DNA of 64,000 nt from Nymphaea colorata (taxonomy: Eukaryota; Streptophyta; Magnoliopsida; Nymphaeales; Nymphaeaceae), in contig NC_045149.1 of NCBI RefSeq assembly GCF_008831285.2, positions 18,925,035-18,989,034 of the forward strand, read 5' to 3'. The translations under genes and the position numbers were made by a program. The notes beneath the pieces are model-generated. The model did not search any database and was not told where the DNA came from. It saw nothing but the letters and a program-made list of their open reading frames with translations. Positions 1-64,000 of the stretch are shown piece after piece. Position 1 is the stretch's first letter, and each line of letters starts with the position of its first letter.

Positions 1-1124
1 CCTGAATTTTTAATTCATGTCTCTCAATGGATATAAGATACTATCAATCCGTGATGGATACGGGATGCTTTTGTTCTTGAGGATGGGCTGATGCACGGCC
101 AGGGCCTATTCCATTTGGTAAATTCCCGCTGCCTCTTGGTGTGTTGTGCAGGCAATGGAGCAGTGAGCAATAAAGGAATCATTTAGCTGGTGCTGACATG
201 TCTTAACAGGGAAATATTCATGCTAGATATGTCTCTATAGCCCATTTTAACTATATTCTTGTGAAAAATCATGGTTCTGCAAAATAATGAATGAATGTGC
301 TTCGTAGCTGTTGAGCAATGAAAATTGTTGTCTTCGTTTCGGGTCGAGGGTTATCTATAGAGAGAGGGAGAGAGAGAGAGAGATTCTAGGGAAATCTCAA
401 CGCACGGCTAGCTTGACCAGTTCTTCATTTTCAATGCGTTCAAATTTGTTTTCTCATATTCCTGAAGCAGCTAAATTGACCCCTCTTTTTTTTCCATTCC
501 CAATGGACTCGTGATAGTTCCCGCCTAAGTTTGAATGGTAGAACACTCGTATCTTTCCCCTTCCTGGGTAGCCTTTTCACCTAAAACAGAAACCAATGCT
601 TCATTTGCGAGCCTATGAGATATCCCTTTCCCATGGTTCATAAACTAATGTTCAACCTCATGTATAATTGGGCCAAAAACCAATTTGCATCTATCTCCTT
701 CCTATGGGTGTCAATCGATATTTTACAAGTGTAGGCGGCATGGGAAAGTAAACCCAAAAAAGAAAGAAAGGGAGAGGAAAAACAAGAAGGAACGTTACGT
801 TCTGCAGGATGATGGACTTTATCTGGAGTTCCTTATTTGCCAATCTTCAGAAAGTTTATATCGCATATACATGTTGTTGTTAATTTATGTGGTTTTGGGC
901 TCATATTAGTGGTAAAATGTATTGGTTTTAAAGGGCGTAGCATATCTGGTTGGGTAGTGGGTGCATAGAAGGTAAGTTGCCTCTTTGATTCATAATCTTT
1001 GATTCATAAGTGTCACTCCCTTGGATCGTAAAAGATGGGAGGTACCCCACCCAGGTCTCGATATAGCCCAAGACCCTGGAGGTAGGGAGAATTGGGGGTG
1101 GAGGGGGTTGGGGGGCTTGGGTCT

Positions 1125-1176
1125 TTTTCGACGGTGGGTTGTTAACCTTTTTTCGACGGTGGGTTGTTAACCTTTT
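1125..1176. repeat. 25 bp tandem duplication
   Basis: Two consecutive near-identical 25 bp units built around TTTTCGACGGTGGGTTG and TTAACC; the CGACGG core recurs at 1129 and 1154. It adjoins a G-rich stretch at about 1090-1120. Confidence 0.8.
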
Positions 1177-3387
1177 GCTCACCCCACGTGGTAAAATGGG
1201 TCGGACCTTAAAATGGAATACTCAAATGGCAAGGGCTATGAGTCATGAACCGATCCTATCCTTAACTAGGGAGATTGGAATTAGAAGCTTATGAAGGGCA
1301 TTTTGCGACTCCAGATCTAGGATCTGGGTTTTGATTTAATATGGACCTTGTTACATTCATGGTTCTAGCAAGCGAGGGATTCAATAACCATGAATTTAAG
1401 ACACCATTGATCCCTCGAGGAGAGGTTGTCTTACTTGAGATCCATTAAGAAGATATACCAAGTATACGGAACGCCGGGATCATTTCTCATTTATCTCTCG
1501 GACCTTTTGAAAAGGGGACACAAAATCTTAGTTAAGCATCATGGATATGAAATCCTGGAAATTAAAATTCAAAGATCCCGGATCAGTTCTGAAGTAATCA
1601 AAATACCTTGAGGGGCCTTTGTTACCACTTATGAGACCTTTTGACAGTGTAAAACAATAGAGAAATTGCAACTGCAGATTCTAGTTGTGAGTTAAGATTC
1701 TTAGATTGATGGACTATAAATTTTGGTGTGGAACTCTTGTGACAGACCTGATATTCATAATTTGATGAACTGTAAGGTGTGTTTGTTACCATGGATCTCT
1801 AATCACTGAGGATCTTAGACCTGTGAATCAGAGGTCTGACCCTAACATGCAGTGGATTATTGCTGATACGCAGGTCAGATCTCTAATTTGAGGACCGTTC
1901 TTGCTAGAAAGCCTACATGATATGTAGTCAGAACAGGAAAAGGTTTTCCCCTTTCCCTAGACAAAGAAAATTAAAGAAAAAGAAGCTTATGAATTTATTA
2001 CTTTATCAGACTTGGAATGATATAAGCATTGATGGGTTGGGGAATTCAATCAAGCCTTTCTCTTTATTGGTCTAATTGGAAGTTGCTGTTCTTCCGGTGC
2101 CTGGCAAAAGTTCTAAACCAGTACCTCATTAGTTCCTCTTTTGGTCCTCCCAATGAGATATTACGAGTATAAAGTTCCAGGATTATTGCTGATACGCACT
2201 TATCCAATATCTAGCAGAGGTTCCAGCACTTCGCATCTAAATCTGCCAGAAAATATGCCTACAGAAAACAACCATACGAAGACCAAAGAAAAGGAAACAT
2301 GGCATCGGCGTCGACGCTGTAATAATGTCTGGCACTCACGAACTCTCACTTTCACCTCGCTGGCTTGGTGATTCTAAAAAGTCAAAGCCAATTATATATA
2401 TATATATATACATGAAATGCCCTATGAAGATGATTGGGTAGCCTTTCAGATATTTACATTAGTAATTCACAAAGTCAAGATGTTTGCTTTTGACCATGTT
2501 TTGGTAATGCACCAACATGTGAATCATCCAAACACTTCGATTAGATGGCTCACAGTGATTGTGAGTAATTGGTTCCCTGAAATTACGTGAGGAATCACAT
2601 TCTAAGTAGTGAACTGTTTGGGGGATGCATCTCTGGTTAGGGCAGATACATTATATATAATGTATTAGAAAATATAACCAGTATTTGACTGCGGTTCAAA
2701 CAATGTATAGGTGACCTGCAGCATAAAGCATAAAGAGCAAGTGGCATCCCTCTTAGAATATGATGGAGAGAAAGAAAATCTTGCACTTAAATCCTCTAAG
2801 AATCGGAACACGTGCAATGATCAACGTATCACTGCGTAGACAGCACATAATCCAAACTACAAAGTAGTAAAGATCTTGTCGAAGGACAATATACTGATTG
2901 CTGGTGTTGGAGGCATTTTAACCATTCGCGGTAAACATGCCTCTTCGGCGCCCGTGGGATTATTTCTGGACATTTCCAGATATGATTGGAATTTTGCTGA
3001 TTTTAGTGGTGATTCTCACACAAGATTGATGTAAACAAATGCCCATCAACAACTAATATCTACCCGTGCCTGAAAGCTTTTGCAAAAGGGAACATACATT
3101 TTAGGAAAATAGTGAAACCATGTTCAGTTTCACTTCTCAACAATTTCTGTGGTGCATGCCTCAAATCAAGCAACTTAGGGTAAAAACATTCAACCATGAG
3201 TATGCTTTTACTATTCGATCAAAAGTTGTGCTAGTGGTTATAAAACATTGAAAAATTTATAAATAACAGCCCAAATTTTGATTCATGGTCATAGGATGCA
3301 TAATTTCCTTTCATAAATACAATTTCATCGACGATAACTTTTGAAAATACATTTAATTGACCTTCTTTTGTATGGTTTTTTTTTTTA

Positions 3388-3480
3388 ATTTGTTTTAAAG
3401 GGTGAATGGTTCATTCTTCTGCCCCTAAGAGATGCCACCGCTTGCCCACCCCCCTTTCCTCTCTCCCAAGATTCACAGAA
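3388..3480 (+). repeat. Dispersed repeat fragment (resembles 16060-16130)
   Basis: A T-rich run followed by AGGGTGAATGGTT and then CTGCCCCTAAGAG. The same order of words (AGGGTGAGTGGTT, CTACCCCTAAAGAG) recurs after a T-run at about 16075-16110. This suggests two diverged copies of an unclassified dispersed repeat. The similarity is short, so the call is tentative. Confidence 0.35.
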
Positions 3481-5939
3481 CTGGCTTGGGGACTTCTTAT
3501 GGTTCAGAGAAGAAGCACATTGAGAGGTAACAGTAACCACTCATGATTTAAAAAAAAAATCCTTAAAAAAAAATCCTTTGAAAAGGTAGGCTAACTTACT
3601 GCCCAAGTGGGCTACAACTCCTTGCCTTTAACAGAAAAGTGAATTTGGGAAGATTCCCTTCATTAGTGGATTTTTTCTCCCTTTATCAGGATAAAAATGG
3701 TTTTTTAGTTACATTTTCCTATATCCCTTTGATGAAGTTTGAGTTTGTGAATTATTTTGTGGACTAAGTCGGTTATTTAGAGTTTCTCAAAAGATTTGAA
3801 CAGCTACTTGTGATGTTCTCTAACTCCTGTTAAAAAGAATTACTTTGTTATTAAGATGCAGATCCGTACAAACGCTGGGTGTCGCACAAAAGAATCCTGC
3901 ACGAGCAAGTTGTCCAGCAGGTAACGGATAGAGCATCCAGGTTTCCCGAAAGGAAGAGATGGTCTTTAGTCAAAATTAAAGACGAATGCAAAAATTCTAA
4001 AAAAAAAGTGAAGATTTGGTAATTGCTCTTTTCTCTCAATCTCTCTTTTATGAGGAGTTTTGAAGTTGTCTTCAAGTTGCTGCTCTTTTCATGAGATTCC
4101 TGACCAATCTTTCTTTTGCATATGAACTGTGCTCTCTCATAAAGACTCCTCTTTCTTTCCCTTCAACTTTATGAATTGTTCTTATTATGCTTTGAAGTTC
4201 AAGTGCTGCTGATTAAATTAATTCTAAGATTTAGTCGATCTATACAGCAAGTCCTGCTCCTGGCATTTCTCAGGAGAAAAATGAAATCAAACACCTTTTT
4301 ACAGAACAAATGTGTAAATCATGCAAACTGTTAAGTGTTCAAGTGTTGGGTGTGATTATGAAGCCTCCTTCACACCCAGTTTTGTTGATGTGAAGGTTTA
4401 TTCTTCTAAAGCGCGCAACACCTTGACCTTCTCCATTTATTTGCATTATTCCTTTGACCAATCTGTTCCAGAAAATCAAATTCATTAAGATTGCATGAAG
4501 GGCGTTTGGCAAGAAAAAGAACATGTTTTTTGAAATGGACGTTCTTCATGTTTGAAGAATTTGCCATGTTTTTATTTCGGAACAAGTTGTGCAATTATAG
4601 GTGTTTCTAAATCTAACAATCAAATGCTGGACACAATTATACTGCCTTCTTTAGAACCCAGAACATGGTGTTCTTCATACTTGCATTTTAAGAATATATG
4701 CTTTAAGAACATAGTATTCATCCAGATGCCTTCGGACGTACCATTATGATGATGTACCTAATAGATCAAATATATTAACTTAGCCTATATGTTTACACTT
4801 TGCATGTTAAAACTGGATGTTGCTGGTATATACAATAGAGTTGGCGTTATTTTCACCATCTTACAGGTGCATATATACATGTGACACTATAACATTTTAC
4901 TAACCTGAAAGGACAAGAAGGGTACTTTCTCATGATTGGAAAAGTCTTACCATACCACAAGAGAGAAAAGCTTCAAATATTCTAAATATTTACCAAAAAG
5001 GAAAGACAACATGCTTTATTCCATGGAAATAAAGCATAAAGGGCCGAGACGGTGTTATTATCCTTTCTGGCAACTGCCATATTTAAGTGCTGGATAGCCA
5101 TTAAATGTCCTTAGATATGAGTCTGGACCCCTTTTGGGTCATGAGGCAACTCAAACCCATGTCGTATGACAGAATATGCCACTATTTGTTGCGCTCATCA
5201 ATGTCTCCTTGATCAGGATCCGGACCCCATTAGCTCTCTGTTCTGACCATATCCACACGAACTTTTGATATCTTCAAGCTTCAGATTTCAATCAAAATTC
5301 CAACTGTTTGCCATCGCTTCATTAAAAGCTTACTTTTCAAAATCAGGTTGTGGAATGTTTGGGTGCTATCAAATTAGGTTTGAAGAAAACTCTAGTTTTA
5401 ACAAAACCTGTGTAAAAGAGAGTGAAAAACTTGGTTCCCTTTAAGTTATTCAAAAACCAGTGTCACCCAAATAAAAGAAAAAAACAAAGTTTTTAAAACT
5501 CATTAAAAACCTTTTATAAAAACTAATTTTTACAAAACTGGATTAGAAGAGGGTATCATCCAAATGCCCCCAAAGTGTTGTTTCTAAAACAGTATTTAAG
5601 GTGTGTTTTGGGGACAGTCCAAACCGGGTTCTCACAAAATCAAACTTTGTAAGTTAAAGCGACTAGAATGGTACCTCAAGATATCAAAAACATGTCATAT
5701 ACTTTAAGCGAATCGAGGAGGATTGAGTAAGAGTTTCGGCTTTGAGTCTCCCAAACCAAATTGACTTGCCTAGTCCCTGACTAAGTCCCAGTCAAACGAA
5801 CCAACTCATGGGACATGTTGTTGGAGCGGCGGCCTTTTGGCGATTGGGTGTCTTGTAAACAGATTTTGTTGCGGACCGGAGTCGGTCGGTCGCTCGGCCA
5901 ACCACCGCCAAAATAAGTTCGAGCCCTGCGGGCCGACAG

Positions 5940-6256
5940 ATCGGCAGTCGCCACGTCGGAAGAATAACGTCCGATGTGGCTTCCGGCAGAGGAGGGCCGT
6001 TAATGGCGGGGCCGGGCAACGCGCCCCTTCACCTCCGCGGCTCGACGGCGTTGCGCTGATTCGCTGACGTCAGACGAGAAGGAGGTGGCGATGGTCTGAT
6101 GGGTATAAAGCGGCCGGCGTCGCCCTCCTCCCCCCGACCGATATCTAAGGCCCTCCGCTCATTCCACCCCCTCCCTTTCTCTTCGAGAGTCTGAGCAAAA
6201 ATAAGAAAGAGAAAATCGCCATTGTAGTTGTGAGGCACAGAAAGAGAGAGATAGAG
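5940..6256 (+). promoter_or_regulatory. Core promoter and 5' leader of the CCT gene
   Basis: GC content rises sharply from about 5820. A palindromic TGACGTCA (C-box/CRE-type bZIP site) lies at 6065-6072 and a TATAAA at 6104-6109. A pyrimidine-rich then purine-rich leader follows and runs into the ATG at 6257. Spacing from TATA to ATG leaves a leader of about 120 nt. The elements are seen directly; their use in this gene is inferred. Confidence 0.6.
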
Positions 6257-9200
6257 ATGTTACAGGACGTGCTCCATCCACCGGAATCACATTTTCCGGT
6301 AAATGTTCATGATACCATCTTCCTTACTTTCACGTTCTTTTTTTTTTCCATTTCCACTTTCTTGATCGCTTCTTTAGGTGTAGAACTTTTAAATTTAAAT
6401 ACTTTTAGGCTTTTAGCAGAAGCTTGCTGAAGGGAAACGAAAAAGAATCGGGATAACTTGCTACCCCTTCAATGAAAATGTCTCACTTTGTCGTCGGAGT
6501 TTTTGTTCTTCACATTGCCCATCTGATATAGGACGTTGCTAATTTCTTCCATGGATCCTTGTTTGGTAAATGAATAACTCTTTTGTTCGAAACGCGGAGG
6601 AGCATTTCTCTTTAAGCTTAGTTATTACAGAGTTCGAGCGTTCAACCATCGTTGTAATATTTTTTTTACGGTAGAACCTTACCATGCTTGCTCAAGTGAA
6701 GGTTCCTTGAAATTGTTAAAATCTTTGGAAGGCGACAGATTAAACTTGGAAGAACCTCATCGTCTTTCCGGTCACAATCTCCGGCCAAAAGAATAGTCGA
6801 TTTGTGATTAAATATACGAATTATAGTCCTGCTATCATCGAGAAGATAAGGTGCTCGAACACCGAGGTTGTACTCAAATGCAGCCACGCTCGATTGAACT
6901 CGATGACCCAACCGATGAGATATGAGATTATCACTTGAAGCCGCCTCGTCTAGATCACCGGACCAATAAAACAGGAGGCTGAGGGTATTCCAGTAATTGT
7001 GACGACGTTCTTCGCTTGCAGGAAGATCTCGCTGTGCCACCGGCGTCGTTTTTCGACTTCGCGGAGGACGACGTCCTCCTAGCCGAGACGCTGAGCAACC
7101 AGCCGGACGTCTGCAGCTCTAACAGCTCCGGCGACACCCTTTTCTCCTCCTCATCTCCATCCGCCGACAGCAACCGGAACACCCCGGTTCTCGCCGCCGC
7201 TTCTCATCTTACGGGCACCCCCCAGCAACAGGGCGTCGACTTTCCGACGAGCTACGCGCCTGCTCTTACCTTCCACGACCAGTTCGACCTCTCCTCGATC
7301 CACCACTTATCCTCCTCCGCCTCCTCCTATGAGGACAATGCCGCCGGAACTGGCTTCTGTTACGTGTTCGGCCAGGCGGGGGCCAGCCTCGACTCTTCCT
7401 CGCCGATGCCGTGCTCCTTCGGGCCGCCCTTCGAGGCGGAGGTGGAGTGCCTCTTACCATTTATTGATTTCGCCCAGGCGGCCACGCTCGGCCTCGTGCA
7501 GCCAGGTGGGCTGAGCCCGACGGCTGCGGCTGCCAGAGGAAGGGCTTGCCGGCCGATGCACCAAACCGAGCCGGGGATCATGGCCGCGGAGCTGGAGATT
7601 CACGCCGAGAGTCTCGGAGGCGTCTTCTCCGCCGAGTCGATGCGCGGGCTCTATAGCGCCGGAGACATGCAGGTAATGCCCTCTTCAGCCGTGGGATTGA
7701 GAAGTTTTCATTTAAGCATGTCATTTCTCAGTTAATTTGAAAACGCGCTCATATTTCTACATTTCATCATATGCTTCACACTTTTTTTTTATGGTTCACA
7801 AATAACAACAAAAATGATCTATCACCAAACACGTAACCAGTTTCGATCGATTGGTGTCTTGTTGCTTAGAAGAGAATAAAAATTGTCTAAAATATGTCTA
7901 ATGGTGTTTCCCGTCAAGAGAGTCACATCATCTGAGAGTGTGGTCAAGTATAGTGCATGTCAAAAATTCAGAAATATAAGGCCTTTTTTAGTATTATACT
8001 AAACGTCGTTCATGCAGCTAGGATTCTCGTTCGATCGAGGGCGAAGATAGTCGTAAGGCATGTTTGCCATAGCTGGCGATATTTTGGATAGTACATATAT
8101 CTCAAAAACACTATATATTTTTATGTCAAGAAATATAGTATGATTATTATCAATGATATTCTTATATCTAATAAGAAAATGCTAGTTATAATTAATTACA
8201 ATATATTTTCTGAAACAAGAATATATTTGTAAAGCATATGTCCCAAGAAGACAATGTTCTTACCAGTCACTTTTACACTCTAATTCAATGGAAGAATTAC
8301 TCAAGCTACAATTGTTTATGTTTCATTAACACATGGTAAGGCACACTAACACATATCATTCAATCTTGAATATTGCTTTACCAGTAAACACAATATTACC
8401 AGATGGTCAGTTGGGCTCTCAAAACCATGAAGTTATAGGCCAAATTCTAGTGCGTTTTCTTGGAAAACACTGTACTAATTCTTCTGAGTAGGGGTACCAG
8501 CTATAACTTAGCAAAACATGCTTTATATTTAATAGCTCTTGTAAAATAAAAATGAAATGTGGAAAGAGTTGGAGCATAATACAGTTTTTCGTTTCCAAAA
8601 GTCGCATACTGCAAGGCAGGTTTCACCTGTAAAACCGCCATGTTTTTCACTACATCTTTCATAAATGTATTATTTTTTATAAGGATCTTACAAAATTTGT
8701 TCAACTAAACACAATAGGACCACCAAATTTTGCGGCTTAATGCAACTTGTGTCCTAGAGTCTACATGTGTTGTGTTCAAGGGAGCAAAGAAAGGAAACTG
8801 GAATCAATCCTCGGGTCGAGTACCGGTTACTCGATCTACCTCCCATGCAATACTTCACCATCAACTGCATAGAGTCACTTCTAGAAAAAAGGAAGCATCT
8901 CCCTTGCTAGGATAGGAGGGTGAAGCACTCCTGGTAACATGAAGATTTGTGTTCAATAAGACTGCATTTGATGAAGCGGTATTAAGCTCTTGGAACACAT
9001 GTTCCCAAAATTAAATACATGAATCAAGAGCAACATGTTGTTGTTGAGAAAACATGGCGCTGGGCATATAAAATCAGAGCATGTTTCCTTAAACAAAAAA
9101 GTGTAGCGTTCTTGGAATATGTGTTACAAGCATGCATGTTTTAAGAACACAATGTTCTTGTCTCTTTGGAGACATTTGATAAGAACACAAGGTTCTTGTC

Positions 9201-12035
9201 TCTTCGGAGACATTGGGTAAGAACACGAAGTCCCTACCAAACCCCCTCTTATGGGTGTGAAGAGGTCTGTCTCGGATCAACTTAATTGGATACCCTGCAG
9301 TGGCCGAGCCACATATAGGCTAGTGTGGGCAACTACCCACACCAGCTTCTCAATTTTCTTTCACTCTTGCATTAAAATTGTTAATATTTACTTTGTTATA
9401 CATGTAAGTGTCCTACTTTTAGGTATGAAAACATGTGAATCAATACCAATTCAAAAAATTTTTCTGGCTAGCAGAGTTACAGTGTGGCTGGTTGTGGGCC
9501 TTCAAAAATCTCATTGTACTGCAGCTAGACCCAGCTTCAGTCACATGCGAAGCCCATAATAGACCCGAGTAGGGGACTCAAAATGCCTCTCAGCCAAATT
9601 TTTTTGGCCTCTGCCACTAGTTCTAGGATGGCAAACATGATTAGAGGTTTGTTATCTAGAAAAGATACGTTACAGAGGAAGCTATAGAGATGCAAATAAA
9701 ACATCCCAAGACATTTTGGAGATGGTATTCGTATCGGATCCTTTATCCAGAAGCGACTAGACCGTCAAATCAGATCCAGACTATTTGTGATCTTGGGGGA
9801 AGGGTTGCCATTATCAAGTAAAAGGACTGCTCTGCTTTTTTAAAGTTTGGGCATCTATCGACTTTTGGCACATGAGTGCCGATCAGCATGTTGGTGTCAA
9901 GAACACACATGGTTTTCAAACTGAAGCATATATTCACACTGGATAAGGACCCTGATCAAGTCCTAGACATGAACAAAAAGGTGAAGAAAGGGGCTTGGTT
10001 TTTGTCTTCTCAAAAAGAGGCCAGCACCTCCCCTTGAATCGATCCCCTGTGTTCACCTAAAAGGCAAGCTTGAAGATCACTGATTTTTCAACAGTTTAAC
10101 TAACGCCTTTTTTGGTTCATTGTGAGGTAAGAGGAACTGTTACAGACCAAAGATAATGACTGCAGAAAAGATGCATATACAGCATTTTGCTGTCAAAGTA
10201 AACATGCACAGAAAATAAACTGTGCTTAATAGTGGGTCTCACAGAAGGCAACCATTTTTAACGTTTGCTTCAGTCACCATAAAACTTTTCTTTCTTCTTA
10301 GCAAATAAATAGATCTGGATAGAATAATAAGTGAAACAAACTGGGCCTAAGTACTCCGGCATTCCATAGAAAGGCAGTAGTCATCCTGTAAAAGAGTGGG
10401 CAATGAACTTCAGTAAGTTTGAAGGAATGATATGTTGGAATTTCGTGTGCTTTTGCCGAGGGAACTTTTCTAGTGAATGAATGTATTTTACTGATAGGAC
10501 GTCTGCTCAGAAGGACACAATGGAAAGGAATTTTATTTGCTGATCAAACCACAAAGAAGGAAAGCATTAATAATGTCGATTTACTTTTTATACATTTTCA
10601 AAATTCACCCAGATAGTGAAGTCTTTCAGTTGAACAAGCGTTTCTTTTTAGTTAGAAAAATGGATTCATAGATTTTGAAGAAACTGCGAAAAAAAAAAAA
10701 GTAACAAAAAATAAAGAAGCCACTGGTAGAGTCCTGGAGTATTAATTGCTTCTGCGTTCGTTGAGATTAAATTGACAGTAGTAGTTGCTGTGTTTGGGGT
10801 GGGATGGCCGGCTTCAGGAGAAGGGACAGGTAGTGGGTGGTGGTGGGTGTGGCACCGCTTTGACGTCCGATGCGCCTCCCTTAGAGGAATCAGGCTTCAA
10901 AATTGGCCGCTATTCTGTGGAGGAGCGAAAGCAGAGGATTCATAGGTACATGAAAAAGAGGAACCAGAGAAACTTCAACAAGAAGATCAAGGTCTCTCTC
11001 TCTCTCTCTATGTGTATGCCAAACTATGTAAATTGACATTAACATAAAAATCATGTTTTTAAGTATTTGAGTTTTAGAAAGCATAATCTTCGAAGAAAAT
11101 CAGTCCCATTTTTAGACTAGTTCATTACAGCAGAATTTGAAGTTTTATAATTCCCTTCTGCGTTGACTGGTAACATGTGTAGTATGCCTGCCGGAAGACA
11201 CTAGCGGACAGCAGACCACGTGTTCGGGGAAGGTTTGCAAAGAATGATGACTTCGGCGACGCAACAAGAACGCATCACTTTGAAGACGACGACGAAGTAA
11301 GTCATGGTTTCTCTATACCTGCAACTCATAGTTGTCAGATCATATCACAATGACTTTCTTGAATGATCACAAGACAAAAGGTGCCTATCTTTCGGTTTTT
11401 TCTTCTTCTGTTCTTTAAGAGAAAGGTACAGTTTTCTTTGGTTTTTTTTGTTCATATCCAGTCAAGGTAAAGATTCTTCTTTGGCAGAAAGAAAGTAGAA
11501 ATTTTCAGAATATGAACGAGATTCTTTGTTCGTTACAGGGGAGAAGTTTTAGTCAGCTTTACCTTTTTTCCATGCAACATTGCCATAACATAGCAATTGA
11601 TTCGTTACCTTTGTCTCACTTTATATCGTTTGTGTTTGCTATCCAAAATCTCCGTTGAAAGTATTAACAAAGGGCCTGCTTTCTTGACCTTGTGGAAGAA
11701 AACACTTGTGAAGAACCAGATCCTTATATAGAAGTGTTATCATGATTCGTTGCAGTATGTATTTCTTACTAATGGTTGAGAAAAGCCAAACATACTTGAG
11801 CATCAATAAATTGTTTGTGGTGCCAATATTTCTCATGGTTGCCATAAGATATTCTTATAAAAGAACAGGAAGGGAAAAAGAAAAAGAGTTGGGATGAACT
11901 GAAGTTCCTTTGCTTGTCCAGGTCGATAATGCAGACTACAAAGAGCAGGACTTGATCGACTCTTCAGACATTTTTGCCCACATTAGTGGCGTGAACTCTT
12001 TCGATACGAATAATCCTATTCAATCCTGGATTTAG
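6257..12035 (+). CDS. CCT-motif family protein (five exons)
   Basis: Exons read as 6257-6298, 7022-7672, 10818-10991, 11183-11296 and 11922-12035, all joined in phase 0 with GT/AG borders, giving 364 residues ending at TAG 12033-12035. The basic CCT motif lies at about residues 262-309 (GRYSVEERKQRIHRY, then RNFNKKIK, then RKTLADSRPRVRGRFAK after the intron). This is the CONSTANS/TOC1-type motif known for nuclear localisation and binding NF-Y subunits or DNA. No B-box zinc fingers or response-regulator domain precede it, so it belongs to the CCT-motif-only class (ASML2-like), generally transcriptional regulators. The N-terminal half is acidic and Ser-rich, and an acidic EDDDE stretch follows the motif. 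The acceptor of exon 3 is the least certain border: an alternative AG lies 12 nt downstream. I am confident of the family, not of a specific orthologue. Confidence 0.9.
7673..10817 (+). other. Large second intron of the CCT gene
   Basis: A 3.1 kb AT-rich intron between a GC-rich exon 2 and the CCT exon. It holds a 38 bp tandem repeat near 9143-9232. It also holds diverged repeat-like sequence at about 9300-9640 (words such as CGAGCCACATATAGGC and CCTCTGCCACTAG, typical of decayed transposon ends). No coding exon in frame with the flanking exons was identified, though a small exon cannot be excluded. Confidence 0.6.
9143..9232. repeat. 38 bp tandem repeat, about 2.4 copies
   Basis: AAGAACAC followed by GTTCTTGTCTCTT and GGAGACATT is repeated with starts at 9143, 9181 and 9219, a period of 38 bp. 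The third copy breaks off after AAGAACACGAAG. It lies inside intron 2 of the CCT gene. Confidence 0.85.
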
Positions 12036-14056
12036 ATTATTCGCTGTTGGAGATTGAGTTTGTACATCAACACTTGAATGAAGCCTGGAACGTATCCTTT
12101 TTTTGTTCAATAAGAGAAACTGTTACTTGAAAACGCTTGTATGAAGTGCTTTGCTTCAGGAGCTACTAAATTTGAGCCCTCAAATTTTATAAGTTCATTA
12201 TCGGCAGAAAGATCTTTGCCCTTTTTCCTTTCATATTTTGGCTTGTGCATGTAGGCTAGACTGTAAATGGAGACTTGAGAACAAAAGTTTCATTTTGACA
12301 AATTTAAAGGCAGCAATTATTGATTCATTCTCGTGGAATTGATTCAAAGATAGATTTCGTAGCCATTTGAATTCAAAGGTCGATTTTGTAGCCATTTGAG
12401 TTCTATCTGCAATATTATCTGCAGGCATGTCAAAGATTCTAAACCCATCTGGTTCATCTGTGCGTAAAAGGTGAAAAAGTTTGCTACCGAGACCTTTCCT
12501 GTGCCATCCAATCCAATATATGAAGGAAAATGGTTTATGAGTTTTAACTTTTGTGGATTCCATAAAGTAGATTTGCCGTTTCATATAATAAAAAATTATC
12601 TATATCAGACAGGGTTCCAACTGATCGGACACGAACAAAATCCAGTCAGCGTCCAGCTTCCTTTTTTCCCAATAGATCAGAGGAATCAGATGCACTTTCA
12701 TTTACTCTTCATCATTGCAAATCAGCCCTCCACCTAATTTCTGTTCTTAAACTATGGCCATAGATTTTATCATATTACAGTTGAACCAGAAAACAACCTT
12801 GTCTGTGAGCTTTGTTCAATTGAGACCAAGGAAGAACCACTTGCAGGAAGTACTCATTAACAGCGGCAATTTGATCGGTCACTACTCCCGTAGAGTCTGT
12901 GGTCAGGTTCATGCTGTGTCCGAAACATGTGATACTATTAAAAGAGGAAAAGAAGTTCAAATCCTGGAAGGACAGCTGCCATGAGTAGAAATTGCGTTAG
13001 GATCAGGAGTCATAGCTCTTATATTCACTATACCAAGATGACCACACTCTCAAAACTGGCTGCTGTTCCCACTGATGAATCAATCAGTACGTCCGTGTGA
13101 TGCATGTGCGTGTATTCGTGAGTCAATTAGATTTTGAATATACTTTCAGAGATGTTCAGTGAGATAGTTCACAACCAAAAGAAGCTTTGGTGAGAGAAGC
13201 CACATTTTTTAGACCCACGAGATGGGAAAATGGAGGAAAAACAACATATGATCCAGTTCAAGCCTATCGTGTCGTCCAATTCAGACCGTAAAAGACAAGA
13301 GGTATGCTATCTTTGGCTTCCACTGGTTTGTGGACTTCCAGCATGCCAGATGAATCTCTCCAAACCCATCGTGCAAAAATTACAAGGAAACTGCAGAACG
13401 ATGACAGAATATTCCAAGAGTTTAACTTGTGTTAACATACGAATTCATTCTGCAATTTTGTTGATTGTCAGTTTTTTCAGCATTATCAAACGAATTAGTG
13501 GCCAGGTCACCAAATTTGACGGAGTCTCAAACTCTTGAACTAGAAAAGACATTATGAACAATGGAGCCTCAACACATTTTCTTCCCTGTTCCGTACCTCT
13601 ACATGCAGACTCTACAAATTGAACTGCTTGATATAGGCAGAGTCCTATGTGCAAAATCTACGAGTGGAACTGCTTGATAGAGGCAGGATCCTATTTGCAT
13701 ACTCTACAAGTTGAACCGCTTGATACAGGCATAGTCTTAGGGTATAGCTAGATCCCCATATTCTGGTCCTGACGTTTTTACAGACCAGCACAGAGTCCAC
13801 TTCAGGATGATACAAACGGCTCAACATAGAGCTTGAGTTGAAAGTTACTTCTACTTTGACATCTCTACATTTCATACTTTTGTTTTTAACCTACTCCCGT
13901 CCACTCTCTTCAGTCACCAGTGTATCAAAACGACAAAAGTATCACATGATTCACCGAGCAAAGAGAATGTTTCAAGCTGATCACAAGTGAACTCGCGAAA
14001 ACAACTTTTGCAATGTTAAGCATTTATACAGTAAAACGTCCAAAACCAAACTTTTG
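12036..14056. other. Intergenic DNA between convergent genes
   Basis: 3' flank of the CCT gene and of the convergent minus-strand frame ending at 14057. An AATAAG at about 12109 could act as a near-consensus polyadenylation signal for the CCT gene. Open frames here are short and unrecognised. A 46 bp tandem repeat lies at about 13608-13740. Confidence 0.5.
13608..13740. repeat. 46 bp tandem repeat, three diverged copies
   Basis: The unit contains CTACAAATTGAACTGCTTGA and AGGCA and recurs with GAACTGC or GAACCGC at 13621, 13667 and 13713, a 46 bp period. The copies differ at several positions. Confidence 0.8.
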
Positions 14057-15022
14057 CTATGTCATATTCATATTTCTATAACAATGATTTGTTCTGATCT
14101 CCTGATCGACAGGAATTGATAGGCAAAGAATGTCGCTTATACATGATTCTACAGCCTTTGCATCTTTTACAACTCCACAATTCAAGAAAAAAATCTGATG
14201 TCTATCGAGTAATCTCCCACAGGAGACATCATAATCTGTTTTCGTAATGTGTAAACAGAAAAAGTCCCTACAAAGACGGTTATTACTTGTACACCTTGCA
14301 GATAAAAATGCACACTTTCCACCCTCTTCGTCAAGTACCACCTTCCTCGTTCGCGATAATTCCGATGTCAGATACCCCGTCTTGACGATCAATCCTATTG
14401 TTTCGAGCTCCCTCTTTAATAAAGCGCCAGACTCAACCCCCACAAAACACTCTGCAGTTTTCAGCGAGTTCTTCGTCAATTTGTAGATGATGCTCAAGAA
14501 ACCCAAGAACCCAATTTCTTCTGGTGTCAATGATTTCATGGAGCGAACATATCTAATCAAATTAAGAATACCCACATAAGATTTCAGCCTCTTTGCCCCG
14601 AATCCTGAGCTCCCGCTGCTCGTTTGGGGCAAACTTATGCGTTTTGACACCACCTTGTACCCCTTCATGAGAGCCTTGATAGCAAATACAATTGCGTCAG
14701 GAAGCGAGTGAAGTTGCTGAATGGATTTCATACCTTTGAGACCTCCGTATGAGGCTTTAATGGCTGCTGCTAAGGGTTCCCAATAGCTGCATCTGTGAAT
14801 GCAGAAGAGGCTTAACCCTAAGCCCAAAGAGGAGATGAACAATTGGTTGTCCCGCAGGAGAGAAAGATGTGCTTTAGTTATGTGCTTTCTGAGAGAAGTG
14901 GTCTCGTGGCAAGATGCTCCTTCAACACCATCCATTGAAAGGGGGCAATTCTTTTCATCAGAAACAGGGAGAAAGTTGCAGGAAATGGACAGTTTCAGCA
15001 GCCCGTTTCGGTTGGTGTTCAT
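14057..15022 (-). CDS. Hypothetical protein, 321 residues
   Basis: An uninterrupted minus-strand frame from ATG 15022-15020 to a stop at 14057-14059. I do not recognise the family. Visible features are a hydrophobic segment at residues 61-75 (LFISSLGLGLSLFCI), a second weaker one at about 169-180, a Ser/Gly-rich linker near 133-142 and a basic KR-rich patch around 144-148. The length is well above what chance usually gives in this AT-rich DNA. The frame stays open upstream of the chosen ATG to about 15091, and a possible acceptor (GGGTACAG) lies just before it, so this could be the last exon of a longer gene. It could also be lineage-specific or decayed. Function unknown. Confidence 0.5.
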   Translation of the reverse strand: MNTNRNGLLKLSISCNFLPVSDEKNCPLSMDGVEGASCHETTSLRKHITKAHLSLLRDNQLFISSLGLGLSLFCIHRCSYWEPLAAAIKASYGGLKGMKSIQQLHSLPDAIVFAIKALMKGYKVVSKRISLPQTSSGSSGFGAKRLKSYVGILNLIRYVRSMKSLTPEEIGFLGFLSIIYKLTKNSLKTAECFVGVESGALLKRELETIGLIVKTGYLTSELSRTRKVVLDEEGGKCAFLSARCTSNNRLCRDFFCLHITKTDYDVSCGRLLDRHQIFFLNCGVVKDAKAVESCISDILCLSIPVDQEIRTNHCYRNMNMT

Positions 15023-15064
15023 CGGTGAGCATGATGAATACGGGTTCGGGTTGACATCCAACAA

Positions 15065-17500
15065 CTGTACCCAATTTGTATTCTGGGTCAGCTATGGAAC
15101 ATGGTATCTGGGGCTTCCAACCCAGGAAGAAGACGGGGTGTGGAACTGCACCACTGCCTGTTTAATGTTCATTTTCCTGACATTTTTATATTACATTTTC
15201 GGACTTTTCATTCAATTTTAAATTAAGAACGTTAAAACTATGGACCTATGGTGCACGGTTTGTACTTGCACTAAGTGCCCACAACGATTAGTGATCTATG
15301 ATTGGTGCTTCAAAGCAGTAGATAAAATCACAGAACCTTCTCTATTAAATTTTGAAATGGTATACTGAACGCCTAAATTGCGTAAACACAACCTCATAGC
15401 AAAGAAACCGACTGATTGGTAGCAATTTAACTGGCTAAACCAGCAATGAGAACTCCATCCACCTGGTCAGATACATGTCATGCACAGTTTCTTATAATCT
15501 TTCTCACAGTTGGGTTCGGCTTCATGTTGGAACTACAGAGAGAACCCAAATTTACTTGCTTTGAGAATCTATTTTGTTATATGCACCAATTATGCATCCT
15601 TACTTTCTTGGTCAATTCAGCTTCATGTTGGAACTACAGACAGAACCCAAATTTACTTGCTTTGAGAATCTATTTTGTTAGATGCACCAACTATGCATCC
15701 TTCCTTTCTGGTTCAAGGACCAAATTCCTCCTTCAAAAAGCAGTACCTGCTCAGGACAAGTGCTGTAGAGATTGTGCCACAGGAAAAGTTCGGCAGCTTG
15801 GACTCTTATCTGCCTTAACCCAATCTGATGTCTTGGATTCTGTCAGTTACTTGACCCAAACATGGTCCTGACATCCCACTTTTGCTGTGCAATTATTTAA
15901 GTATCAAATTGCTAGCATCCAGAAAAAAGAAATACCACTGAAGACAGTAAAGTCAGTGTTTTTTTTTTTTTTTTGGGTATGCTAGCTGGGGTTAGGCAAA
16001 CTCTTTGGCCTTATAACTTTCTTGAAATATACGCTCCACACTTGATGTATTGATTTTTTTTTTAAAATTCAGGGTGAGTGGTTATTTTTCTACTACCCCT
16101 AAAGAGGATTGAGCCCCCTCTATACCCCTTACCTTAGAGTTCACGGGCATGCTTCAAGAACTTTTTACGGTCCTTTCGCACACTAGGTTTTGACGGTAAC
16201 CATAATTTTCGTGACAGAGGCTCCCTTAAAGTTGACCACCTTACATCCCAGTACATTATACCCCTCGAGGGCTATGTATTGAACACTTGTCGCCTAACTT
16301 AGAAGGCCTTAAGTTCAAACTCCTAGCCAGTCCATTGAACTGGTGTTGGTTTCTCTCATTGTGATTTCTGTGTGAAAGTTAAGTCGAGTTCTTGTCTAGT
16401 AGACAGAAAAAAAAAGAAAAAAAGAGAAAAAAAAAAAAGAAAACATGATCTCAAAATGTTATATACTTGATGAACATCAATCCTTTTCACGGCACATGCC
16501 CAATAATTAACTCCAACTAAAATCTTGAACATACTACTGCCACAGCCTGGATATGTGACAGTGACAAAGAAAAAACTATGTGAGCGCTTGAAAAATGGAT
16601 CAGGACAACCCACAGACAGAAATTTGGTAGTTATGACTTGTATTAATGCCGCTGCACCAATGGAACTTTATGGATCTGAAACTTATCCACTCATTACTTC
16701 AAGGTCGAAACAGACACTTAGTCATGGAAAGAGAGGGTTTCAGGAGTTCTCTCACAAATCCAAGGGCATGTTTCGATTCCTCCTTCAAACAAGGGAGAGG
16801 CTATCAACTTCTCAGAGAATTGCATCTTCTGTCTGGAAAAAAAGTGGTGAAATACTAGAGCTTGTAAGGTTCGAGCTTCTTTACCATGAAGAAGATATCT
16901 AGGATGAAGGCACCCTAAATAACTTCTTGAAAGATTCAAATACACCTTACAGTAAAAGCCGGCTGCTTTAATTCTCATGAGAAAGTAGCAGGAACATCTT
17001 ACCAACTCTCACACACCTAATTTCTTCTTGTCTTGCTAAGATACACCCAACTTCAGTAGCCGAGATACATGGGATTGCTCATACCGGCCCATCAAAAGTT
17101 TCATTGGAAAAATGACAGTGTGAACTGTGTGATGACTTAAAAATTATAAGGAAGCACTCACATCAGACTTGTGCTGTGCCCCCAAGTCAAAATATCCTCG
17201 CTCTGCCACTGCCCAACCTCTGCCGGGGCACGGAATGAAGCTCAGAGGAATCAAACCATAATTGGCCAATCTAACAGCCAATGCACACCCCACTATATGG
17301 CAGTCTTTTTGCATTCATGAGCTCAAAAAACTCACTGAGATGCTGTTGGTTTGTGATTATTGATGAAGGAATGAGGAATGTTTATTTACCCTAAAAAACA
17401 TGCAGGCAAAATCCTTGCTATTTAGAGAAAGAGCATGGAAGAACTTTGTGTGCTTGGGCTAAATAGGGAGGCCTAACTGTTCCAATTTAAAAACAAGTTT
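15065..17500. other. Intergenic DNA
   Basis: Contains the 101 bp tandem duplication at 15520-15720, a decayed repeat copy near 16060-16130 and A/T-rich low-complexity sequence at about 16405-16440. The longest frames (141 and 125 codons) are partly produced by the tandem duplication or overlap other open frames, and show no domain. I see no supported gene. Confidence 0.5.
15520..15720. repeat. 101 bp tandem duplication
   Basis: The block beginning CTTCATGTTGGAACTACAGA at 15520 recurs at 15621. Both copies continue through AACCCAAATTTACTTGC, the words TTTTGTTA and GATGCACC or ATGCACC, and ATGCATCCTT, with only a few substitutions. High identity indicates a recent duplication. Confidence 0.9.
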
Positions 17501-18900
17501 AGCTTTGAGTGTTTGTCACTTTGTTGCTCTCTTTCTCTCTCTCTCTCTCTCTAGGTCATGTATTTGTGGTGACAGAGTGTGGTTTTCTTAAGAATGTCTC
17601 TTTGTCTCGCTCATCCCTTCACCTTCCTAAAAAAGCAGAAAGGGGACCAGCCAAAGAATTCACATGCATTTATGTGCTTGCCCTCCCTTTTAACTTCTTC
17701 CTTCTCTTTGTTCCATGGCAGTGCACATGGTTGAGGCTGCTCGCCTTAGCTACAGTCCCAAGTACAGACCGAAGACAGGACAAATGTCTTGGATCACATC
17801 TTGTCTCCATCCTGTGCTGTTCTGCTGCTTTGGCTTTCTTGTGTTGCACAGAGCCGAAAGCAACGTTGAAATCCAACTCAGCTGGAGCCTTTTTCATGGT
17901 GGTGACTTCAAAATGCATGGTGGTCGAGCTCTCCTGAAATGAAAGAAGTGACGCTCCATTCGGTGGTCACTAGCATCATTTCGTCTATGAAGGCAGGATG
18001 CATCATGTATAGTCGCTGTTGAGTCACGGGTGCGGATTCATCAGTGCACCACCTGCAACATCGCCTGACCATTCAGCAATGGCTGAGCTGCCATTTAAAG
18101 ATGCTGCTGGAGCTCAGCAGGGATGATAAATAGATCTGGTTTCATCCCATGTAAACAAAACTTGTTCTGAATTGATACAGAAACCCAAACTGCAACAGCA
18201 GTCGATGAACGAATGAGCACACAGAGATTTGTATAGATAACTAATGAGCAAGCTGATCAGTTGACCAGTCTGACGAACAAGTCACAATTGATTTGAATGC
18301 AGGTAGTCTGCGTCTTTGAACATCAGATTGCTCGAATTTGGTTCGATTATACAACCAAAATCTCAAAAAAATATCCTGAAGATTTATAGTCTGCAAAAGA
18401 ACACAGTGGTAGTGTGCCCATAAGCCCGACTCAGATCAGATACAAATAAAAATCAAATTCAAACCAGATCTAATACATATATACTCATACACATATGTAC
18501 AGTTAGATGCATGGCTGGGCACACTGAGATATTCAGACTCATGGACAATCTTGGGAAGAAGATAGAAGAGTAGTCCATCAAGTTGGTCATGCTTCACATG
18601 ATTCCTAGCATGACTTTTAGGGATTCCAATAAGCCAATCTGCAGAATTGCTAAAAAGATTGTTGATGATCTTCTTGTCAGTCCACCAAATTAGTGCTTTT
18701 GTATGTGCTAGCTAGACTAGGTCCAATTGGTCAGTGCATGCAGCCCTAGCTTGCTCCAACATTGTTAGGTAAGAAGGTCCAAGATGCTAGACTTAGAGGT
18801 ACTAGGCTTTGCATGTGATCCATGATGATGCAAACCATCAATCAGGTGGACGATGAATATGCACTGGGTACCTCATTTGAGCCATTAATTTACAAAATTT
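17500..18900. other. Intergenic DNA with CT microsatellite
   Basis: A CT tract at about 17528-17553 is followed by overlapping open frames (142 and 75 codons, 17509-17942) without recognisable domains. The 75-codon frame has an ATG at 17715. A transcribed but non-coding locus is possible. The rest, to about 18900, shows no supported feature. Confidence 0.35.
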
Positions 18901-19025
18901 TATTTTTTAAAATACAACCGTTCAGATGCCATCCCCACATATAACAACCTGTCAATCAACATCTATTGTAATGCATTTTTTAATGGGTGGACATGATTTC
19001 TAAGCAGAAAAAACTAAAAATGTTA

Positions 19026-19028
<3 letters not shown>

Positions 19029-19064
<36 letters not shown>

Positions 19065-19092
19065 GGGAGAGAGAGAGAGAGAGAGAGAGAGA
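19029..19092. repeat. Compound TA and GA microsatellite
   Basis: An alternating TA tract at about 19030-19060 is followed after AAGTGGGA by a GA tract to about 19092. Confidence 0.95.
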
Positions 19093-20339
19093 TGATTTGA
19101 AAATGAATGCCTGTAAATGAGTTGCATCCCATTGCCTCTAAATGTGAACTGTTGTGTTAGGTTAAAACGCGTAGTCGCCTTAGAGTCTGTGCTAACCATC
19201 AATTTAGATTTACCCATTTGTCCCAATTTTTGTCCGCCAGCTCTTTGTACATGTCACGTCACTCTCACTCGTTTTTGTTGTTTTCTTTGCCTTATTCTCC
19301 AAAAATATAGATATTTTCCCATTATTCTCAATTTTTGGTACTGCAAATATATATATATATATAAGGCGATGAATTTGATGCTTCAGGAGAAAAAAGAGAC
19401 ACTTTTTCATAGCTATGGTGCCCTTTTCAATTGCCTATAACTTTAAAATGAAGGCTTTTGAAATCTGGTGACCTTTATTCAAGCAAACATGATGACCAAG
19501 TCCTGCAAGAGTCTAAAGTAAGAACAAGTGAAATTTATCGATGGAAGCACAAAATTTTTTCAAAAAAGGTGTACCAACCACAGTAAACCTTTTTCTCAGG
19601 GAAAAGTTTCACGAAAACATGAATTTCAGTTGACAAGGAAAAAAAGTTTTTTATCTTTTTCTTTTAATATGAACTGAAACAATGAAAAGATGCTTCAGCA
19701 AGAATTTTTTTTCTCTGAAAAATGAAACAATTCAAGAGAGAAGGTGGTTGGACCATTGCCATCCACGAAGTCGCTGTTTGATTGGCGTCACTCGTTTTCT
19801 GTTCCTTTCTTCTTATCTATTTCCTTGAATTGAAGACGTACACAAAGAAGCTGCCAATGAACGGTTAGAGGGATTATAGATCGCATTCATGGCATGCAAA
19901 ATCAAGGAAAGCTTCAAGAGAATGGTGCGTCGTAACAGTCGCTTTTGTGATAAGGATCACTCAGAATCTCTTGTGTAAATCGATCACTTGACCTGTGAAA
20001 CGTCATGGCCTATTTGCTTCACACAAAAATATGTTAAATTTGCAAATATAGAAAAAGGAATATGTAACCAGGGGTGGAGTCAAAATGGGGCTGTAGATGC
20101 CTGACTCCCCTTCAAAATTTTTTTAAATTTACATATAATTTTTAAAAAATTTCATTTATCCTATATAAAAATTTTGAAAAATGATATTCCCTTATTAAAA
20201 TTTTGAAATAATAATTCGACTCTTTTCACTAAAAGTTTCTGTAACTCACTATCACCAGTCTATTAGCAAAGTTGATAGTTAACAATATGTCATGAGTAAA
20301 GATACTTTTCTCATGGACAATAAAAGCTTGGAAAAGGAC

Positions 20340-20545
20340 AACTTTACGTGCCACCAGGGGCGAAACCATGATTTTTTTCAGGGGCGGGCCAAACGGTCCA
20401 CGGGTCGGGCCAAGAGGAGCGACGGGTGGGGCCAAAATAAAAAAATTTGATTTTTTCAATATAATTTTTTTTTCATGCGTTCACCCGAGCCATGGCCCAA
20501 GCGGCCCCCCCACCTGGCCCCTGCCTGCCACCCCTTTTAAACCAT
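20340..20545 (+). repeat. Decayed dispersed repeat with GGGGC motifs
   Basis: GC-richer islands in AT-rich DNA containing CAGGGGCGAAACCATG, then TTTTTTCAGGGGCGGGCC. The word order of AGGGGCGGA/GAA followed by an AT run is common in plant transposon remnants. A related fragment, AGGGGTGGAGTCAAAATGG, lies at about 20070. The family cannot be assigned from sequence alone. Confidence 0.4.
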
Positions 20546-20600
20546 CATTCAAGTTATTAGATGACTTATATACTAGTTCATATTTATTCAGTTTAAATGC

Positions 20601-20603
<3 letters not shown>

Positions 20604-20643
<40 letters not shown>
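20604..20643. repeat. TA microsatellite, about 20 units
   Basis: Uninterrupted alternating TA of about 40 bp. Confidence 0.95.
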
Positions 20644-20646
<3 letters not shown>

Positions 20647-20699
20647 GTCCAACTGAGATATGGTAATGTTTCTATTAATGACATATAGCTTCAACAACA

Positions 20700-22860
20700 T
20701 AAAGATGCATGCTTGGGAAGAATGGCAATTGGCTAACTAATAAATGCTTCATCTGCCAGTGGCAAAACAAGAAAGACTAGAAATAGCTGAATCCAAAATT
20801 GTGTAGTCTCACCAACACCAACCCTTTGTTGCCAAGAAGGGGTGCTAGGCTTCTCATGGTTAGTGGCACATATTATATATATCTCTCCTCCTTCATCCCA
20901 AAAGGCCTATGTCTAAAAGTAGGGTTTGGGATAAAGGGAAATATTCCCATATTATCTTAAAGCAACTTCTGTTAGAAAACACACAAACAAAAGAAAGAAA
21001 GAGATAAGGGAAGGTGGCACAAGTTGATGGAGCAGTAACATTTCAAGGCATTCTTGTCAAGAGTGACCGAGTACCTTTCTCAAAAATAGAATCTATTCGC
21101 CTGTCCCCCATTTGGTATTATTCCAAAATTCCAGAATTTTGGAAGGAGAATAAGATAGAGAAAATGGAACGCTACTTGTAAGGGAACAAAGTGGGTATAC
21201 ACACCTGCATGCATGCATGCAGACACGCACACTTGGGTTTGATCTAACGATTAAATCGAAAACCCACATCCCCCTCCTTCGGCTCCTGAGTGGAAAGCAG
21301 GACACTCATCAACTACAATGCACTGTATTAACTGTTTGTAATCCAAAGAAATAACACCCATGAGAATTGAACTGACAATCTGATAGTATATATGCGAAAA
21401 TTTTTTGTCATTTGCTTTGCTAATTTGTTACAAAATAAAAGGTACTCTAAGACAAATTAACATAGGAAAAAAATAGTATGATTAATAATTTTTTTCTAAG
21501 CATGGGTCTGCACATAAGAATTCCCAGCCCAACATCCTTCCATTTATGTAAGTATAGATCTCTTGTTGATAGCTACTGAGTATGAAATAAACAATTCATT
21601 CCTGTGCACATGTGTGTGCCTGTAGAGACAGAGACAAAGAGTCTTATGATGGAGAAAATCATTGAAATTTTGATGCTTATTTGGCTCGGATGACTCAAGG
21701 ACCATTTCTTTAGGTTTTGGACCATTTCAAACATAGACATGTCGTTGGATTTGGTGTTCTTACCATTAGCAAATATTAGCCAATATAGGTTGCGTGAAAC
21801 CTATTTGAGACATGATATTGTCCCTATATACTTCCTAAAATATTTTTGAAATTTTCAATTATTTGGCCATTGTTTTAACTGTTTTTAAAATAAAAAATAG
21901 AAAATAGACAGATATGATTTGCAGTATTTGCCTAATTAATTGGTCAGAAAATGATATAATAGTCCGACCAATTATGTCAAACCCCTAATGGAGGAGACAA
22001 TCTCAGCCGGACAATTAGTCTCCCTCACTAGTCAAACACCGTCAGAGACGCTTCACCAAATGGTGCATTTCTTGTGTTTTTTTTTTTCTTCAGCTTTGCA
22101 AGTGGGATAAGAAATGAGCGTTCGACATTCATTGCCAATGGTTAAACCCAATTGGGCTACGTTTTATATTTATTTCATTTGACCTCTTATAATTAGGTTT
22201 AATATTTCTGGATCTCGCCAGTACGGTGATAATTAAAATTTTATGAGGTGAACTAAAAGCTCAACCATATTTGAACTACACACATGCACTTTCCACGTTT
22301 AAAATTTTGAATTTGTTAACTTTCTTTTGGGTGATTATGATGAGTATTTCATCTTACTGCTTAGAAGTGAGCCGTCGTTGCCATAGGATACAGGGTTTGC
22401 TTTTGATTCTTCGAAATGCCGTTTCAACTTGCATGTCAGTAGCTCTCTTTTTATAAAATAGAGAATTGATTACATCAATGATTCAAACAAAAATTAATCA
22501 CCCATTAGCCCCCGCCCCGATAGTTGTTGAGCTAACAAACTAGACAATTAAAAGTTTGCTAAAATCTGAAATCCATGTTAAAAAGTGGGTTCAGATTAAC
22601 CTCTCATTTGAGACTCAAGACACACCCTTTTTTTTCTTCAAGTAACAATCGAATTTTACTTTATTTTTTTCACTTTTTACTGGGCGTTTTTTCTTGGAAA
22701 AACTCTTCGCCAATCTATGCAAAGAAACATTTTCAATTATTTAACTTCATAATTCCGAAGCATCCAAGTCCGAACGCCAGTTAGTAATTCATATTGCCAC
22801 GATCCAAATGAACAAGTGGTTTGTACCTTTGCTGCTCAACAGTACGATACTATCGACAAG
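20700..22860. other. Intergenic DNA, nothing recognised
   Basis: AT-rich sequence with short open frames and a GCATGCATGCATGCA tract near 21208-21222. No domain, RNA gene or clear repeat was recognised. Confidence 0.4.
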
Positions 22861-23330
22861 ATGGTCCCTCTCCCTCCGCAGAAATTTATACGTCAGTGTG
22901 CATGCGCGCGCTCCCGCGCCCGCGCCCGCGCATTCTCCTCCGTGACAAGAATAAATTGGACAAACGGACATGCAACATGAGGGCCGTTGCTTTACGACGC
23001 TGCCATTTCCCAAAATTACAATCGCGTACCACTCGCTCCGATCCCCCGGAGCGGCTAGCCGATTGTACGGGTCCGAACCCACGCTTTGGATCCTGAGCCA
23101 ATGGATTCGGGTTGAATTCAACTTTGACCTGACACCCGCTCTACCAAGTTCCAGCGTCGAGCTGAATCTGGAGCGTCCGTGCTCTGGCATCGTGGATCCC
23201 GATACCTGCTGTTTTATCGAAGGCTCAGATCCGGTTCTTGCATCCGAACGAAATTACCGGACCGGCATTTTTCATTTTCGAATCACCTTCGTCCAGGGGC
23301 ATTTAAGTCATTCCAGAAGACACTGACCTT
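22860..23330. other. GC-rich island with CG alternation
   Basis: A local GC-rich block containing a GCGCGCGCTCCCGCGCCCGC run at about 22905-22932 and overlapping open frames on both strands (up to 133 codons). Overlap of open frames on both strands with no domain points to base composition rather than coding. It might be a decayed exon or repeat; no product can be supported. Confidence 0.35.
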
Positions 23331-23929
23331 TCTGAAAATAGGAAAAAAAGGTCTTTTTTTTAAAATTTAAATGCAAAGGCGAGGCAGCAGCTTTTAGGGG
23401 ATTTTGTCTTTCTCTCGTTTTGTGAGGTGACAGCTACCCGGAGGCCCTTTCTCTTGAAGGGTAATTCGGTCATTTTGAGGTGATGTTAATTGTGTTTGCT
23501 TTGGAAAAAAAATCTCCTATGCTATATTATCAATATTATCACGAACGTAATAATTTTCAATAAATTATTAAATGACAATTTTACCCTTTTACATGGAAGT
23601 CCTTTCCGACCTACCATATCGCGATTCCGGTCTTGGAGACAAGCAACGGCTATGAGATTGAAAAGCCAAAAGGCCTCAACTCTAGCTGTCCGAAAAGGCA
23701 AGCTAGGCTTTTTCCACCGTGCCAAATTACTGTCTCGCCCTTGTGGTCGAAGTTCGACTCGGCTAATCGCCCTTGCTGAGGACCTGAGGTGCGTTTGGGG
23801 GCGCGCTGTCATGGGAGACATTTTGTCGCTAATTCGGGCCCGTTTGATTTTTTTTTTTTTTTCTTAAATAACTTGTTCATTGTATCATTATGGGTGCATG
23901 CTCTACCCGTCGGAAAATATGTTCAAAGG

Positions 23930-24350
23930 TAGGGGTGAACCCAAGCCGAGCCGAGCCCAATCAGCTCTAGCTTGGTTCGACAATGAAACCTTAAACTCGA
24001 GCTCGAGAATAGCTTGACGAAAGCAACTCGATCTTGACTCGGCTGTTACGTGTTGAGCTTGAACTCGTCTTGATTAATGCTCGGCAAACTAGTTTTGAAT
24101 AAAATTGATATTCATCGTTACGTGTGAAGCTCGAGCTTGACTTGACTAGATTTGACAAACTTGTAAACTCGTTTGAGTATATCGACTTGATTAAGGCTCG
24201 AATTCAACTCCGTAGTTACGTGTTGAGTTCGAACTCAACTCGATTATCTGAACGAGTTGACTCATGACTCAAGCTCGACTCATTAAACAAATGACTCAGC
24301 TCGAACTCGTTTAGGAACCGAACTTTCACCAATCGAGCTCGACTCGTTGT
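23930..24350 (+). repeat. GAGCTCGA/GCTCGACT-type dispersed repeat, long copy
   Basis: Begins AGGGGTGAACCCAAGCCGAG and continues with dense variants of AGCTCGA, ACTCGA and CTTGACTCG to about 24350, followed by a T-run. Repeats with this vocabulary are widespread in plant genomes. A shorter copy in the same orientation starts at 41565. Confidence 0.7.
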
Positions 24351-25220
24351 TCCCTCTTTTTTTTTTTTGTGGGGTTTTGAGTTATGTCGGTATCAATATA
24401 CCCATCAACTACCCACTACTTAAAGATATAAAAATACAATGCTGGCATGAATCAAACTAAAAGGCCTGCCTTTTTATAATCTCTTAACCTGACCAATCAT
24501 GTTATACTCCTTAAAACACTTATTTTACAAAAAAAAGCCTACAGGTTTCCTAAATTTTCATCTGCATCTGTCTTTTTTGTTTTTCTTGTCTTCAGTTGCC
24601 AACCTCATTATTTTTTTCAAGCCCACATGGGAGCCGGTTACATCAATACGCTTCTTTAAATAAGTCTGTTATAATATTTATTGTTTCACTGAATATTTAA
24701 TTGTATCGGATCTACGGTTAACAAAAACATCTTAAAATGTATCAAATCACAATCTTTTTTTTTTTTTTCTTTTTTTGTGCGTGAACACTCGTTGGAGAAT
24801 CTTTATACATCAAATATGCTTTCATTCAAAGCATCCTTGCAACGAAGGACGACGTTCATAATTGATTGCATTGATAATGCCAGTGAGGATAAAGAGGGAT
24901 CTAATTCTTGTATCATGTACAATTAAAACTTAGTCGATCAACATTTCGTGGAAAGGAGAAATCGGTCAAATTTTGGAGCCAAGTTCATTATCATCACAGC
25001 TGAACCAAGTCCAACTTGTTTCGTGCACGTAACTGAACCTTTGATCAATCGATTTGCTATATCATTATGATCATACGCTATGTCTTCTCAATTATATGAA
25101 TCTGAGTTGTACATTCATATCCTTTTTTTTTTTTAATCTAATATGCATTGGGACATGTTCACGTGCTCTTGTACGATGCACTTAGACACATAATCAGAAT
25201 AATTTGCCAAGAACTTCTTA
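24350..25220. other. Intergenic DNA upstream of the DUF3527 gene
   Basis: Poly-T runs at about 24358, 24755 and 25122 and AT-rich sequence. No gene or clear regulatory element identified. Confidence 0.4.
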
Positions 25221-25439
25221 AAAAATGAACATGGATTTAAGGGCTAGACAGACCAGGGTCAAGACCCACAAGCATGTGGGTTCCTGGCCCGAAAGAACTC
25301 AGAAAGTCAAAGGGGGGTTGGTCAACGGCCCAACTGTAAAGAAGGGCAATTATGTAAATATGTCGATTCCATGGGGAAGCATCGTCTCAAAGAAAAGAAG
25401 ACTGGAAACAGGACAACCAGGAAAAGCCATGGTGTGGAT

Positions 25440-27784
25440 CTGATTCAGTGGGTGTAAAGAGAGAGTTTTTTAGATGGAAAAGTTTGAATTTTGGAGTTTG
25501 AAATATGGAGAGAGAGAGATGGTGGGAATACGTCGTAGTCAGTTGCAGTGGAAGGTAGAACGCACGAAGCAAGTGCTTTGAGTTTGGTCGCAGAGGAGGA
25601 GGAAGGCAGAGGAGTGGTCCAGTGTTTCTCTTTTCTTTGACGAATGGTTTTGTGGAGGTGCACAGGATTTTGAGTAGCTCGTGGAGCCTGGTCTGTTTGC
25701 TGCTGGAGGTAAAATTTGAGTGAGTTTTTGAAACTCTCACATGGCTGACCTCATGTTGCGTTCTGTTTTTTTTCTTTCCTTCTCCTTCTTTTATGGCGGT
25801 TTTCCACTGTGACCCACCTTTTTATTTGGCCTAAAATGTGGGTCAGAAGGCTGGGTTTCGTGTGTGATGTTGCTGTTATCCTTAAAAAAAATGTTTTCTT
25901 GATGAGTATACTTGTTGGATTGTGGGTGGTGGTATTTTGTTTCCTGGGGTCTGTGAATTGAGAAATTTGATGTTGGTTATGCCTGGTCTGTGAGAAGAAG
26001 GAAGGGAGGGAAGGGAGAGCGATACTTCGTCATTCTTCCTTTGTTCTTTTCTCTTTTGCGCTTGAAATACTGGAGCTTCTTCTCTTCTTTTTCTTTTTTT
26101 CTGGAAGTTGTCTGGTTTAGTTGGTGGTGGAGGTTTCGGAATTGATGGAGATCCTAGAAATTGAATTTTGAGCATGCTGGAGCTGTGATGGAAGGGAAGA
26201 AGGTTGGACATGTTTTTTGGCGTGTTTGTTCTCGATCGTTTTTATATTTCTCGCCTCGTAACAAAATATTAGTTGGTTTCCTTGCTTTTCTGTTTTCCAC
26301 ACAGTGAAACCTTTTGTTGATTATGTACTTTTGGCACCATCTTCTTCTTCAACCCTGTGGCACTTGAAGGGCAGGAGATGGAAGGCAGATGTGCTGGCTG
26401 TTTCTTTCGTTTTCATGTTGTTACTTTTTTACTTTGCTGTTAAACTTATGGGGATTGCTTAATATCTGCGCGATGATATTTTCTTTCTTATAGCTCCATT
26501 TTTTTTTTCTTTTTTTCTGTTCAGGAATTCTTTCGAGAGCAGTATCAACGTACAATTAAGCAGCAGAAACTGGCTACACAAGCGACGAGTCTGTAAAATG
26601 GCGAAGGTAACGAAGATGAATTGTAGAGTATCAGAGAGAATATATGTTATTTGAGTTTTGTATCTGAAATTGTCAGTTTGAAATTGCATCTCGTCATGCT
26701 TTTGTGTGATGACAAGCGATGCACGGGCGGGAAGCTAATGGATTTAAAGGGTAAACCATGGGTGACTGCACCATGCCAAAGCTTCCGTTGGGCAGCCTGG
26801 CGGCAGGCTGTGCGGTCTGGGCTCTCTTCACCTGGAGAGTGTTTCACGGAAACTAATTGAGTTAATGGAACTATAATGAATGCAGAATCTTGTTTTCTGG
26901 AGGGTGACAACCAAAAAAATTATTGTTTCCATCTGTTCTAAAATTCGTAGGCAGTGAGTCATCTGCCAATTAACTTGACTAGCAGATGAGTGGCTGCTTG
27001 ATTTAATGGAGTTCTGGCACATACCTCGCCTAATAACTGAGTAAGGTTACCGTTAACTGTCAAGATTAGAGTGAAACTTGTGATTCTAACGCTAAAACTT
27101 GGAAGAGAGGCCTGATTTGAACTGGTTAAGCCAATGAATTTGTCTACTGAGATACCAATATGCTAATGTTCATAAATCCAGAGCCACTTCTAATTTGGGA
27201 TATCGGGATTTAGTGTGTCAAAAGGTGACATTCTTATTATGTTGGATTTTGACTGTGCTATGTTATATCGGATACTTATCAAAGAAACTTTAATTCACGT
27301 TTCTTCTAAACTTACATCTTTGTTCATCTGTTAGTTGTACATTTGGTTATTATGGAGGAGTCCATTTTATAACTATCTGTCTCTTTTATATCACAATAAA
27401 ACTTACTCTGACAACATTATTGTATGTCTGTTTTACATCCATATAACCATCAAATTTACCAGTGATAATCTAATTCATATCTGTCATGCTCTGTGCCCTT
27501 CTCTCGCTTAACGAATTGGGTCGTACATTTATGAGTCCTTCAATAGAGACAGCCATAATTGCATCTTTAAGAATTTTTTTTCAGGATTTGTGGTTAATAT
27601 GTAGCTGAAGGACCTGCAAGTATGTACCTTCTATACATAATATTATTTTTTCTGTTAACCTTTTCTCATGATTAACCTTATTTGGAGGAGCAATTGTTAA
27701 TCCTGCAGTTTCTTGTTGATAATTTAATGAGTACAAATGGCGAAAAAATAATCTTAGTACTAAAAGTCATGTGGTGTTGTGCAG
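25440..27784 (+). promoter_or_regulatory. Probable spliced 5' leader of the DUF3527 gene
   Basis: Leader exons are suggested by splice signals only. A purine-rich, GC-richer block from about 25440 ends at GCTGGAG before a GTAAAA donor at 25709. A second exon, 26525-26606, follows an excellent polypyrimidine tract and TTCAG. A third, 27585-27619, follows TTTTTTTTCAG and ends at GCAA before GTATGT. The coding exon follows TTGTGCAG at 27784. Spliced together, the second and third exons would contain a ten-codon upstream frame (MAKDLWLICS, stop). Exon use is inferred and the transcription start is unknown. Confidence 0.45.
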
Positions 27785-27860
27785 GCTGAGACAGTCTAGA
27801 CAAGTTGAAGCAGCTTTGTCATTTTCATCTGAGACTGAGCATTTTTCATTTCTATTTGTG

Positions 27861-30462
27861 ATGGAGACAGAAGAGACTTTTGCAGATGCACATGAACATT
27901 TCTCAGATGACTATTTGTCAAAGTCATTCCTGAATGTTGATGTAGCATTGGCTAGAGATGATGGGATAGACTCTGACGAGCAGGATTTGGCTGAGAGGGT
28001 AAGGGGGGACTCACCTGAGCTATTTGCATCTTCGGAGCTGTGCTCCAGCTCATACCAAGTCGATTCTTCTTGCACCAACTTTGATGAAAATATTCAAAAT
28101 GAGTCCACAACAAACCCTGTTGTTGGTGAGGCTGAAGAAGTCAGTACTTACTGTGGGAACACATATGGAGCTAGCAGTGGGAACACTCGAGAAGGATCCA
28201 TCACAAACCAGTTTGTAGGGAGACCTAGATCTTGTAATTGTATAAATACCATGATTTACAGAGATTGCAAAGCATGTAGTTGCTCAGCTTCAGCAGAAAC
28301 TAAGGTTTTGGACTATCTCACTGTATCTGCCCCCTTAAACATTATATGCAGAGCGTCAATATCATTTAAGGATCCAGTCGAGTTTAAAACCAAGATGGAG
28401 TTTCTCTTTGGTAGTTCAAAATTTCAAAAGCAAACAAAAAATAGCAACAGATTGAACAGCCTTATGCTTCACAATATGATAATGGCCGATTCGGATGACA
28501 GTAATCGTCCAAAGAGTGTAAAAATTAGCCCAGTGGGCCAGTGGGTTATAAATGCTGTTAATGGGAATGGAAAGGTTGCTAGCATTTTAAGAAGTCCTTT
28601 ACTTATTCAGTTAGGTGATCAGGTTAAAAATATTGTCCCAGACAGGTTGACATCTACTGAGGATAGGAGCACAAGCTGCTCAGATTCTGATAGTTTTCCT
28701 CTTGAAATTTGTGGAACTTCGTCACATGCACCAGAGGCAGCATCAGTGGGAGACAGATATGATTCAGATATAACTAGGCAGGAATTCTCAGATGGTGTAA
28801 TATTTTCATGTTCTAGTTCTAAGACAGCAGATTCATGTCAATCCAGTTCTTGTCTGTCTTTCTTCAGAGGAGTGCTTCAATGTAGCTGGGAAGGTGGAGT
28901 CCCTCATTTTATATTTTCATTGGATGACAAGGGAAAGGTTTATGGGGCAAAACCATGGAGGATAGAATCTTCAAAAGATAAATCCTTAGACTGGATATAT
29001 CTATTCTATAACAAAGGCCGTGGTCACAAGCAAATTAATGGCATTGATCACATTTCAGATATTGTTGGCAAGATGAAAGTATCAAGCTTGCTTTCACTTG
29101 ATTGTGACAATGTAAATCAGTTACGGTTTGAGACAGAATATGTTTTGTTTGGTGTAAGTGCGAGATGTCATGAAGAATTTAGGCAAGATATGTCACCTGT
29201 AAACATGGACGGCAAGAAGAACAAGGGGATGCAGAAGATAGTATCAGATCTTTTTAAGGCATCACACCAATCTAAGCCTAGAACTATTACTAAGTCAGTT
29301 CTGTCGAGCTCCAACAATGATGACCATTCTCAGACAGGCTCTCGTTCTAAGGGGACAGACTTCAATCATTTGAATGCAGAGAACCTTTTAATGAATCAGC
29401 TCATACCCAATCTTGAGCTGGCTGCTGTGGTGGTGAAAGGTTGTCTGAATCATAGGAATAACCAAGAGTCAGCCTTTGGAGGTTGGGGCCTGAAATTCCT
29501 CAAAGAAAGAGAGGTTGGGAACTCTAATGAACCTGTAGAAAGAAGTAAAGGGAAATCTACTGCAAACATAACTGTTCTAGTTCCTGAAGATTTTCATGGT
29601 GGACCAATGACCAGAAATGGTGGGCCATCGAGCCTTATTGAAAGATGGAGATCTGGTGGTGGTTGTGATTGTGGTGGTTGGGATCTTGGCTGTCCTCTGA
29701 AAGTGCTTGATGATCGGTCATGTGAAGGCACAAATATGAATGAAGCTGAATCTCAGGAAGAATGTAAATCGACTGATCTGTTTGTAAAGGTAACTGTTAT
29801 TTTGTAGTCAAGTTTTGTTCCAAAGCCGATGCAATTAGTAACTTGACTCTTCAGAACTGAAATTTAAATGGTTAAGTCAGCACATCAGACTTCACTGGTA
29901 CACATGAAAGATGAATTACGAATTTCCATGAATATAGGCATCAATTATTTGTAAAAATATACAAACCTAATCATCAAGCTGTACCTCTATGAATTCATGT
30001 TGCAGACTAGCAGCTTGAGCAAAGTAAGAAATTCAAATGTCAAAATTATGTTTCTATGATAATTAAACTTAGATCTCCCATGAGCATATATTGATTTTCA
30101 CTAGATATTGAAGTTAGTTTCTTTGTAGGCTGAAAAGGCTTCTGAGGACTCATCTTATATGCTCAGTTTCTCCTTGTGAAAATGCTTATGGATATGTTTT
30201 AGTTGTCATTGGTACAATTTAGGCAGGGATATTACTCTTTTAGAACTATAACTGAAACAGTCAACGATTGACCCATTGTTATATGGTTGATGTTCAGGGT
30301 AACAGGGAAGATTTACCCGTCCTGAGAATGGTGAACGTACATGAAGGCTTGTATTTCATTCACTTTCAGTCTACATTGTCAGCTCTGCAGTGTTTCTCCA
30401 TCGGAATCGCCATAATCCACAGCCAGAGTCCATCTCTCTTCTCTAAAATGTACAATAAATGA
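27861..30462 (+). CDS. DUF3527 domain protein (two coding exons)
   Basis: Coding exons 27861-29789 and 30298-30462 join in phase 0 across GTAACT and TTCAG borders to give 697 residues. ATG 27861 was chosen because it is the first ATG in the frame after the acceptor at 27784. The N-terminal half is Ser/Asp/Glu-rich, probably disordered, with Cys clusters. The C-terminal part, from about residue 330, matches the plant-specific DUF3527 family: SCLSFFRGVLQ and DDKGKVYGAKPW, then GHKQINGIDHISDIVGKMKV, then DFHGGP and the signature CDCGGWDLGCPL near residue 602. The second exon supplies the usual ending (LPVLRMVNVHEGLYFIHFQS and LQCFSIGIAI). Homologues occur across land plants; no biochemical role is known to me. 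The family call is firm. The start could lie further upstream if leader exons are coding, but stops in the leader argue against this. Confidence 0.88.
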
Positions 30463-31960
30463 CCACATTAAAAGAATGACGATTTGTTTGGACCAGTCTC
30501 CAATTTTTGCTAGAGGAAAACACACCTCGTACATGTCAGAGGACCGAAAATTCTCAGATCCTGTGCTTCAAATTACTGACAAATTAATTTCACTGTAATC
30601 AGAGGTTGCACCATGAATGGAACAACAGAAAGGAGGCTGTGGTTGGATTTTGAGAATGTACCAACGATACAATTTCCTTACTATATTCGGCGTCTCTCTC
30701 AATATTAGACTCATGAAGAAGGTTAGGCAGCTAAACTTCCGTATGTATAAAAGATAGATGCCTTAGTTTTATTGGTGTGTATATCATTGTATCTTTAGAA
30801 GTATAACTGCATCGAGCCATCTGCATGTATATTTATATTCAATTCTCATGAGTATATAAAATAATGTCCACGATAATATATTTGCCTCCTCCCACTTGCA
30901 AGTATTTCTAACCTGCAATAACATGTTTGAAGTGTTCCGGGTCGAATCATTTACTGTTTTCATTTTTAGATGTCTAATTTCATGGACTACTATGTAATGA
31001 ATGATATTGAAGGTGCACTGTATTAGCTTTATAGTGGAAAAAAGATTGTCTATCAAAGTGAGCTGTTGGCACAAACAGCTGCGACTGATTCTCGGTATCA
31101 GTGCTTATTGACCTGTAACGATGCTGGGCAGTAAGAGCCATCAGCCAATGCCTAGAAATAGCTGATTTTTACTGTGAATCAGCATAATTGGCTGATTCAG
31201 CCTTCATTGTAATCTGTCAGAGTGTAACAGTTCAAGATTTTGGTGGAATGCAACCAATGTTACAGAAACAAACCTTTCTGGTTTCAAAGTGTTCATACTC
31301 AGGTAGCATTTTGTCATGAAATGTAAATGTTGTGGCATACGATTAAGTATATACTATTGAATGTGAATTGGATTATCATATTCGGATTCAAACGAGAAGA
31401 ATATATTACCAAGGGGGTCAAATTTTTCTTTAACTAGATATAGTTTGATTCTGATCCCATGGAAATCCAGAATTGTAGTCACCGTCCGTTCATTCACGAA
31501 GATCTGATTTTGTTTAAAAAGAATCCGGAAGAAAGGGAAAATCAAGGACCCACCTTTTAGATAGAATTTCAAAAAATGCTCCGTGCTTTTTATTTTTTGG
31601 TGCAAACCTCACTTTTGCTAGGCAATCATAAAATAAGGAGGCAGGACACGCAGTTGGTAATGTTATCCCCAGAAAGTAATTTCTTTTTTGAACTTATAAA
31701 CAAAAGCAAAAAAAATTCATGCGTTACAGCTGCGATAATTTAACTTGAAGCGCTTGTTCGCAAAAGAAAGGCCAATGGAGGCTCGTATTCAGAATTATAG
31801 AAACAATTTGGTCTGAAAACGAGAACTTCTAAAAAGATTTACGAACTGGACATATGGGTTCGGTTTGATAATAAAAACAACCGAACCATTGTAGACGCAG
31901 TTGGTGTCCTCGAACGAGCTCAGGGAGGAGGAAGAGCCAGGAGGTGTAGAGGGGCAGAGG
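30463..31960. other. Intergenic DNA between DUF3527 and TOM9 genes
   Basis: An ATAAAT overlaps the stop codon of the upstream gene. The rest is AT-rich with short minus-strand frames (83-96 codons) that show no domain. The TOM9 promoter must lie near the right end, but I see no clear TATA box. Confidence 0.45.
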
Positions 31961-31962
31961 TG

Positions 31963-32319
31963 ATGGCGCTCAATCGGCGGGGAGGAGGAGACCCCAATGA
32001 GGGGGTGGTGGCGAGAGTGTCCAGCTCGATCCAGGGGTCGCCGATCTTTCAGAAGGGGAGGGAAGCGGCGTCGGCGACGGCCGCCTGCGGCCTGAAGCTC
32101 CTGCGCAGCACCGGCAAAGCTGCCTGGATCGCCAGCACCACTTTTCTCGTGCTTGTCGTCCCGCTCATCATCGAGATGGATCGGGAGCAGCAGATGAACG
32201 AGCTCGAGATGCAGCAGGCCAGCCTTCTTGGTGCCCCTTCCTCGATGATGCCCCGCCCAAGTGATCACTTCGACGTTCACTCCCTTTTCTTTGCTCTCTG
32301 TCTTCTTTCTACGATGTAG
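31963..32319 (+). CDS. TOM9: TOM9, mitochondrial import receptor subunit (Tom22 type)
   Basis: The predicted protein has 118 residues. Residues 44-73 ([18 protein letters not shown], then [12 protein letters not shown]) match the highly conserved core of plant TOM9-2, with one membrane span at about 53-70. The flanking [21 protein letters not shown] is also typical. In the family the protein is a tail-facing component of the outer-membrane TOM complex: the N-terminus is cytosolic, shorter than in animal or fungal Tom22 and lacks its acidic receptor domain. Plant homologues known to me are near 100 residues, so the last roughly 18 residues (after PRPS) look extra. An alternative reading splices from GTGATC at 32261 to GATGCAG at 32757 and ends at 32795, giving 111 residues. 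The N-terminus is certain; the 3' end is not. Confidence 0.92.
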
Positions 32320-32654
32320 TGTTCGACTGCATTCTCTTTCTTATGGAGTTCGTCGTTTGATTTAATGGCTGATGTTGGGGACCCGTCTTGGTTGGGGTGA
32401 GAAGATATCGATTTACCGGGATTTGGGTCTCAGAGGTTTGGGGCTAGGCCTTCGAGGGAACACTGGGTTCGCGTGAGTATTGTGTATAATTGTTGAGTAC
32501 AGTTTACTTGAATGAAAGTAATGTACTTGTGCTTCTTTAGTTGCTCTCTGTGAAACTAGGATTTTGGTTATTGTTGGTTTTTACTTGCTTGGTTTGTTCG
32601 TGTTGAATCGTTTTATTTGTTGCTGAGGAAGGAAATCCTTCGGCATTTCATTAT

Positions 32655-35600
32655 TGACAAAATTACTGGGAGTTGTACTAATCGCTCTGTGAGTCTGTTG
32701 TACATCTGCTAGCGCCTATGAGCTGAGAAAAATTTCTGTAGCTTAATGTTGATGCAGGTTCTTGGAAGCTGACGGTCTGTCAGCTACTTAGTTGATTAGA
32801 TCATTGGATTGCCTCACTTAGTTACTGAAACCATTTAATCTTTAGTACAGTCTTATTGTGGCGGAATTGCCAATGATTGCTTTGGCAAAGTAAAGAAAAG
32901 CCAATTGCAAATTCTCTGCCAATACCAACGATCTTTAAACACCTGGAACTACAACAGCTGCCATATTCGGGCACTAAAAGGAGGCACCGAAGACAACCAA
33001 ATTTGTGGTTTGGTGATTTGTCCAGAGTTGATGAGAAAATGATTTATCGATTGGTCACGGCCTCACTTGTTTTGACTCATTTGTGTGTGAGAAACAGGCG
33101 TAATTAGCCTCACTTTATTGCAAAACTCAATGGGAATTGTCAAAGCTTTGATTAGCTCCACCAAGTGAAAGTCTTGAATTAGGGTTGCAAGTTTCTTGAG
33201 TTACAGTAACATAGGCGACTATGATGTAGAAGCATGAACTCATAAGTTTGGAGTTGGTAGAATCTGAACGGTAATTGTCAAAGCTTGGTTAGCTCTGCCA
33301 TGTTAGACTCTGGATTCAGAGTTGCAAGTTGTGTGAGTTACAATAACTTATACAGTTATGATTTAGAAGCATGTATTCATAAGTGCAGTTGAGAGAATCT
33401 AAAATTTTACAACTTACAATTTGGATTGGTGGCTGAGAGCTATGTGTGCTTTTGCTGATTTAGTGCATGAATGTAAAAAAATTGGAGTTAGTTACCAACA
33501 TTCATACGTTGTGGGAGAAACTTGCTTTTTCTTTAAGCAGGTTCAAGAAAAAGAGAAGAAAACTGAGGGACTTAAGTTGCCTGTGTTACTTAAAAAAGAA
33601 ACTTTTTTTTTTTAAACTCAAAATCTTGAGGTATCAACTCTTTGTGCTGTAAAAAGAGGGCTATTGATGAAAGTAATAAACGGTTGGGTGATGTTTCGGC
33701 CTTCTACCAAGCGGTGGTCTTTCTCAGTCATTCAGACCAAGTTATGGTATTCACGTTAAAAAATTAAAGGCAAAATTGATAACCTAACGTTTAAACGATA
33801 ATAAAGTAATAAAGCGATCTCAGGCCCTTATTTTTTTAAACAGAAGATATCCCGAAACACTTTGTTTACCTCCTGCGAACAAAATTGGGATACTTTGAAA
33901 ATGCAGAATCTATTTAGGGATATCAAATGTCTAATTTGAATCAGATGTACCCATTACTGTATCTGATGCATAGAATGCTCACATATTTGAATTTGGACAC
34001 GAACAAAGAAATGCCAAAGTATATCTAAATCCAATTTTTAAAATTCAAAATCTAAATATGATTCCCATCTTACTTTTAAATTCACAACTAAATTCAAATC
34101 CACCGTTTTATGCACAGTTGAATCCAACCATATTATGACATGTTAAGAATCAACTTTGCAAATAATTTATGGATATTGGATTCAAGATATTTATTTCAAA
34201 CTGAATCATAATTGAATAAATATTTGCCTAAAACTAAATTTGATTGGAAGCCATTTTTCTTAAATGTGAGTGCAATTTCTTAATCGGATGTTAGATTTTT
34301 TTTTTCCATATTGGATTTTTTTTTCTCATTTCTTTGAGAAAGCCTAGTTTTCAAGAACAACTAGTACAGCGATATGGTGCCTCTTGTTCTTGATCCTTTT
34401 TTTTTTTTGTGTTTGAATGGTTAAATTCTCCTGAAACTGCCACACAGAAATGGATCAATTCTTGTGCATCACATTTATCGAATTGCTTAGGTTAGAAATA
34501 TGATTACCGGTAAATAGTCAATTCTAGCTGTGATCCAGAACTTGACCAAATCTAGATCCAAATTCAAATAGTTTCCAACTTCGAATCCATGCAGCGAGTT
34601 GGTCCAATTACCCAATCACACTTTCAGCTGAGTTACAATTAGCTTGTGGATGGACATTTTTTCCATCATCTCATGTTTGAATCCCAAAATGAGCAAAATG
34701 ATACAATGTAAAAATATTTACTTGGGTACAATATTAACTTAATATTGAACAATGTAAAAATATTGACTTGGGTCATAAAAACTCTGGTTAGAAAAGAAAA
34801 AAATTCTAATTAAAAGTTTGACAACACTTTGGATTCCACTGCCCCTTAGTTTTATTATTAGACTAGCATTAGCAAATTGGTTTAACTTAAAGCTGATCTA
34901 CTATCATTTTCCAAAATTTTAAGAGAGAGAGAGAGAGTCAAATATATGGTGTTTCTATGCAGTGCAGGTGGAATTTTGGCACTTGTACATCTTTTCAAGA
35001 GGCTTAGACCAAGGATATTGAAGAAATTTATACAACATAAATGAGAGTAACCAATCATGGCTGTACATAATAGAATATTTGTCCCAAAAAGTCAAATGGA
35101 TCTAGGTATTGGATTTTGAACCACTTTGGGTTCCAAATCTCATTGGGATCCTTAAAAATTTATGCATATGCTTAAACTGTGTCCTGCCATATCAACCACA
35201 AAATGAAATAGAGGGCGATATTTTTGTTATTTTATTAATATATCATGAATCAATATTTTATATGGTCTGGATAAAACAATATTGATAGAAATATTGCATG
35301 CATAGGCAAAGTTCAAATTAAATTTCAATTCAGCTGTATAATTTCAGATATTTTATGTTTATTGTCTGATAAGATTTTGGAAAGTTGAATTTGAGTTAGA
35401 TTCGTACTTCAACTGTAAAAGATGGATCCATTTAGATATCCGTTCTGATCAATTAAATCATGTTTTTTAGCAAAAATTTGCTTAAAATGTCAAGAAATAT
35501 AGCTTGTACGTGTCACATTCACCTAAGCTTTGATGCAAATTAGGGTTTAGTGTGTGGCACAACTTTCCATGCAAAATTTAGTCTTATATTGTGGAGGGAA

Positions 35601-36515
35601 AGTTCTTCCTTCTCTGCAGCTATAAATAGAGATGACTTGTGGGAGGTCAAGGCACAAATTCTAGGGCAAAGGGCTTGCACAAGAGTTGGGAAGACACTTA
35701 GATCATGCTCTGTCCTTGGTGAAGAAAGGCCTCTTGGTGGCTTGGCTTTATTCTTTTTTTTTTTTTTTACTGTTTTGAGTTATGATCTTGCTTTGCTTTG
35801 CACATGTGATAGACTATATTATATTTCTTGCATATGCATGTAGTTTCCTTTAAATTATTCGGTATTTTAGCTCATTAAGCATGAATTGACACATTATATT
35901 AATTGTTGCACTTGTGGATCAACCCAGATGTTGCACACAACATACCTAATCAAAAGTTAAGTGAAACATGTTAAGTAGGCCATTTCTTTTTTAAAAACCC
36001 TAATTTCACTTAGCATTTCATTGATACGCTTTAGAACTCCTGATTTCAAAATGGATTTAAATTAGTTAGGCACAAATGTTTACATTGATGTTCCATAACT
36101 TCGTTGTTATGGGGGGGATTTTGCAGCTAAATTCAGAGTTTAACAGACTAAATATCTCAGTTGTGACCTAATAAATTGAACTTAATTATAATTATCAAAG
36201 AAGTTGAGGTTAAGTATTAGCTTGGGGTGCCCAATATGAATGTAGAATAACTATTGGAGAAGAGGGTACTCGGCTGCTTTATTTTCTTTAAATTCTAATG
36301 TAGATTTCTTCATAGCATAAAATATGTATAAGTGGGCAAGCCATATGTAACATTGATGCTGATATTGGTATCACTAGATAGAACTCTTCTTGGTGTAAAA
36401 TAAGTTCATTGTGTAATGTGACTGATTAGCAAAGTACAATTGCACATTCATCCAGGTTCTGCTATTTATTCTTCAGTAATTTTATTTGAAATATTGATCT
36501 ATCAAAATAATTAAA
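32655..36515 (+). repeat. R repeat copy 1 (longest, about 3.9 kb)
   Basis: Collinear with 37638-41010, 50112-51090, 55355-58497 and, in reverse, with 43460-44430 and 52960-54420. Blocks in order are AATTACTGGGAGTTGTACTA at 32660, GTGTGTGAGAAACAGGCGTA at 33084, AATTTGGACACGAACAAAG at 33991, CATTAGCAAATTGGTTTAAC at 34867, TATAAATAGAGATGACTTG at 35621 and CGGCTGCTTTATTTTC at about 36270. No transposase or reverse transcriptase is visible. The TATA box could mark an LTR, but no matching internal region was found. It starts only about 335 bp after the TOM9 stop. Confidence 0.8.
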
Positions 36516-36599
36516 AAAAAGAGAGGATAATTCTAAGAAAAAGGAAGATATAAAACAGTAACTATGAACTGTAAGCTTACAATCTTAAGTGTCAATCAA

Positions 36600-36900
36600 C
36601 TTTATGGAAAAATCCTCACCAAACAAATATATATACCTAAAACAAAAAGCCATGAAACTTATATATTATCAGATAGCTACTCTTGAGCTTACCAATTCAT
36701 AATATTTCTAAAGAGAGCAAAAGCATCAACAGCACCCTTTCCTTTAGAGAGAGGGAGAGAGATGCCGCCTCTCTAGAAGGCTAAAACCACATCTGCACGT
36801 CCTTTTGCCTTCCTTTGGTCATTGCGTAAGAATTGAATATTTCTCCTTTTTTTCTTTTTTCAAAATTGTCAAGGTAGAGACAATTTTTTCCAAAAAGTTA
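36600..36900 (+). repeat. Module shared with the outer arms of the palindrome at 45448-46585
   Basis: TATTTCTAAAGAGAGCAAAA, GCACCCTTTCC, GGGAGAGAGATGCCGC and AGAAGGCTAAAACCACATCT occur here (36704-36795) and at about 45462-45560, and in reverse in the right arm near 46465-46555. This links the palindrome at 36938 to the one at 45448. Confidence 0.7.
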
Positions 36901-36936
36901 AAAAGAGGGTGAGAGAATGGAGTTTGCTGATTCATT

Positions 36937-37634
36937 TGGACCCAAGCTTTATATTTTTCACCAACCAAAAAAAGGACAATAAAAGGCGGTAAAGTGTCAG
37001 TAAAACTTCCACTATTGTGATTAGGAGCTCGACACGAAGGGCGTTCAGTACAACGGGCCGAACGCAAAATGTGTCCTAAGGTTCAAAAGTTAAAATTGGT
37101 GAAATAAGAACATGTTGATCATATTTAAACAAATAAAACCCCATTAAAGGCAAAAATAAAAAACCGGATTTAAGTTGGTGAGAACACAAAGATGGAAACG
37201 GATTTCAAGCCTTATCGGATTGACTGCTTGCTTGTGGGGGAAGACAATTCATAGAAAAATAGAAACATTTTTGTGGTTGAAGCTAACTCTTGCTGCCAGC
37301 AAAACACAACTGTGTATATGACTCACAACTGTGCATGTGACTCACATGAAAAGTTGTGTTTTGCTGACAGCAAGAGTTAGCTTCAACCACAAAAATGTTT
37401 CTATTTTTCTGTGAATAGTCTTCCCCCACAAGCAAGAGAGAAAATCGGATAAGGCTTGAAATCCGTTTCCATCTTTGTGTTCTCAACAACTTAAATCCTG
37501 TTTTTTTTGCCTTTAATGGGCTTTTATTTGTTTAAATATGATCAACATGTTCTTATTTCACCAATTTTAACTTTCGAACCTCAGGAGTTCTTTTTTTGGT
37601 TGGTGAAAAGCATAAAGCTTGGGTTCAACTAAAA
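36937..37634. repeat. Palindrome 1, about 0.7 kb inverted repeat
   Basis: The left arm begins GGACCCAAGCTTTATA and the right arm ends CATAAAGCTTGGGTTC. The inner ends are GCTAACTCTTGCTGCCAGCA near 37282 and its complement near 37360, separated by a short spacer containing repeated ACTCACA(A/T) words. The left arm has an extra block of about 100 bp (about 36977-37077) lacking in the right arm. The right arm abuts R copy 2 directly. Confidence 0.85.
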
Positions 37635-37637
37635 GGC

Positions 37638-40600
37638 ACCGTGACTGCAGAAATTCACAAATATTGATATGCTAGGGACTTTGTCTGAGGTGATTTGGAC
37701 AACCCATCTCCCATAAGCATATGCAAAACCTGAATGTGCCAGAATAGCTCAATGTATGGGAGAGTATCCCTGAGCATGGTTGGCAGACAACCAAATTTGT
37801 GGTTGGGTGATTTGTCCAGAGTTGCTGAGAAAATGATTTATCAATTGGTCACAGCCTCACTTGTGTGTTAGAAATAGGTGTAATTCGCCTCACTTTATTG
37901 CAAGACTCGAATCGGAATTGTCAAAGCTTTGATTAGCTCCACCAAGTGAAAATCTTGAATTAGGGTTGCAAGTTTCGTCAGCTATGATGTAGAAGCATAA
38001 ACTCATAAGCTTGGAGTTGATAGAATCTGATCGGCAATTGTCAAAGCTTGGTAAGCTCTGCCATGTTAGAGTCTTGATTTAGAGTTGCAAGTTGTGTGAG
38101 TTACAATAACTTATACAGTTGTGATTTAGAAGCATGTATTCATAAGTGCAGTTCAGTTCAGAGAATCTAAAATTTTAAAACTTACAAGTTGGATTGGTGG
38201 CTGAGAGCTATATTTGCTTTCGCTGATTTAGTGCATGAATGTAAAGAATTGGAGTTACCAACATTCATACGTTGTGGTTGAAACTTAAGTGCAGTAGGCA
38301 CTTCAGTTGCCTGAGTTACATAAAAAAGAAACTTTTTTTTTTTGAAACTCAAAATGTTGAGATATCAACTCTTTGTGCTGTAAAAGGGAGGGGGGGCCGC
38401 GGTCCTCTTTCCCAATCACCCAGACGAAGTTATAGTATTCATGTTTAAAATTAAAGGCAAAAAACGATAACCTTACGTTTAAATGATAATAAAGTAATAA
38501 TGCGATATCAGGGACTTACTTTTTTTAAACAGACGATAACCGGAAACGCTTTGTTCATACCTCCTGTAACCAAAATCGGGATATTTTGAAAATGCAAGCT
38601 CCAATTAGGATATCAAATGTCTAATTCGAATCAGATGCATAGAATGTTCGCGTATTCGAATTTGGACACAAACAATGAAAAACCAACTTTCAAAATAATG
38701 TATGGATATTGGATTCAAGATATTTATTTAAAACTGAATCATAATTGAATAGATATTTGCCAAAAACTAAATGGGATTGGATGCCATTTTTCTAAATCTG
38801 AATGCAATTTCTTAATCGGATGTCAGCTTTTTTTTCCATATCGGATTTTTTTTCTCCTTTCTTTGAGAAAACCTAGTTTTTAAGGACAACCAGTAAAACA
38901 GTACGGTGCTTCTTGTTCTTGATATTCCTTTTTTTTTTTTTCCTGTGTGTTTGAACGGTTAATTTCTCCAGAAACTGTCACACAAAAGTGGATCAAATTC
39001 TTGTGCATCACATTTATCCAACTGCTTAGGTTATAAATATGATTACCGGTAAATAATTAATTCTAGCCGCAATCCAGGTCTGGACCAATTTTATATCCAA
39101 ATTAGAATGGTTTCCAACTCCGAACCCATGCATCCAGTTGGTCCAATTACCCAGTCACGCTTTCTGCTGGGTTACAATTAGCTTGTAACGTTTCTTCCAT
39201 CATCTCATGTTTGAATCCCCAAAAGGGCACCTCTTAGTTTGTTTAATATTGAGCAAAATGATACAATTTTAAGTTGATATGCTTTCTTTTAAAGGAACAA
39301 AAATATTAACTTAATATTGAACAATGTAAAAAAATATTGACTTGGGTCATAAAAACTCTGGTTAGAATAGAAAAAAACATTCTAAGAGTTTGACAACGCT
39401 CTGCCTGCCACTGCCCCTTAGTTTTATTATTAAACTAGCATTAGCAAATTGGTTTAACTTAATGCTGATTTACTATCATTTAAGTCAACAGTGAAACTGT
39501 CCAAAAATTTAAGAAAGAAGGGGGGGGGGGGGGGGGAGAGAGAGAGAAAGAGTTTCAAATATATGGTGTTTTCTATGCAGTGCAGGTGGAATTTTGGCAC
39601 TTTTAGATCTTTTCAAGAGGGGTAGATCAAGGATATTGAAGAAATCTATTCAAAATAAATGAGAGTAACCAATAATGGCTATATATAATAGAATGTTTGT
39701 CCTAAAAAATCAAATGCATCTAGGTATTGGATTTTGAATCACTTTGGGTTCCAAATCTCATTGGGATCCTTAACAATTGATGCATATGCTCAAACTGTAT
39801 CCTGCCATATCAACCACAAAATGAAATTGAGATCGATATTTTTTGTTATTTTATTAATACATCATGAATCGATATTTTATATGGTCTGGATGAAACAATA
39901 TTGACATAAGTATTGCATGCATAGACAGAGTTCCTAACAAGTTTCAATTCAGATATATAATTTCAGATATTTTGTGTTTATTTTCTGATAAGATTTTTAA
40001 TATAAAAGTTGGATTTGTGTTAGATTCAGATTTCAAATGTAAAAGATGGATTCATTTATATATCAGTTCTGAACAGTTAAATCATATTTTGTAGCGAAAA
40101 TTTTCTTAAAATGTCAAGTACTTCATGCAATATAGCTTGTATGTGTCACATTCCCCTAATCTTTGACGCAAGTTAAGGTTTAGAGCATTGCACGACATCC
40201 CATGCAAAATTTAGTCCTGAATTTATTGTGGAGGGAAAGTTCTTCCCTCTCTGCAGCTAAAAATAGAGATGATTTTTGGAAGGTCAAGGCACAAATTCTA
40301 GGGCGAAGAGCTTGCACAAGAGTTGGGAAAAAACCCAAATCATGCTATGTCCTTGGTGAAGAAAGGCCTCTTGGCGGCTTGGCTTCATTCCCTTTTTGTT
40401 TTTTACTGTTTTGAGTTGTGATCTTGCTTTGCTTTGCATATGTGTTAGACTATATTATATTTCTTGCATATGCATATAGTTTCCTTGAAATTATTGTATA
40501 TTTTAGCTCATTAGGCATGCATTGACACATTATTTTAATTGTAGCACTTGTGGATCTATACAGATGTTGCACACGACCTGCCTACTCAAAAGTTAAGTGA

Positions 40601-41023
40601 AACATGTTAACTCATGATTGGATACACTTTATAACTCATGATTTCAAAATGGATTTAAATTAGTTAAGCACAAATCTTTACATTGATGTTCCATAACTTC
40701 GTTGTTACGGGAGGGGTTTTGCAGTTAAATTTGGAGGTTAGCAAACTAAAGAGTTCAGTTGTGACCTAATAACTTCAAACTTATTCTAATTATCAAAGAA
40801 TTTGAGGTTAAGTATTTGCTTGTGGTGCCCAATATGAATTTAGATTAACTAGTGTTGGAGAGGGTACTCGGCTGCTTTATTTTCTTTAAATTCTAATGTA
40901 GATTTCTGCAGAGAATAAAATATGCATAAGTGGGTCAGTTTATTCTACAATTGCACATTCATCCAGGTGCTGCTAATTATTCTTTAGTAATTTTATTGGA
41001 AACATTGATTTATCAAAATAATT
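37638..41023 (+). repeat. R repeat copy 2 (about 3.4 kb)
   Basis: Collinear with copy 1 from its GGCACCG block onward. It includes a segment (37680-37790, TTGATATGCTAGGGACTTTG and following) absent from copy 1 but present in copy 3. The TATA box is degraded here (CTAAAAATAGAG near 40257). A run of about 17 G at 39520-39536 replaces the short GA tract seen in other copies. Confidence 0.8.
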
Positions 41024-41029
41024 TTAAAT

Positions 41030-42200
41030 CTGGTATTTATGTCTATTCCAATTTGGTTGGAAGTCATTTCTTAAATTTGAATCCAATCCGATTTCTTAAT
41101 CCGATATTAAAATTTTCTTCCATATCCGATTTTTTTGGATTGGTTTGGTCAGATATCATATTCAAATTGAATATATTGACATCCCTACTTACAATTATTC
41201 AGTTTGGGTTTAAGAAATTAGATCTGTTTTGTTTTCATCTTCACTTTTTTCCTTCAATAGTTGTCTGCAATACTGAGACAGATCCCATTGCTGGTGGCTA
41301 AAGGGCTTTTTAACTTTGTTACGTCCACCTAACCCATTCCACTCAGTACTTAGCAAGTTGCTCCCTTGATTTTCCTGATTCCTGATTATGGAATTTGGTG
41401 ATTTACAAGGAAAAGGAAGAGGCAATTGCAACATCATAGTAACTTGAAATTTTAACTTATTCCTTCCTTTAATATTGTTAAGATTTTTAGATTCAAATAT
41501 TAAAAACCAAAGCAGAAACACCGAGCAGGGAGCAGATAGAGGGCCTTGCCCATTACCCCTTTAAGTAGGGGTGAACACGAGCCGAGTCAAGCCCGAGTTC
41601 AGTCAGCTCGAGCTCGGCTCGACTAATGAAACCTCGAGCTCGACTCGGCTCGAGCTCGAGAATAGCTCGACTAAAGCAGCTTGAGTTTGACTCAACAATT
41701 ACGTGTTAAGCTCGAGCTCGACTCAGCAGTTATATGCCATATTAAGGCTCGACAAACTTGTAAACTAGATTTGGGGTTTGTTTGTTTCCTGAAGTGATCA
41801 TTTTCTTAGAAAGTTGGTGGATGATGGGTGGGACGTCATACATATTAGTATGGAAGTGCCAAAATCTTGGGTTTTGATGCTGATAAAGGCTTCCCATTTG
41901 TGTCGAGATTGAGTCCATGTGATTCATACATGGTAGTTAAACTGCACATTCTTTTTATTGCATCTTGGGGCCATTGTTACCATTGTTAGTTATCATATCC
42001 AACTTTTAATTTTCTTCCTTTTATTGGGGTTCCGGAGCAAAGTAGTTTGTTGGACTGTGCTCATTTAACATCAATTATTCTGGTGGTCTCATGTCATGTC
42101 ACATGGACGAAGTGGATTTTAGCAATACAATTTGACATGTATAACAAGATGCCATCTTAAGTCGGGATCCACCTCGGCTTGTCTCATAGGCGCCTTCAGC
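41030..42200. other. Intergenic DNA with repeat remnants
   Basis: Contains a diverged AT-rich remnant near 41030-41190 (TATTGACATCCCTACTT), the short GAGCTCGA repeat at 41565-41768, and at about 42160-42200 a segment resembling the leader of the WIYLD gene. No gene identified. Confidence 0.45.
41565..41768 (+). repeat. GAGCTCGA-type dispersed repeat, short copy
   Basis: Starts TAGGGGTGAACACGAGCCGA, then AGCTCGAGCTCGGCTCGAC, and ends near GACAAACTTGTAAACTAGA. Same order of words as the longer copy at 23930-24350. Confidence 0.75.
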
Positions 42201-42564
42201 TCAAAGTACGTTATGAAATATATCTGGTATGTGTCAACTGTCACATTCACCTAAGCTTTGATGCAAATTAGGGTCTAGTGCGTGACACCATTTCTCATGC
42301 AAAATTTAGTCCTGTATTTATTGTATTTATTGTGGAGATAAAGTTCTTCCCTCTCTATAGCTATAAATAGAGATGATTTTGGGAGGTCAAGGCACAAATT
42401 CTAGGGCAAATAGAGTTGAGAAAAAACCCAAATCATTCAAGGGTAATTATTCCTTTTTTGTTTTTTTTTACTGTTTTGAGTTATGAACTTGCTTTTGCTT
42501 TGCTTATGTGATATTATGTGATAGACTATTATATTTCTTGCATGTGCATTCAGTTTCCTTTAAA

Positions 42565-42834
42565 TTATTGTAGCATTACCTTGAGATTTTTTACCGAGAC
42601 GCCGGAATCGTTGTCGACGGCAATGGGTCTGACTTTCTGCCAGTCGGTTCTGTCTATGAAATTGGCGATCATCCGGGAGAGAGCGACGCTGCCCAGTTCC
42701 ATGTTGGCATGATCGCCAAAGGGCACTTTTCCTTCAAGCAGCCACCTCAATCTCGTCCTTCCAATGGCCGATGATCTGAATGTGGTCGATGCACTCCTCA
42801 TGGGAGTGGATGGCATTTGAATCGCTTCCGGAAT
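42565..42834 (-). pseudogene. Gene fragment in left arm of palindrome 2
   Basis: An open minus-strand frame whose core (RSAS, LLEGKVPFGDHA, MELGSVALSRMIANFID, VDNDSGVSVKNLK) matches the right-arm frame. Roughly 18 of 80 aligned residues differ, including a one-codon indel. It looks like part of an N-terminal exon of a host gene. The pattern xRLRxL...GSVxLxxMVxNFI resembles the N-terminal part of the DUF506 family, but the match is short. Probably not translated. Confidence 0.45.
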
Positions 42835-43209
42835 TGGTATGCAGAAGAAGAAAAGAAAAAAAGAAAAGGAAAGAAGCAAATAATAAGAAAAATCCTTCTT
42901 CCCTAATAATTGACCGATCGAAATATAAAAAGTTGGTGGTTTTCATCAATCGCGATAATACGAAACAGAAAGTAAGAAGGAAGATGAAAAAAGGTTGGAT
43001 GGAGTGTTTTTCTCTTAGACACCATCCAACCTTTTTTTCATATTTTTCCTTCTTTTCTATTTCGTGTTATCGCGATTGATCAGTTCTGAGAACCACCAAC
43101 CTTTTATTTCGATCGGTCAATTATTAGGGAAGAAGGATTTTCCTTATTATTTGCTTCTTCCTTGCTTTTTTTTTCTTGTCTTCTTCTGCATACCAATTCT
43201 GGAAGCAAT

Positions 43210-43462
43210 TCAAATGCCAAACGCTCCCACGAGGAGCGCATCGGCATTCAGATCATCAACCGTCGGAAGCACAAGATTGAGGCGGCTGCTTGAAGGAAGA
43301 GTGCCCTTTGGTGATCATGCAGACGCGGAACTGGGCAGCGTCGCTCTCTCCCGGATGGTCGCCAATTTCATAGACGGAACCGACCAGCGAAAGGCCAGAC
43401 CCATCGCCGTCGACAATGATTCCGGTGTCTCCCTGAAAAATCTCAAGCTACATGCCCAATGA
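43210..43462 (+). pseudogene. Gene fragment in right arm of palindrome 2 (DUF506-like?)
   Basis: An open plus-strand frame with STRLRRLLEGRVPFGDHA, then ELGSVALSRMVANFIDG, then VDNDSGVSLKNLK and a stop at 43460. It keeps the basic LRRL better than the left arm, where one Arg is Trp. GC content is well above the surrounding R sequence, as expected of a captured exon. Likeness to the N-terminus of plant DUF506 proteins (basic LxRL then SVxLxxMVxNFI) is recalled from the family, not confirmed. No catalytic domain follows. Confidence 0.45.
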
Positions 43463-44430
43463 GTTGAAATATATAATAATTTAAAGGAAACTATATGCAC
43501 ATGCAAGAAATATAATATGGTCTATCACATAAGCAAAGCCTCCAAGAGGCCTTTCATCACCAAAGACAGAGCATGATTTGGGTTTTTTCCCAACTCTCTT
43601 TGCCCTAAAATTCGTGCCTTGACCTCCCACAAGTCATCTCTATTAATAGCTGCAGAGAAGGAAGAACTTTCCCTCCACAATAATTACAGGACTAAATTTT
43701 GCATGGGAAATTGTGTCACACACTAGACCCTAATTTTAATCAAAGCTTAGGTGAATGTGACACATACCGGCTATATTTCATAAAGTACCCGACATTTTAA
43801 GCAAAATTTTGTTAAAAAGCATGATTTAATTGTTCAGAACTGATATCTAACTGAATTCATCTTTTACATTTGAATTCTGAATCTAACCCCAATCCAACTT
43901 TTATATTCAAAATTTTATCGGACAATAAACATAAAATATCTGAAATTATATATCTAAATGAAATTTGATAAGAACTTTGTCTATGCATGCAATATTTCTA
44001 TCAATATTGTTTCATCCATACCATATAAAATATGGATTCATGATACATTAATAAAATAACAAAAATATAGCTCTCTATTTCATTTGTGGTTGGCATGGCA
44101 GGATACAGTTTGAGCATATGCATCAATTTTTAAGGATCCCATTGAGAGTTGGAACCCAAAGTGATTCAAAATCCAATACCTAGATGCATTTGACATTTTG
44201 GGACAAATATTCTATTATATACAGCCATGATTGGTTACTCTCATTTATTTTCTATAGATTTCTTCAATATCCTTGATTTAAGCCTCTTGAAAAGATGCAC
44301 TTGTGCCAAAATTCCACCTGCACTGCATAAAAAACACCATATATTTGAAACTCTTTCTCTCTCTTAAATTTTTGGACAGTTTCACTGTTGACTTGAATGA
44401 TAGTAGATCAGCTTTAAGTTAAACCAATTT
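43460..44430 (-). repeat. R repeat copy 5 (minus strand)
   Basis: Reverse-complement collinear with copy 1 from about its 35870 to its 34860 equivalent, ending at TTTGCTAATGCTTGG. The outer arm of palindrome 2 is its right-hand end as read in the R direction. The TATA is altered (CTATTAATAG in reverse at about 43640). Confidence 0.8.
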
Positions 44431-44437
44431 GCTAATG

Positions 44438-44810
44438 CTTGGGTTCAAATGAATCAGCAAACTCCACTCCCTCACTCTCCTTTTTTTCTTTTTGGAAAAA
44501 AGTCTCTACAATATAGGTCTAAACAGTAGGTATGAACCATTTAGTATAGTTAGACATTATAAACATGGCATTAAACAATTGAAGAAACAGTTGAGACCTG
44601 CGCAGATCCTATGGCGATTTACCGAAGCATGCTAATTCCAATGAATGGCCAAAAATCATGCTTCAACGTATCAATCTACCACTATCTCTTTCACCCATGC
44701 AGCTCATCTGAAGAATCAAAACAATGCTTCAAAAATGCAGGACTTGCAGCTTACAGTTAACTCTAGATACAAGGTCTGGGTGTGACTTGTACCCTTTAAG
44801 AGTATTACAT
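44438..44810 (+). repeat. Module M copy 1
   Basis: Near-identical to 54397-54765: GAATCAGCAAACTCCACTC, GGTATGAACCATTTAGTATA, AAACAGTTGAGACCTGC, TCTGGGTGTGACTTGT. Its first 60 bp is also the reverse complement of 36888-36947 beside palindrome 1. Short degenerate frames in both copies show no family. Confidence 0.75.
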
Positions 44811-44903
44811 TAAAAGTATTTTTAATTGTGTCCTAAGGTGGCTACATAAGCTAGAAAATGATGCATAGACAACAAAATCAGAAATGAAAAAATATAGTTA
44901 AAC

Positions 44904-45309
44904 TAAATATGAAGCAATCGTGCTAATTAAAAATTTTCAAGCGATGCATATCTGGGACAAAAAAATGTATTCCATACTTTAATTCAACTCAGCTTTTGAA
45001 TGGGGCGGATGATTCTAGGAAACATGAACTAATAATAGCAGGCGGTCAAAAACGGATGTTTCGCCCTTTATTGCATATGAACAATGAAGGTGGCTAATGA
45101 CTCTTTGATTGGCCACCTTCATTGTTCATATGCAATAAAGGGCCAAACATCCGTTTTTCACCGCCTGCTATTATTAATTCATGTTGCTTAGAATCATCCG
45201 CTCCATTCCGAAGCCGAGTTGATTAAAAAGGCAAATGGATGGAACCATTTTTTGTCTCATATATGCATCGCTTGAAAATTTTTTAGTTGGTACGATTGCT
45301 TCATATTTA
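44904..45309. repeat. Palindrome 3, about 0.4 kb
   Basis: The arms run from AAATATGAAGCAATCG inward to GAACAATGAAGGTGGC, and from GCCACCTTCATTGTTC out to GATTGCTTCATATTT, with a spacer of about 15 nt near 45105. The arms share GCAGGCGGT, CGGATGTTT and GCATATGAACAATGAAGG. Confidence 0.9.
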
Positions 45310-45447
45310 TTTTTTAGTAATCTTATTTGAGATGTTGGTTTATCAAAATAATTTAAAAAAAAAGAGAGAATAATTCTAAGAAAAAGTAAGATATAAAACA
45401 GTAACTATGCACTATAAACGCAGTTTTATTTGTTTTGCATATATAGC

Positions 45448-46585
45448 ATAATGCTCATAATATTTCTAAAGAGTGCAAAAGCATCAAACAGCAGCACCCT
45501 TTCTTTTTTCAGAGAGGGAGAGAGATGCCGCGTTTCTAGAAGGCTAAAACCACATCTGCACATCCTTTTTGCATTCTCTTGGTCATTGCATAACAATTGA
45601 ATATTTCTGTCTTTCTTTTTTTGGTTTCATTCTTGCTTTTAAATCTTCTGTTTCCAGGATTATGTAAGCAACATTTTCAGTCATGTTACTGCTTAGCCAT
45701 CAACAAGCAACCACCTTCATTGCCCATATACAAGAAAGGGCAAAACGAAAACAAAGTGAGAGAAATAAGGTGGCTACATAAGGTAGAAAATGATGCATAG
45801 ACAACAAAATAAGAAATCAAAAAATATAGTTAAACAAAATATGAAGTAGTCGTACTAATTAAAAATAGCGATGCATATAGGAGACAAAAAAACGGTTCCA
45901 TACTTTAATTCAACTAAGCTTTTGAATGGGGCGGATGATTCTAGGAAACATGAACGAAAAATAGCAGGCGGTGAAAAACGAATGTTTCGCCCATTATTGC
46001 ATATGAACAATGAAGGTGGCTAATCATTGTTCATATGCAATAAAGGGCCAAACATCCGTTTTTCACCGCCTGCTATTATTAATTCATGCTGCTTAGAATA
46101 ATCCGCTCCATTCAAAAGCCGAGTTGATTAAAAAGGTAAATGGATGGAACCATTTTTTGTCTCATATATGCATCGCTTGAAATTTTTTTAGTTAGTACGA
46201 TTGCTTCATATTTAATTGTAACTATAATTTTCATTTCTGATTTTGTTGTCTATGCATCATTTTCTAGCTTATGTAGCCACCTTCTTTCTCTCTCACCTTG
46301 TTTCTGTTTCGCCCTTTATTGGATAGGAAGTAAAATGACTGAAAAATTTGCTCACATAATCCTGAAAACAGCAGATCTAAAAGCAAGAACGGAACCAATA
46401 AATGTAAAAGGAGAAAAAATCAAGTGTTAGGTAAAGCCAAGGGAATCCAAAAAGGATGTGCAGATGCGCTTTAGCCTTTTAAAAAGGTGGCCTCTCTCTC
46501 TCTCTCTCTCTCTCTACATAAGAAAGGATGTTGCAGTTTGATGTTTTGACTCTCTTTAAAAATGCTATGTATTGGTAAGTTCAAT
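45448..46585. repeat. Palindrome 4, about 1.1 kb
   Basis: Centre near 46019, with almost no spacer (AATGAAGGTGGCTAATCATTG). The core repeats the sequence of palindrome 3. The arms extend further outward through AGAAAATGATGCATAGACAA, TTCTTGCTTTTAAATCT and the AGAAGGCTAAAACC/GAGAGAG block to TATTTCTAAAGAG on the left and CTCTTTAAAAATG on the right. The right arm contains a CT tract at 46492-46515. Confidence 0.88.
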
Positions 46586-46819
46586 AGTAGCTATATGACA
46601 GTATATGATGAGACTTATACATATTTTATACTATTATTAAGGTGCTTTTGATTAAAATCCTTCAGAATTTGAAATTCATGAATTTAAGATCATAGACCTT
46701 CCATGTAGAGAGGATAGGGAAGAAGGAAAACTGAGGAAGAAACAAGTGCCAAAGAGAGGCATATCTTCCTCCCAATGATGGATTCAGCAACATCAAGAGA
46801 GAGATAGAGAGAGAAGCCA

Positions 46820-47385
46820 AGCCATTCGGGATCCAGCTTGGCTTGTCTCATAGCGCCCACGGCTCAGCAAGCCGCTCCCTCACCATTTCCTTTCGAAGTT
46901 CAATCGATTCGAAACGATTCAAACTTCCGATTCGTAAACAGGTGGCTGTTTAAGATTCCGTAGATGCCTCAGCAGCCAAAAAACCTTAAACGCACTCTCT
47001 CTCTCTCTCTCTCTCTCTCTGTTGCTGTTGTTGAATCCATCACTGAGCGGTGGATAAGCCTCAGGTGTGCACTCCCTTCTATCCTCTTTGGCATGTATTT
47101 CTTCCTCGGCCTTCCTTCTTCCCTACCCACTTGCCCTCTCTGCATGGAAAGTTTATGTTGCAATTTCTTGCATATTCGTTGCCCACATTCAGTTATAACC
47201 CTAAACCCAGACACCCCAACATCCATTGTTGGTTTATTTTTCTTGTTTTGATCGGTGTTTGGATCAAAGGAATTGAGTAGTTGTGGGATCGCGGTTTCGT
47301 GCATTTGCCTTCTCATTTAACTGATGATGGAATTCTGGGACCGCATTTGAAACTGTGGTTTTCCAACCAATAGGGATCGGCAGTG
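46820..47385 (+). promoter_or_regulatory. 5' leader and leader intron of the WIYLD gene
   Basis: GC-richer leader with a CT tract at about 46995-47020. A donor TCAG/GTGTGC after 47064 and an acceptor CCAACCAATAG ending at 47373 define a probable 309 bp leader intron just before the ATG. The part around 46826 (CGGGATCCAGCTTGGCTTGTC) recurs in altered form near 42165. Confidence 0.5.
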
Positions 47386-47556
47386 ATGGCGCCGCACTCA
47401 CGGTTCAATTTGGCCGTTAAGGCCATCAGGGATATTGGCATCCCGCGGAAGACAGTGAAGCCCGTTCTCAGCAAGCTGTTGGAGCGGTACAACGATAATT
47501 GGGCTCTAATCAAGAAGGAAAGCTACCGAGCCTTGGCTGATGCCACATTTGAGTAG
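47386..47556 (+). CDS. WIYLD-domain protein or first exon of a SUVR-type gene
   Basis: A 56-residue frame made almost entirely of the WIYLD domain: AVKAIRDIGIPRKTVKPVLS, then KLLERYNDNWALI, then SYRALADATFE and TAG. In plants this domain sits at the N-terminus of SUVR-type SET-domain histone methyltransferases and binds ubiquitin (shown for SUVR4). Either this is a stand-alone WIYLD protein, or TTTGA/GTAGCA at about 47552 is a splice donor, since the domain commonly ends at that point in SUVR genes. In the second case the TAG would be intronic. No SET or pre-SET exon is recognised downstream in this window. A degenerate copia element begins about 190 bp further on, so the gene may be truncated, or may have a very large first intron. 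Confidence 0.75.
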   Translation: MAPHSRFNLAVKAIRDIGIPRKTVKPVLSKLLERYNDNWALIKKESYRALADATFE

Positions 47557-47748
47557 CAGGATTCTCTGGTTCTCCACTTTTACTTTTGATTTGTCTAAAA
47601 TGTGATTCATTGTTTTGAGTCTGTAAGATCATGTTTGGTTTTAAATTTGAGTTTGATTGTCGGTACTATTGATAAAAAAGATGCCAAAATCAAAGAGGAA
47701 GATGACAAAGAGCGTGAGGTATGGTGAACTAGAATGCTTATCTAGTGG

Positions 47749-49773
47749 TTGGTGTTTGAATTTGATGTTTATCAATCAAACAAGTTGGATTTCAAATCTG
47801 AACAATGTGTATTCTTGGGTTATGCTCTTCAACACAAAGGGTACACATGCATGAGTATGAACAACAAAAGGCTCTACATCTTTCGACTTGTCACATTCAA
47901 TGAGACCGACTTTCCATTCAAAAACAAAAGAGAAGTCTCCAAAGAAGAAAATAAAGACTCACAAAAACAAGGCATAGTCATATCTCTTTCCTCCTTCGCT
48001 TGAAAATCAATCAAACGTCCACCTTCATGGTTCCATGGTACTGAATCAGTTAGTCAAAGTCAACAAACCCATGAACCAGTTCAAGAAATTGTCCGCACAC
48101 ACCAAATGACTACAAAATTCCAAGTAGGCACTCGTCAACCTATTCCTAGATACAATGACTATCATCTATATTCCTCTCACAAACACCCATTGCCTACTGC
48201 CCTTCATTCCAAACTTAATATAAACAGCGAACCTAAAACCATTAGAGAGGCTCTTGCAAATGAGCATTGGAGAGCAGCAATGCAAAACAAATACAATGCT
48301 CTCATGACAAACAGCTCATGGAGACTGGTTCCAAATGATTTTACTAAACATGTCGGGGGATTCAAATAGAACTTGAGATTAAACAGAAGGCAAATGGAAG
48401 TTTGGAAAGGTATAAAGCTCGTGTTGTGACTAAAGGCTATAGCCAAATTAAAGGTGTGGACTATACCCAAACCTTTAGTTTTGTAGTTAAATCCACTGCA
48501 ATTAGAATTGTGCTAACCATTACTTTGAGCCATGAGTGGGCAGTACGTCAATTAGACATTCAAAACTCTTTTTTGCATGAACATCTTTCAAAAGAAGTGT
48601 ACATGGCTCAGCCCCCCAGGTTTGAGGATATAAGATAACTTAACCATGTTTACAAGCTTGAAAAGGCTCTCTATGGATTGAAACAGGCACCTCATGCTTA
48701 GTTTGCTTGATTAAACAAATTTCTCTTACAATTGGAATTTATTACTGCTAAAAATGACACTTCACTTTTTATTTACAGGAACGAGCATTATGTTATATAT
48801 GTGTTTCATTGTTGAAAGCAGCACTAATTAAATCCATAGTGTTATTCAGAGATTTAGAGAGAAATTCGCCATCAAGGACATTGGCCAACTTCATTTCTTC
48901 CTGGGTGTAGAAGAAAAATTTTCAAAGCAAGGCCTAAAACATTCTCAACAAATATATGTCTATGACCAAATCAAGAAGACAAACATGTTGGGTGCCAAAC
49001 TGGTTGCCATTCCCATGGCACTTCTTCCTCTCAGTGCTGATCAAGGTCACAACTTCCATGATCTCACTTTGTATAGGAGTGCAGTCGCAGTCGGTGCATT
49101 TCAGTATGCCACCATGGCAATACCAGATTTAACATACTCTGTCAATAGAGTATGCCAATACATGCATCAAACAATAGATGAGTATTGGAACACAATAAAA
49201 AGAATCATCAGATACTTAAAGCACACCATATCTCATGAGCTAATCATTCAACCCTGTGCTTCTCTATCTATCTCAGCTTATACTGATGTCGATGGGGCCG
49301 GCTGCCCAGATGATCGCAAGTGAATAGGAGGCTATGCTGTTTTCCTTGGATGCAACCTTATATCTTGAAGCTCGAAGAAGCAAGATGTTATTTCCAGATC
49401 TAGTACCGAAGCTGAATATAGGTCACTGGCCAATGCCACTGCTGAAATAATGTGGATCAAATTTTTGTTGCAAGAACTAGGTGTTAAAGAAGGAGCCAAA
49501 GCCAAACCATGGTGTAACAATATTGGAGCTTCTCATCTTGTAGCTCATCCTTTTCACCACAGTCTTTGCAAACATGTTGAAATCAACATACATTTTATGA
49601 GACAAAAGATAGCTAGTGGAGAACTTGATGTCAAGTATATTTCCTCTAAGGAGCAGATTGCATATGTTTTCAGTAAGCCATTGAGACGGCAACAATTTCC
49701 GCACATGATCAACATGCTTCCACTGGTAGCATCCACCGTTAGCTTGAGGAGGGCTGTTCATAGGAACCAATAG
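47749..49773 (+). mobile_element. Degenerate Ty1/copia retrotransposon pol fragment
   Basis: In order: the tail of integrase (KLDFKSEQCVFLGYALQHKG), then reverse transcriptase (EALANEHWRAAMQNKYNALM; YKARVVTKGYSQIKGVDYTQ; VYKLEKALYGLKQAP), then RNase H (RSSTEAEYRSLANATAEIMW and a tail near 49673). Frameshifts and stops interrupt it at about 48003, 48369, 48638, 48700-48980 and 49323, and the YVDD catalytic box of reverse transcriptase is missing. Gag, protease and the integrase core are absent, so it is 5' truncated. Not capable of autonomous movement. Confidence 0.9.
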
Positions 49774-50092
49774 TGACAGAAGTGATAAGGTCAAAGACTC
49801 AAAGATATGCCAACCAGCAGATAAAATCAATCAAGGAAAGAAGATCAGAGGAGGATCTCTCACTAGCGAAGGAGAAGATCAAGGCCGCAAGCAACTCAGC
49901 ACAAATGAGGAAAATCTAACAGGTTGCCTTTATCCAAGAGAGAATCATGGAAATAACCGTTGTAATCCTAATGTCTCTCGTATATCTCTGTATAAATACT
50001 GGAGCTAGAGAAAGACATTAAAACATGAAAAACAGAGCAAGCAGCTAGTGCTCTTTACTTGTGGATGTAAGTCATCATTAGACTGAACCACG
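49755..50092 (+). repeat. Probable 3' LTR of the copia element
   Basis: A purine tract GAGGAGGG precedes TGTTCATAGG at 49755, as expected for a polypurine tract followed by an LTR. TATAAATACTGG lies at 49991. A plausible end is TGAACCA at about 50084-50090. R copy 3 starts soon after, at 50112. No matching 5' LTR was found in the window, so the exact ends are estimates. Confidence 0.6.
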
Positions 50093-50111
50093 TTAAACCA
50101 TGTTTTTTTTT

Positions 50112-51090
50112 TACAAAAATTACTGGGTATTGCACTAATCACTCTGTTGTACTTCTGTTAGTGCCTATGATTTGAGAAAAAATTCTGTAGCTTAAAAAAT
50201 TTCTGTAGCTTAGTGTTGATGCAGGTTCATGAAAGTCGACGGTCTTTTAGCTACTTAGGTGATTAGATCATTGCTGGATTGCTTCACTTAGTTATTGAAA
50301 CCATTTAATCTTTCATACAGTCTTATTGTGGTGGAACTGCCAATGGTTGCTTTGGAAAAGTAAGTCTGACACTACACTGGTTGAAAAAGAAAAGCCAACT
50401 ACAAATTTTCTACTAATACCAACGATCTTTAAACACCTAAAGCTACAACAGCTGCCATATTAAGGCACTAAAAGGCACCATGACTGCACAAATTAACAAA
50501 TGTTGATATGCTAGGTACTTTGTCTGAGGTGATTTGGACAACCCATCTCCCATAAGCATATGCAAAACATGTATGTGCCAGAATAGCTCAATGAATGGGA
50601 GAGTATCCATGGGTCTGGTTGGCAAACAATCAAATTTGTGGTTTGGTGATTTGTCAAGAGTTGCTCTGAAAATGATTTATCGATTGGCGATGGCCTCACT
50701 TGTTTTGTCTCATTTGTGTGTGAGAAACAGGCGTAATTGGCCTCAGTTTATTGCAAGATTCGAATGGGAATTGTCAAAGCTTTGATTAGCTCCACCAAGT
50801 GAAAGTCTTAAATTAGGGTTGCAAGTTTCCTCAATTACAGTAACATAGGCGACTACGATTTAGAAGCATGAACTCATAAGCTTGGAGTTGATAGAATGTG
50901 AATGGTAACTGTCAAAGCTTGGTTAGCTCTGCCATGTTAGACTCTTGATTTAGAGTTGCATGTTGTGTGAGTTACAATAACTTATACAGTTATGATTTAG
51001 AAGCATGTATTCATAAGTGCAGTTGAGAGAATCTAAAATTTTAGAACTTACAATTTGGATTGGTGGCTGAGAGCTATATTTGCTTTTGCT
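50112..51090 (+). repeat. R repeat copy 3 (5' third only)
   Basis: Collinear with copy 1 from AATTACTGGG to GAGAGCTATATTTGC, including GATGCAGGTTC, CACTTAGTTATTGAAACC and GAGAAACAGGCGTAA. It is cut off by palindrome 5 at TTTTGCT/GTATATC, where copy 1 continues with GATTTAG. Confidence 0.85.
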
Positions 51091-52240
51091 GTATATCAAC
51101 TATTACTTGATGGACTGTATTTTGACTAAAAACTACTGTTTTTTGTTTTTGAAAAGCAATTATACTCAATTTTTAGGAGGAGTATTCCATCACCTGAATG
51201 AGAACCTAAGCCCTTCTCCACCACCCTGCTTCTTTTTCTTACCTACATGTTGTAGGGTTGCATTCGTGTCTAGTACAAAGCCCTTGATACATGTTAATTA
51301 ATATATTAGTTCCATCTGTTGGCATAAAAGAGGGGGATGTTCATTCTTAATCAAATTCCAACTGTCTACCAGCCACTTATCTAAGCTAGTGCACCAACTC
51401 CCCTCAAGGCAACACTTAATTGGATAATAATTAAAGAAATATAAGAAAAATAAAAAAATAAAGTATTTTTAGTCATTTTCTTGCCAACCACACCAGAGAT
51501 GATAGCTTCACTATTGCTATTCATCAAAGCTATCTACTTTTGTAGATGTTGTTTGGCTTAAAATGGACAAAGTTTGTAGTTTTACATAAAATGGAAAAGA
51601 ATCAGCCATAAAATGACCAGTATGGGTAGGCAGCCTTTATTTTAAAAACAATAAACAGTAGCTTTGTTTGAGTTAAGTATATCCATTTTAGCCATAAAAT
51701 ATAGGCTGCCTACCCATACTGGTCATTTGGTCATTTTATGGCTGATTCTTTTCCATTTTATGTAAAACTACAAACTTTGTCCATTTTAAGCCAAACAACA
51801 TCTACTAAAGTAGATAGCTTTGATGAATAGCAATAGTGAAGCTATCTTCTCTGGTGTGGTTGATTGGAAAATGAGTAAAAGTACTTTTTTTTTTCTTATA
51901 TTTCTTTAATTATTAACCAATTAAGTGTTTCCTTGATGGGAGTTGGTGCAGTAGCTTAGATAAGTGGCTGATAGACAGTTGGAATTTGATTAAGAATGAA
52001 CATCCCCCATGCCAACAGATGGAACTAATATATTAATTGACATGTATCAAGGGCTCTGTACTAGACACAAATGCAGCCCTACAACCTGTAGGCAAGGAAA
52101 AGAAGCAGGGTGGTGGAGAAGGGCTTAGGTTCTCTTTCAGGTGATGGAATACTCCTAAAAATTGAGTATAATTGCTTTTTAAAAACAAAAAATAGTAGCT
52201 TTTAGTCAAAATAGAGTCAATCAAGTAATAGTTGATATAC
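51091..52240. repeat. Palindrome 5, about 1.15 kb
   Basis: The arms start GTATATCAAC and end GTTGATATAC. The centre is near 51667, with AGGCTGCCTACCCATACTGG on the right and its complement on the left. Both arms hold the same open frame of about 70 codons in opposite orientations (KSNYTQFLG, ENLSPSPPPCFF), which is unlikely to be a protein gene. Confidence 0.92.
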
Positions 52241-52264
52241 ATCATAAAAAGCAATTATACTCAA

Positions 52265-52370
52265 TTTTTAGGTGGCAAACACCCTTTAACTGCAGATGTT
52301 TGAGTTGAGTATAATTGTTTTTTATAGTTGAGTTGAGTTAAAGGGTGGTGACCTGTTTGCCACCTAAAAA
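52265..52370. repeat. Small inverted repeat, about 105 bp
   Basis: TTTTTAGGTGGCAAACACCC and AACT on the left pair with AGTTAAAGGG and TTTGCCACCTAAAAA on the right. It abuts palindrome 5 and shares the word GCAATTATACTCAATTTTT with it. Confidence 0.8.
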
Positions 52371-52499
52371 TCCACCTAAAAAGTCTGGTGGATTTCAAGA
52401 TTCAGTTTGTGTTTTCGTGTAAGAACTCATGTTCTGTTTCATTAATTGTATCACTTTTTTGTGTCATAAATGCGATTGTTGTCACACAATTATTCTGCT

Positions 52500-52622
52500 G
52501 ATCAACTGATAAGATCATGAAGTAGGTGATGGATACACACTTGGTGTACCATATAAAGAGGAAAGATGTGTCTTGTTTGAACTTTGTCCATACTTAGAAT
52601 GCTGGACGCCACCCACAAATTC
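52500..52622 (+). repeat. Module N copy 1
   Basis: ATCAACTGATAAGATCATGA, GGTGATGGATACA, ATAAAGAGGAAAGAT and TACTTAGAATGCTG are repeated in the same order at 61168-61280. In both places a minus-strand R fragment follows. Confidence 0.75.
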
Positions 52623-52959
52623 TTGTCGATCCGATCCGATTCTCACAAGAAATGTATGAAGGATGGCCAACTGTAGATTTAAATATTGAAATACCTAAAT
52701 TATTATAGGACCCACACTTCCTTGTGTGTGTCTGTACGTGCACACTCACATGTGGATGTGTTTCCAATGTATGCAAGCTTGGGTTATATAGAGATCCCTA
52801 GCAGTTTATTAAAAGCTAGTTAATGTAGTAAACGTAATTCAAATACGTTTGTCAAGTAACTAACTCAGGTCATTTATCTTTTAGCAATGTTCATAGCTAA
52901 TCAATATTTATTTTCTCTTGCATATGCCTTGCCCGCGTATACATTTTTTATGCTCTGCA

Positions 52960-54420
52960 GAAATCAACATTAAAACGAGAGAAAATAAAGCAGCCGAGTA
53001 CCCTCTCCAACAATAGTTAATCTAAATTCATATTGGGCACCCCAAGCAATTACTTAACCTCAAATTCTTTGACATTTATAGTTAAGTTAAGGTCAAAACT
53101 GAAATCTTTAGTTTGTTAAACACCGAATTTAGCTACAAAATCCCTCCCATAACAACGATGTTATGGAACATCAATGTAAACATTTGTGCCTAACTAATTT
53201 AACTCCATTATGCTAAGTGAAGTTAGGGTTTTTCAAAAAGAAATGGCCTACTTAACATGTTTCACTTAACTTTTAACTAGGTATGTTGTGTGCAACATCT
53301 GTATAGATCCACAAGTGCAACAATTAAAATAATGTGCCAATGCATGCATAATGAGCTGAAATATACAATAATTTAGAGGAAACTATATGCACATGCAAGA
53401 AATATAATATGGTCTATAACATAAGGAAAGCAAAAGCAAGATCAAAACTCAAAAAAGTAAAAACAAAAAACAAAAAAGGAATAAAGCCAAGCTGCTAAGA
53501 GGCCTTTCTTCACCAAAGACAGAGCATGATCTGGGTTTTTTCCCATCTCTCTTTGCCCTAGAATTTGTGTCTTGACCTCCCACAACTCATTTCTATTTAT
53601 AGCTGCAGAGAGGGAAGAATTTTCCCTCCACAATAAATACAGGACTAAATTTTGCATGAGAAATAGTGTCACACACTAGACCCTAATTTGCATCAAAGCT
53701 TAGGTGAATGTGACACATACCAGCTACATTTCATGAAGTACCTGACATTTTAAGCAAATTTTTGCTAGAAAACATGATTTAATTGATCAGAACTGATGTC
53801 TAAATTGAATCCATCTTTTACATTTGAAATCTGAATCTAACCCAAATCCAACTTTTATATTCAAAATCTTATCAGACAATAAACATAAAATATCTGAAAT
53901 TATATATTTAAATTGAAATTTGATAAGAACTTTGTCTATGCATGCAATATTTCTATTAATATTGCTTCATCCAGACCACATCAATATCGACTCAGGATAT
54001 ATTAATAAAATAACAAAAATGTCGCTCTCTATTTCATTTTGTGGTTGATATGGCAGGATACAGTTTCAGCCTATGCATCAATTTTTAAGGATCCCAATGA
54101 GATTTGGAACCCAAAGTGATTCAAAATCCAATACCTAGATGCATTTGACTTTTTGGGACAAATATTCTATTATATAGAGCCATGATTGGTTACTCTCATT
54201 TATTTTGTATAAATTTCTTCAAAATCCTTGATCTAAGCCTCTTGAAAATATATATAAGTGCCAAAATTCCACCTGCACAGCATAGAAAACACCATATATT
54301 TGAAACTCTTTCTCTCTTAAAATTTTGGACAGTTTCACTGTTGACTTAAATGATAGTAGATCAGCGTTAAGTTAAACCAAATTTGCTAATGCTTGGTTTC
54401 AAATGAATCAGCAAACTCCA
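52960..54420 (-). repeat. R repeat copy 6 (minus strand)
   Basis: Reverse-complement collinear with copy 1 from its right end (AAAGCAGCCGAGTACCCTCT near 52990) to TTGCTAATGCTTGG. An intact CTATTTATAG (TATAAATAG in reverse) lies at about 53590. It is followed by module M, exactly as in copy 5. Confidence 0.82.
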
Positions 54421-54765
54421 CTCTCTCACTCCCTTTTTTTCTTTTTGGAAAAAATTGTCTCCACAATATAGGCCTAAACAATAGGTATGAACCATTTAGT
54501 ATAGTTAGAAAAGATAAACATGGCATTAAAAAATTAAAGAAACAGTTGAGACCTGCAAAGATCCTATGGCAATTTACCGAGGCATTCTAATTCCACTGAA
54601 TGGCCAAAAAATCAAGTTTCAACGTATCAACCTACCACTGTCTCTTTCACCCATGCAGCTCATCTGAAGAATCAACACAAAGCTTCAGAAGTGTAGGAAT
54701 TACAGCTTACAGTAAACTGTAGTTATAAAGTCTGGGTGTGACTTGTATGTACCCTTTAAGAGTAT
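54397..54765 (+). repeat. Module M copy 2
   Basis: Matches 44438-44810 with scattered substitutions. It joins R copy 6 in the same way that module M copy 1 joins R copy 5, so the two were duplicated as one larger unit. Confidence 0.75.
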
Positions 54766-55350
54766 TCTTTGATTCTGCCACACTCTCAGCAGTTGCCATT
54801 TATAGATGAAGTAGTACACTTCATAACCAGAATCACGAGCTAGAAACAAGCATCAAGATTTTCTGCTGGTGACAATTCAGAAGGGCAACAATTCTTCCAT
54901 CGAGAGTTACATATAAACGAGAGAAAGATCCTTGGTTGTTAAAAATAACTTGCATCTAGTTTTATTTTGGATCACCATTAATTATGACCAAGCCCCATTA
55001 ACAGTTAACCCAAAAATATGAAAATCGAATCATTCAAGTCCTTTCTAACTCAACTCTGACACACTGAAAACCACTCCACTACGCTGGTTACTTTGCTGCT
55101 TCATGTCATGTAAACAAGGGTTGCTATAAAAAGACAACCTATTGAAAATGAAGATAATTAAATGATGCAGAATATGCTGGTGAGAAATTGCGTACCCAGG
55201 TAAGTTCTTCAAGTGCTTCTACTACCCTCGTAGTGGAAAAAGCAAGCTTAAACATTGTGGCTAATTTGGTCAGAGCAGTGATCACTAACCTATGGTCCAA
55301 ACATTGATGAAGAATAAACACGAAAGAAGTGATTTTCGTTACATGATAAT
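54766..55350. other. Unassigned DNA between repeat modules
   Basis: AT-rich sequence with a 60-codon minus-strand frame of no recognised family. I see no gene, and no match to the R family. Confidence 0.4.
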
Positions 55351-55354
55351 AATG

Positions 55355-56334
55355 GTGGTATGGAGTAATATTTGCCTAAAACTAAATTCGATTGGATGCC
55401 ATTTTTCCTAAATGTGAATGCAATTTCTTAACCGGACGTTAAATTTATTTTTCCATATTGGATTTTTTTTCTCATTTCTTTGAGAAAACCTAGTTTTTAA
55501 GGACAACTAGTACAGCGGTATCGTGGTTCTTGTTCTTGATTTTTTTTTTTTTTTTGTGTTTGAATGGTTACTGAAACTGCCACACAAAAATGGATCAATT
55601 TCTTGTGCATCACATTTATTCAATTGCTTAGGTTAGAAATATGATGACCGGTAAATAGCCAATTCTAGCCGCGATCCAGAACTTGACCTAATCTAGATCC
55701 AAATTTGAATGGTTTCCAACTTCGAACCCATGCAGCGAGTTGGTTCAATTACCCAATCACGCTTTCAGCTGAGTTACAATTAGCTTGTGGATGGTCATTT
55801 TTTTCCATCATCTCATGTTTGAATCCCTAAATGGCACCTCTTAGTTTGTTTATTATTGAGCAAAATGATGCAATTTTAAGTTGATATGCTTTCTTTTAAA
55901 TGAACAAATCAGCACAATGTTAACTTAACATTGAACAATGTAAAAAATATTGACTTGGGTCAAAAAGATGTTCTGTATATGAGCATCTTCAAACGGGGCT
56001 TATTGCTATTGATTCGATGATCCCCATAGGACACAAGAATTAATGATTGGAGACAGACAGACCGGTAAAACAACAGTAGCTACAGATTCTATTCTCAATC
56101 AAAAAAATCAAAATGTAATATGTGTTTATGTATCTATTGGTCAAAAAGCATCTTTCAAAACTCTGGTTACAAAAGGAAAAAAAAAACATCTAATTGAGAG
56201 TTTGACAACACTTTGCCTGCCACTGCCCCTTACTTTTATTATTAAACTAGCATTAGCAAATTTGTTTAACTTAAAGCTGATCTACCGTCATTTAAGTTAA
56301 ACAGTGAAACTGTCCAAAATTTTAAGAGAGAGGG

Positions 56335-56384
<50 letters not shown>

Positions 56385-57500
56385 AATATATGGTGTTTTC
56401 TTGGCATTTGAATATCTTTTCAAGAGACTTAAATCAAGGATATTGAAGACATCTATACAAAATAAATGAGAGTAACCAATCATGGCCGTATATAATAGAA
56501 TATTTGTCCCAAAAAGTCAAATGGATCTAGGTATTGGATTTTGAATCACTTTGGGTTCTAAATCTCATTGGGATCCTTAAAAATTGATGCATAGGCTGAA
56601 ATTGTATCCTGCCATATCAACCACAAAATGAAATGGAGAGCGATATTTTTGTTAATTTATTAATATATCATGAATCCATATTTTATGTGGTCTGGATGAA
56701 AAAATATTGATAGAAATATTGTATGTATAGACAAAGTTCTTATCAAATTTCAATTTAAATATATAATTTCAGATATTTTATCTTTATTATCTGATAAGAT
56801 TTTGAATATAAAAGTTGGATTTGGGTTAGATTCAGATTTCAAATGTAAAAGATTGATTCAATTAGATATCAGTTCTGATCAATTAAATCATGTTTTCTAG
56901 CAAAAATTTGCTTAAAATGTCAAGTACTTCATGAAATATAGCTGGTATGTTCCACATTCACCTAACCTTTGATGTGAATTAGGGTCAAGTGTGTCACACG
57001 ATTTCCCATGCAAAATTTAGTCCTGTATTTATTGTGGAGGGAAAGTTCTTCTCTCTCAGCAGCTATAAATAGAGATGACTTGTGGGAGGTCGGGGCACAA
57101 ATTCTAGGGCAAAGAGAGTTGGGAAGAAAACCCAAATCATGCTCTGTCTTTGGTGAAGGAAGGCCTCTTGGAGTTATGATCTTGCTTTTGCTTCGCTATA
57201 GACTACATTATATTTCTTGCATGTGCATATAGTTTCCTTTAAATTATTGTATATTTCAGCTCATTAGGCATGCATTGACACATTATTTTAATTGTTGCAC
57301 TTGTGGATCTTTACAGATGTTGCACACAACAAACCTAGTCAAAAGTCAAGTGAAACATGTTAAGCAGCTTATTTTTTTTTTAAAAACCCCAATTTCACTT
57401 GGCATTTGATTGGATACACTTTAGAACCCAATATTTCAAAATGGATTTAAATTAGTTAGGCACAAATGTTTACATTGATGTTCCATAACTTCGTTGTTAC
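55355..57500 (+). repeat. R repeat copy 7, interrupted by plastid DNA
   Basis: Collinear with copy 1 from about its 34215 equivalent (TTTGCCTAAAACTAAATTCG) to about its 36110 (CCATAACTTCGTTGTTA). An atpA fragment interrupts it at 55968-56156. A GA tract of about 45 bp lies at 56338-56382, much longer than in other copies. TATAAATAGAG lies at about 57064. The right end passes directly into R copy 8. Confidence 0.83.
55968..56156 (+). pseudogene. atpA: Plastid atpA fragment in the nucleus (NUPT)
   Basis: Translated in pieces it gives [20 protein letters not shown], then, after a frameshift, [20 protein letters not shown] and [15 protein letters not shown]. This is the nucleotide-binding region of the plastid ATP synthase alpha subunit; the Walker A box GDRQTGKT lies at 56049-56072. 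The frame breaks near 56020, where several bases are missing, and substitutions are scattered, so it is an old, non-functional plastid transfer. Other R copies read GGGTCATAAAAACTCTGG at this point, so the insertion replaced only a few bases. Confidence 0.93.
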
Positions 57501-58497
57501 TTTTTTAAATGGACGATATCCCAAAATTCTTTGTTCATACCTCCTGCAACCAAAATCGAGATATTATGAAAATGCAGGCTCTGTTTAGGGATGTCAAATG
57601 TCTAGTTCGAATGAGATGTACTGTCACTGTATTTGATGCATGGAATGTTCATATATTCGAATTTGGACACAACAAAGAAAAGCCAAACTATATCCAAATC
57701 AAATTTTCAAAATTCAAAATCTAAGTCTGATTCTCGTCTTACTTTTAAATTCACAACTAAATTCAAATCCACCGTTTAAATGCACAGTCGAATCCAACCA
57801 TATTATGATATGTTAAGAATCAACTTTCAAAATAATGTATGGATATTGGATTCAATATATTTATTTAAAACTGAATCATAATTGAAAAAATATTTGCCTA
57901 AAACTAAATTCGATTGGATGCTATTTTTTCTAAAGGCGAATGCAATTTCTTAATCGAATGTTAGATTTTTTTTTTCTCCTTTCTTTGGGAAAACCTAGTT
58001 TTTAAGGACAAGTAGTACAGCGGAATGGTGCTTCTTGTTCTTGATTCCTTTTTTTTTTTCTTGTGTTTGAATGGTTACTGAAACTGCCACACAAAAATGG
58101 GTCAAATTCTTGTGCATCACATTTATCGAATTGCTTATGTTAGAAATATGATTACCGGTAAATAGTCAATTTTAGCCGCGATCTAGAACTCGACCAAATC
58201 TAGATCCAAATTCAAATAGTTTCCAACTTCGAACCCATGCAGCGAGTTGGTCCAATTACCCAATCACACTTTCAGCTGAGTTACAATTAGCTTGTGGATG
58301 GACATTTTTTCCATCATCTCATGTTTGAATCCCTAAATGAGCAAAATGATACAATGTAAAAATATTTACTTGGGTGCAATATTAACTTAATATTGAACAA
58401 CGTAAAAATATTGACTTGGGTCATAAAAACTCTGGTTAGAAAAGAAAAAAATTCAAATTAAAAGTTTGACAACACTTTGCCTGCCACTGCCCCTTAG
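57495..58497 (+). repeat. R repeat copy 8
   Basis: Collinear with copy 1 from its 33835 equivalent (TTTTTTAAATGGACGATATC) to about its 34850 (CTGCCACTGCCCCTTA). It ends exactly where palindrome 6 begins; in copies 1, 2 and 7 the same words are followed by a T-rich TTTATTATTA block. Confidence 0.83.
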
Positions 58498-59852
58498 TGA
58501 AAATGAAAGTGTTCAATGCGAGACCTAGCAATGGTGGTGTGATTAAAATGCATCGCATCATTGTCTATTAAACGCGCAATTTGGTTTTGAACTGAGTCCT
58601 TACAGTTGTCTATTTCTCGGGTATTATACTCATTTTTTTTCAAATAATACGTGTTTTATGTGACAATTACACTGTCCTTAGTTCAAATTTTGTAATAGAA
58701 AGATGAACTGTAGGACCACGGAGGTCCCGAAGTAGCTTCAAATCATAGGGAAAGGAGAAAGGAGAGTGTCTTTGCCTCTCGTGAACCATAAAAAAAAAAG
58801 AAGATTACTGCACCTCTTCCATGTGATCATCCAATTAGTGATGTATATAGATGAGATACAATAGATTATGGATCGCATCTCAAAGAAATCTAAAGCTCAT
58901 TACTCTTTAGATTTGAATTCGGTATATTGCTTTGGGAACCAAATCCGAATTCGAGTTTCCATCCAACTAAAATCGGAACCGTTTGCATCAGATCAGGATG
59001 GGTCCCTTTTAGCACTGCAACCTCATTGATGCCAAGAGTTGCTTACATCCCCACTTTTGGCGTTGGAGAAGAAACTTTTCGATAGGCGAAACAGAATGCG
59101 GAACTCGAAATTCCAAGTGTTGCGTGCTTCTTAAGTGCATCCAAACAAGTGAACCCTAAAGCCAAATACTTTTAATGTAAAAGCAAAAGAAGCAATGTAA
59201 TAGTGTTCTTGCACCCATTTTCTAGCAGCAGCAGCTATAAGCGCTGGCGGGAGCCTTTTGCTTTTACATTAAAAATATTTGGCTTTAGGGTTCACTTGTT
59301 TGGATGCGGTTAAGAAGCACGCAACACTTGGAATTTCGAGTTCTGCATTCTGTTTCGCCTATCGAAAAGTTTCTTCTCTAACGCCAAAAGTGGGGATGTA
59401 AGCAAATCTTCGCATCAATGAGGTTGCAGTGCTTAAAGGGACCCATCCTGATCTGATGTAAACGGTTCGATTTTAGTTGGATGGAAACTCGAATTCGGAT
59501 CTGGTTCCTAAAGCAATATACCGAACTCAAATCTAAAGAGTAACGAGCTTTAGGTTTCTTTGAGATGCGATCCATAATCTATTGTATCTCATCTATATAC
59601 ATCACTAATTCGATGATCACATGAAAGAGGTGCAGTAATCTTCTCTTCTTTTGATGGTTCACGAGAGGCAAAGACACACTCCTTTCTCCTGTCCCTATGA
59701 TCTGAAGCTACTTCGGGACCTCCGTGGTCCTACAGTTCATCTTTCTATTCGAGTGCCCATTCAGCAAAATAGATCCACAAAATAGACAAGGATGCGGTGC
59801 ATTTTAATCACACCACTATTGCTAGGTCTCGCATTGAACACTTTCATTTTAC
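58498..59852. repeat. Palindrome 6, about 1.35 kb
   Basis: The left arm starts GTGAAAATGAAAGTGTTCAA and the right arm ends GAACACTTTCATTTTAC. Shared internal blocks are GGACCACGGAGGTCCCGAAG, CATAGGGA, GAGGCAAAGACAC and AGTGAACCCTAAAGCC. The spacer is about 50 nt near 59200-59250. The left arm is longer, with a block at about 58570-58680 poorly matched on the right. Confidence 0.9.
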
Positions 59853-61165
59853 TTCTCATGAAGGGTACCCTTCATCTTTTCATGGATGTTTGCTGTCTTT
59901 GTGCTCTTTTTTTTTTTTTTCATTTTGGGTCCGATTCTGCTTTTGGCTTTGCCTTTTACCAACACTTGGTACCCTTCATCCATTTCAACCGGCAGATTTT
60001 TGTTCATTCCTATCTTAAGAAACTGTTTTTTGAAATTCGTTTCTTGTATCTTGAGGAGTTTAGTATGGCCGATTGAGTTTGCATTGGCTAAATCATACAT
60101 GCGCCACAAGAGCGGGAATAGTAGTGTCAAGAGGTGTTTGATTATTTTAGATTTGAAATCCATTGATCGGACAGAGCATGCTTTTGTTGATATAGTAAAA
60201 GATAGATGGTAAAAGTCCATGGTTCATCAAACTAACCGATCTTAGGTCAGACATAAGATTCATATGTAAAATTTTTATTTAATCTTTTTGCCTCGAGAAA
60301 AGGTCTGATTGGAGGGAATGACTGATTTTAAATCTACAGTTCTCAAATCATAAAGATTTTATATGAAAGAATCTGCAAGAAACTTTTAGTGATATAGTCT
60401 CTCAGCCTGAGTGCAGTTTTTCATATACAAAATAGCCCCGTAACTTCGGGAGAAGTGTGCATAAACATTGTACGCTACCATTGCTAGGTTTCGAGATAAT
60501 TAGGTGCTTTTTAAAAAGTTAGTCAGCAAAAAGCAAAAAAAAAACAAAAACAATAAAAACAGATATAAAGTGCTTACATCTAAGTTGCGCATTAATATTT
60601 AATACCTTCCAAGAAAGGTACTGGATTTGGTAAGAGAATGGTATGGGGAACCCTCAATTCTAATTTGAGCATTAATTCCTTGTAGGAAAGATGCTGGCTG
60701 GCCATTTGCTATAATCGAAAGAACAAGCTCTTTCCTTTGTAATTTTTCAATAATGGCTGCATTTTATTAAGATTACTAACCAAGAGTTTGAAGTGAATTT
60801 CTGTTAGCCAGAGAAGTAGAAAATGGTAACAGCAATATTTTTTTATACGCCACCATTCTCACTATGAATACAAGGGTCATCCTTTTTTTTGTAGAGAAAA
60901 TAAAGCAGAAATCAACATTAGAACGAGAGAAATGAAATGTTTGCCTCAGCTATGAGAAATCCTCGAGCAGCCATGGCAAAGATCAGTTCTGCTTCTCTCA
61001 ATCCAAAGCAAAAATGAAAGTGAAGTAAAAAGACGAGAGGATGAACTTGTTTAGTGCATGATGAGGACACGCACGCTACAGTTCAGCTTCATTCATGGCA
61101 CAAAAATCTCTTTATGCAAAAGGTGAAAGGGCAATAGAAGACTAGAAAACATCAAACACAAAAGT
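59853..61165. other. Unassigned intergenic DNA
   Basis: T-rich and A-rich low complexity near 59908-59922 and 60536-60553. Overlapping frames of up to 123 codons occur on both strands at 59792-60220, but none has a recognisable domain. No gene supported. Confidence 0.4.
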
Positions 61166-61167
61166 AT

Positions 61168-61280
61168 CAACTGATAAGATCATGAAGGAGGTGATGGATA
61201 CAAAGTTGGTGTATCATATAAAGAGGAAAGATATGTCATGTTTGAACTTTATCCATACTTAGAATGCTGAACCCCACCCA
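61168..61280 (+). repeat. Module N copy 2
   Basis: Matches 52500-52622 over about 110 bp and is again followed by minus-strand R sequence. Confidence 0.75.
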
Positions 61281-61284
61281 CAAT

Positions 61285-61465
61285 TAACTTTGAAGTTATT
61301 AGGTCACAACTGAAACCTTTAGTTTGTTAAACACTGAATTTAGCTGCAAAATCCCTCCCGTAACAACAAAGTTATGGAACATCAATGTAAACATTTGTGC
61401 CTAACTAATTTAAATCCATTTTGAAATCATGAGTTCTAAAGTGTATCCAATCAAATGCAAAGTAA
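61285..61465 (-). repeat. R repeat copy 9, short fragment (minus strand)
   Basis: Contains AGTTTGTTAAACACTGAATT, CATCAATGTAAACATTTGTG and CCTAACTAATTTAAATCC, matching in reverse the 36040-36180 part of copy 1 and the 53080-53210 part of copy 6. Confidence 0.8.
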
Positions 61466-63847
61466 TCTCTACTTTTCAGGATTCTGCTCTCCTTGAGGTA
61501 TGCTTTTAAAGATGGATCATCTTCTATTTTGTAGTTAGTCGTCATATCATTGTTGATTTTGGTTGAAAAAGTAGTGGTGTGAAAGAGGTCCTAGTATCTT
61601 GTGGCCACACCACAAGAGACTGCATTTTCCTCAAATGCGGCGATGAAAGAATTGATTTGGAGTCAACTCGACTTTTGAGAATATTTAGTTCACATATGAA
61701 AGGATCAGGATTAGGTGCAATGCAATTTGCGAAAAAGTGTGCCTTTCACATAGTCAAATTAATTCGAATTATTTTTATATTAATTTAGCCTTCTGAGGAC
61801 GCAATCCCTATGCTTGAAACCAGTCAATCCATTTATAAATTAGCTTTAGTTGGCCATATGTGGTTATATATTAAATTAACTTGTTTTGGATAATTATATC
61901 CATATAAAGTTAGGGACAGCGGTCTCCTCAGCTGCTTGGTCAATATAAAATGGATATATTGACATCCCTCGACTCGAAGGAGTAGATCCAAATGGCTCAA
62001 AAGACATGATGTTGTTTGGCAAGTTCATCAAATGTTCGTTAATCAGTTCTTTGTTCTTTTTTTTTGATGGCAGAGCTACATGGCACTAGCCTTGCAAAAT
62101 TTACTTTATTTACATATAAAAGCTTCATTAAATTTCAGTTTTTTACATATATCCTTTAATGTATGAAATTTAAACTTACAAGGCCTCTTAACCAAAAATT
62201 TCTACCTCCACCATTGCATCTGGAGTTGCATCATCATGGCAGGAATTTGAACCAGAGAACCTAAAGTTGTGATTGATTCCTTCATGACATCAACTCTTTA
62301 TATTTTACAGCAGAAGAATTATGAAAATGGGAATCTTCGAAGTGGAGAGAATACGATAAGGGCTTCTGTTGCGTTGAGTTCAGGACTTTCACTGCTAATA
62401 TCATTCTGTTTCATCACAAGACAACTTGTAAGGGAAGGAGGTTGTTAATTCCCTCAGCTATAAGTTGAGTAGGACCTAACATTGTAATTAAGTCTTTGAG
62501 CGTTCCCTAACAAGAAACGTCATTTCATGATATTTACAGACAAGTTTAGTTTGCTTATGAGGAAATTTATGAAAAGAAGTGCTGAAAGTTAGGGATGTCA
62601 ATGGACCAGGTTCGAATCGAGGGTGCTCTTAACTATATATACTTTTTTGGATATTCAGATTCAAATGGTGATGAAAAATCATAACCATTTCTGAATTTGA
62701 TCCATATCCTATTTGAATTTTCATCCAAATTTGTATCTGAACTTCAAACAAAATCCAGCGGACTTTCTCAATGTAAGGGCACTTGATATATGACATTTAT
62801 GAATATCTGAATCTGAATTCGTAATGCAGATCCAATCGCATCCACTTCATGATCACCAAGCCAGCACCCGATCGAGGATATCGGAGAATGCCCACCAAGA
62901 ATGAGAAGATGATTTTCTCGTGCATGTCCACCAGATCTGTAGTTAATTTTTGACACATATATTCATCTTCTGAACTCTTATCAGCCACTGTAGATCCAAA
63001 AAACCGCTGGAACCCGAGAAAGTGACTGAGATAATTTGGGCTTGCTTGACGTTGAGTTGCTCTTGGTGGACAGTCTGTGGATGCATGAACTTGCTAGTTA
63101 AATGCATGGAGACTTTTCTTTGCATTAATTTTAGGGATCCACTAATGTGGACATACGATTATTATATAGACTGAGATCTTCCAATTGTATACCACCCGAA
63201 TTTTCTTGCTCCTTTGGAACTTCTAATTTATTGGAGAGACATGACTTTTGAATTCTAGCACGGAGAGAGAGGGAGATAGATAAGGTTAGAGTGTGATTTT
63301 CTGATTTAGATGGTCTCGAATTTTTTAACCATTGTCACAAGTATTGTTCTCAGGAAAATATCAGCGAGATTTTTCTCGGGTATTTTACGACACTTGATTT
63401 TCTAAAAAAAATTCAACAAATATGTTGACAAGTTCAAAACAAGAAGAAGTAAAAACTAGAAAAGAAAAACTAATAAAAATAGAAAAATTTATCAAAAAAT
63501 CATAAACGAATTGTGAGAAATTCATTTTTGTTGAGATTTTCAGAATGTCATCAGATTTTTCTGATATTTTTTATTTTTTTTTCTCTTAAATATTGCAAGA
63601 TTTTCCAAAAAACTCGCCATATCCTTAACTGTACTACAACTCTTAAAAACAACTTGGTCTCCGAATAAGAAGAACACCTGGTAACCGGCTTAAAAATTAT
63701 TTAGAGAGAGAGAGAGAGAGATTACATTTTTTTTTAAAAAAAAGTGAAATCAACATTAATGATAAATTAAAAGAGAGACCAGCAAGCATATCTATGATAT
63801 TTCTACGATGACCGGTTGACAAATATTATGTTGTTCGTTATCTGGCG
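61466..63847. other. Intergenic DNA, no gene supported
   Basis: AT-rich sequence. A remnant containing GGGATGTCAATGGACCAGG lies near 62592, a type common in plant dispersed repeats. GA tracts occur near 63262 and 63702-63721. Short frames on both strands have no recognised domains. Confidence 0.4.
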
Positions 63848-64000
63848 ATCCAGCAAATCAATGGTAGCTCAATTTATGAATATCTATGGTCTTGGAGCAT
63901 CACTAGTGATTTTTCCTTAGAATTCGGCTACTTGATTGATCCACTTACTTCTATTATGTCGATATTAATCACTACTGTTGGAATCCTGGTTCTTATCTAT
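63848..64000 (+). pseudogene. ndhF: Plastid ndhF fragment in the nucleus, runs off the window
   Basis: An open frame of 51 codons reads [18 protein letters not shown], then [20 protein letters not shown] and [10 protein letters not shown]. This matches an N-proximal membrane region of NdhF, subunit 5 of the plastid NDH complex, rather than mitochondrial Nad5. No stop or frameshift is visible in the part present. Sequence to the left is not plastid-like, so the junction lies a few tens of bases before 63848 at most. Interpreted as a nuclear plastid insertion whose right end is outside the window. Confidence 0.9.

Follow-up and report, generated by a model that had tools for sequence, protein, structure and literature searches.

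What kind of locus is a near-palindrome that carries the same host gene fragment in both arms, and does it stand alone? We asked this of such a structure at positions 42206-43788 of the window, i.e. the whole stretch of 64,000 nucleotides of Nymphaea colorata C12 that was analysed. An earlier note described a single locus, either a young inverted-duplication small-RNA locus or a Pack-type element. The locus is real; it is not solitary, being one of many. Its architecture, a shared leader together with gene-derived inverted repeats, is well supported, and we lean towards reading it as a member of a shared-promoter array of long-hairpin RNA genes. Judged from the DNA, hairpin RNA and silencing of the donor genes would be plausible.

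The palindrome is present as claimed. A single self-inverse alignment spans 42206-43788 at 77.6% identity with gaps, and its constituent inverted blocks measure 31 to 206 nt and are 83-93% complementary. The left outer arm (42206-42572, plus strand) is a copy, PL, of a promoter/leader that we call R; it points inward and has the TATA motif CTATAAATAG at 42361-42370. The left inner arm (42565-43002, sense on minus) and the right inner arm (43020-43451, sense on plus) are copies of the 5'UTR and exon 1 of a DUF506 gene on C6, and between them lies a loop (43003-43020) that measures 18 nt, not the 19 nt first given. On the right, the outer arm ends at 43788 and belongs to a longer R unit, PR (43451-44439, minus strand), which also points inward and has its TATA altered to CTATTAATAG; TATA-like boxes had been proposed for one or both arms. 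R is not confined to this palindrome: the right R unit extends outside the palindrome, homology with another unit (U3) reaching 44439, and 44806 once the U3 flank is added. One frame occupies both inner arms in opposite orientation (42565-42942, minus; 43019-43462, plus), as had been noticed.

A genome search with this frame, the check proposed at the outset, leads to C6:4077692-4078108, the only other copy of the inner-arm DNA and frame found outside the palindrome. This is the likely parent. The proposal that a piece of a host gene was duplicated in inverted form, each arm also having a promoter-like R, is borne out. Because later-exon frames at the C6 locus match the Pfam family PDDEXK_6 (DUF506; E 6e-11 and 3.7e-41), we take the gene to be of the PDDEXK_6/DUF506 kind and the arms to copy its 5'UTR and exon 1, the exon limits being drawn from frames and splice signals. 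Within the arms, Pfam gives 0 families for the right frame and none above cut-off for the left. The copied fragment ends within a few nt of the presumed end of exon 1. Capture from spliced RNA is unsupported, the left arm resembling the donor, by eye, a few bases into the intron. The presumed start codon is ATA in the donor (L005 around 3930) and ATG in both palindrome arms.

The inner arms differ at 54 of 419 aligned positions (~13% divergence), so the locus cannot be called young on this evidence, and the perfect or near-perfect pairing once expected is not there. Compared with the C6 donor, 46 of 405 positions differ in the left arm and 34 of 409 in the right. Substitutions seen once in the three sequences number 29 on the left and 17 on the right, with 14 common to the arms vs the donor (28, 18, and 14 after re-alignment); the arms are therefore no closer to one another than to the donor. 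Among 21-mers, 154 of 301 in the left arm and 208 of 303 in the right have at most two mismatches to the donor. The same divergence speaks to the idea that the palindrome is false, an artefact of assembly: artefactual inversions would be near-identical, and the 142,966-bp region that we assembled around the locus (C12:18925035-19068000, coordinates starting at window position 1) has an N count of 0. No point was found in favour of such an artefact, to which we give next to no credence.

Could the right-arm frame at 43210-43462 instead be a small protein-coding gene? Its codon changes, eight synonymous vs five nonsynonymous (P = 0.008 vs site proportions), would suit one; however, the counts for the arms are tiny, majority-polarised from three sequences, and uncorrected for transition bias. 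Moreover, the left-arm changes look neutral (5 synonymous, 15 not), and each R copy, PL and PR alike, is directed so that it would read the frame of its own arm in antisense. We consider a coding role extremely improbable.

A transcript across the palindrome is predicted to form one long stem. For 42560-43460 the minimum free energy is -660.8 kcal/mol, far beyond chance: shuffled sequences average -248.2 (z -50), and none of 20 reaches the observed value. In the predicted minimum-energy structure, 404 base pairs are distributed over 33 helices, five of them at least 21 bp and the longest 58. Rfam at gathering score gives 0 matches in the 64-kb window and in the pieces L047, L045, L027, L028, and L013.

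A 398-base R query has 28 matches (28 of 28 candidates scored): 15 on C12 at 18.960-19.058 Mb, PL and PR included, and 13 weaker ones on C5 at 6.46-6.98 Mb. The full R unit is 1476 bp (from U3), extending beyond R by ~650 bp on the upstream side and by several hundred bp on the downstream side, and among the 40 of 113 candidates scored its partial relatives besides the C12 copies lie on C5, at C12:18.897 Mb, and on C3. The motif CTATAAATAG is unaltered in 12 of the 15 C12 copies and altered in PR (CTATTAATAG), U2 (CTAAAAATAG), and U12. No convincing long ORF is seen in the unit that would make it a coding gene. In our reading, R is not the end of a transposon; it is the promoter/leader of a family multiplied by local duplication, with promoter activity as its putative role. 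Reading R as an LTR was rejected, its scored copies being confined mainly to the clusters; a C5 copy of R adjoins a pol fragment that we take to be Copia-like. Nor do we claim a single inverted duplication of R plus fragment, because PL and PR do not group together in the R-copy tree; the surrounding nodes have supports of 37 and 47, and the two are not firmly sisters.

The distribution of R bears directly on a Pack-type or foldback transposon family, i.e. one capturing gene fragments between terminal inverted repeats. The inverted repeats do contain captured gene fragments, and the donors lie near gene 5' ends, where those of Pack-MULEs typically lie too. Against this, no terminal inverted repeats end at an element boundary, as the right R unit runs out of the palindrome past the supposed terminus (44439/44806). 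R is not dispersed genome-wide either: all 28 of 28 candidates fall in C12 18.96-19.06 Mb or C5 6.46-6.98 Mb, and wider leader searches, in which 40 of 113 and 40 of 86 candidates were scored, contribute only a few singles on C5, C12, and C3, so scored copies sit almost only in two clusters. Furthermore, the eight palindromes faced by units are without R inside their arms, while a larger inverted pair, U7a/U7b, has R inside. Since the R families are local and the right unit passes its supposed terminus, the Pack-type proposal is unsupported, and we find it very unlikely.

Around the C12 copies of R, inverted repeats are common. With a criterion of arm >=60 and gap <600, the cluster at 34001-133100 (99,100 bp) has 16 inverted repeats, some nested, at 13 places (44835-47157 counted once). 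A control of 168,976 bp, composed of eight 10-kb pieces at round coordinates, window 1-33000, region 134001-142966, and ten donor loci, has them at 3 places, 2 of which are AT dinucleotide repeats. An inverted repeat lies within ~1.8 kb downstream of 9 of the 13 C12 units other than PL/PR. For example, U1 (34865-36350, plus) is followed by palindrome P_U1 (37074-37586) 724 bp past its end, U3 (52918-54393, minus) by P_U3 (51075-52259) after 659 bp, and U4 (56249-57499, plus), whose homology with U8 reaches 58224, by P_U4 (58694-59749) after 1195 bp; U2 (39437-40934, plus), with its TATA altered to CTAAAAATAG, ends 1272 bp before the DUF506 palindrome starts at 42206. Likewise, U5 faces a repeat at 68102-68327 (1801 bp past the unit end), U8 one at 98837-99132 (764 bp), U10 one at 109332-109611 (757 bp), U11 one at 112561-113306 (touching the unit), and U12 one at 129645-130034 (1475 bp). 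Not every feature fits this pattern: U8 lies 2.1 kb and U9 2.7 kb away from the repeat at 100194-101138, and the repeats at 44835-47157, 119520, and 125557 are not clearly behind any unit.

U6, U7a, and U7b go with larger inverted duplications. U7a and U7b sit in 1,845-bp inverted arms, 99.8% identical and 1,350 bp apart (region 85274-90313), which either arose very recently or reflect the assembly; downstream of U6, region 68814-80797 has inverted arms of ~4.7 kb that are 96.8% identical and 2.6 kb apart. The nested inverted repeats at 44835-46569 are mostly the cluster's own sequence and have no good donor outside it, 45456-46569 matching mostly the cluster, with weak pieces outside. Nearby, the DNA of a short frame at 46969-47316 recurs several times within the cluster, and broken frames at window 48004-49773 resemble Copia-type pol, which, judged by translation, we presume them to be.

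Such rearrangement is the starting point of the main rival to the hairpin-RNA array, namely a non-functional graveyard: in a rearrangement-prone cluster, break repair with template switching would paste inverted fragments, segmental duplication would multiply them, and the hairpins would be functionless. We regard this as a serious possibility, short of probable. Whole-unit inverted duplications (e.g. 85274-90313) and the other large inverted pair (68814-80797) favour it; the retention of the TATA motif in 12 of 15 copies does not.

Comparisons among units show that leader and cargo part company. U4 matches U8 at 88% between 56249/96792 and 58224/98824, and the U8 palindrome begins at 98837; the two palindromes have different donors. 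U11 and U10 align at 91%, the U11 side ending at 113297, at its own palindrome (112561-113306), and the U10 palindrome lies 0.75 kb further on and has another donor. U3 and U12 have a common leader (89%) and different cargo, and U1 and U3 agree in leader and in the sequence past the palindrome (37628 / 51091) but not in cargo. In U8 and U10 the cargo is common, via a 2.6-kb duplication. Counting both clusters, one leader family precedes cargo from at least ten donors, in arrays.

We located donors for eight distinct C12 cargoes (DUF506, P_U1, P_U3, P_U4, P_U8/P_U10, P_U9, P_U11, and P_U12; P_U5, P_119, and L045 were left out). Each has one strong non-inverted match outside the cluster, in a different place each time, and "one" means single at the sensitivity of the search, which skips very common words. 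Besides C6, the donors are C9:15078865-15079148 for P_U1 (86%; upstream of a homeodomain gene), C14:519509-519963 for P_U3 (89%; upstream of an RRM gene), C12:15041264-15041973 for P_U4 (82-90%, in pieces, plus a 39-bp match on C2), C7:17342342-17342463 for the one cargo of P_U8 and P_U10 (95%), C12:15273845-15274085 for P_U9 (90%, plus a weak 74% match nearby), C2:30348693-30348886 for P_U11 (91% over about 195 of 374 bp), and C12:4463101-4463209 for P_U12 (95% over 111 bp of 196). Donor placement was judged by ORFs. Two of the donors of C12 cargo are coding or 5'UTR sequence, i.e. DUF506 on C6 and, on C7, what is presumably the exon-1 region of a gene that has XET/GH16 exons; so are the two donors of C5 cargo, the 5'UTR and start of a WRC gene (C9:1.18 Mb) and likewise of a POX/BEL1-type gene (C13). 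Others lie ~0.5-2 kb upstream of ORFs of homeodomain (C9:15.08 Mb), F-box (C12:15.27 Mb), Dof (C2), and RRM (C14) genes, or, at C12:15.04 Mb and C12:4.46 Mb, as far upstream of ORFs without a Pfam family. All 10 of the 10 located donors are thus at or <=~2 kb upstream of an ORF start, a raw count without a random-locus baseline, and 8 of 10 associated genes have a Pfam family; with that same proviso, this argues against a graveyard.

The second cluster repeats the arrangement. With a C5 leader query, 40 of 86 candidates were scored, all on C5 and 39 of the 40 at 6.40-6.98 Mb. Downstream of 22 of these 40 leaders lies an inverted arm pair, starting 788-1557 bp from the start of the leader match. 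In 18 of the 22 pairs it starts at 788-948 bp, a regularity that counts against the graveyard with the reservation that the C5 pairs are non-independent events, because copies duplicate one another. Twenty pairs come from the JmjC/WRC donor (C9:1179967-1180501) and two from the BEL1-type donor (C13:6301902-6302234); in 10 of the 22, the second arm matches the query over only 105-148 bp. Of the 18 leaders without a known arm pair, seven were examined: one has an inverted repeat with a gap <600, one more has inverted arms around a 0.7-1.15 kb gap, and five show no inverted repeat in 3.4 kb. As some C5 leaders are without a hairpin, the leader family is wider than the hairpins, and this absence favours the graveyard. 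The inverted repeat with a gap <600 is a palindrome of 2 kb, 88%, that runs to the end of its piece (L045:1468-3472); the frame there at 1390-1833 resembles the end of a MATE transporter, and Pfam finds nothing in that frame.

At C5:6.70-6.98 Mb, a single JmjC/WRC gene is the source, through its 5' end, of some 20 of the inverted pairs that follow scored leaders. The neighbourhood of that gene (C9:1.18 Mb) matches JmjC (E 1.3e-9) and, marginally below the cut-off, zf-4CXXC_R1, a layout with WRC that we take to be that of KDM3/IBM1-like histone demethylases. The ~20 pairs are possibly a high dose against one chromatin regulator.

Divergence between arms was used to look for constraint and for the order of events. 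On the presumed transcribed strand, 11 pooled palindromes have 134 GU vs 129 AC differences (P = 0.81); as G-U pairs are not favoured, there is no sign of selection on pairing, and this, together with the neutral-looking codon changes of the left DUF506 arm, suits a graveyard. C-to-T/G-to-A decay in the DUF506 arms is in excess at CG (18 of 128 vs 12 of 276 elsewhere; P = 0.0009), which fits methylated DNA of any kind. Evidence that capture and inversion were one event, examined through changes common to both arms vs the mean per arm, is mixed: common changes are fewer in DUF506 (14 vs 23), L027P (40 vs 46), and L028P (9 vs 13.5), equal in P_U12 (2), and more numerous in P_U1, P_U3, P_U4, P_U8, P_U9, P_U10, and P_U11.

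Under the hairpin-RNA array that we favour, each unit would comprise R, serving as conserved TATA promoter and leader, and behind it a short fragment that was copied from a single-copy host gene region and duplicated in inverted orientation. RNA synthesis starting at R and crossing the duplication would yield a long imperfect hairpin (a stem of about 400 bp at the DUF506 locus), which Dicer-like enzymes would cut into siRNAs matching the donor. Exon/UTR cargo (DUF506, XET-type, JmjC/WRC, BEL1-type) would lead to post-transcriptional silencing of its donor, and upstream-sequence cargo (homeodomain, Dof, F-box, and RRM genes) to RNA-directed DNA methylation. We infer that R is a working promoter, as we do transcription, dicing, silencing, and the reason for the cluster's gain of cargo. 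A bolder version, which we think unlikely, is a dedicated cargo-acquiring family of hairpin-RNA genes, in which a conserved cassette of promoter and leader, amplified in both clusters, would time and again take up inverted 5' regions of single-copy host genes and make heritable trans-acting silencers of them. If true, the working of this plant locus would resemble that of a piRNA cluster to some degree, except that its targets are host genes, among them a JmjC-domain (KDM3-like) gene faced by some twenty hairpins.

New siRNA and MIRNA genes are thought to begin as inverted duplications of their targets, and to our knowledge the known cases are mostly single loci. Here, one genome offers a series of palindromes whose arms have diverged to differing degrees (identity about 74% to 98%); donors have been located and the leader is shared, so that the origin, transcription, and decay of such loci, and the emergence of regulators from them, become testable with one small-RNA and methylation dataset. 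The DUF506 locus has an inverted copy of another gene's segment (donor C6:4077692-4078108) and, by prediction only, one long stem (z -50). It is a candidate inverted-duplication siRNA or proto-MIRNA locus, a membership that would rest on small-RNA evidence. The literature, represented mainly by titles and the openings of abstracts, contained no account of such an array.

As far as the consulted portions of the cited sources go, the closest precedents are the following. In the model of Allen et al. 2004, MIRNA and siRNA loci originate by inverted duplication of a founder gene (PMC10004981); as here, the duplication is of part of the founder, and the arms resemble it well beyond 21 nt. The leader here, however, is not the founder's, and one leader family stands before the cargo of at least ten donors, in arrays. 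In Populus, partial inverted duplicates of ARR17 are linked to 24-nt siRNAs and donor methylation (PMC9636151), and also consist of inverted gene fragments, exon 1 included, at another locus; they have one donor and lie in a sex-linked region, whereas our units have many donors and a common leader and are known from DNA alone. Long inverted repeats of rice, likely hairpin RNA precursors of many small RNAs, are similar in form (PMC7649420), but are described as individual repeats rather than as an array in which leaders are shared and gene cargo differs. Pack-MULEs and gene-capturing Helitrons likewise carry copies of host gene fragments elsewhere (PMC10004981). Unlike them, the units here have no terminal structure that we could find, show little dispersal among scored copies, and hold cargo that is inverted-duplicated and leader-linked. 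By analogy, the units would be expected to work much as inverted-duplication siRNA loci do in Populus, in rice, and in the model of MIRNA origin; the new element is the array, with a common leader and changing cargo.
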